Of a DNA stretch of 45,703 nucleotides, positions 1 through 45,703 are shown in pieces. Origin of the DNA: Methanosarcina sp. (GTDB lineage Archaea; Halobacteriota; Methanosarcinia; Methanosarcinales; Methanosarcinaceae); NCBI RefSeq assembly GCF_028693135.1, contig NZ_JAQUVZ010000027.1:1-45703 (forward strand). The letters run 5' to 3'. Under the pieces are notes generated by a model, which saw only the letters and a program-made list of their open reading frames with translations, was not told the origin of the DNA and did no database searches. Positions within the stretch are counted from its first letter, which is position 1. Each line of letters starts with the position of its first letter. The translations under genes were made by a program, and so were the position numbers.

Positions 1-244
1 TTATTTTACAAAAAAACGATGATTTATACAGTTTAAGCGAATACAAAACAGCCAGCGAGGGTTCACTTCATCCCCGACCTAAAGGTCAGGGTATTCGTGA
101 CCCTCTGCGCTCCCATAGTAATAAAAACAAAAACAAAAACAAAAACAAAAACAAAAACAAAAACAAAAATAAAAATAAAAGTTGCGCTGGCGCACCCCGC
201 AGCAAGCTATCGGGGTATTCGACTGATAATAAAAAGTAGTACCT
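1..244. repeat. Intergenic DNA with REP-like hairpins and an AAAAAC hexamer array
   Basis: No gene is visible. Positions 72-91 form a hairpin (CCCCGACCT then AGGTCAGGG) followed by GTATTCG. Positions 195-215 form another (CCCCG ... CGGGG), also followed by GTATTCG. Between them, 121-180 is about ten copies of the hexamer AAAAAC drifting into AAAAAT. Hairpins of this type occur at the ends of IS200/IS605 elements, so these may be terminal remnants; no transposase is present in the window. The link to IS200/IS605 is inference. Confidence 0.45.
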
Positions 245-1432
245 TTAAATTGCTGCTGTCACTGTTTTAAGATCCTGTAAAAATATTTCGATATCCTCTG
301 GAGTATTGTGCGGCATCAGGACTAAACGGAGGGCTCTTGGAGTGCGGGTGATTGAGACATGCCAGCCGAATCTTTCAAGAAGCTGTTCTCTGACAAGGTC
401 AGGGTTCGGGACTTTTAGAGCAACTACATTCATTACAGGTTCTAACAGGGGTTCAAAACCGACTTTTCGAGCTTCTGAAACTAGCTTTGTGGTAAGCTGC
501 ATGCAGTATTGCACGTTTTTTCTATAACCTTCGTGACCAAGATATTTCATGACAGCACACGTAGCGGCAGCTGAAGCTCCGCTTCTGGTCCCTGTAAGTG
601 TAAACTGGGACTTTGTGGTAAGATATGGAGTGCTTACCTTAAGGGATTCCAGGAAAGAAGGGGACCTGAAAAGCAGAGCTCCTGATGGGATTGTGGACAG
701 GCCCATTTTGTGGGGGTCTATAGCAATGGAAGTAACGCCTGGCACTTTGAAATCAAAAAGCTGGGGTTTTTCAAGGAAAGGAATTACGAAACCTCCGAAA
801 GCCGCATCAACATGCAGGAAAAGCTCGTTTTCAAGAGCTATTTCCGAGAGTTCGTCAATAGGATCCACCTGGCCAAACTCAGTATTCCCTGCTATCCCTA
901 CGAGTCCTATGGTATTTGCATTTATAAGACTTTCAACAGAAGCCATGTCCACCCTGAACTCCGAATCAAGTGACGCTCTTCTGACCTGAATACCCATCAT
1001 ATCGGCAACCTTATCAAAGGAAAAATGAGCTGACTCAGGAATTACAATGTTTGGAGTTTCTTTTAAACAATCCGTTCTTGCAGTTACAAGGTTTTTCATT
1101 CCTCTTACAGCCTGAATATTGGATTCGGTACCTCCTGTAGTAAGGTAGCCGCAAACCGAAAATTCGCATGAACCTCCGGAAGGAACATCAATTAAAGGAG
1201 CATGAAGAAGTTCCCCAAGCATCCTGACAACCTCCTGCTCAAGCTTGCAGGCTCCGGCAAAAAGCCCAAGGTCGCCCAGGTTAGCCTCAATAAAGAGCCT
1301 GTGAGCCTCAGCCGCGATCTTATGGGGGTGAGTACACATTGAACTTAAAACCCGATAATAATCCGTATCCTCTGACTTTGCATTTTCCAGGTAGGAAAAT
1401 ATCTCTCTTTCAGAAAGACCCTGCACATTCAT
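245..1432 (-). CDS. mfnA: L-tyrosine/L-aspartate decarboxylase (methanofuran pathway), PLP-dependent
   Basis: MfnA decarboxylates L-tyrosine to tyramine for methanofuran; homologues in some archaea also decarboxylate L-aspartate to beta-alanine for CoA. The 395-residue length is normal for archaeal group II PLP decarboxylases. Visible motifs are TTGGTESN near residue 97 (cofactor phosphate binding), HVDAAFGGF near 208 (the Asp that contacts the pyridine nitrogen) and DPHKMG near 240, where Lys forms the Schiff base. The C-terminal small domain follows. The ATG at 1432 has no Shine-Dalgarno sequence, but an AT-rich TATA-like element (about 1453-1465 on the minus strand) lies about 27 bases upstream, which suggests a leaderless mRNA. 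It is a cytosolic enzyme transcribed away from the origin region and stands alone. The family call is firm; substrate preference cannot be read from sequence. Confidence 0.93.
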
Positions 1433-2022
1433 ACAGGTTAAGTAAAACCAGTTTTATTTAAAAGACTTATGGAATAAACCTTTAAAAATGGATCTCCTTG
1501 ACTTTATAAAAGCCTAAGATTGATTTAATAAGTCAGTAATTCTGGATAGATTTGAATAAAATTTGACCAAAAAAGAATGAAGTTAAAAGAAAATTAAAAT
1601 AGTGAGACAATTTAAAAAATTAAAAAACAAGGAGAAAAGGACTGAAAACAAAAAAGAGATCAGAAAGAGGGAGAAAAAAGAAGGAAAAAAAAGAGCAAGA
1701 AAAAAAAAGAGCAAGAAAAAATTAAAATAAAAGAAAGGCTTTGAAAACCACTCAAAAAATCATTAATGTTCAAGTAAATAAAGGATGATGAACGGGGAGG
1801 AAGAGGAAGGAGAGAAATTAAAGAAGGAAAATTCAGTCGATATAAGGAAGAGGAAGGAGAGAAATTAAAGAAGGAAAATTCAGTCGATATAAAAATCTAT
1901 TTATTCTAATAGTTCTAAAAAAGAGTTGTATATTATTAGTTCTAAAAAAATTTGTATATTATTCGATGATTCTGCATACTTTTTTATATCATTTGACCTT
2001 GAGAATTGTTTTGATTAAGAGG
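1433..2022. repeat. AT-rich intergenic DNA with a 47-bp direct repeat
   Basis: There is no credible gene. The segment from about 1600 to 1730 is A/G-rich low-complexity DNA. A 47-bp unit occurs twice in exact tandem at 1799-1845 and 1846-1892. It is followed by two imperfect copies of a unit beginning with TAGTTCTAAAAAA (about 1908-1965). This stretch separates the mfnA promoter from the ORB-bearing AT-rich segment. Confidence 0.6.
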
Positions 2023-2045
2023 GACCCCTTCATTTCTACTGGAGA
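2023..2045 (-). other. Origin recognition box (ORB), G-string pointing left
   Basis: Read on the minus strand this is TCTCCAGTAGAA followed by ATGAAGGGGTC. It matches the archaeal ORB pattern: a TTCCANTGGAA dyad, then a short spacer, then a run of four Gs. It is the only ORB in this cluster in minus orientation and lies on the left edge of a very AT-rich 230-bp segment. Orc1/Cdc6 is known to bind such boxes; binding here is inferred. Confidence 0.7.
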
Positions 2046-2276
2046 GGAAAAAAGGAAATTGAAAAATAGATTTTGGGAAATAAGTTTATAAAATTCAATT
2101 TAAAATAAAAATTTAATTTTAAACTAAAGATAAAACTGTTTGTGTATTTAAGCTTCTAGATTTTTATGTTTTAATAGTAAAGTATATATACATTTAATTC
2201 TATAACAAAACAACATTATTTTGTTTTCATTACAAAATAAATCTATTTTTTATTTTGTTACCCAAATCCCAAATCC
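2046..2276. other. AT-rich segment between inverted ORBs, candidate duplex-unwinding element
   Basis: This ~230-bp stretch is almost entirely A and T, with long runs such as TTTAAAATAAAAATTTAATT (2098-2117) and TATATACATTTAATT near 2184. A minus-oriented ORB lies on its left and two plus-oriented ORBs on its right. That is the arrangement known from characterised archaeal origins. Its role as the unwinding site is inference. Confidence 0.55.
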
Positions 2277-2300
2277 CTTTCAGTGGAAACCATGGGGTCC
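2277..2300 (+). other. Origin recognition box (ORB)
   Basis: The site reads CTTTCAGTGGAAAC then CATGGGGTCC. It keeps the GTGGAAAC half-dyad and the GGGGT string of the archaeal ORB consensus, with one change in the left half (TTCAG for TCCAG). It is in plus orientation, right of the AT-rich segment. Confidence 0.75.
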
Positions 2301-2314
2301 GGGTGTTATATAAA

Positions 2315-2338
2315 CTTTCCAATGGAAACAAAGGGGTC
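2315..2338 (+). other. Origin recognition box (ORB), best match
   Basis: The site reads CTTTCCAATGGAAAC then AAAGGGGTC. It has an intact TTCCAATGGAA dyad and a GGGGT string at the expected spacing. It is 38 bp from the preceding ORB in the same orientation, close to four helical turns. Confidence 0.8.
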
Positions 2339-2954
2339 TTGTTACTATATACTCCCCTTCAACCCAATATTTCATAGAACCAAGAAAAATACTTCATAAT
2401 AACTCAATCTTGAAACTCAATTGAAACTCAATTGAAACTTTAATTTCAAGACTTCAACGACACTCCAGTTTTTTCAACTTCCTTTTTTCAACTTCCTTTT
2501 TTCAATTTCCTTTTTTCAATTTCCTTTTTAGTTCAGACCTTTACAAGTTTAATTCTCCATATCATATCGTTTTTATCTCCAGCCACATGTCAGCTCTTTC
2601 AGAGTCAAAATAAAATATAAGATATTAAAATGACGGAAATACAAAAATTAAAAGCGACAAAAAAACCATTGGTAAAAATACAAAAGAAATACAAAAAACG
2701 AGAAATACAAACAAGAAATACAAACAAGAAATACAAACAAGAAATACAAACAAGAAATACAAACAAGAAATACAAATAAGACAAGATTAAAATAGAACAA
2801 AATACCCTGAAAAATGCTCCCTCTTTTTCATTTCCTTCCTTTTTTATGCGGAAGGAGGCACCGTCAGGCAAGCTGACGGGGCACTCTTATAGCGTATTAA
2901 TTGAGAAGCGTTTTCCGGGGTTAAAGAAAGTTAATCTCAAATCACCCATTCAGT
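2339..2954. repeat. Repeat-rich intergenic DNA downstream of the symporter gene
   Basis: This stretch contains several tandem arrays: imperfect TTGAAACTCAA units (about 2410-2440), a 14-bp unit CTTCCTTTTTTCAA (2468-2530, about five copies) and a 13-bp unit GAAATACAAACAA (about 2700-2779, six or seven copies). A perfect 7-bp hairpin, CCGTCAG-gcaag-CTGACGG, lies at 2861-2879 and is followed by GGG. It resembles the REP-like ends near position 200. The open minus-strand frame across 2605-2871 is produced by the repeats and is not considered a gene. Confidence 0.6.
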
Positions 2955-4484
2955 TCAGGTTTCAAGAGGTGAAATATCTTCTTTGTGGGTAGTTTTTCCA
3001 TGGAGCTTTAAATGGTTTACGCGGTCGAATTCTTTGAGGATTTCTTCTGCAGGACCTTCCTTATCCAGAATACTGAGGAGGTAGATTGTTATACATGAGA
3101 GGAAGAAACCAGGGACAATTTCATACATGTCAAAAATTCCACCTGAGAGTTGCTTCCAGACGATAACGACGAAGCCACCGACAATCATTCCTCCGAGCGC
3201 TCCATTTCTGGTTGTTTTTCTCCAGAAAAGAGAGAATAAGACAACAGGCCCAAAGGCTGCTCCAAATCCTGCCCAGGCATATGAGACCAGGCCCATAACC
3301 GAGTTATTAGGATCTCTCGCTATTAGATATGCAATTGCTGAAATTGCAATAACTGCAAACCTGCCCATCCAGACTAGCTCTTTTTCTCCTGCATCTCTTT
3401 TTACTATTATCCTGTAGATATCTTCGGTAAAGGCAGAAGCAGCCACAAGGAGCTGGGAATCAGCAGTACTCATAATAGCTGCAAGGATAGCCGCAAGGAG
3501 AATTCCTGCAATAACAGGAGTAAAAGTACTGTTTACCATTACCATAAAGATAGTTTCGCTTCCCGCGTCTCCAAGAAACTCAGGATAGAGGTAAGCTCTT
3601 CCGATAATTCCGCCTGCTACAGCAAAAAACAGGGAGATAATAACCCAGACCATTGCAATAAGTCTTGCCTGTTTTATTTTGTCAGGGGATTCTATGGCCA
3701 TAAAACGGACCAGGATATGTGGCATACCAAAGTATCCCAGGCCCCAGGCCAGGTTTGAGATAAGGGGAATTGAGCCTCCAGAAAGAGCAGTCCAGGGGTT
3801 AAGCAGCTGCGGGTCTATACTCTTAATAAGGCTTACAGTCGAATCATAACCTCCCATTCCCTTTAGGGCTGCAAGGGGCACGAAAACAATGGCGCAGACC
3901 ATTAGCATTCCCTGGAAAAAGTCGGTCCAGCAGACAGCCATGAAACCTCCCAGAAATGTGTAGCTAATAATTACCAGTGCGCCGATAAGAAGAGATTGCT
4001 GATAGGGAATTTCAAAAACAGTATTGAAAAGCTTTCCGCCTGCGACAAGTCCGGAGGAAGTGTAAAGCAGGAAAAAGACCAGAATCAGAATAGATGAGAT
4101 AATTCTCAAAGCGTGGCTTTTGTCTCTGAACCTGTTTTCAAAGTACACAGGAATGGTAATAGAATCTCCTGCAATCTGGGTATATTGGCGCAATTTCTTT
4201 GCAACGAATTTCCAGTTCAGGTATGTTCCAGCAGCCAGACCCACTCCTACCCAGATAGATTCCATTCCTGCAAGATAAGCATATCCGGGTAATCCCATTA
4301 GCAACCAGCCGCTCATATCCGATGCCTGCGAACTCAGCGCAGTAACCCAGCTGTTTAGTTTTCTTCCTCCTAAAATATAATCTGCAAGATTCTCCGTTTT
4401 TCGATAATAGAGAACTCCGATGGCGATCATAAAAAGCAGATATACTGCGAAAACAAGTACAATACTAAAATTATCTGATACCAT
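2955..4484 (-). CDS. putP: Sodium:solute symporter, PutP/proline type
   Basis: This is a 509-residue integral membrane protein of the sodium:solute symporter (SSS) family with roughly 12-13 hydrophobic segments, consistent with the LeuT fold. The N-terminal segment begins with an external MVSDNFS, then a helix and YYRKTENLADYILGGRKL, the loop typical of the family. LSSQASDMSGWLLMGLPGYAY (residues ~50-70) carries the Ser/Asp region that binds Na+ and proline in PutP. The signature around residues 150-190 (GLVAGGKLF, GGFMAVCWTDF) is also PutP-like. It most likely imports proline or glycine betaine-like solutes with Na+. Start at ATG 4484; no strong ribosome site is visible because a 19-bp tandem repeat begins within ~10 bases upstream. 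The gene sits between two ORB clusters. The exact substrate is inferred. Confidence 0.88.
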   Translation of the reverse strand: MVSDNFSIVLVFAVYLLFMIAIGVLYYRKTENLADYILGGRKLNSWVTALSSQASDMSGWLLMGLPGYAYLAGMESIWVGVGLAAGTYLNWKFVAKKLRQYTQIAGDSITIPVYFENRFRDKSHALRIISSILILVFFLLYTSSGLVAGGKLFNTVFEIPYQQSLLIGALVIISYTFLGGFMAVCWTDFFQGMLMVCAIVFVPLAALKGMGGYDSTVSLIKSIDPQLLNPWTALSGGSIPLISNLAWGLGYFGMPHILVRFMAIESPDKIKQARLIAMVWVIISLFFAVAGGIIGRAYLYPEFLGDAGSETIFMVMVNSTFTPVIAGILLAAILAAIMSTADSQLLVAASAFTEDIYRIIVKRDAGEKELVWMGRFAVIAISAIAYLIARDPNNSVMGLVSYAWAGFGAAFGPVVLFSLFWRKTTRNGALGGMIVGGFVVIVWKQLSGGIFDMYEIVPGFFLSCITIYLLSILDKEGPAEEILKEFDRVNHLKLHGKTTHKEDISPLET

Positions 4485-4494
4485 TGTTTAACTC

Positions 4495-4643
4495 CAGTTT
4501 TTTTAGTAAACATCAGTTTTTTTAGTAAACATCAGTTTTTTTAGTAAACATCAGTTTTTTTAGTAAACATCAGTTTTTTTAGTAAACATCAGTTTTTTTA
4601 GTAAACATCAGTTTTTTTTAGTAAACATCAGTTTTTAGTAAAT
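4495..4643. repeat. 19-bp tandem repeat directly upstream of the symporter gene
   Basis: The unit CAGTTTTTTTAGTAAACAT is repeated about eight times with slight T-run length variation. It starts about ten bases before the symporter start codon, so the 5' leader, if any, is made of repeats. Slippage in the T-runs could vary promoter-to-start spacing; that effect is inference. Confidence 0.9.
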
Positions 4644-5391
4644 TTCTTGTAAGCTTCTTATATCTAACAAATATCCTGTGTTTTCACAGGTTCCATTATC
4701 TTACAGGTCTCTGTCCTCATAGCTATAGATAAGCAGTTTTCTAAAGGTAACATTATTTCAGCTAAGATTACTTCAGCTAAGATTACTTTCATCTGTAAAT
4801 TTGCCAGTTACAGTGATTCTATCTGTAGCTATGTTTAGAGGCGTATATTATTTAGAACACAATTTTATTGTATGCTATTTATACTGTTAAAAATAATTCA
4901 TAGCAGTTTTATAATACTATTTTGTTCTTCGAACATTATAAACGGTTCGTTTTATTTCGGCGCATTGGGTAAATTATTGAGAGTGTTACAACTTTCGATT
5001 TATCTCTCTTCAAAATTTCCTTTGTTAGCTTAGTTGATAAGTAAAATTACAGTATAAAATCATTAAATGAACAGTTCTAAAATCTAATAAGCTATTCTAA
5101 TAACAAATTTTTAAAAAACAATCAATTTTGGAAACTATACAATTTAAATAAAATTTATAATTAAATACATAAGCATAGCTAATTTTTTATGTATTTACAC
5201 TCCAGAGATATAGTTACTTTTGATGTATATTCCTTATTTTCTGTCAAACTGTCTTTATTTTTTAGGTAATCATTTTGTTATCACCCATCTTCTTAATATC
5301 AAAACTGTTTTTATTTTTAATATATCCACATTCGTTTCAGTATAGCTGTTTGTTTTCTTGTCATTATTATTTTGTGCTAAAAATTTTTAAT
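4644..5391. other. AT-rich intergenic DNA left of the second ORB cluster
   Basis: No gene is visible. From about 4850 to 5280 the sequence is extremely AT-rich (for example 5090-5170). It lies immediately left of three plus-oriented ORB-like sites. The plus-strand open frame at 5275-5544 runs through ORBs and is not supported as a gene. No minus-oriented ORB was found on its left side. Confidence 0.5.
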
Positions 5392-5415
5392 CATTCACTG
5401 GAAGCAAAGGGGTTC
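5392..5415 (+). other. Origin recognition box (ORB)
   Basis: The site reads CATTCACTGGAAGC then AAAGGGGTTC. The TTCACTGGAA dyad and the GGGGT string are at the consensus spacing. It is in plus orientation, about 0.85 kb upstream of orc1. Confidence 0.7.
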
Positions 5416-5430
5416 AATATTTTCCTATAT

Positions 5431-5452
5431 TTTTCCATTCGAAAAAGGGGAT
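5431..5452 (+). other. Degenerate ORB-like site
   Basis: The site reads TTTTCCATTCGAAA then AAGGGGAT. The dyad is imperfect and the spacer to the GGGG run is shorter than in the other copies. It is listed because it lies between two better boxes in the same orientation. Confidence 0.35.
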
Positions 5453-5555
5453 TTAAAACTGACCTCCAGGGGTGCTGGAAGTATAAATCTTTTATTTTTT
5501 TAAAACTGAATCTGATGATATCGATTTATTCAGGGGAAATTTAAGGGAAATGTCC

Positions 5556-5578
5556 GTTCCATTGGAAATGAAGGGGGC
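5556..5578 (+). other. Origin recognition box (ORB)
   Basis: The site reads GTTCCATTGGAAATG then AAGGGGGC. It has an intact TTCCATTGGAA palindrome and a run of five Gs at the expected distance. It is the rightmost box of the second cluster. Confidence 0.75.
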
Positions 5579-6255
5579 TTAACCATAACTATTAATACCG
5601 TGTACTTCCATTGCATCTACTGCAAATATACCTTAAAATCAAATGTTTATATATAAATATAATCTAAAATTTTGGGAAATGAAAATCCCGATTACAGGTT
5701 ATTACAGGTTTTATCAGGGCTTAAGAGATGCTTTAAACTACGTAACTCCCTCTCCACTTTATCCCCTGCCTGTTGAAAACATAAAAATCAGGCATTAACT
5801 TTAAGAAACATGCATTTATCTATCCATTTCCCTTTGTGAAATTCTTATCCATAAGGTTTGACTTATCTAAATTATACTAAACAACAAATCAGGTTTCCAG
5901 AATTACTGAGATTACTGAGAATCAAGAGTAAAAGACACTTTGAAAATTAACAGTTATACCTTTCCATATATCTTTTCCAAGTCTGGGTGATATACTGTCT
6001 GATAGGGTGATATACTGTCTGATATATTCTGTCTGGATGGTGTTCTGAGTTTCCAATATACTAACTTTAAAATTAAAAAAAGGAAAAAAGTACGTATGAA
6101 CTCATAAAGTGTGCATATGTCAATTAAATTTATTTAATGAGTTATTAACTTTGCATACTCTACCGGTGTATTAACCGTACATATTAATTGTCCATATAAA
6201 CCATCTTAACCCGTTACATCTGGGTATTATAATTTTTATGCGAAGAGGGTTATTC
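5579..6255. promoter_or_regulatory. Upstream region of orc1/cdc6
   Basis: This is AT-rich non-coding DNA between the second ORB cluster and orc1. A 20-bp unit, GGGTGATATACTGTCTGATA, occurs twice near 5985-6023. A TATA-like element (CCATATAAACC, about 6192-6202) lies about 60 bases upstream of the preferred start. No coding sequence is supported. Confidence 0.45.
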
Positions 6256-7500
6256 ATGATAAAGGCTCAATCATTAGACGGCTTATTCGAAAAATTACTT
6301 GACGGAAAGTCAATTTTCAAAAACAAAGAGGTTCTTCGTCCTTCTTATACACCGGATCTGTTATTACACAGGAACGAACAGATAAACAGCCTTGCAACTA
6401 TCCTTGTTTCTGCACTCAGGGGAGAGACCCCCTCCAATGTCCTGATTTACGGGAAAACAGGGACAGGAAAGACTGCAGTGACCAGATATGTAGGAAAAGA
6501 ACTTGAAAGGGTAAGTGAAGAGAAGTCCATTTTTTGTTCTGTTGTTTATATTAACTGTGAGGTAATCGATACTCAGTACAGGCTTCTTGCAAATCTTGCC
6601 AGGCATTTTGAAGAAGAGGTCCCTATGACCGGGTGGCCCACGGACCAGGTCTTCATGAAATTTAAGGAAGCAATCGATGCAAGAGATCAGGTTATTATCA
6701 TCATTCTGGACGAAATTGACAAGCTGATCAAGAAAGGTGATGATGTCCTCTACAACCTTTCAAGAATCAATACCGACCTCAAAAAAGCCAAGGTCAGCAT
6801 GATAGGGGTTTCTAACGACCTTAAATTTACTGAGTTTCTGGATCCCAGAGTCAGAAGTTCCCTGGGTGAAGAAGAACTGATCTTTCCGCCTTATGATGCT
6901 GAGCAGATCAGCGACATCCTGAAGCAAAGGGCAAAAATGGCTTACAACGATGGAGTGCTGGGCGAAATGGTAATCCCTCTCTGTGCAGCCTTTGCAGCTC
7001 AGGAACACGGCGATGCCCGCAGGGCACTTGACCTTCTGCGCGTTTCAGGAGAAATTGCAGAGAGAGAAAACCAGCCCCAGGTTCTTGAAGAGCACGTCAG
7101 GCGTGCGCAGGAAAAGATCGAAGTCGACCGCGTCGTAGAAGTTGTAAGGACCCTCCCCACCCAGTCCAAGCTTGTGCTCTACAGCATCATCATGCTCAGG
7201 AGCCGGGGAAGAGAAGGCAAGAACGTCACAACCGGTGAGATGTATAATGTCTACCGCCAGCTCTGTCATCATATCGACGTGGATATCCTTACCCAGCGCA
7301 GGGTTACCGATCTGATGTCAGAACTTGACATGCTGGGAATAGTGAATGCCGTGGTAGTTAGCAAGGGTCGTTACGGAAGGACAAAAGAAATTTCGTTGAG
7401 CGTTCCTGTGGAAAACACCCGCAAAGTACTTCTTGAAGACTACAGGCTCAAACCTCTTGTAGATTTCAAAGCTTCTGTCTTTAACAAGATGTTTTCATAA
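6256..7500 (+). CDS. cdc6: Orc1/Cdc6 replication initiator, AAA+ ATPase
   Basis: The gene encodes the archaeal initiator that binds ORBs, melts the origin and loads MCM. The preferred start is ATG 6256 (MIKAQSLDGLFEKLL, 414 residues), because GAGG at 6245-6248 sits seven bases upstream; ATG 6238 would add six residues. The AAA+ domain contains Walker A YGKTGTGKTA (near residue 70), Walker B IIILDEIDK (near 155), a sensor 1 region (MIGVSNDLKF) and the arginine-rich DPRVRSSL stretch. The C-terminal third (from ~residue 285) is the winged-helix ORB-binding domain. The length is normal for the family. It lies directly downstream of ORB-bearing AT-rich DNA, which is the standard archaeal origin arrangement. 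The product probably binds these boxes and may regulate its own gene; that autoregulation is inferred. Confidence 0.95.
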   Translation: MIKAQSLDGLFEKLLDGKSIFKNKEVLRPSYTPDLLLHRNEQINSLATILVSALRGETPSNVLIYGKTGTGKTAVTRYVGKELERVSEEKSIFCSVVYINCEVIDTQYRLLANLARHFEEEVPMTGWPTDQVFMKFKEAIDARDQVIIIILDEIDKLIKKGDDVLYNLSRINTDLKKAKVSMIGVSNDLKFTEFLDPRVRSSLGEEELIFPPYDAEQISDILKQRAKMAYNDGVLGEMVIPLCAAFAAQEHGDARRALDLLRVSGEIAERENQPQVLEEHVRRAQEKIEVDRVVEVVRTLPTQSKLVLYSIIMLRSRGREGKNVTTGEMYNVYRQLCHHIDVDILTQRRVTDLMSELDMLGIVNAVVVSKGRYGRTKEISLSVPVENTRKVLLEDYRLKPLVDFKASVFNKMFS

Positions 7501-8102
7501 AGTCCGGATTGTCTTCTTCATCCGGCCTTTCCGGCTTTTCCACACATACTATAAAGCAACCTTAACTTATTCTAAGACAATTTTAACTCATTCTAAAGTA
7601 TTCTAAAGTATTCTAAAGTATTCTAAAGTATTCTAAAGTATTCTAAAGAACTCTGCCCGTTTCAACCTATTCTTAAAATATGTTCGCAAAGACTCTTCCT
7701 TTTGATCTCCTGGTTTTTACGGAAAAGTTTTTTCCCACAATTTTCTTTCAAGAAGTTTTTCCTTCAATCTTTCAGAAAATAGCCTTAGTTTTTCAGGAAA
7801 TAATATATATGATCCTGTGGTTTGACTAGGATCGTATCATAATTAATATGTCAGGTATAGATCTATATTATTCAAGTTCCCATACTATTCAAGTTTCATA
7901 CTATTCAAGTTTCATACTATTCAAGTTTCATACTATTCAAGTTCCATACTATTCAAGTTTCTACCAGAGTTAATGAGCCAAATTTACTAACTTGAGTTTC
8001 TACTGAGATTCTAATTGAGGTTTCTATTGAGGCTTCTACTCAAACTTATAGCTCAGGCTTATAATTCAAATCTAAGGATTCAAGTTTAAAAGGTAATTTT
8101 TG
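7501..8102. repeat. Intergenic tandem repeats between orc1 and the UPF0200 gene
   Basis: A weak GC hairpin followed by TTTT (about 7520-7540) may end the orc1 transcript. A 10-bp unit, TTCTAAAGTA, runs from 7591 to 7648 in about six exact copies. A 16-bp unit, CATACTATTCAAGTTT, runs from about 7866 to 7961 in about six copies and decays into looser GTTTCTACTGAG-like units up to ~8045. No gene is visible. Confidence 0.75.
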
Positions 8103-8690
8103 ATGAAGATAATAGCGTTTGTAGGCATGCCAGCTTCGGGAAAATCCGAAGCTTCCAGGATTGCTGCTGAGATGGGTATTCCTGTTATTATTATGGGTGA
8201 CGTGATCCGGAAGGAAGTACTGAAGCGTGGGCTTGAACCCAACGATTCCAATACCGGAATGGTTGCAACGGACCTTCGCAAGTGTGAGGGCATGGATGCC
8301 GTTTCCAGGCGCTGCATTTCTCAGATTAGGGAAACAGGTTCGGAACTTGTAGTCGTTGATGGTGTTCGCGGGATTGCCGAAGTGGAGTGCTTCAGGCAGG
8401 AATTCGGAAAAGGCTTCATCCTGATTTCCATGTACGCTCCTATTGAGATTCGCTTTTCCAGAGTCCAGAAAAGGGGTAGAAGTGATGATATGAATAGTAT
8501 CGAAGGCCTTCGTCAAAGAGACGAACGAGAACTCAGCTGGGGCATGGGAGAAGCTATAGAAGCCTCTAATGTGGAGATCGAAAATAAATCCACTCTTGAA
8601 GCCTTCAGAAAAGATGTTGTTGAGGTTTTGGGGAACTATTCAGGATCATGCCCGGAAAAAGACCAGGCCCGGAAAAATCTGACAGAATAA
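8103..8690 (+). CDS. UPF0200 family P-loop nucleotide kinase-like protein
   Basis: This 195-residue cytosolic protein begins MKIIAFVGMPASGKSEASRI, which is a clear P-loop (GMPASGKS, residues 8-15) at the extreme N-terminus. DVIRKEV near 38 and the later GVRGIAEVECF and RVQKRGRSDD segments resemble adenylate/dephospho-CoA kinase-type nucleoside monophosphate binding and lid regions. Members of archaeal family UPF0200 have no firmly established substrate, so only NTP-dependent phosphotransfer is suggested. ATG 8103 is preferred over the adjacent TTG 8100; AAGGT at about 8090-8094 serves as the ribosome site. It is followed 250 bases later by the UPF0201 gene on the same strand, so the two may be cotranscribed across a tandem repeat. 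Confidence 0.85.
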   Translation: MKIIAFVGMPASGKSEASRIAAEMGIPVIIMGDVIRKEVLKRGLEPNDSNTGMVATDLRKCEGMDAVSRRCISQIRETGSELVVVDGVRGIAEVECFRQEFGKGFILISMYAPIEIRFSRVQKRGRSDDMNSIEGLRQRDERELSWGMGEAIEASNVEIENKSTLEAFRKDVVEVLGNYSGSCPEKDQARKNLTE

Positions 8691-8818
8691 CATTTCAAGA
8701 ACAAACCCGGAAAATGATGTTTTAAGAACAGATTTGATAGACTAACTTCTCTGAAGACAGCAAGTTATTTCTGTTGAACAGTGTCGAAAAATCAATTCAA
8801 CTGAAAATTTTCCGGAAC

Positions 8819-8920
8819 AATCACATTGAGATCAATCACATTGAGATCAATCACATTGAGATCAATCACATTGAGATCAATCACATTGAGATCAATCACA
8901 TTGAGATCAATCACATTGAG
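8819..8920. repeat. 15-bp tandem repeat between UPF0200 and UPF0201 genes
   Basis: The unit TCACATTGAGATCAA is repeated about seven times with almost no divergence and ends 20 bases before the UPF0201 start codon. Because the unit length is a multiple of three, it leaves an open frame on the minus strand; that frame is an artefact of the repeat. Confidence 0.93.
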
Positions 8921-8939
8921 AGTATAGTGGAGTAGATTT

Positions 8940-9419
8940 ATGATAAGTGTAAAGGTTTCAGCAGCTGTATATCCTACAGAAGACTCTGAAAAGATCACTA
9001 AAGCAATTTCAGTTCTTTTTACGGGAATAGAACTTCAAAAAGAAACGATTGAGGCAACAGAAGCCGAAAAAGGAATTTCTCCTTCTTTTATCCTTACAGG
9101 AGAGGGAGGACTTGATCTCCTGTTTACTTTTCACGGACTTATTCGCAGGGAAAAGATTATAGATAGCATCCGCAACAAGGTTTTCAATAAAGGATTGTCC
9201 AGGGAAGGGCTTTTAGTCCGTTTTTTGCTCAACAAGCAGGCAGCTTTTGTCGGAGTTCCCAGTGTTCCTGCTAAAGAAGAATCCCTGGGAGCCATCGAAG
9301 TCATTATCAGGGCAGACTCTTCTGAGGAGATGGAAAGGCTCTTTGAGTGGCTTTTGCCTCTAACCGAAGAAGGGGTTCCAGTTGTTGAAGTGGGAATGGA
9401 CTATGTGGAAAAGGGCTGA
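8940..9419 (+). CDS. UPF0201 family protein (archaeal, possible RNA-binding fold)
   Basis: This is a 159-residue archaeal protein starting MISVKVSAAVYPTEDSEKI, which is the characteristic N-terminus of UPF0201. The family is conserved in Euryarchaeota, and its fold has been related to RNA-binding domains, but no biochemical role is established. Alternating hydrophobic strands and two amphipathic helices are apparent; there are no cysteine clusters, signal peptide or membrane segments. ATG 8940 is preceded by GTGGAG at about 8928-8933, a usable ribosome site. The upstream gene (UPF0200) is on the same strand and separated by a 15-bp tandem array. The family call rests on N-terminal resemblance and length. 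Confidence 0.8.
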   Translation: MISVKVSAAVYPTEDSEKITKAISVLFTGIELQKETIEATEAEKGISPSFILTGEGGLDLLFTFHGLIRREKIIDSIRNKVFNKGLSREGLLVRFLLNKQAAFVGVPSVPAKEESLGAIEVIIRADSSEEMERLFEWLLPLTEEGVPVVEVGMDYVEKG

Positions 9420-9663
9420 AATCACGAATTTCAGTAATACTAATTTCAGTTAATTACGAATTTCAGTTAATTACGAATTTCAGTTAAATTTGAATGTCAG
9501 TTATATTTGAATGTCAGTTATATTTGAATTTCAGTTAATTACGAAGTTCAGTTAATTATATTTTAATTCCCGCCCCAAGTTTATGTTAATCAGGGACGAA
9601 TTAGAAAGACGAAGTAAAAAGGACGAATTAGAAGAGACGAAGTAAAAAGGATGAATTGTCACC
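9420..9663. repeat. Tandem repeats between UPF0201 and the TIM-barrel gene
   Basis: AATTTCAGTTAATTACG-like 17-bp units, some altered to TTTGAATGTCAGTTATA, run from about 9427 to 9560. A second repeat, GACGAATTAGAAAGACGAAG followed by TAAAAAG, occurs in two imperfect copies between 9595 and 9655, just before the next start codon. No gene is visible. Confidence 0.8.
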
Positions 9664-10437
9664 ATGCAGCTGCATAAAATCAGTTTTTCGTCGCGTGCGG
9701 TCGTTGAAGATCCTTTTAAATGGGCATACACGCTCGAGGACCATGGGTATACGGGCTGGGAGATTGTACAGGAAGGATCCCAGTGCCTTAACAGTAAAAC
9801 CGTTCAGAATCTGAAGAATATTTATGATACCACCAGCCTGGAAATGACCCTGCATTTGCCTTTTTCTGATATGAACCTTGCAGGTCTGAATGACTCAATC
9901 CGTGCAGAAGTTCTCAGGCAGATGAAGCATTACCTTACCCTTGCCTCTAACTATGTCAACCTTGCTGTGGTACATCCCGGATATCTCTCACCTTATGGGG
10001 TACAGGTTCCGCAGCAAGCCTATATGACAAACCTTGCCTCTATCCGGGAATTATGTGACTTTGCAGCAGATTTCGGAATCCTTATAGCTGTTGAGAATAT
10101 GCCCGATTACCCGAAGATTTTTGGCAAATACCCTGATGAAATGCAGGAAATGCTCGATGCTGTCGGGAGCCACAACGTTGGCTTCACCTTTGATGTCGGG
10201 CACGCAAACACTGTTGGGCTTGTAGACGAGTTTCTGGATCAACTGGGAGAGAGGATATCCCATGTTCATATCCATGATAATATGGGCAAAAAAGATGAAC
10301 ATCTCCCTCTCGGAGAGGGTACTGTAAACTGGAAACAGGTTATGGAGAAGCTCTCAAACTATAATGGAATCTTTGTTACCGAAATGGCTTCAGTCGAAGA
10401 AGGGATCAAAAGCCTCGAGTTCTTAAGAAAGCTGTGA
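9664..10437 (+). CDS. Sugar phosphate isomerase/epimerase-like TIM-barrel protein (AP endonuclease 2 superfamily)
   Basis: This 257-residue protein belongs to the xylose isomerase-like TIM barrel/endonuclease IV superfamily. Visible metal-ligand motifs are HLPFSD (His near residue 61), AVVHPGY (~101), VENMPDYP (Glu near 144), FTFDVGHAN (Asp/His near 180) and SHVHIHDN (~200), ending with GTVNW and EMAS. This order matches the family. Substrate cannot be assigned: sugar, keto acid or abasic DNA are all possible, although the lack of extended DNA-binding loops favours a small-molecule substrate. ATG 9664 follows a repeat-derived AAAAAGGATG sequence that may serve as ribosome site. The next gene is convergent, so this gene probably ends the plus-strand unit. 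Confidence 0.82.
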   Translation: MQLHKISFSSRAVVEDPFKWAYTLEDHGYTGWEIVQEGSQCLNSKTVQNLKNIYDTTSLEMTLHLPFSDMNLAGLNDSIRAEVLRQMKHYLTLASNYVNLAVVHPGYLSPYGVQVPQQAYMTNLASIRELCDFAADFGILIAVENMPDYPKIFGKYPDEMQEMLDAVGSHNVGFTFDVGHANTVGLVDEFLDQLGERISHVHIHDNMGKKDEHLPLGEGTVNWKQVMEKLSNYNGIFVTEMASVEEGIKSLEFLRKL

Positions 10438-10542
10438 GTTACCTGTGGCTTTTTTACTTGTCGCCTTTTCTTCTCAGTTCGTACCCCCATTTCTCTCCAA
10501 TTCTTGCCTAATTTTCCCTTTAATTTTTGCCTCATTCCTTTT

Positions 10543-11052
10543 TCAGTTCTTTTCTTTCAGTTCTTTCTCTTTGAGGTAATGGATCCAATCTCCGTGCTCG
10601 ATTATTTCAGTTTCGGGTTTTTCATCGTAGACATAGATAAAACCCCTAATTTTCTGTTTTTCTATCCCAAGGTCCACATATTCCCTGTGGTACCCTCCAA
10701 AAAGTTCCATATAATCAATGGATTTTGCAATTTCAAGCTGTTTTCCGGAAAACCTGCGAACCTCTGCAACAACTGAGCAGCCTTCAACGGGGTATATTCC
10801 GGGGTAAGGACCCAGAGAGTAGAGTGCATATCCGTCGACTTTTGTTGTTCCGAGGAATTCTGATTTTTTCTGGAGATCAAAGCGCCGGCTGTTGTAGAGC
10901 CCATTTCTTAAGCTGCCGTAAAGTGCCATTACGATCTCTTCGCCTTCCGCCCTTTCGTATGAGCGCTGCCAGCAGATGTTTCGGTGGAAGGTGTTCCCAT
11001 AAAGGGTTTTGTCCGTCCTTGAGGTTATGTCTTCCCCTGAGCCGTTTTCCAT
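10543..11052 (-). CDS. Gamma-glutamylcyclotransferase-fold (GGCT/AIG2-like) protein
   Basis: ALYGSLRNGLYNSRRF (about residues 43-58) is the YGxLR...N signature that forms the substrate pocket of the GGCT/AIG2 fold. GYALYSLGPYPGIYP and EVRRFSGKQLEIAKSIDYMEL with a later Tyr-rich segment complete the fold. The protein could act on gamma-glutamyl or related amine conjugates, but family members are diverse and a substrate cannot be given. The start is uncertain. ATG 11052 has a GAAGGG ribosome-like site but gives a 41-residue extension not typical of the fold; ATG 10929 begins exactly at the fold and gives 128 residues. It lies 54 bases downstream of the SelB-like gene on the same strand, so they are probably cotranscribed, with a 12-bp repeat in the gap. 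Confidence 0.75.
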   Translation of the reverse strand: MENGSGEDITSRTDKTLYGNTFHRNICWQRSYERAEGEEIVMALYGSLRNGLYNSRRFDLQKKSEFLGTTKVDGYALYSLGPYPGIYPVEGCSVVAEVRRFSGKQLEIAKSIDYMELFGGYHREYVDLGIEKQKIRGFIYVYDEKPETEIIEHGDWIHYLKEKELKEKN

Positions 11053-11069
11053 GGCATATCCCTTCTACA

Positions 11070-11112
11070 CTCGGTCTCAAACTTAATCTCAAACTTAATC
11101 TCAAACTTATTT
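11070..11112. repeat. 12-bp repeat starting at the SelB-like stop codon
   Basis: CTCAAACTTAAT is repeated three times between the two minus-strand genes, and the last copy overlaps the TAA stop codon of the SelB-like gene. This is an example of arrays that abut a coding end. Confidence 0.8.
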
Positions 11113-12156
11113 CGAAAAACCGTAAGCTGCAAAGCGCTGGGTCAGGTCAAGGTTTGAAAGCAGGAAACGGTCTTCTTTGCTGTAGGCAACCTTTTTGTTT
11201 CCTGAAAGTTCCAGCACGCAGGTAGTGCCTGGCTTTGCTTCCTTTGCTTCCTTTCCGTCAATCAGGATTTTCTCAACGCGCACAGGTTCGGACTGCAAAC
11301 CAACAAAAATGTGAAGTACACTTTCAGGTTCTATCTTTTTCGTGAATTTTGAGATTGTACATTCCAGAACGTAGTCAACGGTTACGTTTTCTCTATCTGA
11401 AATAATAAAACCTCTTTCTATATCTTTTGCCTGGACATTTTTCAAGCGCATGCCAACTCTTGTGCCTGTCGGGGCGCTGTCGATGTCAACATCATGGCTC
11501 TGGATTGATTTAATTTCTATTTCCCTGTCCAGTGGAAATATTTTGGTTTTATCTTTTTCCTTTGAGATTCCCTGCTTGACAACTCCGAGAACAACACATC
11601 CTTTGCCCTTCACATCGAAAGCGTGGTCTACAAAGATCCTTGCAGGCAGGCTGTTAAGTTCTGCATGTTCGACTTCTATTTTCTCTGCCATCTCATTTAT
11701 TCTGACTTTAAGGTCTTCCACGCCTTCAAAGGGGTTCTTTGCGCTTTTGTTTGTGTTCAGGGAAATACATTCCCAGTCATGGAGTGCGGTTCCTGCAGTG
11801 ATTACTTTTAGTTTTGCCTTAAATTCTTCAACTGCATGCATGTTGGTGCTGTCCGATTTCGTCAGGGCAATAATTCCATGTTTAAAACCGAGCAGGTCCA
11901 GTGCAATGATACATTCCCCGGTATGGGCGTCCAGGCCCTGAGGGATGCACAGGATGGCTATATCGGAAATATTCAGTACTGTGACAAGGGATTTCAAGGT
12001 TTTCGGATAGCTTTGAGCATCCACAAAAACCATAGTCCTGCCTTCCTTCTCGTTGTTGTACATTGTTATATCGGAAACTGTTCCTTTTTTTCCGAGGTTT
12101 GCGGCAAGGGAGGTCCTGCCGCTTTTTTCTGTCCCTATAATTGCAACGTTTACCAT
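11107..12156 (-). CDS. Archaeal SelB-like (aSelBL) elongation-factor paralogue with degenerate GTPase motifs
   Basis: This 349-residue protein has the domain order of EF-Tu/SelB: a G domain (1-~170), then two beta barrels (~175-349; RIFVDHAFDVKGKGCVVLG is a typical domain 2 start). The P-loop reads GTEKSGRTS, with Arg in place of the invariant Lys (residue 14). The G3 motif reads DAQS instead of DxPG(H), while G4 survives as TKSD (99-102). The C-terminal winged-helix domain of true SelB is absent. A family of archaeal SelB-like proteins with disrupted GTPase motifs has been described and was once proposed to deliver Pyl-tRNA, a role that remains unproven. The start ATG 12156 is chosen for AGGGGA about six bases upstream; ATG 12180 would add eight residues. 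A TATA-like CTTAAATAG lies ~30 bases upstream. Confidence 0.85.
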   Translation of the reverse strand: MVNVAIIGTEKSGRTSLAANLGKKGTVSDITMYNNEKEGRTMVFVDAQSYPKTLKSLVTVLNISDIAILCIPQGLDAHTGECIIALDLLGFKHGIIALTKSDSTNMHAVEEFKAKLKVITAGTALHDWECISLNTNKSAKNPFEGVEDLKVRINEMAEKIEVEHAELNSLPARIFVDHAFDVKGKGCVVLGVVKQGISKEKDKTKIFPLDREIEIKSIQSHDVDIDSAPTGTRVGMRLKNVQAKDIERGFIISDRENVTVDYVLECTISKFTKKIEPESVLHIFVGLQSEPVRVEKILIDGKEAKEAKPGTTCVLELSGNKKVAYSKEDRFLLSNLDLTQRFAAYGFSK

Positions 12157-12582
12157 TGTGAGTCCCCTTTTCTGAATCAATTCTATTTAAGGAGTATTTT
12201 CCAGATTTGTTGAATTTGTTTTGAGTGTAAGGATAGAGTGTAAGGATTAATCGAACCTCAATGTTTTTCAGGCAACATATTTTTGAAATCCGCAACTCTC
12301 GTTAAAGCTGCACCTTTTAGACTATGGCTTTCGCTAATTTTGTATCTGCCACTGGTATTAATATACTGTAATATATTTCTTTTCGCACTGTTACCAAGAA
12401 ACTCAATCAAGAAAAAGAAAAGTGATTAAGAAAAATAAACTCAATCAAGAAAAATAAACTCAATCAAGAAAAAGAAAAGTGATTAAGAAAAATAAACTCA
12501 ATCAAGAAAAATAAACTCAATCAAGAAAAATAAACTCAATCAAAAATAACCCTACATAGGTTTTATTGACAGGTCAACACTG
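12157..12582. repeat. Intergenic DNA with ACTCAATCAAGAAAAATAA repeats
   Basis: The right part (about 12403-12545) is a tandem array of AAACTCAATCAAGAAAAATA-type units of about 17-20 bp alternating with AGTGATTAAGAAAAA variants. The left part (12157-12300) holds the probable promoter of the SelB-like gene. No gene is visible. Confidence 0.75.
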
Positions 12583-13755
12583 TCACCAGAGCTCTCCTTC
12601 CCAGATCGCCTGAGTTTTATCATTGGTGCTCTTATTTACTTTTTTAATATTTATCAAATACTCGTCTCCTGCGGGTTGCGGGGCTTCAAAAATCGCATCC
12701 ACTCCAAGCCGTTTGAGGTAATCCTCAAATTCTGTCGCGGTTTTCAGGTCCCTTACCCTTATCCTGACCTCCTCATAGAGCCTCTGCCCATTCTTTACAC
12801 TCTTGATTGCCTCTCTTAGAGGGTTCAGGATGCTTTCCCCAAGTTGCATATAACGCTTTTTGAACTCGGCTTCATTTTCGTCCCATTCCACTGTCTGAAA
12901 TCCTTCTCTAACAATTCTGGGGAGCATATAGTCCCTTCCGGCTTCGTTGTAAAACTTGAAGGCGTGCCTGAGGTCGGAGCAGTTACTCTGGGATGACGTA
13001 TACTTAACGGAAGCAAGAACCATTTCAGGGTCCTTTATAACCACGCCTTCATGTTCTTTTTCCCCAAGTTTCCTGATGATTTTTGCAATTTCTTCAGCTG
13101 CCGTTTCCAGGGGAATCTCTCCGAAGTATCGAACTTGCAGAAAGCTGTATTTTTCCAGAATTTCGTGTTTTCTGGCTACGGAAAGAGGGTTGCCGCTATT
13201 TTTCTCCCGGATGTCGAAGATGTAGAACTCCACGGACTCGATACCATAGATTTCTTTTGGAACATAAGGATTGTCAGGGCCCAGCATCTCTCCATAAAGT
13301 ACGAGTTCGGGAAAGTCGTCAAAAAATCTCAGGTCAAGCTTCTCTTTTGCCCTTTCAGTCGTGTAAGGGCAGACATAGCCACTTCGTGTGATTGCCAGGA
13401 CCTCTCCTTTTACGTTTGCTACCCTGACATTATATCCGTTCATTTTTTCTTCAACAATTACCTTTTCAAGCCCGCTGAAATGTTTTTTAAGAGTGGGGTC
13501 CAGTACCATGGCTCTCCGGATCTTAGGAAAACCCATAATTACTTCAAACGAATCATCTTTCTCGTAAAGCACGGTTCCCCTTTCAATATGGGAAATCTCT
13601 TTGTCGAAGCGGAAAAGGTAGTAATATTTCCCCCAGTTTCTGGCAAGGTAATTCTTTTCAAAAAGGTGTTGAACTCTTTCCGTCTCAAATCCCAGGCAGG
13701 CAGCCAGCCGGGTTATAAAATCAGGGTCTATTTCCCCATTCTCCTCTTTATTCAT
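12583..13755 (-). CDS. ATP-dependent RNA ligase, archaeal Rnl3 (Pab1020/MthRnl) type
   Basis: The nucleotidyltransferase motif I is EEKMNGYNVR with the AMP-accepting Lys at residue 104. Further ligase motifs follow in order: RSGY (~134), LYGEMLGP (motif III-like, ~165), VEFYIFDIR (IIIa-like, ~185), EGVVIKDP (motif IV, ~240) and ASVKYTSS (motif V, ~250). The ~390-residue length and the C-terminal dimerisation and regulatory helices agree with the archaeal homodimeric RNA ligase family, whose members join or circularise single-stranded RNA in vitro. The N-terminal domain (1-90) is also family-specific. ATG 13755 is used; no strong ribosome site is seen. In vivo targets are not known. Two other RNA-end enzymes, RtcA and KptA, are encoded 11-13 kb away. 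Confidence 0.9.
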   Translation of the reverse strand: MNKEENGEIDPDFITRLAACLGFETERVQHLFEKNYLARNWGKYYYLFRFDKEISHIERGTVLYEKDDSFEVIMGFPKIRRAMVLDPTLKKHFSGLEKVIVEEKMNGYNVRVANVKGEVLAITRSGYVCPYTTERAKEKLDLRFFDDFPELVLYGEMLGPDNPYVPKEIYGIESVEFYIFDIREKNSGNPLSVARKHEILEKYSFLQVRYFGEIPLETAAEEIAKIIRKLGEKEHEGVVIKDPEMVLASVKYTSSQSNCSDLRHAFKFYNEAGRDYMLPRIVREGFQTVEWDENEAEFKKRYMQLGESILNPLREAIKSVKNGQRLYEEVRIRVRDLKTATEFEDYLKRLGVDAIFEAPQPAGDEYLINIKKVNKSTNDKTQAIWEGELW

Positions 13756-13831
13756 ATATATTTATCTGTGTTCAGGCGTGAAATAAGTTATCATTCCCGG
13801 ATTGAGTTTCAGGACAGGTCAGTCCATAAGA

Positions 13832-13893
13832 AATCAGTTGGATAAATCAGTTGGATAAATCAGTTGGATAAATCAGCTGGATAAATCAGTTGG
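13832..13893. repeat. 13-bp tandem repeat CAGTTGGATAAAT
   Basis: About five copies of AATCAGTTGGATA lie between the divergent RNA ligase and TIGR00266 genes, one with a C for T change. The promoter of the plus-strand gene (TATA-like TATTTAAA, ~13956-13963) lies to the right of the array. Confidence 0.85.
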
Positions 13894-13991
13894 TTTGTAA
13901 AGAATAACCCAATCTATCAAAAATCTTTTTAAGTATGTAGCGTCTAATTTCTTATGTATTTAAATTTCTATGTAGGCAAGGAGACTACAAA

Positions 13992-14783
13992 ATGGCTGAC
14001 GATATCGACTACGAGATTATTGGCAACGACATGCAGCTCGTTGAAATTGAGCTTGATCCAGGCGAGACTGTTCAGGCAGAGGCTGGGGCTATGGCATATA
14101 TGGGGCCCGGAATCCAGATGCAGACAGGTATGGGCAATGAAGGAGGCGGACTTCTAGGAGGTCTGAAAAAGGGACTAAAACGAGCCTTGACAGGGGAGAG
14201 TTTCTTTATCACAAGCTTTACTCACAAAGGTTCCGGAAAAGGGCATGTGGCCTTTGCGGCTCCATACCCGGGCAAGATTCTCCCTCTTGACCTTGCCAAG
14301 TTTGGAGGCAGCATTCTCTGCCAGAAGGATGCTTTTCTCTGTGCTGCCAAGGGTGTGGAAGTGGAATTAGCTTTTACCCGCAAAATCGGAGCAGGGCTTT
14401 TTGGCGGCGAGGGTTTTATTCTGCAGAGGCTGCGGGGTAACGGCCTGGCCTTTGTCCATATCGGAGGCACAGTGATCAAAAAAGATCTGGCTCCAGGCGA
14501 GACTTACCACGTTGACACGGGCTGTGTAGCAGCTTTTACTGAAACAGTGAGTTACGATATAACCTGGTCAAAGGACTTTAAAAATGCCTTATTTGGCGGG
14601 GAAGGAGTTGTCCTTGCTACCCTGACAGGTCCGGGCACTGTGTATATGCAAAGCCTACCTTTCTCCCGCCTTGCTGACAGAATAGCTGCGGCTTCTTCCT
14701 ATGGCCGCGGTCGGGACGAACAGACTGGAATTGGTGGCAGTGGCGTTCTGGGAGGCCTGCTTGGCGGAGACAGGTCATTCTAA
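13992..14783 (+). CDS. TIGR00266/AIM24 family beta-solenoid-like protein
   Basis: This 263-residue protein begins MADDIDYEIIGNDMQLVEIELDPGETVQAEAGAMAYM-type sequence, the diagnostic start of the TIGR00266 (AIM24-related) family. It is rich in short beta strands and glycine turns: GGGLLGGLKKGLKRALTGES (residues ~50-70), FFITSFTH, GGEGFILQRL and GGEGVVLATLTGPG. The C-terminus is Gly-rich (GGSGVLGGLLGG). Yeast AIM24 is a mitochondrial protein, but the prokaryotic function is unknown, so none is assigned. ATG 13992 has AAGGAG at about 13977-13982, and a TATA-like element lies ~30 bases upstream. There is no signal peptide. A strong terminator follows at 14899, so this is probably a single-gene transcript. 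Confidence 0.85.
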   Translation: MADDIDYEIIGNDMQLVEIELDPGETVQAEAGAMAYMGPGIQMQTGMGNEGGGLLGGLKKGLKRALTGESFFITSFTHKGSGKGHVAFAAPYPGKILPLDLAKFGGSILCQKDAFLCAAKGVEVELAFTRKIGAGLFGGEGFILQRLRGNGLAFVHIGGTVIKKDLAPGETYHVDTGCVAAFTETVSYDITWSKDFKNALFGGEGVVLATLTGPGTVYMQSLPFSRLADRIAAASSYGRGRDEQTGIGGSGVLGGLLGGDRSF

Positions 14784-14898
14784 AACAGAAACAAATGCTA
14801 AGTCGTAGCCGCAGGCAAGTGAAAACTGATCCCAAAAATGGGATAATAAGTTAATGAAAACTGATAACGGATAAAACAGAAAATATTAAAAGATCAGG

Positions 14899-14932
14899 AA
14901 GGCCTGTCCCTCAAGGGGCAGACCTTTTTCTT
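14899..14932 (+). terminator. Hairpin and T-tract terminator after the TIGR00266 gene
   Basis: The arms GGCCTGTCCC and GGGGCAGACC form a ~10-bp stem with a TCAA loop (14901-14924), directly followed by TTTTTC. Orientation of the T-tract indicates termination of plus-strand transcription. It lies in the convergent gap before the first CBS gene. Confidence 0.75.
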
Positions 14933-14973
14933 TCCTTCTCTTTTTCCCTCTAAGGTTTTTTCCCTCTAAGGTT

Positions 14974-16117
<1,144 letters not shown>

Positions 16118-16963
16118 TCAGAGCACGGATTTCATAATATCGGTCCTGCTAATTATTCCTACTATTTCTTCACCATCAATGACAGGCAGGGCCGTTACCT
16201 CTTCTTCAATCAATTGTTTTGCAGCATCGCTAATTTTTTTGTTTACATCAATGGATATTATTGGAGAAACCATGATGTCTTCAGCTGTTAAAGGCACTTC
16301 TTTTACATATCTGTAAGTTTTCTGACCTCCAGGCGAAGATTTACGGGCTAGCTTGATGCTTTTTGTTGAAAGTTTGCCTTCATTATCAGTTAATAGGTTC
16401 AAAGCAAGGCTCTGTCTTGAGATTATTCCCACAGGTTTTCCTGCATCGTCTTTAACGATAACTCTTTCGATCTCGTTTTTGTTCATTTCGTCTATCACAT
16501 GGTTGATTGTGTGATGCCTGTGAACAGAAATGACATCTTCAGTCATCATTTTTGGGATCTTTGTATCCATTTCTTCCGAATGTTCAGCAACATAGCGCAC
16601 GATATCTGTCCTGGTGATAATACCTACAATATCATTTTTTACCACCGGAATGTCATGCACTCCGTTCTCAAGCATTAAAGTGGTTGCCTGGGAAATGGAG
16701 GCTTCGGGATAAATGGTGATTACGGATTCTGTCATCAGCAACTTGATTGGGATCTGATCTATAGGCCGTCTCCTCCAGAGGGGTTCGGCTTGAGCCAGAC
16801 GGTTGCTGAGGTCTGATTTCGTGACGATTCCCACCATTTTGCCCTCGTTAAGGACAAGCAACGTACTGATTCTGTATTTTAACATCAGTTTTCTTGCATG
16901 TGACACGGGTTCATCTACGTTTATGACGTACACAGGTGAACTCATGATGTCCGCAACATTCAT
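16118..16963 (-). CDS. Four-CBS-domain protein (CBS-B)
   Basis: This 281-residue protein has four CBS motifs starting at about residues 3 ([16 protein letters not shown]), 75 ([16 protein letters not shown]), 135 ([16 protein letters not shown]) and 225 ([16 protein letters not shown]). Three of the repeats end in GI(V/I)(T/S)(K/R)(S/T)D(L/I), the classical CBS end where the Asp contacts the ribose of bound nucleotide; the third ends GIISRQSL and lacks that Asp. A basic linker ([19 protein letters not shown], ~195-215) separates repeats 3 and 4. ATG 16963 is well supported by AAGGAGGT seven bases upstream. A TATA-like TTATATATTG lies about 25 bases upstream of the start, so transcription may begin close to the start codon or at a second upstream site. 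Ligand unknown. Confidence 0.9.
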
Positions 16964-17415
16964 TGAATACCTCCTTCATTTTTACAATATATAAGTATTA
17001 ACAATTATAGTTTTTGAATCAAATGTAAACTTTACAATTTTCAGCTGTAAATCTTGATATTTTTCATAACTTCTGCCTATTATCAGCTGTAAATCTTGAT
17101 ATTTTACATAACTTCTGCCTATTTCCTGTAAGCCTTGTGTTAGCCTTGTATATGTACAGATTAATTGGGAATGTCGTCCAGTTAAAGCATCTTTCTAATC
17201 TCTGTTTTAAGACCAGCTACGCTCCGAGATACAAGATAAATCTAGAATACAGAGTTTATTCTGGTCTGTCCAGCCAGGAAGTTTGCCTCCTTTCCCAAAC
17301 TCTTTAACTCCAGCCCGGATCTTTTTCTGGATCTTTTCCGGACTTCAGTTTGGCTTATTTAGCTCTGTTTCAGTTTAGCAGAAGGTTTAGCAGAAGTTTG
17401 ATTCAAAACTCCTGT
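16964..17415. repeat. Gap between CBS-B and CBS-C with a 42-bp direct repeat
   Basis: TCAGCTGTAAATCTTGATAT followed by TTTTCATAACTTCTGCCTAT forms a unit of about 42 bp present twice (17041-17122). The rest is AT-rich and shows no gene. The first ~40 bases contain the CBS-B promoter elements on the minus strand. Confidence 0.75.
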
Positions 17416-18807
<1,392 letters not shown>

Positions 18808-19602
18808 TCACTCAGACCATACGTTGGTGAGGGATTCCAGGAGGTCCTGCCTGTCAACGATTCCGGATATTTTACCCTGCTCATTTACTACAGTAACTCT
18901 TCCGATATCATGCCTGATAATCATTTCAATCGCACTCTTAACGGAATCGTTTTCTGAGAGAGTATACGCAGGAGTTGACATAATCTTTTCAACTTTGGGA
19001 CTTTCGTTTGGCCTTGTTGCCCGTTCGTCTTCTCTGGACATCCTCAAAATGCCTGATTTAATTATATCTCTTCTTGTTATCATCCCGATGGGATCGCCCT
19101 TCTTTGAAACTACAGGAATACCGGTATAATCCGTCTCTATCATATAATCCCAAATCTTGGAGATCCTTTCATCCGGCGAACAGGTTTTGACTTTTTTTGT
19201 CATAACCGTTTCTATGGGTTTCAAAACACTTTTTGGAAGATCCACTTTTTTGAGAATATCAACATCACTCAGGACACCTACAACCGTATGGTCTGTTGTT
19301 GATTTGATAACTGGAACTCTGTTCTGTTTCGATTGCACCATTAATTTTGCAGCTTTCACAACATCCATATCTGGAGTTACTGTCGGGGATTGCCTTGCAT
19401 ATCCGCCTACCGTAACATCCGAGCGTGTGGACGTAATTTTCATGATATCCTGGTCATTCAGCATTCCCACAAGCCTGTTTTCCTCATCAACAACAACAAG
19501 ACCTCGAAGTAAGTAATCACGCATCATTTGGCGGGCATGAGTTATAAAATCCCCATCTTTGACACTTATAGACCCTTCTGTCATAATCTCGCTAACATTC
19601 AT
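18808..19602 (-). CDS. Four-CBS-domain protein (CBS-D)
   Basis: This 264-residue protein is built of four CBS motifs: [16 protein letters not shown] (~3), [17 protein letters not shown] (~66), [16 protein letters not shown] (~130) and [18 protein letters not shown] (~200). The closing elements [24 protein letters not shown] and GIVDRQDL all keep the Asp that usually contacts the ligand ribose. A charged linker ([15 protein letters not shown], ~183-198) separates repeats 3 and 4. ATG 19602 is well supported by GGGAGGT six bases upstream. It lies only 87 bases downstream of CBS-E, so the two are probably cotranscribed. Ligand unknown. Confidence 0.9.
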
Positions 19603-19689
19603 TGTTTACCTCCCTGTGCTTTTTTTAAGACAGATAAAGACGACAGATAAAGACAGATAATTTGAAAGTCGAGATTTCAAGCACGTGAT

Positions 19690-20319
19690 TCATTCGTAAT
19701 CCTCCCCTTCTGCTTGCCGACAGTTTTCGCATAAGTATCTGCCGTCCACTAATTTCAGGTCTACTGAATGATAAGAACAGGACTCACATATTCCTGCACT
19801 GTAGTCTTCTTCAATCTCCTCAATTGAAGGACTGGAGAGGAGAGCTTCCCGGTTCATATCAATAAGATCCTTGAGTATGGTACTGAGCCCGGGTGTTACC
19901 ATCAGGATGTCGGTGTGAGAAATAATTCCTATAATTGTACTGTCTTCCAGGACTGGCAACCTTTTAATATTGGCTTTCAACATAATTTCGGAGGCTTTTA
20001 TTACGCTTGTTTCAGGTTCAACAGTTACCAGAGGGGTGGAAAGGATTTTGCCCGCATTCACCTTGCTGGGTTTTCTGTCTTTTGCAATGATGTCCCTAAC
20101 AAGGTCCCTTTCAGTTATGATCCCCATGGCCTTTTCGTTTTCTGTAATAATTACGCTTCCGACATTGTGTTTGACCATTTCCCTTGCAATTGCAGGAATA
20201 TCTGTGTTAATGTCCATTGTGATGACTGTTTTATTCATCACTTCAGCAACAGAGACTTCTTTCTCAATTTCCCTGTTGTGAATATCAGTACCTGTTTCCC
20301 TTTCAGGTTCATCAACCAT
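19690..20319 (-). CDS. Two-CBS-domain protein with C-terminal zinc ribbon (CBS-E)
   Basis: This 209-residue protein has two CBS motifs, VAEVMNKTVITMDINTD (~24-80) and AGKILSTPLVTVEPET (~88-145), followed by a helical linker. The C-terminal zinc ribbon (~177-200) has the pattern CESC ... CENC with ~16 residues between the pairs. CBS plus zinc ribbon is a known architecture in archaea. It suggests a nucleotide-sensing unit joined to a nucleic-acid or protein-binding knuckle, though function here is inferred. ATG 20319 follows GGGAG at nine bases. It is the first gene of the five-gene CBS run and probably heads a CBS-E/CBS-D operon. The short acidic tail (EGEDYE) after the ribbon is also notable. 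Confidence 0.88.
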   Translation of the reverse strand: MVDEPERETGTDIHNREIEKEVSVAEVMNKTVITMDINTDIPAIAREMVKHNVGSVIITENEKAMGIITERDLVRDIIAKDRKPSKVNAGKILSTPLVTVEPETSVIKASEIMLKANIKRLPVLEDSTIIGIISHTDILMVTPGLSTILKDLIDMNREALLSSPSIEEIEEDYSAGICESCSYHSVDLKLVDGRYLCENCRQAEGEDYE

Positions 20320-20771
20320 TAACTGCCGCTCCCTCTTTATTTTTTCAGCATCCCAAAATCCGACAAATTCACTATTATGGATTCATTATTATAAATCCAC
20401 GATTATAATCTCTTCCGGTTTTCAATAATCTTTTCAGGTTTTCAATTTCCCATGGAAAAATCTTCCAGATTCCTTTAAACTTCCCCTTTTTATATAGATC
20501 TGGAGTGAAATCCTGAAAAGCCGGTTTTCCGGTAAACTTTCCGTTCAAATATTTTTTCCGGCTCTTTTCCCTCTAAATTTCTTTCCCGCACTTCTAAGAC
20601 CTTTTTATAACATTTAATATATACGAGTCAATAGTACATAATGATAACGGCATTTCTTTTTTTTGTAAATATCTGAGTTTACATAAAGTCGGGGCTGAAA
20701 CCTTTTTTGAGGCTGAAGCCGTCGATTTCTTTAATAGAGGTTTATGAAAGTCCGGCAGGAATTTTTTTCAT
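20320..20771. other. AT-rich spacer upstream of CBS-E
   Basis: The first ~100 bases contain ATTATGGATTCATTATTATA-type imperfect repeats and the probable CBS-E promoter on the minus strand. A strong TATA-like sequence, TTTAATATATACG, lies near 20615-20627 with no recognisable gene on either side. The open frame at 20707-20904 crosses an ORB and is not considered coding. Confidence 0.45.
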
Positions 20772-20795
20772 AACCCCTTTATTTCCACTGGAACC
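20772..20795 (-). other. Origin recognition box (ORB)
   Basis: On the minus strand the site reads GGTTCCAGTGGAAAT then AAAGGGGTT, an intact ORB dyad plus G-string. It lies 14.5 kb from orc1 and 0.5 kb from the 3' end of the RPA1 gene. Confidence 0.75.
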
Positions 20796-20949
20796 TTTTG
20801 CTCCGAATGAAATATATCGAGTTTTCTTTAAAAAATATCAGGGAGAAGTAGCAGAAGAGAAATCTATCTTAGAAAACAGCTTTAAACAGAATAAATTATT
20901 CTGAATTATATTTATAATGCTATTGATTTCTCTCACAGGAAATTTTTTA

Positions 20950-20973
20950 GACCCCTACATTTCCACTGGAACC
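20950..20973 (-). other. Origin recognition box (ORB)
   Basis: On the minus strand the site reads GGTTCCAGTGGAAAT then GTAGGGGTC. It has the same orientation as the box at 20772 and is centred 178 bp from it, with AT-rich DNA between and to the right. Confidence 0.75.
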
Positions 20974-21323
20974 AACTTCTACACTTTTTTTATCTACCCG
21001 TTTCCGGATCTAAAATTACTAATATTTATATAAAGAGGAAAAAAGAAAAAACTGAATAAGAGGTAAAATAAAAAGAGAAAACCGAATAAGAGGTAAAAGA
21101 AAAATTCAGCTGACTTATTCAAAATGTATCTGTAATTTTTATTGGTTAATTTTTCAGTTTTGTATGTAATTTTCATGGCGGAAGAAAAATATCAGTTTTT
21201 TGAAGACATCTGCAGAAGTTGGATTCAGGTAAAATTTAGTAAAATCAAGACAAAAACTGAAAAGAAAAAAACCGAATAGAAGCTGATAATTAGTCAACAA
21301 AAAATGATAAAAACAGGGAATGA
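20974..21323. other. AT-rich spacer downstream of RPA1
   Basis: No gene is visible. An imperfect ~35-bp repeat, AAAAACTGAATAAGAGGTAA and AAAACCGAATAAGAGGTAAA, occurs twice near 21047-21102, and a third variant lies near 21260-21290. Composition is strongly AT-rich, as on the other side of the ORB pair. Confidence 0.5.
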
Positions 21324-22778
21324 TCAGAGAATAATCACTCTGCTCCTGTTCCCAACACTAAGTTCTATTTCTTCGTTCAAACCATATTTAGCATAAGCGT
21401 CAATGATCTGGATCTCGGAGTCGATATCGAGGTCCTCTATCACATAGGCCTGTTCTCCCCAGAGAGTTAACCGGATATTGCCTGTTTCATCCTTAAGCTG
21501 CAGGTTTGCGACAACACTGTCGGTTCCATCTTCCTTCTCAAACTCTCTCAGTTCGCCGATTTCGGAAACTTTTCCCTGGACAGAATAACTTTCTCCCGGG
21601 ATAATGTCGGTGATGTCAGTAAATTTCTCTCTGTACTCAACCTTTTTTTCACTTCTCTGAATTATTCCTCTGGCTCCCAGGCTGAGTTCCACCTGCTGGC
21701 TGAAAGTGTTTTCCCGAGAATATGCATTGAGAACCTCCACTGTTTCATCGAAGTCAATCTCCTCAAGAAAATCGGTTTTTTCGTCCCAGAGGGTAAGCCT
21801 GATTTTGCCTGTGGAATCTCCCAGGAGGAGATTTCCAACTCTACCGGAAGATCCGTCTTTTTTCTCGAAGGCCCGGACTTCTGAGATGTCAAGTATCCTA
21901 CCTGAAATATTGATATTATTCATGTCAGCTTTTATATCTGCAACAGGGGTAAACTCTTCTTTATATTCGATTTCCTTTTCGCTTTTCCTGATGATACTCC
22001 GGTTTCCGATTTGCAGCTCCACTTTCTGCGTAAAGGCATTTTCACGGGCGTAAGCATTGATCAGTTCAACAGTGTCCCCATACTCAATCTGGGTTAAAAA
22101 ATCGGTTTTTTCGTCCCAGAGCGTCACTCTGAGGGTGCCTGTGGAATCTCCAAGCGTCAGGTTTCCAACTCTCCCGCTGTTCCCGTCTTTGCGCTGGAAG
22201 GTCCTGACTTCAGAAACCTCAAGCACTTTTCCCATAAGGTTGAGGTCTCCCATTCCGTCTTTTATGTCCTTTATATTCTGGCTGGCCGAAACAACATCAA
22301 CTTCTTCTTCACTTTCGGTCAGGACTCCATTATTGCCGATGTTAATTTCCACTCCGGAATAGCCCTGCTTTGCATGGCCGCTGACCTGAACGGTTTGCCC
22401 TACCTTTACTTTTTCGAGTTTAATCAGGTCTGCCATATTGTCCCAAAGGGTTAACTTTACTTTTCCGGTTTCGTCTCCGACAATGAGATTTCCAACTCTG
22501 CCTATAGTGCCGTCGTTTCGGGTAAATTCCTTGATATCAAAAATCGAAACAATTCTTGCAACAAAATTAACAGGTCCGCTCTCGGGTGTAATACTTTCTA
22601 TTTTTACGCTGTCTCTGCCCGCATCCGAGAATCCCAGTTCATTGGCAACCAGCATGGCAGCCATCGCCTCATCACAAAGCCCTCCCATGTTCTCGACCTT
22701 TTCCTGTGTGCGCTGCAGGAAATCCTCTTTACTGATGACATGGCTGAGCTTCTTATAAATAGTGTCAATATCGGTCAT
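21324..22778 (-). CDS. rpa1: Replication protein A, single-stranded DNA-binding protein with four OB folds
   Basis: This 484-residue cytosolic protein coats single-stranded DNA in replication and repair. After an N-terminal helical segment, four OB folds are visible near residues 68-165, 172-275, 280-380 and 385-484. Each has the same core: an acidic or Lys-rich loop, GRVGNL, then GDxTG and LTLWD. The fourth is more divergent (VVANLQLKDETG, LTLWGEQ). There is no zinc finger, so it is the multi-OB RPA1 type known from Methanosarcina rather than the zinc-finger RPA2/3 type. ATG 22778 follows GGGAG at five bases. Repeats 2 and 3 are very alike even at DNA level, pointing to recent internal duplication. 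The gene lies near two ORBs and 14 kb from orc1. Confidence 0.93.
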   Translation of the reverse strand: MTDIDTIYKKLSHVISKEDFLQRTQEKVENMGGLCDEAMAAMLVANELGFSDAGRDSVKIESITPESGPVNFVARIVSIFDIKEFTRNDGTIGRVGNLIVGDETGKVKLTLWDNMADLIKLEKVKVGQTVQVSGHAKQGYSGVEINIGNNGVLTESEEEVDVVSASQNIKDIKDGMGDLNLMGKVLEVSEVRTFQRKDGNSGRVGNLTLGDSTGTLRVTLWDEKTDFLTQIEYGDTVELINAYARENAFTQKVELQIGNRSIIRKSEKEIEYKEEFTPVADIKADMNNINISGRILDISEVRAFEKKDGSSGRVGNLLLGDSTGKIRLTLWDEKTDFLEEIDFDETVEVLNAYSRENTFSQQVELSLGARGIIQRSEKKVEYREKFTDITDIIPGESYSVQGKVSEIGELREFEKEDGTDSVVANLQLKDETGNIRLTLWGEQAYVIEDLDIDSEIQIIDAYAKYGLNEEIELSVGNRSRVIIL

Positions 22779-23314
22779 GGTACTCCCTTGAGTGTTTGAT
22801 ACTTACCTTCCGTGTTTGGTGGTGCTTTTCTTCGATATGTATTCTTGCCTTAAATATCAGGTGTTTATCCCTGAAAGACTGTTACTGTAAGTTTTATTTT
22901 AAGACTTGAAGCGATTTGCAAATCTGATATATTTCAGGTGAAAGTTTGAGGTGAAAATTCATACCAAATATTTTCAAACTTAAGATAAAATATCTTCTAA
23001 TTTCATGTGAGAAATCACCAGGTTCTATACGTCCTTTCATTAATGCATAATAAGAATATCCCTGAAAATTAAATATTATTTGGTAAGTTTTTCCTTTTTT
23101 GGTTGTTTTTTAAAGAGCCTTTGATACGGTATGTAAAGTGTCTTACAAAAGACTACTGTATGCAGGGTGAAAGTATTCAATATTCGGGATAAGAGTATTT
23201 TATCCGAATAAGCATCTTGAGATTAGGTATCTTAAGAGTGTGTATTTTAGCTTACTTCACATTTTGGAAAACATAATAAGTTATGCCGGCGCTCTTATAG
23301 TGTGAATCTGCTTG
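22779..23314. promoter_or_regulatory. Divergent promoter region between RPA1 and the MFS gene
   Basis: This AT-rich 0.5-kb gap serves two divergent genes. A conspicuous inverted repeat occupies 23181-23210 (TATTCGGgATAA then TTATCCGAATA), about 105-130 bases before the MFS start; it looks like an operator. GTGTCTTACAAAAGACTAC at about 23131-23149 contains a second short dyad (GTCTTacaAAAGAC). No gene is visible. Confidence 0.5.
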
Positions 23315-24397
23315 ATGAGAATAAATAACGTCCAGTTCCTCTCAAACATGGCTAATGTTCTCTCGCTGCTTTTTATTCCCGTTTTTGCCGCATCATTCGG
23401 CGCTTCTTATGTCGAGATCGGGATTATAGTGGGGATCTATTCTGCCACAACCCTTCTTTCGTCCTTTATTTTCGGAAGGTTTGCTGACCTTCACCACCTG
23501 CGTATAGTAATTCTGGGAGGTTTTGGATGTGCTGCAGCCGCCTTTTTTCTTCAGGTTTTTGCCACCGATCCTTTTACCCTCATGCTTGCAAGGGCTCTAG
23601 CCGGTTTCAGTGTTGGTATTCACCCGGGTGCCCTGATAGCCTACGTCCATTATCAGAATCAGAGCCTTGGAAGGTTCATTTCTCTGGGTTCTCTTGGCTG
23701 GATGGCGGGTTTTCTCCTGGCAGGAGTGATAGGGATAAGAATGAATCTGCTTTTTGGACTTTCATCTCTTTTTTATGCCTTATGTTTCCTGCAGGCTTTC
23801 AGGTTAAAAGACATTGAAAAGCCGGAATTGAATGTTTCTTACTTCTCCCTTAACACCCTGCTGAATAATTCAGGGACCTATTTCTCTCTCTTCCTGCGGC
23901 ATACCGGCGCCGTCGGGGTCTGGACTATTTTTCCCCTCTATCTCCGGGAGCTCGGAGCAGATGCTTTCTGGATCGGAGTTATTTATGCTATAAATCCTGC
24001 AGTCCAATTTTTGATAATGCGCAGGCTTGACCCGTTTGAAAACGAAAAGCTGATCCGTGCGGGCTACCTGCTCTCAGTGATCGGTTTTATCAGTTATGCC
24101 CTTGCCTCCTCTTATCTTTACGTCATCCCCGGGATGTTCGTTATTGCCTGCTCCTGGTCTTTTCTCTATGTGGGCTCAACCCGCAGGGTTGTGGAGTTGA
24201 ACCCTGATAAAGCTACAGCAGCAGGTCTGATTAACTCAATGATTGGGGCAGCAGGGGTTGTGGGAGCCATTCTTGGAGGTGGCTTATCCCAGCTTTTCGG
24301 CTTCAGGGCGACCATGTTCGGAGCTGCTATCTTCTCTATTTCAGGCTTTCTGCTCTACAAAATTCTGGGAAGGGCGGCAGGCACGAGGGACAACTGA
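23315..24397 (+). CDS. Major facilitator superfamily transporter
   Basis: This 360-residue membrane protein has about 11-12 hydrophobic helices. The loop between helices 2 and 3 reads GRFADLHHLR, a variant of the MFS motif A GxxxD(R/K)xGRR. It is followed by LARALAGFSVGIHPGALIAY, typical of helix 4 (motif B-like). A second half begins near residue 180 after the short central loop RLKDIEKPELNVSYFS. It is shorter than most drug:proton antiporters (about 400) and gives no clue to substrate. ATG 23315 is preferred over the adjacent TTG 23312; no strong ribosome site is seen. An operator-like inverted repeat lies upstream at 23181. A tandem array begins exactly at its stop codon. Confidence 0.85.
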   Translation: MRINNVQFLSNMANVLSLLFIPVFAASFGASYVEIGIIVGIYSATTLLSSFIFGRFADLHHLRIVILGGFGCAAAAFFLQVFATDPFTLMLARALAGFSVGIHPGALIAYVHYQNQSLGRFISLGSLGWMAGFLLAGVIGIRMNLLFGLSSLFYALCFLQAFRLKDIEKPELNVSYFSLNTLLNNSGTYFSLFLRHTGAVGVWTIFPLYLRELGADAFWIGVIYAINPAVQFLIMRRLDPFENEKLIRAGYLLSVIGFISYALASSYLYVIPGMFVIACSWSFLYVGSTRRVVELNPDKATAAGLINSMIGAAGVVGAILGGGLSQLFGFRATMFGAAIFSISGFLLYKILGRAAGTRDN

Positions 24398-24600
24398 AAA
24401 GATAAACTGAGAAGATAAACTTGGAAGATAAACTTGGAAGATAAACTTGGAACATAAACTGAGAAGATAAACTGAGATGATAAACTGAGATGATAAACTG
24501 AGATGATAAACTGAGATGATAAACTGAGATGATAAACTGAGAAGATAAACTGAGAAGATAAACTGAGAAGATAAACTGAGAAGATAAACTGAGAAGATGA
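24393..24600. repeat. 14-15-bp tandem repeat beginning at the MFS stop codon
   Basis: The unit GATAAACTGAGAA (with variants GATAAACTTGGAA and GATAAACTGAGAT) is repeated about fourteen times. The first AACTGA includes the stop codon of the MFS gene, so the array seems to have grown out of the gene end. It continues to within ~100 bases of the KptA start; 24601-24699 shows no gene. Confidence 0.92.
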
Positions 24601-24699
24601 CTGAGGGGAGATAAATCAGAATTTTGAAGGGAATGGCTTAAAATTCTCTTCTCAAAAACTAGTTTTAAGAAAAAAAGATCTTAAAACAAAACCTTATTT

Positions 24700-25353
24700 A
24701 TGGTAAAGTTTCATTATGTACGTGATACTATGATTCGAAAATGCACTGAGCACGGCTATTTTAGAGGAGGCAGCTGTCAGCAGTGTAAACGCCCTGGTAG
24801 ATACGTGCTGGACGACGGAAGGGAAGAAAAGCTCGGAAGGTTTGTATCAGGTACTCTTCGGCATTTCCCGGCATCTGCAGGGGTAAAAATGGACGAATAC
24901 GGTTGGGTGGACCTTAACTCCTTCTGTGATGTTATGAATAAACGTTATAACTGGATGAGGAAAGAGTACCTTTATGCCCTTGTTGAGTCCGATGAAAAAG
25001 GAAGATATCAGATCAGCGGGCCAATGATAAGGGCACGTTACGGACATTCTGTTAACATTGATCTTGACTACGAGGAGAGCGATACTCCATACGTGTACTA
25101 TGGGGCAAGCCCGGAGGAAGTTGACGTCTTGCTCGAGAACGGAATTTTCCCTATCAAACAACGCTATGTTCATCTCAGTACTTCATATGAAAAGGCAACT
25201 GAAGTTGCCCTGATACATACTGAAAGTCCTGTGATCCTGCAGGTTGACGCCTTTAGAGCTCAGGATGATGGAGTTTCTCTAAAGCTTGCAACGGATTACA
25301 TCGTACTTGCGGAAAATATACCTCCTGAGTACCTGTTTGTACTCGAGGAATAA
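24700..25353 (+). CDS. kptA: RNA 2'-phosphotransferase (Tpt1/KptA) with N-terminal zinc knuckle
   Basis: KptA transfers an internal RNA 2'-phosphate to NAD+, giving ADP-ribose 1'',2''-cyclic phosphate. The N-terminal ~35 residues form a probable zinc site, CTEH ... CQQC (Cys15, His18, Cys26, Cys29), which occurs in archaeal members. The catalytic part follows: SGTLRHFPASAGVKMDEYGW (~48-67), RARYGHSVNID (Arg and His, ~109-119), YYGASPEEVDVLL (~131), QRYVHLSTSY (~154) and a C-terminal DAFRAQDDGVSL segment. These match the Arg-His-Arg-Arg active-site pattern of Tpt1. ATG 24700 lacks a ribosome site; ATG 24730 (MIRKCTEHG) is a good alternative. Archaeal tRNA splicing is not known to leave 2'-phosphates, so the in vivo substrate is unclear. 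Confidence 0.9.
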   Translation: MVKFHYVRDTMIRKCTEHGYFRGGSCQQCKRPGRYVLDDGREEKLGRFVSGTLRHFPASAGVKMDEYGWVDLNSFCDVMNKRYNWMRKEYLYALVESDEKGRYQISGPMIRARYGHSVNIDLDYEESDTPYVYYGASPEEVDVLLENGIFPIKQRYVHLSTSYEKATEVALIHTESPVILQVDAFRAQDDGVSLKLATDYIVLAENIPPEYLFVLEE

Positions 25354-25476
25354 TTTCCCCTTACTGGTTTTCTTACTGTCTTTTTCTTGCTGTCTTTTTC
25401 TTGCTGTCTTTTTCTTACTTCTTTTCATTTGTTAGTTTTTCGTGCTATTTTCTCCTTTTCTCTTTTTCTCCTTTAA
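25354..25476. repeat. Convergent gap with CTTACTGTCTTTTT repeats
   Basis: TTACTGTCTTTTTCTTGCTG-type units (about 14-15 bp) are repeated three times at about 25370-25415, just after the kptA stop codon. The T-rich runs on the plus strand could end kptA transcription. Confidence 0.7.
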
Positions 25477-26544
25477 TCAGTCTACCGATACTTCAAAAAG
25501 TCCATCTTTTTCTTTTATCCTGAACTTCACCTCCAGAAACTGTTCTGTGACCCAGATGTTTGTTGCCGCATGTAAAGTTATTTCACGGGCCGTGTAAGAA
25601 CTGTTTCCTGCAAGTGCCATATACGGGATCAACTGGTCTGCTAGATGTACATCTACAGAGGCTTCTGTTCTGAGTTCCGAGATGATTTCTTCTGCAGCGC
25701 GCCTGCCCACTTTTTCAGCAGGCAGCCCTCTTTCTCCAAGGGCACTTCCCCCACAATAACCAGACCAGAGGGTTATCCCGCTTCCTGTGGAAAGCAATTC
25801 GCAGGCTCGGACATTGATCCGTGAACCGTATCCGGCTTCAAGAAGCATGGATTCGGCAGCTTCAGCCTGGCGGGATGGCACATGCGCCGGAAGATTCGAT
25901 GCATGTGAAATTCCCATGACTTCTTTCCCATGGTTCTGTTTCTTCTCTCCTTTCTGGTTTTTTTCTTCGATTCGGTTTTCTCCGCCTTTTTTGTTTTCTC
26001 CTTCCTTCCGGAAATGAAAACCACGAAGCTTGCAGGGTTCAAACACAGCTGAGACCTCGCCTCCTCCCCTGGGATAGTAACCGCGTTTTTTCAGGGTTAC
26101 GCTGCCCGCGTATCCAAGCTGTTCAAGGGCCCTGAAGGTTACATGCTGAAGGTAGTCAATCGTAGGGGACCAGGCAACATCAGTTCCTCCCCTTATCGTT
26201 AGTTCGACCTTTTCTTTTGCGAAAGGCAGGGCTGGCATAAGGCTTTGTAGAAGCAGGGTTATGCTTCCTGCGGTCCCTATATCAATCTCATATTTACCCC
26301 CCTTTATTTCCACTGGAGCAAAAAATAACTCTGAAGAACCCGGAAAAAGTCCTGAAACCCGTGCTCCGCAGATCCTGGCTGCAGTTTCCAGAGCTTTCAA
26401 ATGCTGTTGTTTCAGGCCGGGATTTGGTCTGTTTTTCCTTATGTTCGTAACCTTTACTTTTTTTCCGGTAACTGCAGAAAGGGCAACAGCTGTTCTGACA
26501 ACTTGTCCCCCTCCTTCCCCATATGAACCGTCAATTTCTATCAT
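25477..26544 (-). CDS. rtcA: RNA 3'-terminal phosphate cyclase
   Basis: RtcA converts a 3'-phosphate RNA end to a 2',3'-cyclic phosphate using ATP. DGSYGEGGGQVVRTAVALSA (residues 5-24) is the family's N-terminal signature. RPNPGLKQQHLKALE (~40-54) and GRRAAEEII also match. HLADQLIPYMALAG near residue 310 holds the active-site His that is adenylylated. A hydrophilic, Lys/Glu/Asn-rich insert (about residues 180-215) lies in the middle and is not typical. The gene also carries an ORB-like sequence at 26296. ATG 26544 has GGGAGAGGG just upstream. It lies 130 bases downstream of the FAD oxidoreductase gene on the same strand. Confidence 0.93.
   Translation of the reverse strand: MIEIDGSYGEGGGQVVRTAVALSAVTGKKVKVTNIRKNRPNPGLKQQHLKALETAARICGARVSGLFPGSSELFFAPVEIKGGKYEIDIGTAGSITLLLQSLMPALPFAKEKVELTIRGGTDVAWSPTIDYLQHVTFRALEQLGYAGSVTLKKRGYYPRGGGEVSAVFEPCKLRGFHFRKEGENKKGGENRIEEKNQKGEKKQNHGKEVMGISHASNLPAHVPSRQAEAAESMLLEAGYGSRINVRACELLSTGSGITLWSGYCGGSALGERGLPAEKVGRRAAEEIISELRTEASVDVHLADQLIPYMALAGNSSYTAREITLHAATNIWVTEQFLEVKFRIKEKDGLFEVSVD
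26296..26319 (-). other. ORB-like site inside the rtcA coding region
   Basis: On the minus strand the site reads GCTCCAGTGGAAAT then AAAGGGGGGT. The dyad is one base short of perfect and the G-run is longer than usual. Being coding sequence (residues ~76-83), it may be coincidental, but its match is as good as several intergenic boxes. Confidence 0.5.
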
Positions 26545-26674
26545 TTCCCTCTCCCCTTTATTTTACTCCGTTTTTTTCGTCCTGCTATTTGACCGTATCT
26601 TTCCCCCTCTCTCTTATCTGACCATATCTTTCCCCCTATCTTTTAGCTGGAATCTATGGAACCTCTGGAGTCTG
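26545..26674. repeat. Gap with TCTGACCATATCTTTCCCCC direct repeat
   Basis: Two to three imperfect copies of a ~30-bp unit containing GACC(G/A)TATCTTTCCCCCT lie at about 26585-26645 between rtcA and the upstream oxidoreductase gene. No gene or clear promoter is visible. Confidence 0.6.
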
Positions 26675-28153
26675 TTAATTTGTTTTATCTTTCCGCATAT
26701 TTCTGACTGCGTCTTTTACAGCCGGCATGAGAGGATCCACAAGCATGGAAACCGGAGGGGCATAGCAGGTTTCAAGGCTAAGAAGGTCTTTAATTGTTGT
26801 TTTCTTTCTTATAGCAAGGGAGAGGGCATCGATCCTTTCTTTTATTCCTTCTCCTCCTGCGAGTTGCGCTCCCGCAAGGTAGTCGTCTTTAAAAAAAAGT
26901 TTTATATACAGGTCCTTTCGACCCGGATAGTAGGAAGCTCTCGTGCGCCCGTGGGAAAACCCGGTTACAACTTTCATTCCCTGTCTTTCCACCTGTTCGG
27001 GCGTAAGTCCGACTCCTCCGAATTGCAGGTCTCCAGCAACAGCCACCCAGGGGTCAGCAAGGGGCCCAAAAGTAGAGTATTTGCCTGTAATATTATTTCC
27101 TATCACATCTGCCATACGCCTTGCTGTTGTGCCCAGCTGGCTCAGCCTGATTTCTCCGGTTACAAGGTCAGTAACCTCCGTACATTCTCCGCCTGCGTAT
27201 ACATGGGGGAGAAACTCTCCTCCTGCTTTTACCTGAAGCATTTCATTTACGACTATTCCTCCTGCCTTTCCAATATCTATCCCTGCCTCTCTTGCAAGGC
27301 AGACTTCAGGTTTTACACCGGTTGCCAGGAGCACAAGGTCTGCAGGAAAATGCCTGTCCTTTACGTATACAGTTTTTTCTTTCCAGAAATTTTCAGGTAA
27401 AAATAAAGGTTCCCCGGCAATAACTTCCACACCAAGGGTTTCAAGGTGTGCCCTGACAATTGCAGACATATCGGAATCAAACTGGCTGGAGAGCAGGTCT
27501 TTACTTCTGGTTAGAAGGATAGGCTTAATTCCGCGCTTTGTGAGGGCTGAGGCACATTCTATTCCTATTGTACCCCCACCTACGACACATACTGTTTGGG
27601 CGGTTTCAAGGGCTTTTCCAAAGAGCTTGCCGTCAGCAAGGCTCCTGAGCGTAAAGATTCCGTAAGGCAGAATATTTGCCTGGCTTTTGCGATCTATAAA
27701 GGGCAGGCTCCCTGTAGCAATCACCAGCTTATCAAAAAGATAGGCTCCTTCTCCTGTCAGGGCAACTTGCCCGGTCAGGTTTATTGACCTGACTTTCTCG
27801 TTCAGTCTCACATCTATGTTTTTTTCCCTGAAAAACCCCGGGGGTTTTACAATCAGTTTTTCAAAACTTTCAATTTCCCTGCCCAGAACAAAAGGAATTC
27901 CGCAGTGACTGTAAGCTGTGTGGGAGTCGCATGAAAGCACGGTTATTTTAAAGCCGCTTTGCCTCCTAATCTTGGTAGCAGCTGCCATACCACAGGCGCC
28001 CCCTCCTATAATAACCACCCTTGTAAGGTTTTTCTCTGTCCAGGCATGTGGGGGGACTGTTCCGGGGACTGTTCCGGGGACCTCTTCTTGAACTTCACCA
28101 GCGGTCCGAATGACTTTACCTGCAGCACCTGTTACGCCGAAATCGCTTCCCAT
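26675..28153 (-). CDS. FAD-dependent pyridine nucleotide-disulfide oxidoreductase (NADH oxidase / CoA-disulfide reductase type)
   Basis: This cytosolic flavoprotein has an N-terminal FAD-binding motif VVIIGGGACGMAAATK (~47-62), the redox-active segment SHCGIPFVLG with a conserved single Cys near residue 87, and an NAD(P)H motif VCVVGGGTIGIECA (~190-203). A second FAD motif HVYAGGECTEV (~316) and a C-terminal dimerisation domain follow. The single-cysteine arrangement points to NADH oxidase, NADH peroxidase or CoA-disulfide reductase rather than glutathione reductase. Length (492) exceeds the usual ~450 because of ~45 extra N-terminal residues that include a repeated GTVP (12-nt DNA repeat at about 28053-28085). 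A GTG codon at the start of VVIIGGG is an alternative start. No ribosome site is seen at 28153. The electron acceptor is not known. Confidence 0.85.
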   Translation of the reverse strand: MGSDFGVTGAAGKVIRTAGEVQEEVPGTVPGTVPPHAWTEKNLTRVVIIGGGACGMAAATKIRRQSGFKITVLSCDSHTAYSHCGIPFVLGREIESFEKLIVKPPGFFREKNIDVRLNEKVRSINLTGQVALTGEGAYLFDKLVIATGSLPFIDRKSQANILPYGIFTLRSLADGKLFGKALETAQTVCVVGGGTIGIECASALTKRGIKPILLTRSKDLLSSQFDSDMSAIVRAHLETLGVEVIAGEPLFLPENFWKEKTVYVKDRHFPADLVLLATGVKPEVCLAREAGIDIGKAGGIVVNEMLQVKAGGEFLPHVYAGGECTEVTDLVTGEIRLSQLGTTARRMADVIGNNITGKYSTFGPLADPWVAVAGDLQFGGVGLTPEQVERQGMKVVTGFSHGRTRASYYPGRKDLYIKLFFKDDYLAGAQLAGGEGIKERIDALSLAIRKKTTIKDLLSLETCYAPPVSMLVDPLMPAVKDAVRNMRKDKTN

Positions 28154-28352
28154 GCTTTTTATAATGGTTTTTTGCGCTTATTATAGGTTTTTAAGAGCTT
28201 TTAAGGCTAATTCCCCTCATTTCAATGGGGGATACAGTCGTCAAATATACCCATTTTCGTTATCTACAAACTTACTTAATTTTCCCAGCCCATTATTTTG
28301 AAGGAAATTCCTTTGTCCTGAATATATCCATTTGAAGATGTTCACCAGAAAA
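28154..28352. other. Upstream region of the FAD oxidoreductase gene
   Basis: A TATA-like ATTATAAAAAG on the minus strand lies only a few bases before ATG 28153. A degenerate ORB-like site (minus strand CCCCATTGAAAT then GAGGGGA) occupies 28212-28230. No gene is visible. Confidence 0.4.
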
Positions 28353-28420
28353 AAAAGAGAACGATAACGATTTTCAAAAGAGAACGATAACGGTTTTCAA
28401 AAGAGGACGATAACGGTTTT
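28353..28420. repeat. 22-bp tandem repeat AAAAGAGAACGATAACGGTTTT
   Basis: Three near-identical copies lie directly beside the structured inverted-repeat element at 28421-28500. Confidence 0.85.
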
Positions 28421-28525
28421 AATGGGGGGGTGAACGAGCGAGTTGGGAGTGGGGGGGTTAATACATAAAACAGTGTATTTATCTCGCTCGTTCAAATTTT
28501 TAGACGTTCTTTGTTTTATATATAC
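28421..28525 (-). promoter_or_regulatory. Promoter plus long inverted repeat, possible structured leader RNA
   Basis: A perfect 12-bp inverted repeat, TGAACGAGCGAG (28431-28442) and CTCGCTCGTTCA (28483-28494), encloses a 40-base loop. The loop contains a smaller hairpin (AATACA / TGTATT) and a G7 run; a second G7 run lies just outside at 28424. A strong TATA-like AAAAGTATATATAAAAC (minus strand, about 28511-28527) would start transcription near 28492, right at the stem. The RNA would thus begin with this structure and run toward the oxidoreductase gene 340 bases away. Function is inference. Confidence 0.45.
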
Positions 28526-29742
28526 TTTTCTAAATTTTTCTAATTCGTTATCCTTTAAGAATTTTGACAATCTGTCCAGAAGGTCCCTATTCTTAAATTT
28601 ATCGATAATAGATTAAAATAATTCGGGTTTAACGAACCTTTTAAATAACCACAAAGTTCTTAAAGCCTGCAGGCATTAGAAATATGAATTTAGGACATTT
28701 GACGTACAGGATTCCTGTTTCGCCGAAGTTGCTTTAAGGTGGGCGGGAGCTGTTTTGTCAGGTCATATCATAAATTAATAACTTCATATATTCATCACTA
28801 CTGGATTCGTAAAGAATTTCACGTAACTAAACGTATGCAAACTTAATAGAAATTTCAGATTATACATGTTACCAATTCAGGGCTAATAGCATTCAGTTCA
28901 GAATAAACCTCATATATTTATCACCCATGAAGCAAAAGTCGAAAAGTGCTTTCAATAAACCTGATGCATTTCATTCACTGCTTTACCACTTATCGTTTAG
29001 GGATACTTGTTTAACAAAAAAGGCGTCTGGCACACTCTAACTGCTCACGCCTCAGGTTTATCCCATCTCTGGGAATATCTTTGGAAGTCTTCAGTTATCA
29101 GGATATTGAATGGTAAACACATTATTTGACTTGGGGTTCTGAGAATTATTTCAGACCCATCAATAAGTTTATGTTAGGGCAAAGATTTTCGAGCAGGTAC
29201 AGAAAGCCTCCGTGGATATTGTGGGGGTATACTGTTATTCTTTGGTTGAAAATCAGGAATAGCTCTATCTTTGAGAGCTTTAAAACCAGGCTGGTGCTTA
29301 TCTGGCGATTTGCCTTTGAGGTAAGAGCTTTCATCAAGCAACAATCAGGAAGTATTCAGCCGGTTTCATTATCCTGGCATAAACACAATGGTCAGTTGCA
29401 GGCAGTTTCGGAACTTCTCTTTCCGGTTCATAATAATCTTCAATTATGAAATCTGCTTTTTCAAGGGTGTATTATCTCTGATCTGGTTTTAAATCTGATT
29501 TTACTACTATTTTTGCATTTTCTGGCGCCCTTTATGGTTTCCAGCACGTTTCCAGGATATAGAGGGTTTGTACTACCATAAAAGTACTATGAGCCTGTAG
29601 TCGGAAAAAGAATTATATACCGAAATTGTTCGGGTGTATAAGAACGATTTTCCGTCTATTAATTTGAAAAATCACTCAAATAAAAAATATTCATAATCCA
29701 TAGTTCATGATAAATCATTATCTTAATTCTGGGAGAATTCAT
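28526..29742. other. Long region without an intact gene, possibly decayed
   Basis: About 1.2 kb shows only short frames on both strands. From about 28990 to 29460 the base composition resembles coding DNA. Minus-strand peptide fragments in different frames (for example DYYEPEREVPKLP near 29440 and a 63-residue frame at 29146-29337) may be pieces of a decayed gene, which I could not identify. A minus-strand terminator-like hairpin lies at 29015-29052. The dnaG promoter is probably near 29605-29640 (TTATATACC at about 29612). Confidence 0.4.
29015..29052 (-). terminator. Terminator-like hairpin, minus strand
   Basis: On the minus strand AGGCGT ... ACGCCT is followed by TTTTTGTT. It would end transcription from the right, where only gene fragments remain, and so may be the surviving terminator of a decayed gene. 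Confidence 0.4.
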
Positions 29743-31332
29743 ATGCAAAATACTGATACCACAAAATATATCATTCATTCCAAAATCAATGCTGATGGGG
29801 TAATTGAGCGTCCTGATATCGTAGGCGCAATTTTTGGTCAGACTGAAGGGCTGCTTGGAGCCGATCTTGATCTGCGTGATCTGCAGAAGACCGGAAGGAT
29901 TGGCAGGATCGAAGTAATGGTTACCGCTAAAGGTGGAAAAACCAAAGGAAATATCTTTGTTCCTTCGAGCCTTGATAAAGTAGAGACATCGATTCTTGCA
30001 GCATCTCTGGAAACCATTGACAGGGTAGGTCCTTGCAGTGCCAAGATTGAGGTTTTCCAGGTAGAAGATGTAAGGGCTGTAAAGCGTAAAAAAATTATTG
30101 AAAGGGCAAAACTCATCTTCACGAAAATGTTCGATGAGACTGTGCCCGAATCTCAGGAACTTGCCGACGAAGTTCGGCAGTCTGTAAGGGTTGACGAACT
30201 AACTTATTATGGCAAGTCAAGGATACCCTGCGGGCCGAACGTGCTTAACTCGGACGCTATAATTATTGTTGAAGGCAGGGCTGACATCCTTACCCTGCTT
30301 CGCTATGGTATAAAGAACACCATCTGCGTGGGCGGAACTAACATTCCACCTGAGGTTGCTGAACTTACTAAAAAGAAAACAGTAACTGCTTTTACAGACG
30401 GAGACCGGGGTGGGGAACTCATTATACGCGAACTCCTGCAGGTGGCAGATATCGACTATGTTGCCCGTGCTCCAGATGGCAAAGGTGTGGAAGACCTTGT
30501 CCAGAAAGAAATAATCAGGTCTTTACGCCGAAAAGTCCCGGTGGAACAAATTATTGAGAAATACGGAATCCAGGAAAAAGAAAGTGAAGATGGCGCTTGC
30601 AGGCTGGAACGCATTTCCAAGAGAAAGACAAGAGCACCGGAAGTTGTTCCCAGAGTTGCGGAGAAGAAGTTACACAAACGTGTAAAAGTTCACAGGGTAT
30701 CTCCAAAGGCAGACGTTTATGAAGAGGAATCTTCTGAAGAAATGGAAGAGACGGTTGTTGAGAAAACCGTGGAAAAAGAAAGGGAAAGGCCTTCTGAAAA
30801 AACTCCTGGAACGGCAGAAAGAGTTGAGGCACGACAGGCTGTCTCAAAGCCCGCAGTTATGGCAAGAGCAGTTTCAGTCACCAGGGTTCCCAGAGGAAAG
30901 CCTTCAACTGAGAGGGTTTCAGCTGAGAGGGTTTCAGCTGAGAAGGTTTCGGCTGAGAAGGTTTCAGCTGTGAAAGTCCCTGGTGGAGAGGCAGTAAGGG
31001 TTTCACCTGCTCCTGCCAGACAGGCTCCAGCTCCAATTTCCCCGGAAGCTATGAGGTTCAGACCTCACGTAGACGCCCTTAAAGGGACATTGACGGCAAG
31101 GATTCTGGATTCTGAAGATCGGGTAATAGAGGAAATTGCAGTCAGAGACCTTGCAAGCAGGTTAAAAACCTACAAAGACAATGTGAAAAGTGTGATTTTT
31201 GATGGTGTAATTACTCAGAGACTCGTTGATATTGCTTCGAGCAATGCAATCAAAAATCTTGTAGGAGTAAAAATAGGAAATCTTGCTAAAGTCCCTGTAA
31301 ATATGGAAGTTATGACCTCCAGCATGCTCTGA
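29743..31332 (+). CDS. dnaG: DnaG primase, archaeal type (exosome-associated)
   Basis: This 529-residue protein has the archaeal DnaG layout. An N-terminal domain ([20 protein letters not shown]) is followed by the TOPRIM domain with [10 protein letters not shown] (~residue 170; catalytic Glu) and [10 protein letters not shown] (~218; Asp-x-Asp). A long charged Ala/Val/Glu-rich linker (~285-440) follows, then a conserved C-terminal domain (~445-529). Archaeal DnaG binds the exosome and favours poly(A) RNA; primase activity has also been reported for some. The start ATG 29743 is chosen because GGGAG lies seven bases upstream; ATG 29707 would add 12 residues with no ribosome site. The linker includes a 15-nt in-frame repeat encoding (R/K)VSAE. 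A T-rich tail follows the stop codon. Confidence 0.93.
30908..30975. repeat. In-frame 15-nt repeat inside dnaG
   Basis: The unit GAGAGGGTTTCAGCT and variants (GAGAAGGTTTC(A/G)GCT) are repeated four to five times, encoding (E)(R/K)VSA. The unit is a multiple of three, unlike many of the intergenic arrays. Confidence 0.9.
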
Positions 31333-31733
31333 GCAGGTCTTTTTACTTTCTTTTTTATTTCTTTTTTATCTTTTTTATTTCTTTTTATTATTTAGAATAA
31401 ATTACTTATTTACATCTGATTTTCTTCATAGAGTTAATTTTCCCTGGTCCGGAACTAATTATTTCATTATTACTCTTTTTGTGTATCATTTATATATATC
31501 TTTGAAGAAGTCACCACGATTTGGCCTGATTTCACACTATAGTGCTAAAATTCACACTTCATCCTCGAATTTGTCATTATTTATCATATACATTATATGA
31601 AAAAGTTTATTAATATAAACTAGGAAGTAGGTCTCCGCGGGTAATTCTTTTATTTGATTCCAGATAATATTTAATTGATCTTGTAAAATTGTAGATATTT
31701 AATTGATCTTGTAAAATTGTAGGTCTGTTCGCT
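31333..31733. other. Intergenic DNA between dnaG and UPF0058
   Basis: A run of T-rich blocks (TTTTTTATTTC repeated, 31350-31390) probably terminates dnaG. Farther on there is an AT-rich promoter-like stretch (TTATTAATATAAACT, about 31608-31622). A ~29-bp unit GATATTTAATTGATCTTGTA-AAATTGTAG occurs twice (31664-31722) just before the next gene. No gene is visible. Confidence 0.55.
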
Positions 31734-32012
31734 ATGCACAAGGAAGAACTGATACAACTGCACACATATATGGCTCAAATGAAGAGATACTTTGAGAGGC
31801 ACGGTGTAACGCACGAGTTTGATGACTACAAGGCTCTATCGATAAGTCCAGTCCACATCCACAGGAGTAAGGCGGATCACAAGCGCGCAATATTTATTTT
31901 GGGAGGCGAGCTTGCCACTCTCATGTCACGGGATGACCCCATCTTCGAGGAAGCGTCTACCCATATGAGAGATTCTCTGAATTCCGTCATTAAGCTTATC
32001 GGTAATAACTGA
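31734..32012 (+). CDS. UPF0058 family small protein
   Basis: This 92-residue protein, MHKEELIQLHTYMAQMKRYF at the start with HVHIHRSKADHKRAIFILG-like middle (here SPVHIHRSKADHKRAIF), matches UPF0058, a family confined to Euryarchaeota. Members are small and alpha-helical; conserved His and acidic residues suggest metal or nucleic-acid contact, but no activity is known. ATG 31734 lacks a clear ribosome site and follows a 29-bp direct repeat. Its 3' end overlaps the convergent RimI gene by 17 bases. No signal or membrane segment. Confidence 0.85.
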   Translation: MHKEELIQLHTYMAQMKRYFERHGVTHEFDDYKALSISPVHIHRSKADHKRAIFILGGELATLMSRDDPIFEEASTHMRDSLNSVIKLIGNN

Positions 32013-32526
32013 TAGGGCCCTTTATTGTAGTAAAGAAGTCGTTGTCTGAGAATACGGGTTCGAGATATTTTTGTTTTGAGATCAAGAGGCGGTATGGGTG
32101 CAGGTGCATTTTCATAACCATACCGTCTTCTCCATCTGAATAATACTTTTTTTCAGTCCAGCAAGGTACGAATCCTATTGATCGGTATAATTTTTGTGCG
32201 TCAGTATTACTGTTTCTTACTTCCAGTCTCGCGTATCTAAGTCCATTTGCAACAAAAATGTCACACATGGCATGGATCAGTTCCGTGCCTATTCCCCTTC
32301 CCCTATATTCTTTTTTTACACCAACGGAAAAAATATGCCCTTCGTTTTCCGCGGAACGGTAGCCCACCACATACCCTACTACTTTCCCATTCTGTTCCGC
32401 AACAAGGAAGCCATCTCCAACCATTTCGTAAAAGTTCATATACACCAGGGAATTATGCTCCGAAAAAGCCTCTTCTTCAATTTCGACTATTTCCTGGAAG
32501 TCTTCAGGTGCGAAACGTCTGATCAT
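31996..32526 (-). CDS. rimI: GNAT N-acetyltransferase, RimI/ArdI-type N-terminal acetyltransferase
   Basis: This 176-residue enzyme starts MIRRFAPEDFQEIVEIEEEA, the typical beta1-alpha1 of RimI-type enzymes. FSVGVKKEYRGRGIGTELI (~86-104) carries the acetyl-CoA pyrophosphate-binding (R/Q)GxGxG motif. LRYARLEVRNSNTDAQKLYRSIGF (~115-138) is the family's motif B. The likely role is acetylation of protein N-termini, as for archaeal NatA/Ard1. A ~30-residue C-terminal tail after the GNAT core (LHPYRLLISKQKYLE) is unusual in length. ATG 32526 has AAGGA four to five bases upstream. It is transcribed in the same direction as arcS, about 220 bases downstream, with a doubtful small frame between. Confidence 0.88.
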   Translation of the reverse strand: MIRRFAPEDFQEIVEIEEEAFSEHNSLVYMNFYEMVGDGFLVAEQNGKVVGYVVGYRSAENEGHIFSVGVKKEYRGRGIGTELIHAMCDIFVANGLRYARLEVRNSNTDAQKLYRSIGFVPCWTEKKYYSDGEDGMVMKMHLHPYRLLISKQKYLEPVFSDNDFFTTIKGPISYYR

Positions 32527-32534
32527 AATATCCT

Positions 32535-32768
32535 TTATATCCCTACCATTTTATTACTTCTTCGAAGGAAGAATAATTCTCTCGCAGAAACCTGTATGGC
32601 TTTCTGTTTTACATATTTTCTATTCATGAACATCTTTTTCTGGGACCTGTTCTGAGCTTCTAGCCGGTTCTGAGCTTCTACAATGTCTTTTCGGGCTGAA
32701 AACCAGGCTAAATAATAAGCTTTAAAGTTTTCAGCCCCAGGGTCTTCAGGTTTAAAGTTTTTTAACAT
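32535..32768 (-). CDS. Doubtful small protein overlapping the end of arcS
   Basis: A 77-residue frame begins at an ATG inside the last codons of arcS (overlap 17 bases) and ends 8 bases before rimI. The sequence MLKNFKPEDPGAENFKAYYL is followed by a segment with an 18-nt internal repeat (EAQNRL/EAQNRS). It is basic and rich in Arg, Lys and Gln. There is no ribosome site and no recognised family. Its position would suit an arcS-X-rimI operon, but it could equally be chance open sequence. Confidence 0.25.
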   Translation of the reverse strand: MLKNFKPEDPGAENFKAYYLAWFSARKDIVEAQNRLEAQNRSQKKMFMNRKYVKQKAIQVSARELFFLRRSNKMVGI

Positions 32769-34629
32769 GCCGGACGTCTACTGCAACACCCCTGCCTGAT
32801 TTTTCCATTTCTCTCCCGCTCATCATAGCCCTTCCTACACAGAGGGCTTTTTTCCCGAGAACTATTACCTCATCATTTGGTCGTATTTCGGGGTCTGCCT
32901 CAAGCACACCCGGGGCAAGAATGGAACCGCGTGGGATAAAGTCGTCAATCTTTACCACATATTTTTCGCTTTTTAGCACCAGTTCCGCTCCTTCGGGAGA
33001 AAGAGCAAGCATTCCGTACTGCGGGATTAAAGTTGCAAGCTGTTTTTTCCCGGCAAAGAGCTGGTACTTCGGGAAACGGCCTTTTACCACAGGTTTTCCG
33101 ACTTCTTCTGAAAAGAGCTGCCCTGCGCCCTCTCCGAATTGATAGCCTGCAACCGCCTTTACGAAATTCTTCTTCTCTTCTTCAGCATTCTGTTTTTTCT
33201 GGCTGAAATTCTCGGCCGTGCAGATAGATTCAACAGTATTTTTCAGGTTCATCAGAGACTCATAGGACGTGAGACTTTCCCCGGCAGTATAAACGATATC
33301 AATCTCCAGTTTTTCAGCTACCCTTTCACATATCTCCCTGTACGTCCCTTCCACATGGGCAACTATTGCCTTATACCCGTGTTTTGAGAGATAGGCTTCA
33401 AGGCATCCGGAAACCCAGGCTTTTTCATCTTCGTCCCAGTGCCCCGTAACTGCAGTATCGTAATGGGCTGCCGGGTAAGTTAATTCGAGTTCTCTGGGCA
33501 CGATTCCCAGGGGGGAGGTTATTATTACCTCATGGACAAACTTTCGGTATTTACCAAGGGTAAGGATGAATTTCTGGTGGGATTGGGAAATTGAATAGGG
33601 TTTTTTAGCTGCACACGGGAGAAGCAGGAGGATATCAAGTTCAGGAGGTACATACCTTTCCTGTATGCGCTGCGCAAACCTGATTACTTCGATCCTTGAA
33701 AGGGCTTCGGAAGTATTTGCAAGGAGCTGGTTTTGCCGGAAAGCGGGAACTTTTTCTTCAAGGTAAGAGTATTCGAAATCTCCAAGGCGCAGCAGGGCTG
33801 TAAGCCAGGGCCTGACCCTGCACTGCCCTTCCACGTACTCCCGCAGTGTCCCTGCCCGAATTTTTTCGCGGACAAGAGCAAGTTCGGCGTCAAGGGCGTC
33901 CCGGTTATGGGCTGAAAGAAGTTTTGCCCTATCGGCTTTCGGGAGAGCTAGAAGTTCTGCGGGCGTGGTGGAGGCACATACCCTGCACCTGCAGGGAAAC
34001 TCTACAAGGGAGTCCAGATAGAAACTGCCTGCAGCTGTAAGGTAGATGTCAGAATAGGCTGCAATTTCTGCTTTTGTATCATCCATAACATCGATCCCGA
34101 TGTAGGCAAGCATTGCTGCATTTTCAGGACGAGCCAGGTTGGGGGCATAGAGAGCAGTATCTGGAGGAATCTTGTTTTTCAGGTCGATTAAGGTTTCCAG
34201 AAACCTTCGAGCATTATTTTCCAGAGTTCCTGCACCTTCCATTATGTAAAGGTCGCTTTTCTGAATCTCTCCTGCTGCTCTAAGAAAAGAACCTGTAGGG
34301 CCGTTATCTTCAGCATTTCCATCGCTGGTGGCAGTAAATATTTCTACTTTTCCGAGCGATTCGGCTGGAATAGCAGGTGGATAAGTCTGACGGGGAAGGA
34401 TTATGAGAGTTCCCTTTCCTGTTTTTTCACGAATTTCCTTTATGCGTGCTTGAAGTTCTTCCCGGTCAACAGTCCAGAGGCTGCCTGCATCAACAATAGG
34501 TCCCGGGTTTTCAAGGTTTCCAAGTGCTGCCGTATGCAGGGCACAGGGAGTGCGGAGTTCGGGAGAGAGCAGAAGTTTTCCTATACGTGCTGCTCCATCT
34601 CTATTTTCTATTTCAAAGTACTGTGTCAT
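32752..34629 (-). CDS. arcS: Archaeosine synthase ArcS (TgtA2), tRNA G15 modification
   Basis: ArcS acts after TGT to convert preQ0 at position 15 of archaeal tRNA toward archaeosine. In many archaea it adds lysine and a radical SAM partner completes the reaction. The 625-residue protein has a TGT-like N-terminal part (MTQYFEIENRDGAARIGKLL; CRCRVCAST near residue 215), a middle domain with LPCAAKKPYSISQSHQKF (~res 345), which exactly fits the ArcS motif PC-x3-KPY-x2-S-x2-H, and a C-terminal PUA domain (VVKIDDFIPRGSILAPGVLEADPEIRPNDEV). The start ATG 34629 is chosen because GAGGA lies ~5 bases upstream and homologous TGT sequence begins there; ATG 34728 would add 33 basic residues. It may be cotranscribed with rimI. 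Confidence 0.92.
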   Translation of the reverse strand: MTQYFEIENRDGAARIGKLLLSPELRTPCALHTAALGNLENPGPIVDAGSLWTVDREELQARIKEIREKTGKGTLIILPRQTYPPAIPAESLGKVEIFTATSDGNAEDNGPTGSFLRAAGEIQKSDLYIMEGAGTLENNARRFLETLIDLKNKIPPDTALYAPNLARPENAAMLAYIGIDVMDDTKAEIAAYSDIYLTAAGSFYLDSLVEFPCRCRVCASTTPAELLALPKADRAKLLSAHNRDALDAELALVREKIRAGTLREYVEGQCRVRPWLTALLRLGDFEYSYLEEKVPAFRQNQLLANTSEALSRIEVIRFAQRIQERYVPPELDILLLLPCAAKKPYSISQSHQKFILTLGKYRKFVHEVIITSPLGIVPRELELTYPAAHYDTAVTGHWDEDEKAWVSGCLEAYLSKHGYKAIVAHVEGTYREICERVAEKLEIDIVYTAGESLTSYESLMNLKNTVESICTAENFSQKKQNAEEEKKNFVKAVAGYQFGEGAGQLFSEEVGKPVVKGRFPKYQLFAGKKQLATLIPQYGMLALSPEGAELVLKSEKYVVKIDDFIPRGSILAPGVLEADPEIRPNDEVIVLGKKALCVGRAMMSGREMEKSGRGVAVDVRHVKKL

Positions 34630-34945
34630 ATTTGTCCTCTTATGTCTATCAGGATGTAAAGGTTTGCCCTGCACATTTTTCTCAAAAAGTTCGTAGCTCT
34701 CTTTCTTTTTTCGTGACTTTACCTTCACTCTAATCTGAAAAGCCTGTAAATTCCCTTCTACTTTTTAAATAGATCTAAAGGAGGCAGGAGAATCTAAGGG
34801 GGAAGGAGGCTGGAGGCTGGAGGATGGTATATTCTTATATATTATTAATATTGATTATCTGCTGCAACTTATCTCTCATTTCTGTCCCAATAGTGGCAGG
34901 GAATTTTCTATTTTTCACATCCGAATTCCAGATTTGAGGTTTATA

Positions 34946-36316
34946 ATGGATATAACTGCAGAGCTTCGAAAAATCGTTGGCGAGCGGCTCTCGGTCTCGC
35001 CTTCTGAACTTTATTGTTATTCTTCTGATGCATCCCAGGTCAAAGGGATGCCTGATTACGTGGTACGCTCGAAAAGCACGGACGAGGTCAGCCGTATTGT
35101 CAGGCTTGCTTATGAAAATGAAATCCCTGTGACCGCAAGGGGAGCAGGCACAGGACTTGCCGGCGGGGCAGTCCCTGTCGGAGGAGGCATTGTGCTGGAC
35201 ATGTCAGGAATGAATCGCATTCTTGAAATCGATATTGACAATATCCAGGTAGTTGTGGAACCGGGAATAATACAGGACACCCTTAATGATGCCTTAAAGC
35301 CATACGGTTTTTTCTTTCCCCCTAACCCGGGCAGTTCTGCCATGTGCACTATCGGGGGCATGATAGCTTATAATGCAAGTGGAATGCGCTGTGTCAAATA
35401 CGGTACCACCCGGAACTATGTCCGCGACCTGGAAGTGGTGCTTGCGGACGGGACTGTTATCCACACAGGCTCCAAAATGTTGAAATCCGCTGCAGGTTAT
35501 GACCTGACCCAGCTTATTATAGGCTCTGAAGGCACGCTCGGAATAGTCACTAAAGCCAGCCTGAAGATCGCGCCTCTTCCGAAGATCCGGAAACTTGTAA
35601 TCGCGTCCTTTAAAAGTGCTGAGGTTGCAGGGCAGGCAGTTGTAAAGACTTTTTCAAACGGGGTTATCCCTTCAGCCTGCGAGATTCTTGACCGGGTTTC
35701 CCTGCAGGTGCTTAAACGCTGCGACCCGGAACTTGCGCTCCCCTCCGAGGGCGATGTAATCCTTTTCGAGGTCGACGGCACTGAAAATTCGGCACATGAA
35801 GCTGCAGAGCAGATAATAGAGGTCTGTTCCCCCCTTGCCATCTCCATAAAGCTTGCGGAAAGTGAAAAGGAAATGGCAGATATCTGGGCAGCCAGAAAGC
35901 TTGTCGGGGCTGCAGTTTCCCGCCTTGATCCCACGAAAACCAGGATTTATGTGGGGGAAGACGTGGGAGTTCCCATAAAGAAGATTCCTGAACTGCTCAG
36001 GAGAGCGCAGGAAATTTCTGAGAAATTCAATCTGCCTGCCATGAAGTACGGGCATATTGGAGATGGAAACCTGCACCTTGCCCTTTTTATTGACGTCCTG
36101 AATAAGGACGAGTGGGACCGCCTGAATCGGGCTGCTGATATGATCCACAGGACCGCAATTGAGCTTGGGGGCACGGTCAGTTCCGAACATGGTGTGGGAG
36201 CTGCCCGTGGGCAGTATATGGAAGCCCAGTGGGGCCCGGCTCTTGAGGTAATGCGTGCAATCAAGAAAGCCCTTGACCCGAAAGGAATCCTGAACCCGGG
36301 CAAGCTGGGGTTGTGA
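34946..36316 (+). CDS. glcD: FAD-linked oxidase, GlcD / D-lactate dehydrogenase type
   Basis: This 456-residue flavoprotein has the PCMH-type FAD domain: VTARGAGTGLAGGAVPVGGG (~56-75), PGSSAMCTIGGMIAYNASGM and GSEGTLGIVTKASLKI (~190). The C-terminal substrate domain contains KYGHIGDGNLHLALF (~365; His ligands) and ends HRTAIELGGTVSSEHGVGAARGQYM, with KKALDPKGILNPGK at the end as in GlcD and D-lactate dehydrogenases. ATG 34946 is preferred over TTG 34934 because GAGGT lies six bases upstream. TATA-like TTATATATTA is at about 34834. Its stop codon overlaps a GTG start of the next gene (GTGA), so both subunits should be made together. Glycolate, D-lactate or another 2-hydroxy acid is the likely substrate. 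Confidence 0.9.
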   Translation: MDITAELRKIVGERLSVSPSELYCYSSDASQVKGMPDYVVRSKSTDEVSRIVRLAYENEIPVTARGAGTGLAGGAVPVGGGIVLDMSGMNRILEIDIDNIQVVVEPGIIQDTLNDALKPYGFFFPPNPGSSAMCTIGGMIAYNASGMRCVKYGTTRNYVRDLEVVLADGTVIHTGSKMLKSAAGYDLTQLIIGSEGTLGIVTKASLKIAPLPKIRKLVIASFKSAEVAGQAVVKTFSNGVIPSACEILDRVSLQVLKRCDPELALPSEGDVILFEVDGTENSAHEAAEQIIEVCSPLAISIKLAESEKEMADIWAARKLVGAAVSRLDPTKTRIYVGEDVGVPIKKIPELLRRAQEISEKFNLPAMKYGHIGDGNLHLALFIDVLNKDEWDRLNRAADMIHRTAIELGGTVSSEHGVGAARGQYMEAQWGPALEVMRAIKKALDPKGILNPGKLGL

Positions 36317-37491
36317 GAGCCGTGAAAAACGAAGGAAAAAAGGAAACTAAGAGAACGGTAGAAATGAAAGAAAGTAGAGTAAGTAAGGCCAGAGAAAAAA
36401 GTGAGACTAAAGGCAAAGAGTTGCCCTTTGAAATAGATCCCCGTTCGGTTTATAAATGCGTGCAGTGTGGAACCTGCCGCTCAGTCTGCCCAGTCTTTGA
36501 TGTAGTCGGCTGGGAGTCCGCCAATACACGCGGAAGAATGCTTATCATTAAGAGTCTGCTTGAAGGAAGGCCGCCATCCGAAGATGTCCTCTCCAGTCTC
36601 TCTACCTGCACAACCTGTGGGATCTGTGCTGCCAAATGCCCTGCCGGAGCAAACCCTCCTGATGTAGTGGAAGCTGCCCGTGCCCAGCTGGTAAAGTGCG
36701 GCGTGACAACCGAAGCCCAGGAAAAACTGAAGGCTGCAATTACGACCAGTGGCAACTCCTTTGGAGAAACAAGAAGTCGCTTGCACTGGCTGTCTGATAA
36801 AGAACGTTCAAAACTCCCGGAGAAGTCCGACTACGTCTACTTTGTAGGTTGTTTTGACTCCTACCGTTATCCGGAATTTGCAAAAAAGACTTTTGAGGTT
36901 TTGCAGCGCTTTGGAGTCACCCTCCTGCCGGACGAGCAGTGCTGTGCTTCCCCTCTCCTCCGTACGGGTTTCCGAGAAGATGCAGAAAAGATCATGGAGC
37001 ACAACCTTGAGCAGATTAGGAAAGTGGGAGCTCACACCGTTATCACGGGCTGCGCCGGTTGTTACACCACCCTCAAGAACAACTATCCTGAAGAGCTCAG
37101 GGTAATCAGCCTCCCCGAGTTCCTTGCCGAACACCTGGAAGAACTGAACCTGAAGCGCCTTGACCTCACAGTTACCTACCACGACCCCTGCCATCTAGGC
37201 AGGCACAACAAGGTCTATGACCCCCCAAGAAAAGTAATTCAGGCTATCTGCACCCTCAAGGAGATGAAAAACATCAAAGAAAACTCCCGCTGCTGCGGTG
37301 GTGGGGGCGGAGTCAGGATAGGATATCCCGACATCTCTCTTAAACTTGCAAAAAAGCGCATTGAAGACGTGCCCGAAGGTGTGGACTACATTGTCACCTC
37401 CTGTCCCCTCTGCGTGAGGAACCTCAGGGATGCAGCCGGGGATGTCGAGGTAATCGATATCATCGAACTTGTGGCAATGGCGCTGGAGTGA
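36313..37491 (+). CDS. Fe-S oxidoreductase, HdrD/GlcF-like partner of GlcD
   Basis: The protein has two [4Fe-4S] motifs, CVQCGTCRSVCP (~res 55) and CTTCGICAAKCPAGANPPD (~97), then two CCG-type domains: CCASPLLRTGF ... GCAGCYTTLKN (~215-260) and HDPCHLGRHN ... CCGGGGGVRIGYPD (~290-340). This order is that of GlcF/LutA-like and HdrD proteins. It probably takes electrons from the FAD subunit encoded by the overlapping gene and passes them to a membrane carrier such as methanophenazine or to another Fe-S protein; the acceptor is inferred. The N-terminal ~40 residues are highly charged and of doubtful reality: GTG 36313 overlaps the upstream stop, but GTG 36322 and ATG 36364 are alternatives. No transmembrane helix is visible. 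Confidence 0.87.
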   Translation: MRAVKNEGKKETKRTVEMKESRVSKAREKSETKGKELPFEIDPRSVYKCVQCGTCRSVCPVFDVVGWESANTRGRMLIIKSLLEGRPPSEDVLSSLSTCTTCGICAAKCPAGANPPDVVEAARAQLVKCGVTTEAQEKLKAAITTSGNSFGETRSRLHWLSDKERSKLPEKSDYVYFVGCFDSYRYPEFAKKTFEVLQRFGVTLLPDEQCCASPLLRTGFREDAEKIMEHNLEQIRKVGAHTVITGCAGCYTTLKNNYPEELRVISLPEFLAEHLEELNLKRLDLTVTYHDPCHLGRHNKVYDPPRKVIQAICTLKEMKNIKENSRCCGGGGGVRIGYPDISLKLAKKRIEDVPEGVDYIVTSCPLCVRNLRDAAGDVEVIDIIELVAMALE

Positions 37492-37938
37492 ATTTTAAGT
37501 TCGGCTGTTTTTATGAGGCGGCTTCTATGTCGCCTTAAGAATTTTATCTCTATTTTAGATCATTACTTTAACTCTAATTTTTATTTCTCGCATCTTTTAC
37601 TTTGTGTCAATATTGATGAAAACATTCTCGACTCTTTATACCGTTTCTGATGTTCACATTTGCCAGATTTTTTAAGCTCTTTGCTTAGTTTTTCCTGAAG
37701 GTATTTTGGAATAGTCAAATTGATCTTGCGATGCTATTCCGAGAAAGCTGAATGTCTTTTTACTGCTACATTTTTGAGAAGCGTTTGCTTCCTCAAAATT
37801 TTTAATTAGTAATGTGCTCGTCTTTTTATAAAAAGAAAAAGAATATATCCTAAAAATTTAATATGGCTCATGAACATTAATTTCAAACCCTTGCAAATAG
37901 GGTGTCTGATTTTTGTTCTTTTCGTTTAGGAGGTAGAA
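37492..37938. other. Intergenic DNA with two hairpins
   Basis: AGGCG-gcttctatgt-CGCCT (37516-37535) may end the dehydrogenase operon. A second, stronger hairpin (37771-37803) is listed separately. A promoter for the following secreted protein probably lies near 37845-37870; GGAGGT at about 37929-37934 is its ribosome site. No gene is seen. Confidence 0.5.
37771..37803 (+). terminator. Strong hairpin with T-tract
   Basis: TTTTGAGAAGC and GCTTCCTCAAAA pair (one bulged base) around a short GTTT loop, then TTTTT follows. It lies 280 bases after the dehydrogenase operon, too far for the usual 3' end, so it may terminate a small RNA or act as a late terminator. Because the stem starts with A/T runs it could work on both strands. 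Confidence 0.5.
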
Positions 37939-38481
37939 ATGATTAAAGGAGTTAAATTATCTCTAGCATTGTTATGTGGGTTGATTTTTTTATTTGCTTT
38001 TGTGCCTACTGCTCTGGGTTGCATGGACATTAAGCCTTATTCCTGTCCAAATTCGATAAACGTTAACAATAACGGGATAGTGACGATAGGTATTGGAACC
38101 GATGAGCATACTTATGACGAGGAGGATGTTGAAGGTTATCCTGTCGATTACGTATTTGGTTCTGTAATTCTTTCGCTGGAAAAAGACGGGTTACTAGTTG
38201 AAGGACCAATTACAGTTTCTCCTGAAAGGTATGAATATATTGCCGATGGTTTGGTCTTAAATTCCTGTCCAAGCGATGACAGTTACACAGGAAATGGCTA
38301 TTTATTAAAATTCAGTACTAAGGGTTTTTTGCCGCTTTTTGGTGATCATGTCGGTGAAGATGGCTTATATCTTAGGATTGAAGCTGGTAGGCTTAAAGAT
38401 GGAGTTAGTTATGAAGAACCTCCAAGTTATCTATTCAATACCACGGATTCTGTTCGTTTGATCTCAAACAATAAAAAATAA
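37939..38481 (+). CDS. Secreted or surface-anchored protein of unknown family
   Basis: This 180-residue protein has a clear signal peptide: basic MIKGVK, then a hydrophobic run to about residue 25 and a cut near ALG-C, where Cys28 might be a lipid-attachment site although the lipobox is imperfect. The mature part is acidic (EHTYDEEDVEGYP) and beta-rich, with Cys28, Cys35 and a later Cys near 109 that could form disulfides. No family is recognised. ATG 37939 is strongly supported by GGAGGT five bases upstream. It stands between the dehydrogenase operon and the two small paralogues, with 300 bases on the right, so no operon is implied. Confidence 0.75.
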   Translation: MIKGVKLSLALLCGLIFLFAFVPTALGCMDIKPYSCPNSINVNNNGIVTIGIGTDEHTYDEEDVEGYPVDYVFGSVILSLEKDGLLVEGPITVSPERYEYIADGLVLNSCPSDDSYTGNGYLLKFSTKGFLPLFGDHVGEDGLYLRIEAGRLKDGVSYEEPPSYLFNTTDSVRLISNNKK

Positions 38482-38788
38482 GGAATTATCTCAAATTCTA
38501 TTTTTCCTTTTTAAAGGTTATATAGATCAAACAAGTTCCATTTCTTGTTTTTCAGCGCCTTATAAATAGGTTTATGGTTTAAAAGCTTCTATTACACAAG
38601 TTTTCCATGAAATATTTATGATAGAATCCTAATCATCTTTTATAAATGTATTAATAAACTCTGAATTGCCTGTTGATGCCATGAAGACTTCAATTCTTAA
38701 TCTTTTAGGGACTTCATTACTTTATAGAATGAACGTAAAAAAGTGAGTGAAAAATCCTTTTGGATATTTCCATAGGAGGGTAAGATCT
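38482..38788. other. Intergenic DNA upstream of the tandem small genes
   Basis: No gene is visible. A TATA-like stretch (TTTAAAGGTTATATAG, about 38509-38524) and CCTTTTTAAAGG dyad lie near the left end. AGGAGGG at 38775-38780 is the ribosome site of the next gene. Confidence 0.4.
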
Positions 38789-39046
38789 ATGAGTTGTAAA
38801 CCAATAACGTTTAAGAATGTTCCCCCTGATGTGTTTAAATGCATGAAGAAAAAACTTCAGGACACGGGTATCCATGTACCGCCGGGAAACAGAGGAGAAC
38901 TCTCAGGATCGGGGGTTGAGGCAGATTTCGAGTGGGATGGGAAATCTCACCTCACCATCACAATCACGGAGAAACCGTTTATCGTCAGCTGCGGAGCAGT
39001 GGCGGGGAAAATAAAGGGCTTTGTGAAAGAGTGCCATGGGTCCTGA
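38789..39046 (+). CDS. Small protein of unknown function, tandem paralogue 1
   Basis: This 85-residue protein (MSCKPITFKNVPPDVFKCMK...) has no recognised family. It shares with the next gene the layout ITFKNV(P)PDVF-x-C-(M/L)-KKKLQ (~6-23), a GI-x-V-x-PGN-x-G-x-L-x-G-x-G turn, a D/S-G-(G/K) hairpin and a C-terminal (V/L)-x-(C)G-x-V-x-GK-(I/L)-x-x-FV-(K/R)-EC-x-G. The pattern beta-alpha-beta-beta-beta-alpha suggests a small alpha/beta fold. Three Cys are conserved in both copies (about residues 18, 66 and 82), hinting at metal or disulfide chemistry. ATG 38789 is chosen for a perfect GGAGGG nine bases upstream; an in-frame ATG 38747 has no such site. No function is proposed. Confidence 0.75.
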   Translation: MSCKPITFKNVPPDVFKCMKKKLQDTGIHVPPGNRGELSGSGVEADFEWDGKSHLTITITEKPFIVSCGAVAGKIKGFVKECHGS

Positions 39047-39068
39047 AAATTCAGGATAAAGCCTGTTT

Positions 39069-39371
39069 GTGAAAAAGTGGGAAATGGGCATGGGTGGAAG
39101 GAAACTGGATACGGAGGGGTGTCAGGGGATCAGGTTTAGAAATGTAACTCCAGACGTGTTTTTCTGTCTTAAGAAAAAACTACAAGCATATGGGATAAAG
39201 GTACAGCCAGGAAACTCCGGGATGCTTGAAGGCAACGGTATAGTTGCCCACTTTAGCTTGGACGGGGGGAACAACCTGCTAATTGTGGTCAAGGAAAGAT
39301 CCCTGGATACCTACTGCGGGCAGGTGAGCGGAAAACTTAGATCTTTTGTGCGGGAATGCCAGGGGTTCTGA
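39069..39371 (+). CDS. Small protein of unknown function, tandem paralogue 2
   Basis: This ~100-residue protein starts 22 bases after its paralogue and must be cotranscribed with it. The homologous core runs from IRFRNVTPDVFFCLKKKLQ (~21-39) to GKLRSFVRECQGF at the C-terminus, with the same three Cys as copy 1. It has a longer N-terminus; GTG 39069, ATG 39084 and ATG 39090 are all possible, and GTGG just before ATG 39084 makes that start attractive. Divergence between copies (about half the residues differ) shows the duplication is not recent. Function unknown. Confidence 0.72.
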   Translation: MKKWEMGMGGRKLDTEGCQGIRFRNVTPDVFFCLKKKLQAYGIKVQPGNSGMLEGNGIVAHFSLDGGNNLLIVVKERSLDTYCGQVSGKLRSFVRECQGF

Positions 39372-39439
39372 GGAAATTAGCAAAATCTGCTCATTCCCCT
39401 CATTCCCAAATTCAAGACAAAAAAGCCTATTAAACCTTT

Positions 39440-41578
39440 TTAATAAAATTTACTCTTTCTTCTTATCAAACAATTATGAGCATTCCCCACAAGATCAAGC
39501 CGTCCTGCTTTTTCCAGGGCTTCATATACGAGTTCATAGTTTGCAGGACTTCTATAGTGCATGAGGGCTCTTTGCATGGCTTTTTCTTTTTTATCCCGGG
39601 CAACGTATACCGTTTTTCCGGTAAAAGGGTCAAGCCCTGTGTAATACATGCAGGTTGATACTGTCATAGGGGTTGGGGTAAAGTCCTGGACCTGTTCTGT
39701 GTAGCCCCCATGGTCCCGCACATACTCTGCCATTTCGATCATATCTTCAAGGGTGCAGCCCGGATGTCCTGACATCAGGTAGTTTACTATATACTGGTTC
39801 TTGCCACATTTTTTGTTAAGGACTGCAAACTTTCCGGCAAATTTCTCATAAACTTCTCTGCCAGGCTTGGACATTACATCGGTTACTCGCTTTGAGAAGT
39901 GTTCGGGTGCAACCCGCAGCTGTCCGCTTATGTGGTGGGTGCAAAGTTCTTCGAGGTACTCTTCATCCTCAAGAGCCAGGTCGTAGCGCACTCCATAGCC
40001 GGTAAAGACGTGTTTGACACCGTGCAGGTCGCGCAGGCGCTGCATGAGCTCGAGCAGCTTTTTGTGACTGGTGTCCAGAGCGGAACAGATACGCGGGTAG
40101 AGGCAGGCTTTGTCCAGACATGCCCCTTTTTTCTCCCAGTTTTTGCATCCCATGGCGTACATATTGGCAGTGGGTCCACCGACCCCGTTGATTGTGCCCT
40201 TGAAGTCCGGTTTTTCCGTAAGCTTCTTTGCTTCCCTGAGGACGGACTCGATGCTGCGGCTTGCGATCATGCGTCCCTGATGCTGGGTAATGGCGCAAAA
40301 GGCACAGCCTCCGAAACAGCCTCTGTGCGTTGTCAGGGAGAATTTTACCATCTCAAGGGCAGGGATGGGCTCGGGGTAGAAGGGGTGGGTTTCTCCCGTG
40401 AACGGTAGCTCATATACATGGTCAAGTTCCGCCTCTGTCAGAGGGCGCATGGGCCTGTTCTGTACAATAACGGTTTTCGGGTGAGGCTGGACTACACCTT
40501 TTCCGGTGACAGGGTTCAGTTCCAGGAAGTATGTGCGGAAAGCATTTGCAAAGGTGGCTTTGTCCTGAGAAACTTCGGAAAATGAAGGAATTTCGAGGTA
40601 TTCCCTGAAAAATTCGGTTGCATCCTCGGCTGTCTTTTTGTTCTGTTCTTTCAGCTCTTTCCAGGCTTTGACTTCCATCTTCCAGGCCGTGCCGGGGATG
40701 TCTCTGATATCCCGGATGTCCTCTTCGGCTTGAAGGCGCTTTGCAATTTCTACAATCTGGAGTTCTCCCATTCCGTAGACAACAAGGTCGGCAGGGGCGT
40801 CGGCCAGAATTGACTGCCTTACTTTATCCGAAAGATAATCGTAATGAGCAAAGCGCCGCAGGGAAGCTTCAATTCCTCCGAGCACTATCGGCGTATCGGG
40901 GAAAGCTTCTTTTATCCTGTTTGAATAGATAATCACGGCGCGGTTTGGGCGAAGCCCTGTTTTGCCTTCAGGAGAATATGCATCCTTATCTCGTGGCTTA
41001 AGGCCCGCAGTCAGGTTGCTGACCATTGAGTCAGTGTTTCCTGCGCTTACGGAAAAAAAGAGTCTGGGCTGTCCAAGTTTTCTGAAGTCTTCAGGGCTGT
41101 CCCAGCGCGGCTGGGCAATTATTCCTACCCTGAAGCCGGCATCTTCAAGGACCCTTCCTATTATTGCAGTCCCGAAACTGGAGTGGTCCACATAGGCATC
41201 TCCGGTAATCAGAATGATGTCAAGTTCCTTCCAGCCGCGAGCTTTTACTTCTTCAGGGCTCATCGGAAGAAACTTTGATGCAGGGAGAGATGAAGAATAG
41301 GTTCTTTTCTGCTTTTTTTCCTTTTTTCCGGTTTTAGTTTCAGGCCTCGATTCGGATGTTTTTCCTTCTCCTGCTGAAGCTTCCGGATCTGTCCTTCCGG
41401 GTTTTCTTGAGGCCCGAGTCCCGGATTTTATTCCTTTTCCGGTTTCTACTTTTTTTGGAACAAAAAAACCGGTTTTCCTGGCAGACCTTTCTCTATCCGG
41501 TTTTTTATCCTTTTCTTTATCTGTTTTTTCCAGGTTGAATTTTTTATTTCCTGTCGGGACTGCTGTATCTTTTACCAT
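39440..41578 (-). CDS. Radical SAM protein, YgiQ family (UPF0313)
   Basis: This 712-residue protein has the radical SAM motif GCFGGCAFCAITQHQGR (CxxxCxxC near residue 430). LPMSPEEVKARGWKELDIIL (~105) begins the conserved YgiQ N-terminal B12-binding-like domain, and GGIEASLRRFAHYDYLSDKV and YGMGELQIVEIAKRL are also diagnostic. Substrate and product are not established for the family. The first ~100 residues are a Lys/Arg/Glu-rich low-complexity extension (repeated KTDKEKDKKPDRER, KTGKKEKKQKR) not needed for the fold, which may be unstructured or may mean that the true start is later (for example the LPMSPEEV Met). GGAAG lies upstream of ATG 41578. The oxygen-sensitive cluster suits an anaerobe. 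Confidence 0.88.
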   Translation of the reverse strand: MVKDTAVPTGNKKFNLEKTDKEKDKKPDRERSARKTGFFVPKKVETGKGIKSGTRASRKPGRTDPEASAGEGKTSESRPETKTGKKEKKQKRTYSSSLPASKFLPMSPEEVKARGWKELDIILITGDAYVDHSSFGTAIIGRVLEDAGFRVGIIAQPRWDSPEDFRKLGQPRLFFSVSAGNTDSMVSNLTAGLKPRDKDAYSPEGKTGLRPNRAVIIYSNRIKEAFPDTPIVLGGIEASLRRFAHYDYLSDKVRQSILADAPADLVVYGMGELQIVEIAKRLQAEEDIRDIRDIPGTAWKMEVKAWKELKEQNKKTAEDATEFFREYLEIPSFSEVSQDKATFANAFRTYFLELNPVTGKGVVQPHPKTVIVQNRPMRPLTEAELDHVYELPFTGETHPFYPEPIPALEMVKFSLTTHRGCFGGCAFCAITQHQGRMIASRSIESVLREAKKLTEKPDFKGTINGVGGPTANMYAMGCKNWEKKGACLDKACLYPRICSALDTSHKKLLELMQRLRDLHGVKHVFTGYGVRYDLALEDEEYLEELCTHHISGQLRVAPEHFSKRVTDVMSKPGREVYEKFAGKFAVLNKKCGKNQYIVNYLMSGHPGCTLEDMIEMAEYVRDHGGYTEQVQDFTPTPMTVSTCMYYTGLDPFTGKTVYVARDKKEKAMQRALMHYRSPANYELVYEALEKAGRLDLVGNAHNCLIRRKSKFY

Positions 41579-41651
41579 AATCTGCTTCCGGATTTCCAGT
41601 CTTTTAATCTCTTCTTCCAGTCTTCTAATCTTGTTTTTTTATTCTCTGTCT

Positions 41652-42293
41652 TCATGCTCCCATCATCATCTTCAGCATTGTATAAGAAGCCAGGATCTGT
41701 TTGTTCCCATCTCTGTCATTCGGGGCTCCATGCCCGGAGTACAGGGTGTTTACATCAAGTTTTGTGAGTTTTTCTACGGAACCAAGCATTTTTTCAGGCT
41801 CGCAACCTTCAAAGTCCGTTCTCCCGAAACCTCCGCCTGAAAAGACAGTGTCTCCTGAAAAGAGGCTTTTTGAGACAGGTTCGTAGAGGCAGATACTCCC
41901 TTTTGAATGGCCCGGGGTGTGGATGACTTCGAGGTATTCTCCGTTTCCTATGGGGATTTTGTCCCCTTCCTCATAGATGACCGTTGGTCTGACAGCCGGA
42001 GCACGCTCTCCAAAGAGCACGGAAACACTGAGGTATTCGTCGTTTACTCCTTCAAGGTCTGCTCTGTGGACTCCAACTTTTGCTCCACTTTTCTCTACAA
42101 TTGCTGAAGCTGCGGCAGTGTGGTCATAGTGGCAATGGGTCAGGATGATTAATTCAAGGTCGGTAAGCTTGATAGATTTTTCCAGTTCCCTGATAATCAG
42201 GTCACTGTTCATGCCCGCGTCGATAAGAACCTTCCCGTTTACAAGGTAGACACTGGAATCGTAGGCTGTGGGGCAAATGTATCGGACTTCCAT
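41652..42293 (-). CDS. Metallo-beta-lactamase-fold hydrolase (glyoxalase II-like)
   Basis: This 213-residue cytosolic enzyme has the metal-binding motif THCHYDHT (HxHxDH, ~57-64), HTPGHSKGSICLY (third His, ~133), LFSGDTVFSGGFGRTD (bridging Asp, ~150) and a final YSGHG (~190). These match glyoxalase II-like hydrolases that bind two metals. Length is shorter than glyoxalase II proper, because the C-terminal thioester-binding domain is missing. Possible substrates include thioesters, but nothing in the neighbourhood decides this. GAGG followed by AAAAAAG precedes ATG 42293. The upstream 130 bases are a C/T-rich tandem repeat. Confidence 0.85.
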   Translation of the reverse strand: MEVRYICPTAYDSSVYLVNGKVLIDAGMNSDLIIRELEKSIKLTDLELIILTHCHYDHTAAASAIVEKSGAKVGVHRADLEGVNDEYLSVSVLFGERAPAVRPTVIYEEGDKIPIGNGEYLEVIHTPGHSKGSICLYEPVSKSLFSGDTVFSGGGFGRTDFEGCEPEKMLGSVEKLTKLDVNTLYSGHGAPNDRDGNKQILASYTMLKMMMGA

Positions 42294-42473
42294 CTTTTTT
42301 CCTCTTCTGTTCCTCTTTCGGTTTTCTTTTTTTCCCTTCTTCTTTCCTTTTCTTCCCTTCTTCTTTCCTTTTCTTCCCTTCTTCTTCCCTTTTTTCCCTT
42401 CTTCTTCCCTCTTTTTCTGGAACTAAACTTTTCTCCTAGAACTAAACTTTTCTCCTGGAACTATTTTAAAACC
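42294..42473. repeat. Pyrimidine-rich tandem repeat between tatD and the hydrolase gene
   Basis: The segment is almost wholly C and T, with CTTCTTTCCTTTTCTTCCCTT-type units (~20 bp) repeated and then shortened. Two copies of GGAACTAAACTTTTCTCCT(A/G) (19-20 bp) follow at 42419-42459. On the minus strand it is purine-rich and precedes the hydrolase gene. Confidence 0.8.
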
Positions 42474-43247
42474 TTATATATGGAAAGCTCGGCGTGCATT
42501 TTCGGTTGCGAATTTCGCAATTTCGGCGGGTTCCATTTCTTTAAGCTGCGCTATAACAGGGATCGAGTCCACTATATATGCAGGTTCATTTCTGCCTTTG
42601 CGTGGGGAGAGGAAAGGACTGTCGGTTTCAAGGAGCAGGTTTTCAAGGGGGACCTTAGCTGCAAGGGTCTGGTGATGTTCGGAAAAACAGACAAGGGTAG
42701 CCAGGGAAATATAGTAGCCTGCGTCCACGATTTCCTTCATGGTCTCAAGAGAACCGCTATAGCAGTGATAGACTACGGTATCCATCCCTTTTACGAGTTT
42801 AAGGACCTCTGCTTCAGCCATCCGGGCATGTACTACAAGGGGTTTGTCCAGATTTTTTGCAATCTCGATTACTTTTTTAAACGAAGCTGTCTGTCGTTCA
42901 CGCTCTTCGTTTGTTTTGCAGTCCTGAAAGTCCAGGCCGGCTTCTCCTATACCTACTGCGTTTCCGGCATTAGCTTCGATCTGAGTAAGGATTGAGTTGA
43001 TAACGTCATCTTTTCCCTCTCTGCCGATGTCAGGGCTCAGTCCCAGTGCGGCATGGATATCCTCATTCTTTTCTGCAAGCTCAAGACTTACACGGTTGCC
43101 TTTCAGGGAAATTCCGGAGTTGATCATCCCGATAACCCCTGCTTTCCGGGCGCGGAGGATAGCCTCTTCCCGGTCGGGGTTGAATTTGGGAAAATCAAGG
43201 TGACAATGAGAATCAATGATTGGATAAGGCATGGGTTTGTATTCCAT
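42474..43247 (-). CDS. tatD: TatD family metal-dependent deoxyribonuclease/hydrolase
   Basis: This 257-residue TIM-barrel enzyme has IIDSHCHLDFPKF (HxH metal ligands, ~10-22), GIGEAGLDFQ (catalytic Glu, ~103), LVVHARMAEAE (His, ~142), VVYHCYSGS (~160) and LLLETDSPFLSPRKGRNEPAY (Asp, ~205), the complete TatD pattern. It probably works as a 3'-5' DNA exonuclease or on related substrates. ATG 43247 is followed by a second ATG at 43232; neither has a ribosome site, and a further overlapping ATG lies just upstream, so the exact start is open. It is on the same strand as the LeuA/CimA gene, 157 bases away. Confidence 0.9.
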   Translation of the reverse strand: MEYKPMPYPIIDSHCHLDFPKFNPDREEAILRARKAGVIGMINSGISLKGNRVSLELAEKNEDIHAALGLSPDIGREGKDDVINSILTQIEANAGNAVGIGEAGLDFQDCKTNEERERQTASFKKVIEIAKNLDKPLVVHARMAEAEVLKLVKGMDTVVYHCYSGSLETMKEIVDAGYYISLATLVCFSEHHQTLAAKVPLENLLLETDSPFLSPRKGRNEPAYIVDSIPVIAQLKEMEPAEIAKFATENARRAFHI

Positions 43248-43404
43248 TTCATTTTATTTTACTTTATACATGCTTGAGGAATACAAACCCGAAAAACTAA
43301 CAGGCATCAGGCCTTATCCGGTTTCAGGCTTTGAGTTGTTATTTCCGGTATTATTTTCCGGCTCTTCAGCCCTTTCTCTTTCTTTTTAGCTCTTTTCTTC
43401 TTTT

Positions 43405-44913
43405 TTAGTTCTTTTCTTCTTTTTTATACAGCAGGTTCATAGCATTTACAAGGGCTTCCACGGAAGCCATGACTATGTCCGGGTTTGCGGACCGTGCCGT
43501 TACAATCCTGCCCTTTTCGTTTTCGAGACCTATGTACACATCGGCAAGAGCGTCAGCTCCTCCCGTGATAGCATCGATCCTGAATTCCTGGAGCTTGAAA
43601 TGGTTGCTCTCGCCCAGGATATCCCTTACAGCGTTAAGGGCAGCATCCACAGGACCAACTCCGGTTTTTGCTGAAATGATTTCTTTCCCGTCTATATATG
43701 CCCTGACCACAGCCGTAGGTGTGATGATGTTTCCTGTCATGACGGATACTTCTTTGAGCTTGATCAGCTCTTCATCAGAACTTGCTTTTCCGAGCACTGC
43801 AGAGGCAACTGCATAGAGATCGGCATCTGTTATCTGTTTTCCTTTGTTTGCGATTTCTTTGATCCTGAGCACAATCTCATCAAGCTGCTTATCATTGGCT
43901 TTTATGCCAGCAGACTCAAGGGACTGTTTGACTGCATGTTTGCCTGTGTGCTTTCCAAGGACGATGCGCCGTCTGTGCCCGACCATTTCCGGGGTCATTA
44001 TACCTGGTTCGAAGGTGTCGGATTTTTCAAGAACTCCCTGACTGTGGATTCCAGATTCATGGGAAAAGGCGTTTTGCCCTACCACTGGAGTGTTCGGCGG
44101 GAGCCTGATTCCGGTGTAATTTTCAATCATTTTTGAGGTTTCGAGAAGGTATTCTGTCCGGATATTGGTTTTTGCACCGTAGATTGACGTCAGGCTCATC
44201 ACTGTCTGTGCAAGGTCAGCATTTCCTGCCCTCTCTCCAATACCGTTTATAGTGACCTGTACCTGAGATGCCCCGGCTTCAACAGCCATAAGGCTGTTTG
44301 CTACCGCAAGCCCGAAATCATTGTGGCAGTGAACATCTATTGGAATCGTTATTTCGGTTGCAATGTCTTTTATCTGTCTGTACATCGCAGATGGAACCAT
44401 GATTCCGACAGTGTCTGGCACATTAATGATATCGCATCCTGCCTCCTGGACCGCCTTGAAAACCTCTCTGAGGTACGCAGGTTCGGTTCTTGTGGCATCC
44501 ATTGCAGAAAACATGCACTTCAGCCCGTGGTCTTTGATGTACTGGACAGCTTCCACAGCCAGTTGAATTACTTCTTCCTGGCTCTTTTTAATGGTATATA
44601 TCCGCTGTACATCCGATGTCGGGACGAAGGTATGCACAAGGCCAACATCACTCTCAAAACAGGCATCGATATCTTTTTTCAGCACACGAGCAAGCCCGCA
44701 GACTACGGTTTCAAGCCCAGCATTAGAAATCGATTTTACGGATTCTTTATCTCCCTCTGAAGAGATGGGAAATCCGGCTTCTATTATATCTACCCCGAGT
44801 TTGTCGAGTTGATGAGCAATTTCCAGCTTCTGGGTAGAAGTCAGGGATACGCCCGGGGTTTGTTCACCGTCACGTAGTGTTGTGTCAAAAATAGTTACTT
44901 TTTTATTTTGCAT
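43405..44913 (-). CDS. leuA: 2-isopropylmalate / (R)-citramalate synthase family enzyme
   Basis: This 502-residue acyltransferase condenses acetyl-CoA with a 2-keto acid. The catalytic TIM barrel shows TIFDTTLRDGEQTPGVSLT (~8-26), VHCHNDFGLAVANS (metal His, ~196) and VNGIGERAGN-like NGIGERAGNADL (~218). The helical linker (SHESGIHSQGVLEKSDTFEP; RIVLGKHTGKHA) and the C-terminal regulatory domain (from ~385) follow, so it has the full allosteric LeuA/CimA build. IEAGFPISSEGD and GLARVLKKDIDAC favour LeuA (leucine pathway) over CimA, but archaeal members are hard to separate. No ribosome site precedes ATG 44913; a TATA-like TTTATATACC is about 80 bases upstream. Confidence 0.82.
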   Translation of the reverse strand: MQNKKVTIFDTTLRDGEQTPGVSLTSTQKLEIAHQLDKLGVDIIEAGFPISSEGDKESVKSISNAGLETVVCGLARVLKKDIDACFESDVGLVHTFVPTSDVQRIYTIKKSQEEVIQLAVEAVQYIKDHGLKCMFSAMDATRTEPAYLREVFKAVQEAGCDIINVPDTVGIMVPSAMYRQIKDIATEITIPIDVHCHNDFGLAVANSLMAVEAGASQVQVTINGIGERAGNADLAQTVMSLTSIYGAKTNIRTEYLLETSKMIENYTGIRLPPNTPVVGQNAFSHESGIHSQGVLEKSDTFEPGIMTPEMVGHRRRIVLGKHTGKHAVKQSLESAGIKANDKQLDEIVLRIKEIANKGKQITDADLYAVASAVLGKASSDEELIKLKEVSVMTGNIITPTAVVRAYIDGKEIISAKTGVGPVDAALNAVRDILGESNHFKLQEFRIDAITGGADALADVYIGLENEKGRIVTARSANPDIVMASVEALVNAMNLLYKKEEKN

Positions 44914-45329
44914 GGATTCGATGTAAAAATCGATCCCTTCTTTCAGTGTTTACATCCATAGTAATCATCAACATGAATGTCTACTCCAGGTATATAAACA
45001 CCATGTATATTTTGAAATGTTTCGTTCGAACTTTATCTATATGAGTTTTTCAATAGGAAACTATTTATAATAGATACGATATTCTAGGGTTGCTTCTAAG
45101 GGTGTCACAAGACATCCCGAAGGTGAAAAACGGAATTTGAAAAACAGAGTTCGAAAAATGGAACAGGTATCTAAAAACGGAAGAAGTGATGCCTGAGCGG
45201 TTTGTTTCTTTTAACAATCGCTTATCAAAACGGACAAAGGTAAGGATTCAAAAGGATAACTCTTTTTAAATCTTTTAACCATCTTCATTCCCTATTTCAT
45301 TCTTATTAAACCTTCTTAGAAGGAATAAG
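44914..45329. promoter_or_regulatory. Upstream region of leuA and left of the duplicated modules
   Basis: No gene is visible. TATA-like elements occur at about 44989 and 45068 on the minus strand and could drive leuA with an 80- or 150-base leader. A G/A-rich repeat (CGGAATTTGAAAAACAGAG and AGTTCGAAAAATGGAAC) lies at about 45130-45165. Confidence 0.4.
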
Positions 45330-45381
45330 TATATATACAAGAAACGTCTTGTATGTATCCCTCACACATCAATTGTGCGAG
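45330..45381 (+). promoter_or_regulatory. Duplicated promoter/hairpin module, copy 1
   Basis: AAGTATATATAC (BRE/TATA) is followed by an ACAAG ... CTTGT dyad, then ATGTATCCCTCACACA and a stem CTCACACA-tcaat-TGTGCGAG. Transcription would begin near the stem. A tiny frame MYPSHINCARLACY begins at the ATG (45353). A second copy lies 159 bases on. Confidence 0.55.
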
Positions 45382-45488
45382 ACTCGCCTGCTACTGATCT
45401 TTGGTGATTGGAGCTGCAATATCTCTGTAGGTTCAAACAAAATTCGTTTTGCGTGGACTGCTTTGAAAAATTGCGAGGTGGGAAAAAG

Positions 45489-45541
45489 CTTATATACAAG
45501 AAATACCTTGTATGAATCCCTCACACAGCAATTGTGTGGGT
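45489..45541 (+). promoter_or_regulatory. Duplicated promoter/hairpin module, copy 2
   Basis: GCTTATATAC is followed by ACAAG ... CTTGT, ATGAATCCCTCACACA and CTCACACA-gcaat-TGTGTGGG. The stem is kept despite base changes relative to copy 1. The tiny frame here is MNPSHSNCVG. Confidence 0.55.
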
Positions 45542-45574
45542 TGAATTTCAAAATCTCTATTATCTTTTAATGGA

Positions 45575-45594
45575 GACAGGAGTTGTTTCCTGTC
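45575..45594 (+). other. Perfect hairpin GACAGGA / TCCTGTC
   Basis: A 7-bp stem with a 6-base loop (GTTGTT) lies 35 bases after module copy 2. It is not followed by a T-tract, so it is more likely part of a structured RNA or leader than a terminator. 45595-45703 shows no gene within the window. Confidence 0.45.
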
Positions 45595-45703
45595 TGACGA
45601 GGATTTTGTCGGTTCGGTTAATTCTGGGTGATTGATGTTTTTTACATCTATCGCGAAATAGAACTAACTGAATTGCTAGTTGTTAGTGCAAGTTTCTGCG
45701 ACC

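Follow-up and report, generated by a model that had tools for sequence, protein, structure and literature searches.

A predicted chromosomal replication origin of Methanosarcina: anatomy of its core and conserved ORBs outside the core

Introduction

Replication origins of the type considered here have an anatomy that is well known in Archaea. In oriC1 of Sulfolobus, ORB2 and ORB3 are inverted around a duplex unwinding element (DUE), and the origin is dependent on Orc1-1 (PMC12141716). In Haloarcula hispanica, a cluster of ORBs downstream of oriC2 has been proposed to be a negative regulator that titrates Cdc6, and it has been likened to datA of E. coli (PMC4010727, PMC3936714). For Methanosarcina, a single origin was predicted in M. 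mazei by the Z-curve method (Zhang and Zhang 2002, as cited in PMC5333045 and PMC4164010), and a single origin was predicted in M. acetivorans by GC skew (as cited in PMC3984812). The Methanosarcina origin is described as a prediction made in silico that experiments have yet to validate (PMC5333045, PMC3984812), and no box-level anatomy of it is given in the text of the three reviews that deals with these predictions (PMC5333045, PMC4164010, PMC3984812).

The window analyzed in this study has 45,703 bases and is a complete contig, one of the 89 that make up a Methanosarcina genome of 4.22 Mb. It belongs to the same genus as the two species above and likewise carries a single predicted origin. 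The locus resembles Sulfolobus oriC1 in its inverted ORBs around an AT-rich putative DUE, its linked orc1-1 gene, its initiator of the Orc1-1 type and a short conserved element within the DUE. The first-pass annotation of this DNA had recognized in it the layout of characterized archaeal origins, and the comparison with Sulfolobus oriC1 (PMC12141716), in which inverted ORBs, an AT-rich segment and a linked orc1 gene occur together, agrees with that view. Unlike Sulfolobus oriC1, however, the window has two plus-strand ORBs 39 bp apart and an orc1 gene that lies 3.9 kb away behind putP, and its AT-rich core measures 231 bp, whereas the whole ORB3-DUE-ORB2 region of Sulfolobus spans about 130 bp. 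In a limited search of the open literature, made without DoriC, we found no description of the split layout, the conserved core element or the outlying boxes reported below.

Results

The window shows the order mfnA, origin core, putP, second ORB pair and orc1 (Table 1). ORBs were scored as 22-mers, and mismatches were counted against the consensus TTTCCANTGGAAANRAWGGGGT. The boxes of the window fit the published ORB motif of the Methanomicrobia (PMC4164010, Ori-Finder 2). No Rfam families were found in the window. Simple tandem repeats are abundant in the contig, as is intergenic DNA of low complexity. Many of the intergenic repeats are short, with units of 13-19 bp in up to 16 copies (for example, 4495-4636, 2696-2781, 24392-24598 and 8818-8921), and the repeat at 18699-18739 has a 21-bp unit ending in TTCCACTGGAG, which corresponds to half an ORB.

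Table 1. Positions of the genes, boxes and other elements discussed in the text.
Feature	Position	Strand	Details
mfnA	245-1432	minus	
ORB, left flank of the AT-rich core	2024-2045	minus	reverse complement TCTCCAGTAGAAATGAAGGGGT, 2 mismatches; G-string leftward
AT-rich core, putative DUE	2046-2276	none	231 bp, 18.2% GC
Conserved element within the AT-rich core	2183-2260	plus	TATATATA...ATAAC..AACAACATTATTTTG...AAAATAAA....TTTATTTTG
ORB plus-1, weaker box	2277-2298	plus	CTTTCAGTGGAAACCATGGGGT, 3 mismatches; ..CATGGGGT
Inter-ORB spacer, TATA-like	2299-2315	plus	GGG(T/G)GTTATATAAAC
ORB plus-2, perfect match	2316-2337	plus	TTTCCAATGGAAACAAAGGGGT, 0 mismatches
putP, gene of a sodium/proline symporter, lying between the core and orc1	2955-4484	minus	TIGR02121, E=2.4e-199
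Weaker orc1-proximal ORB	5392-5413	plus	4 mismatches; 163-164 bp from the next ORB in close relatives
orc1-proximal ORB, homologous to the fourth box of compact origins	5556-5577	plus	2 mismatches; aligns with L244/L247
Conserved block after the proximal ORB	5582-5626	none	ACCATAACTATTAATACCGTGTACTTCCATTGCATCTACTGCAAAT
orc1/cdc6, Orc1-1-type initiator	6238-7500	plus	NF001625, E=7.5e-220
Outlying ORB a	20773-20794	minus	1 mismatch; beside RPA-type gene 21324-22778
Outlying ORB b	20951-20972	minus	2 mismatches
ORB-like site inside rtcA	26298-26319	minus	codons APVEIKGG

The minus-strand ORB at the left flank of the core had been placed at 2023-2045 in the first-pass annotation. The box is present, and the coordinates given for it were right within one or two bases. 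Both plus-strand ORBs on the right are present as well, but they are spaced 39 bp from start to start; the spacing had been given as 38 bp because the boxes were drawn one base out of register. The G-strings are directed outward from the core on both sides, as described earlier. The segment enclosed by the boxes had been called 230 bp of nearly pure AT. It is AT-rich, but the expression was too strong for a segment with 81.8% AT. It is the stretch of its length with the lowest GC content in the contig, and at lengths of 100 and 200 bp, too, the least stable DNA of the contig is found there. Equally AT-rich 231-bp windows make up 0.05% of the contig, and every one of them overlaps the segment; in two related genomes, 0.06-0.08% of the 231-bp windows are as AT-rich. 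Judging from sequence, positions 2024-2337 are very probably the core of the predicted chromosomal replication origin of Methanosarcina, which would be of the oriC1 type.

The product of orc1 found its best PDB matches in Cdc6-1 of Sulfolobus (2qby_A, 2e-113) and ORC1 of Aeropyrum (2v1u, 6e-107). The recognition helix (TQRRV..L.SELDMLGI) and the wing (GRYGKT/GRYGRT) are closely similar between the product and these solved homologues. The winged helix in these Orc1/Cdc6 structures reads the ORB. By its sequence, the product is assigned to the Orc1-1 type. Several complete chromosomes of Methanosarcina carry a second paralogue of orc1/cdc6, with an identity of about 31%, some 80-105 kb upstream of orc1 (G000:C66:48678-49757, G010:C1:4051966-4053042 and G001:C1:105291-106370), and a third paralogue is located on the small contig C49 (8.9 kb).

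The arrangement of the core is conserved across the genus. In a search with the 39-bp spacing fixed and up to six mismatches tolerated in the weaker plus box, the triad of ORBs was found in 26 of 26 Methanosarcina-type loci, around a core of 191-429 bp with 18-26% GC. The minus ORB is there in every one of these loci, and plus-1 lies exactly 39 bp before plus-2 in all 26 and in other genera. Within the core, conservation in 20-bp bins is 0.79-0.85 over the approximately 78 bp of the conserved element in the right half, compared with about 0.5 in the left half, and the most conserved bin of all is the inter-ORB spacer (0.91). The element is a candidate binding site or unwinding element. Its identification with the ucm motif ATTATACAAAC found in the DUE of Sulfolobus and Aeropyrum was ruled out, since the best match in five loci had 2-3 mismatches and shuffled sequences averaged 2.4-2.7. 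Purine/pyrimidine asymmetry beside the core is strong in the window and inconsistent across species. In other genera of the Methanosarcinaceae, compared by pattern positions and short loci, a module of minus ORB, AT-rich segment, plus pair at 39 bp and further plus ORB is found upstream of orc1, at a distance of up to about 0.7 kb.

In such compact origins of related genera, the further plus ORB follows the pair by about 85-137 bp. In the compact loci L244 and L247 it is succeeded by ACCATAACTATTAATAAC...CACTTCCATTGCATC, and the same block follows the ORB at 5556-5577 in the window. Among 27 Methanosarcina-type loci, the 45-bp block shows hardly any variation in 26 (L099 does not align, and part of G013 is masked), and it is recognizable in two loci of another genus; it possibly consists of degenerate mini-ORBs or is a control element of orc1. 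Variable DNA of 0.4-5.5 kb lies between the core and the proximal ORB, and in about half of the loci it includes putP. The simplest reading of these sequences would be that an ancestral compact origin was pulled apart in the Methanosarcina lineage by putP and spacer DNA, and that both halves were kept. Several lineages that are separate from one another have putP, and within clades that have the gene, individual members can be without it. This distribution suggests, although not firmly, that putP was present early and then lost repeatedly; the orc1 tree drawn for this history has an unusable root, with the outgroup row L238 in the wrong orientation. The first-pass annotation had placed orc1 only 4 kb away, which holds for its distance from the core; the gene starts at 6238, however, and not at 6256, and putP stands between. 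Likewise, the interval of 2023-2338 proposed as the origin covers the core but not the whole origin, as there is a fourth, orc1-proximal ORB.

Conversely, the functional origin could be the proximal ORB pair (5392-5577) together with the AT-rich DNA upstream of it (approximately 5040-5240), in which case positions 2024-2337 would be a relic or an auxiliary site. The pair is less than 0.9 kb from orc1, compared with 3.9 kb for the core, among the 200-bp stretches of the contig, 5037-5236 ranks second in instability, and the block following the proximal ORB is highly conserved. At the proximal site, however, no inverted ORB is found across the AT-rich segment. The part common to the compact origins of the family is the triad with its AT-rich core, which is intact in all the Methanosarcina-type loci. 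We therefore regard an origin confined to the proximal pair as improbable.

It is worth considering whether the boxes are operators for the control of transcription, of mfnA, of putP or of orc1 itself by autoregulation, with no replication origin involved. The TATA-like GTTATATAAAC between the plus ORBs and the position of the proximal ORB block upstream of orc1 would agree with such a role. The core, however, is about 0.6 kb from mfnA and lies downstream of putP, and its layout and AT-richness match those of mapped origins. The gene putP is absent in about half of the genus, but the boxes are retained in many genomes that are without it. A weak signal in strand composition also argues against operators. 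Complete relatives were sampled as 40 x 20 kb stretches. GC skew, which had been proposed as a check on the origin, was uninformative over these stretches, but AT/keto skew switches sign at orc1. When the breakpoint was left free in G004, its best position was at this locus (p=0.007, R2 about 0.35). In G010 the best breakpoint is also at this locus, but the result is not significant overall; AT skew in this genome ranges from +0.04 to +0.06 in the four samples nearest to the locus on its left side and from -0.03 to -0.10 in the nearest five on its right side. That the boxes serve transcription only is thus very improbable.

The number of boxes was compared with the expectation. The window contains five ORBs with up to two mismatches and seven with up to three, where 0.06 would be expected at the latter threshold. 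The 1.6 Mb of sequence sampled from two complete relatives contained no ORBs with up to two mismatches, two with up to three, and no triads of the shape of the core. In the genome of the window itself, all four exact matches of one ORB pattern and all six of another are on this contig, which represents 1.1% of the genome. A chance resemblance in AT-rich intergenic DNA, for which the repeats and low-complexity DNA of the contig might speak, is opposed by these counts and refuted by the conserved layout, and its probability is negligible. The reading as a replication origin put forward in the first-pass annotation is supported by the ORB statistics, the low-GC and unstable core with its conserved element, the triads across the genus, the orc1-adjacent module of the other genera, the homology of the proximal ORB and its block with the fourth box of compact origins, the Orc1-1-type gene and, weakly, the switch in AT/keto skew.

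Five ORBs or ORB-like sites of the window, two near orc1 and three farther away, had not been named before (Table 1). The outlying pair a/b has a CBS-domain gene on one side and the gene of an RPA-type OB-fold protein on the other, and it lies 14-18 kb from the start of orc1. It was found in 16 of 16 Methanosarcina genomes with conserved flanks and a spacing of 177-179 bp (168 bp in one genome), or about 17 helical turns. For the site inside rtcA, third codon positions are 0.90-1.00 conserved across 12 genomes, compared with 0.42-0.58 in the next two codons and a mean of 0.73 for the gene, and the site ranks at the top of 49 comparable windows in this respect. This pattern suggests that the site is selected as DNA. 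A mere coincidence of coding is argued against by the conserved synonymous third positions.

A further cluster of one to three ORBs is found far from the origin, near a radical-SAM gene and towards a convergent gene for a DeoC-type aldolase. At least one ORB-like site with up to four mismatches is present in 28 of 30 loci, in one of them weakly. The cluster lies 0.2-1.8 Mb from the origin at a position that varies with species (boxes near 5-6 kb of the loci L111-L121), and the genome of the window has one weak box left there (C70:12678; L108 near 5677). Since the cluster is between convergent genes, it is not a promoter of the ordinary kind. The sister genus g11 has an ORB with one mismatch 1.1 kb beyond the radical-SAM gene; in the other genera, none with up to one mismatch was found near this gene. 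Five species of the related genus g5 have a perfect single ORB, TCCAGTGGAAACAAAGGGGT, that is about 270-330 kb away from orc1 and not close to the radical-SAM gene (for example, G034:C1:1955737, G066:C1:1857349 and G073:C1:2859832).

ORB-like sites also recur across the genus in the gene of a GntP permease, mostly about 20-29 kb to the left of the origin (G000:C66:114513, L109), and in aroE, mostly about 55-81 kb to the right (G000:C23:7479, L110). The conservation of the gntP box (0.948 versus 0.941 for the best other window) is not decisive. In several species in which this box remains, the gntP gene matches only in fragments. The orientation of the outlying ORBs relative to the origin is inconsistent across genomes.

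Discussion

On the basis of these results, initiation at the predicted origin could proceed as follows. Orc1 encoded by the gene at 6238 would bind the three ORBs with fixed polarity, and the AT-rich segment of 231 bp between the inverted boxes is expected to melt. MCM helicases would be loaded at the melted segment, and the origin would fire to give bidirectional replication. The complete origin would comprise the core and the orc1-proximal ORB at 5556-5577.

The role of the outlying boxes is less certain. Our best guess from the present analysis is that they titrate the initiator, and it is also possible, judging from their sequences, that a cluster of them is an auxiliary origin. Methanosarcina and H. 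hispanica, with its cluster at oriC2, are alike in having extra initiator boxes outside the origin core. In Methanosarcina, however, the boxes lie from kilobases to more than 1 Mb away from the origin, between genes or within a gene. A broader proposal, which we offer tentatively and regard as somewhat doubtful, is that a split oriC is combined with genus-wide outlying Orc1 boxes (the pair beside the RPA-type gene, the rtcA box and the far cluster of varying position) that act on initiation, for instance by datA-like titration of Orc1 or as auxiliary origins.

The present analysis supplies base-level coordinates for the predicted origin, together with a conserved core element as a target for mutation. 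The two halves of what would be an ancestral origin have been kept in spite of the 0.4-5.5 kb of variable DNA between them. The conserved outlying boxes, for their part, make titration of the initiator or dispersed initiation testable in the genetically tractable species of Methanosarcina.

Follow-up and report, generated by a model that had tools for sequence, protein, structure and literature searches.

A conserved ORB upstream of orc1 in Methanosarcina is joined to a promoter-like element: a candidate autoregulatory site in a stretched replication origin

The window, i.e., the whole 45,703-nt stretch of Methanosarcina sp. DNA analyzed here, carries an orc1 gene encoding an ORC1-type product and, upstream of it, two clusters of ORBs that are separated by a sodium symporter gene. 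The ORB consensus first used for locating these boxes, which we take to be TCCANTGGAAACNAAGGGG, has 17 defined positions. The features of the region, from left to right, are the following.

2025..2043, minus strand: ORB1, the left arm of cluster 1, with 2 mismatches and 37.3 bits; its orientation is the same across the genus
2044..2278, no strand: AT-rich stretch between ORB1 and ORB2, 81% AT, the likely unwinding element, with a conserved block from about 2175
2279..2297, plus strand: ORB2, of the CATGGGG type, exactly 39 bp before ORB3
2318..2336, plus strand: ORB3, a perfect consensus match
2955..4484, minus strand: putP, a sodium/proline symporter gene, a lineage-specific insert between the clusters
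4841..5392, no strand: AT-rich stretch left of cluster 2
5394..5412, plus strand: ORB4, with 2 mismatches to the consensus, 164 bp before ORB5
5434..5450, plus strand: degenerate ORB-like box with an inner spacer 2 nt short, 124 bp before ORB5
5558..5577, plus strand: ORB5, the strong box of cluster 2, with 1 mismatch
6256..7500, plus strand: orc1, the Orc1/Cdc6 initiator gene; 6256 is the likely start, its codon taken from the alignment

ORB4 and ORB5 both have the sequence character of euryarchaeal ORBs, a TTCCAnTGGAAA dyad followed by a G-rich end. With a weight matrix made from 113 boxes of 29 genomes, the window's own boxes included, ORB4 scored 22.7 bits and ORB5 34.3 bits, and the degenerate box (TTCCATTCGAAA--AAGGGG) scored 23.2 bits once two N had been inserted. 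When the window's genome and three near relatives were left out of the matrix, ORB4 still scored 19.9 bits and ORB5 32.6 bits, and both were among only nine sites of at least 12 bits in the 45.7-kb window. In 2000 dinucleotide shuffles of 4485-6255, a score of 22 bits was reached once and 34 bits never. A search with the ORB pattern at one mismatch found boxes in all 30 Methanosarcina genomes sampled, while the reversed control pattern gave a single match overall. Chance similarity as the source of the cluster 2 boxes is ruled out by the shuffles, the reversed pattern and the leave-out matrix. A sequence-only reading of this DNA had described two good boxes and one degenerate box, all in plus orientation upstream of orc1 and to the right of a 0.5-kb AT-rich stretch; the sequence matches and the shuffle test bear out the boxes, and the stretch proved to be 552 bp long with an AT content of 76.8%, compared to 57.8% for the whole window.

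Twenty-nine of the 30 Methanosarcina genomes have orc1 (G026, about 60% complete, gave no orc1 match), and in all 29 a plus-strand box of at least 22 bits, ORB5, lies 560-1429 bp before the gene. The conservation among related genomes to which the sequence-only reading had looked thus holds in full for ORB5, and for ORB4 only in the putP/mazei-like clade, where that box is clear; the degenerate box is recognizable in the aligned genus rows and weak in several. The cluster 2 boxes are real and ancient. In the complete records of four genomes (G004, G005, G008, and G009) base 1 is placed 20 bp before ORB5, and in others it is near ORB5, so those who numbered the records seem to have taken ORB5 as the origin. 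Cluster 1, consisting of minus-strand ORB1, the AT-rich stretch, and plus-strand ORB2 and ORB3 39 bp apart, was present upstream of orc1 in 23 of the 29 genomes. As for the remaining six, the contigs of G012, G015, G019, and G023 end too soon, and cluster 1 was not found in the 1.5 kb visible upstream of orc1 in G016 or in the 8 kb visible in G017.

Taken together, the two clusters show the arrangement expected of an archaeal oriC, inverted ORBs around an AT-rich stretch beside orc1. Cluster 2 by itself lacks the inversion, since all of its boxes are on the plus strand and there is no minus-strand box to the left of 4841-5392. Unwinding is likelier at cluster 1 than at cluster 2. Local GC skew showed a clear switch at neither cluster, and gene direction probably dominates it. 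Most of the family's other genera that were examined had the boxes in one compact array, with minus-strand ORB1, the AT-rich stretch, ORB2, ORB3 39 bp on and ORB5 a further 84-138 bp on, all within about 0.8 kb of orc1; the array differs in G032, G039, G056, G059, and G101. Genera with short intergenic regions among the orc1 relatives include Methanolobus, Methanococcoides, Methanohalophilus, and Methanosalsum. Given this single compact array in other genera, cluster 2 would be the old gene-proximal end of one origin, and the layout in Methanosarcina is best read as an origin since stretched by growth of the interval and, in one clade, also by putP. The ORB3-ORB5 spacings of the compact genera do cluster, and whole helical turns were considered as an explanation and rejected, since any period between 10 and 11 would suit the values and the genomes share ancestry. 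The two clusters were on different contigs in G017, in which contig C21 has orc1 and ORB5 without the usual neighbors tested, and cluster 1, here with two boxes on each side, lies beside mfnA on contig C39; a misassembly is possible. The short G016 contig with orc1 and cluster 2 likewise showed no usual neighbor.

The putP product matches TIGR02121 above the cut-off. The gene was found between the clusters in eight of the 23 readable Methanosarcina genomes (G000, G001, G007, G009, G010, where it is in two pieces, G011, G020, and G022), with an ORB3-ORB5 gap of 2873-5427 bp in these eight and of 343-1349 bp in the other 15. It also occupies the same place in genera g4 and g5 (G033, G036, G037, and G035). 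G008, the sister of the window genome on the orc1 tree, matches both flanks of putP yet has no putP, and on that tree (38 genes, nine rows unlabeled) the putP label changes three times, which one gain and two losses would fit. This patchy presence, the compact arrays elsewhere and the split in G017 indicate that putP is an insert and not a working part of the origin. The bipartite origin with a symporter gene inside it that had been proposed from the sequence therefore stands as anatomy, in that conservation extends to both clusters and here they have putP between them; on the functional side, putP is lineage-specific, and a requirement of both halves for initiation is conjectural. Short tandem repeats were noted in the intergenic DNA beside putP (4500-4640) and downstream of orc1 (7590-7650 and 7860-7960).

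In the alignment of cluster 2 across the genus, two further features lie in the DNA just after ORB5.

5582..5597, plus strand: BRE/TATA-like part, ACCATAACTATTAATA, starting 24 bp after the ORB5 start
5606..5624, plus strand: CTTCCATTGCATCTACTGCA-type dyad part, whose right half is TGGA instead of TGCA in the compact genera

The best-conserved 40 bp near cluster 2 are 5584-5623, with a mean column identity of 0.96 in 28 Methanosarcina rows (G013, masked with N, was omitted), whereas the best 40 bp around cluster 1 reached 0.92 in 22 rows; the first bases of the element were invariant in all 28 readable rows. The order of the compound site is ORB5, ACCATAAnnnTTAATA exactly 24 bp from the ORB5 start, and then a TTCCATTG-type dyad. 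Among genomes of the other genera of the family, the motif was located 23-25 bp after the ORB start in 35 of 40 and the element was recognized at no more than 6 mismatches of 34 in 29 of 40, the g10 rows keeping mainly its first part. Departures from the pattern were G033, which keeps the element with ORB5 gone, G048, which has no scoring box, and G032, G039, and G056, which lack the pair. Outside the family, the motif lay at exactly +24 from the ORB start in 25 of 25 loci, drawn by title or rank from 80 orc1 loci, against a background of 4.3% for an equally lax motif in the intergenic DNA of the window. The 25-base core of the element is single copy in its own genome at up to 3 mismatches. 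A 33-base pattern allowing up to 3 mismatches was found in 33 of 111 family genomes, all in g1, g4, and g5; at the level of the order, a gapped pattern of greater stringency matched 30 of 185 genomes, members of g2 and g14 among them. Together, these data indicated that ORB5 is part of a compound site in which the box is fused to an element resembling a promoter.

The loci outside the family suggest which gene this element would serve. In most Methanoperedens-type loci the ORB is followed after 4 bp by ACCAnAAnTnTTAATA, next by DNA that includes TTCCATTG or a variant of it, and finally by a GGAGG-type site ahead of the start codon; since the unit ends there just before the orc1 ribosome-binding site, it can be read as the orc1 core promoter with an abutting Orc1 box. 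The available text on Methanolobus psychrophilus gives a distance of 19-22 nt from TATA box to transcript start (PMC5378194), which by geometry only would put the Methanoperedens-type start at the end of the unit, with a leader of about 20 nt. The predicted start of the Methanosarcina orc1 transcript is about 5616-5620, within the dyad. In four ANME-2-type loci (L315, L325, L326, and L333), which have a more divergent motif, some 190 bp separate the unit from the match start, and in Methanosarcina its distance to orc1 is 511-1380 bp. The variable ORB5-orc1 distance of 560-1429 bp had been considered as an argument against autoregulation and was dropped, since the unit directly precedes orc1 in other families.

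If the unit still drives orc1 in Methanosarcina, the spacer must be transcribed, which defines one more feature.

5625..6255, plus strand: proposed long orc1 leader, depleted of plus-strand T-runs across the genus

Archaeal RNA polymerase stops at T-runs. In 26.6 kb of element-orc1 spacer from 29 Methanosarcina genomes, plus-strand T-runs of at least 6 numbered 3, compared to 34.4 expected from dinucleotide shuffles, an 11-fold depletion, and A-runs were also somewhat low (67, with 97.8 expected). The ORB3-ORB5 gap of 23 genomes, with putP removed, had 145 T-runs with 131.7 expected. For T-runs of at least 5 the respective values were 32 with 94.4 expected in the spacer and 316 with 269.8 expected in the gap. 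The genomes are related, so these counts are not 29 independent tests; the contrast between the two neighboring intervals is strong. Several observations complicate the promoter reading. TTAATA is a weak TATA box, a second TATA-like stretch occurs near 5646, and orc1 might have a proximal promoter of its own in the moderately conserved block that immediately precedes it. An orc1 leader reaching 1.4 kb would also be of uncommon length, and in the departing genomes named above (G033, G048, G032, G039, and G056) the box or the pair is missing.

ORB matches also occur outside the origin, at two places within the window.

20774-20792 and 20952-20970, minus strand: strong ORB pair, 178 bp apart, between the 3′ end of the RPA gene and a CBS-domain gene
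26299-26317, minus strand: near-perfect ORB inside the rtcA coding sequence, present in 17 of 18 genomes mapped

The RPA/CBS pair, about 14.5 kb downstream of orc1, was present with a spacing of 168-179 bp in all 18 mapped Methanosarcina genomes and also in the g5 genome G037. Within the rtcA box, the codons CCA, GAA, and ATA did not vary in 17 of 17 rows, and GGG was shared by 16, compared to 10% of 175 invariant-residue rtcA codons that were identical in all rows; this fixity points to selection at the DNA level. Another site, distal and hundreds of kb away from orc1, has two or three boxes between convergent genes and is flanked on one side by genes for a DeoC-family aldolase and, next to it, a dCTP deaminase, and on the other by what is presumably a radical-SAM-like gene. 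It was present in all eight genomes fetched for the boxes listed there (L118, L119, L135-L139, and L158), and in the window's own genome a weaker box is enclosed by this gene pair (C70:12678, L048). Such conserved ORBs outside the origin make a wider role of Orc1 boxes plausible.

The sequence-only reading had also offered an autoregulatory site for orc1, and this is the reading we favor, given the fixed 24-bp fusion, the promoter-like element before orc1 elsewhere, the avoidance of T-runs, the single copy of the element in its own genome and, in G017, the retention of cluster 2 with orc1 apart from cluster 1. With slightly better than even confidence, we propose that cluster 2 serves orc1 as an autoregulatory promoter and is the gene-proximal end of an origin that has been stretched. 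ORB5 would be fused to the orc1 core promoter, with ACCATAAnnnTTAATA as its BRE/TATA-like part, and Orc1 bound to ORB5, with possible help from ORB4, the degenerate box, and the dyad, would compete with TFB/TBP for space. Abundant Orc1 would then lower orc1 transcription, a negative autoregulation tied to the origin; that Orc1 represses rather than activates is a guess that leans only modestly to repression. In Methanosarcina the leader between promoter and orc1 would have lengthened to 0.5-1.4 kb; the distance to cluster 1 would have increased too, in one clade by gain of putP, and initial unwinding would most likely take place at cluster 1.

One alternative is a functional role in initiation, cluster 2 then being a working arm of a bipartite origin in which Orc1 on ORB4/ORB5 joins melting or helicase loading across a loop of 0.3-5.4 kb. 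The compact genera, where ORB5 stands 84-138 bp from ORB3 in one array with every box conserved, would agree with it, and so would the AT-rich stretch before cluster 2, whose duplex stability is weak, much like that of the cluster 1 stretch. However, the distance from ORB3 to ORB5 ranges from 343 to 5427 bp within one genus, the two clusters are on separate contigs in G017, the AT-rich stretch of cluster 2 has no inverted box on its left, and the promoter-like element rather than the boxes is the best-conserved part of the cluster, and we regard a working arm as unlikely. Cluster 2 might instead act as an Orc1 sink, like the ORB-rich region beside cdc6E of Haloarcula hispanica; the further conserved ORB sites outside the Methanosarcina origin and the genetic precedent, in the available text of PMC3936714, for a titration site beside an initiator gene speak for titration, but most species of one clade keep just one strong box, and a sink has no need of a fixed 24-bp fusion to a promoter-like element, which makes it very improbable. 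Slightly less probable again is that the element serves to express a distinct small RNA or small protein and not orc1. Conserved spacer blocks at about 5640-5770 and 5785-5830 and the second TATA-like stretch could be accommodated in this way; nevertheless, the leader gave no Rfam match of note and no consensus fold, the unit directly precedes orc1 in other families, and the loss of T-runs continues to orc1. A minus-strand small gene through the 43-bp element was likewise rejected, since its reading frame loses the start codon in 3 of 28 genomes and is stopped or changed in others.

The autoregulatory promoter may be one piece of something larger. We suggest tentatively, and as a view that is rather unlikely to hold as a whole, that across Methanosarcinales orc1 is governed by one compound site, in which its core promoter is locked to an origin box at a constant 24 bp and which would sense, at the origin, how much initiator is available; that in Methanosarcina this site, while almost unchanged in sequence, has come to lie as far as kilobases from where unwinding takes place; and that, with the boxes outside the origin (the RPA pair, rtcA, and the distal site), it forms part of an Orc1 control network spanning the chromosome. 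For the question of how archaea adjust initiator levels and couple them to origin firing, the compound site provides a 70-bp target in which point mutations could separate initiator supply from origin function. The gain and loss of putP and the split in G017 can serve as natural experiments that show how much stretching an origin tolerates. According to the available text of a 2014 review, Methanothermobacter thermautotrophicus was the only methanogen with an experimentally shown origin, while for M. acetivorans and M. mazei skew or Z-curve analysis had predicted one origin each (PMC3984812). The accessible text of the open-licence literature, in which the sequence itself is not searchable, yielded no mention of an ORB-plus-ACCATAA unit or of orc1 autoregulation in Methanosarcinales.

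Among known systems, the locus resembles the euryarchaeal oriC beside orc1/cdc6 in its ORB sequence, in the inversion of ORB1 relative to ORB2/ORB3 around an AT-rich stretch and in the adjacent orc1; it differs in that the array is stretched: one group of boxes and orc1 itself can be as far as kilobases from the AT-rich stretch, and in one clade a gene has come between. The ORB-rich region oriC2D of Haloarcula hispanica is also similar, being an additional ORB group by the initiator gene cdc6E and apart from the active origin. In the available text it has 11 ORBs in 722 bp downstream of cdc6E, and genetics showed that it lowers oriC2 activity (PMC3936714), whereas here the boxes are few, lie upstream of orc1, are fused to a promoter-like element and are known from sequence. 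The ORB repeats of the DP1 gene in Thermococcales, as far as the available text describes them (PMC2643942), are likewise ORBs outside the origin proper in or by nearby replication genes; gene and order differ, and the likeness concerns the RPA and rtcA sites and not cluster 2. In bacteria, although proteins and boxes are unrelated and the regulation proposed here is read from sequence, the DnaA boxes in the dnaA promoter present, in the available text of PMC3936714, the same design, an initiator box placed in the promoter of the initiator's own gene, by or within the origin region.
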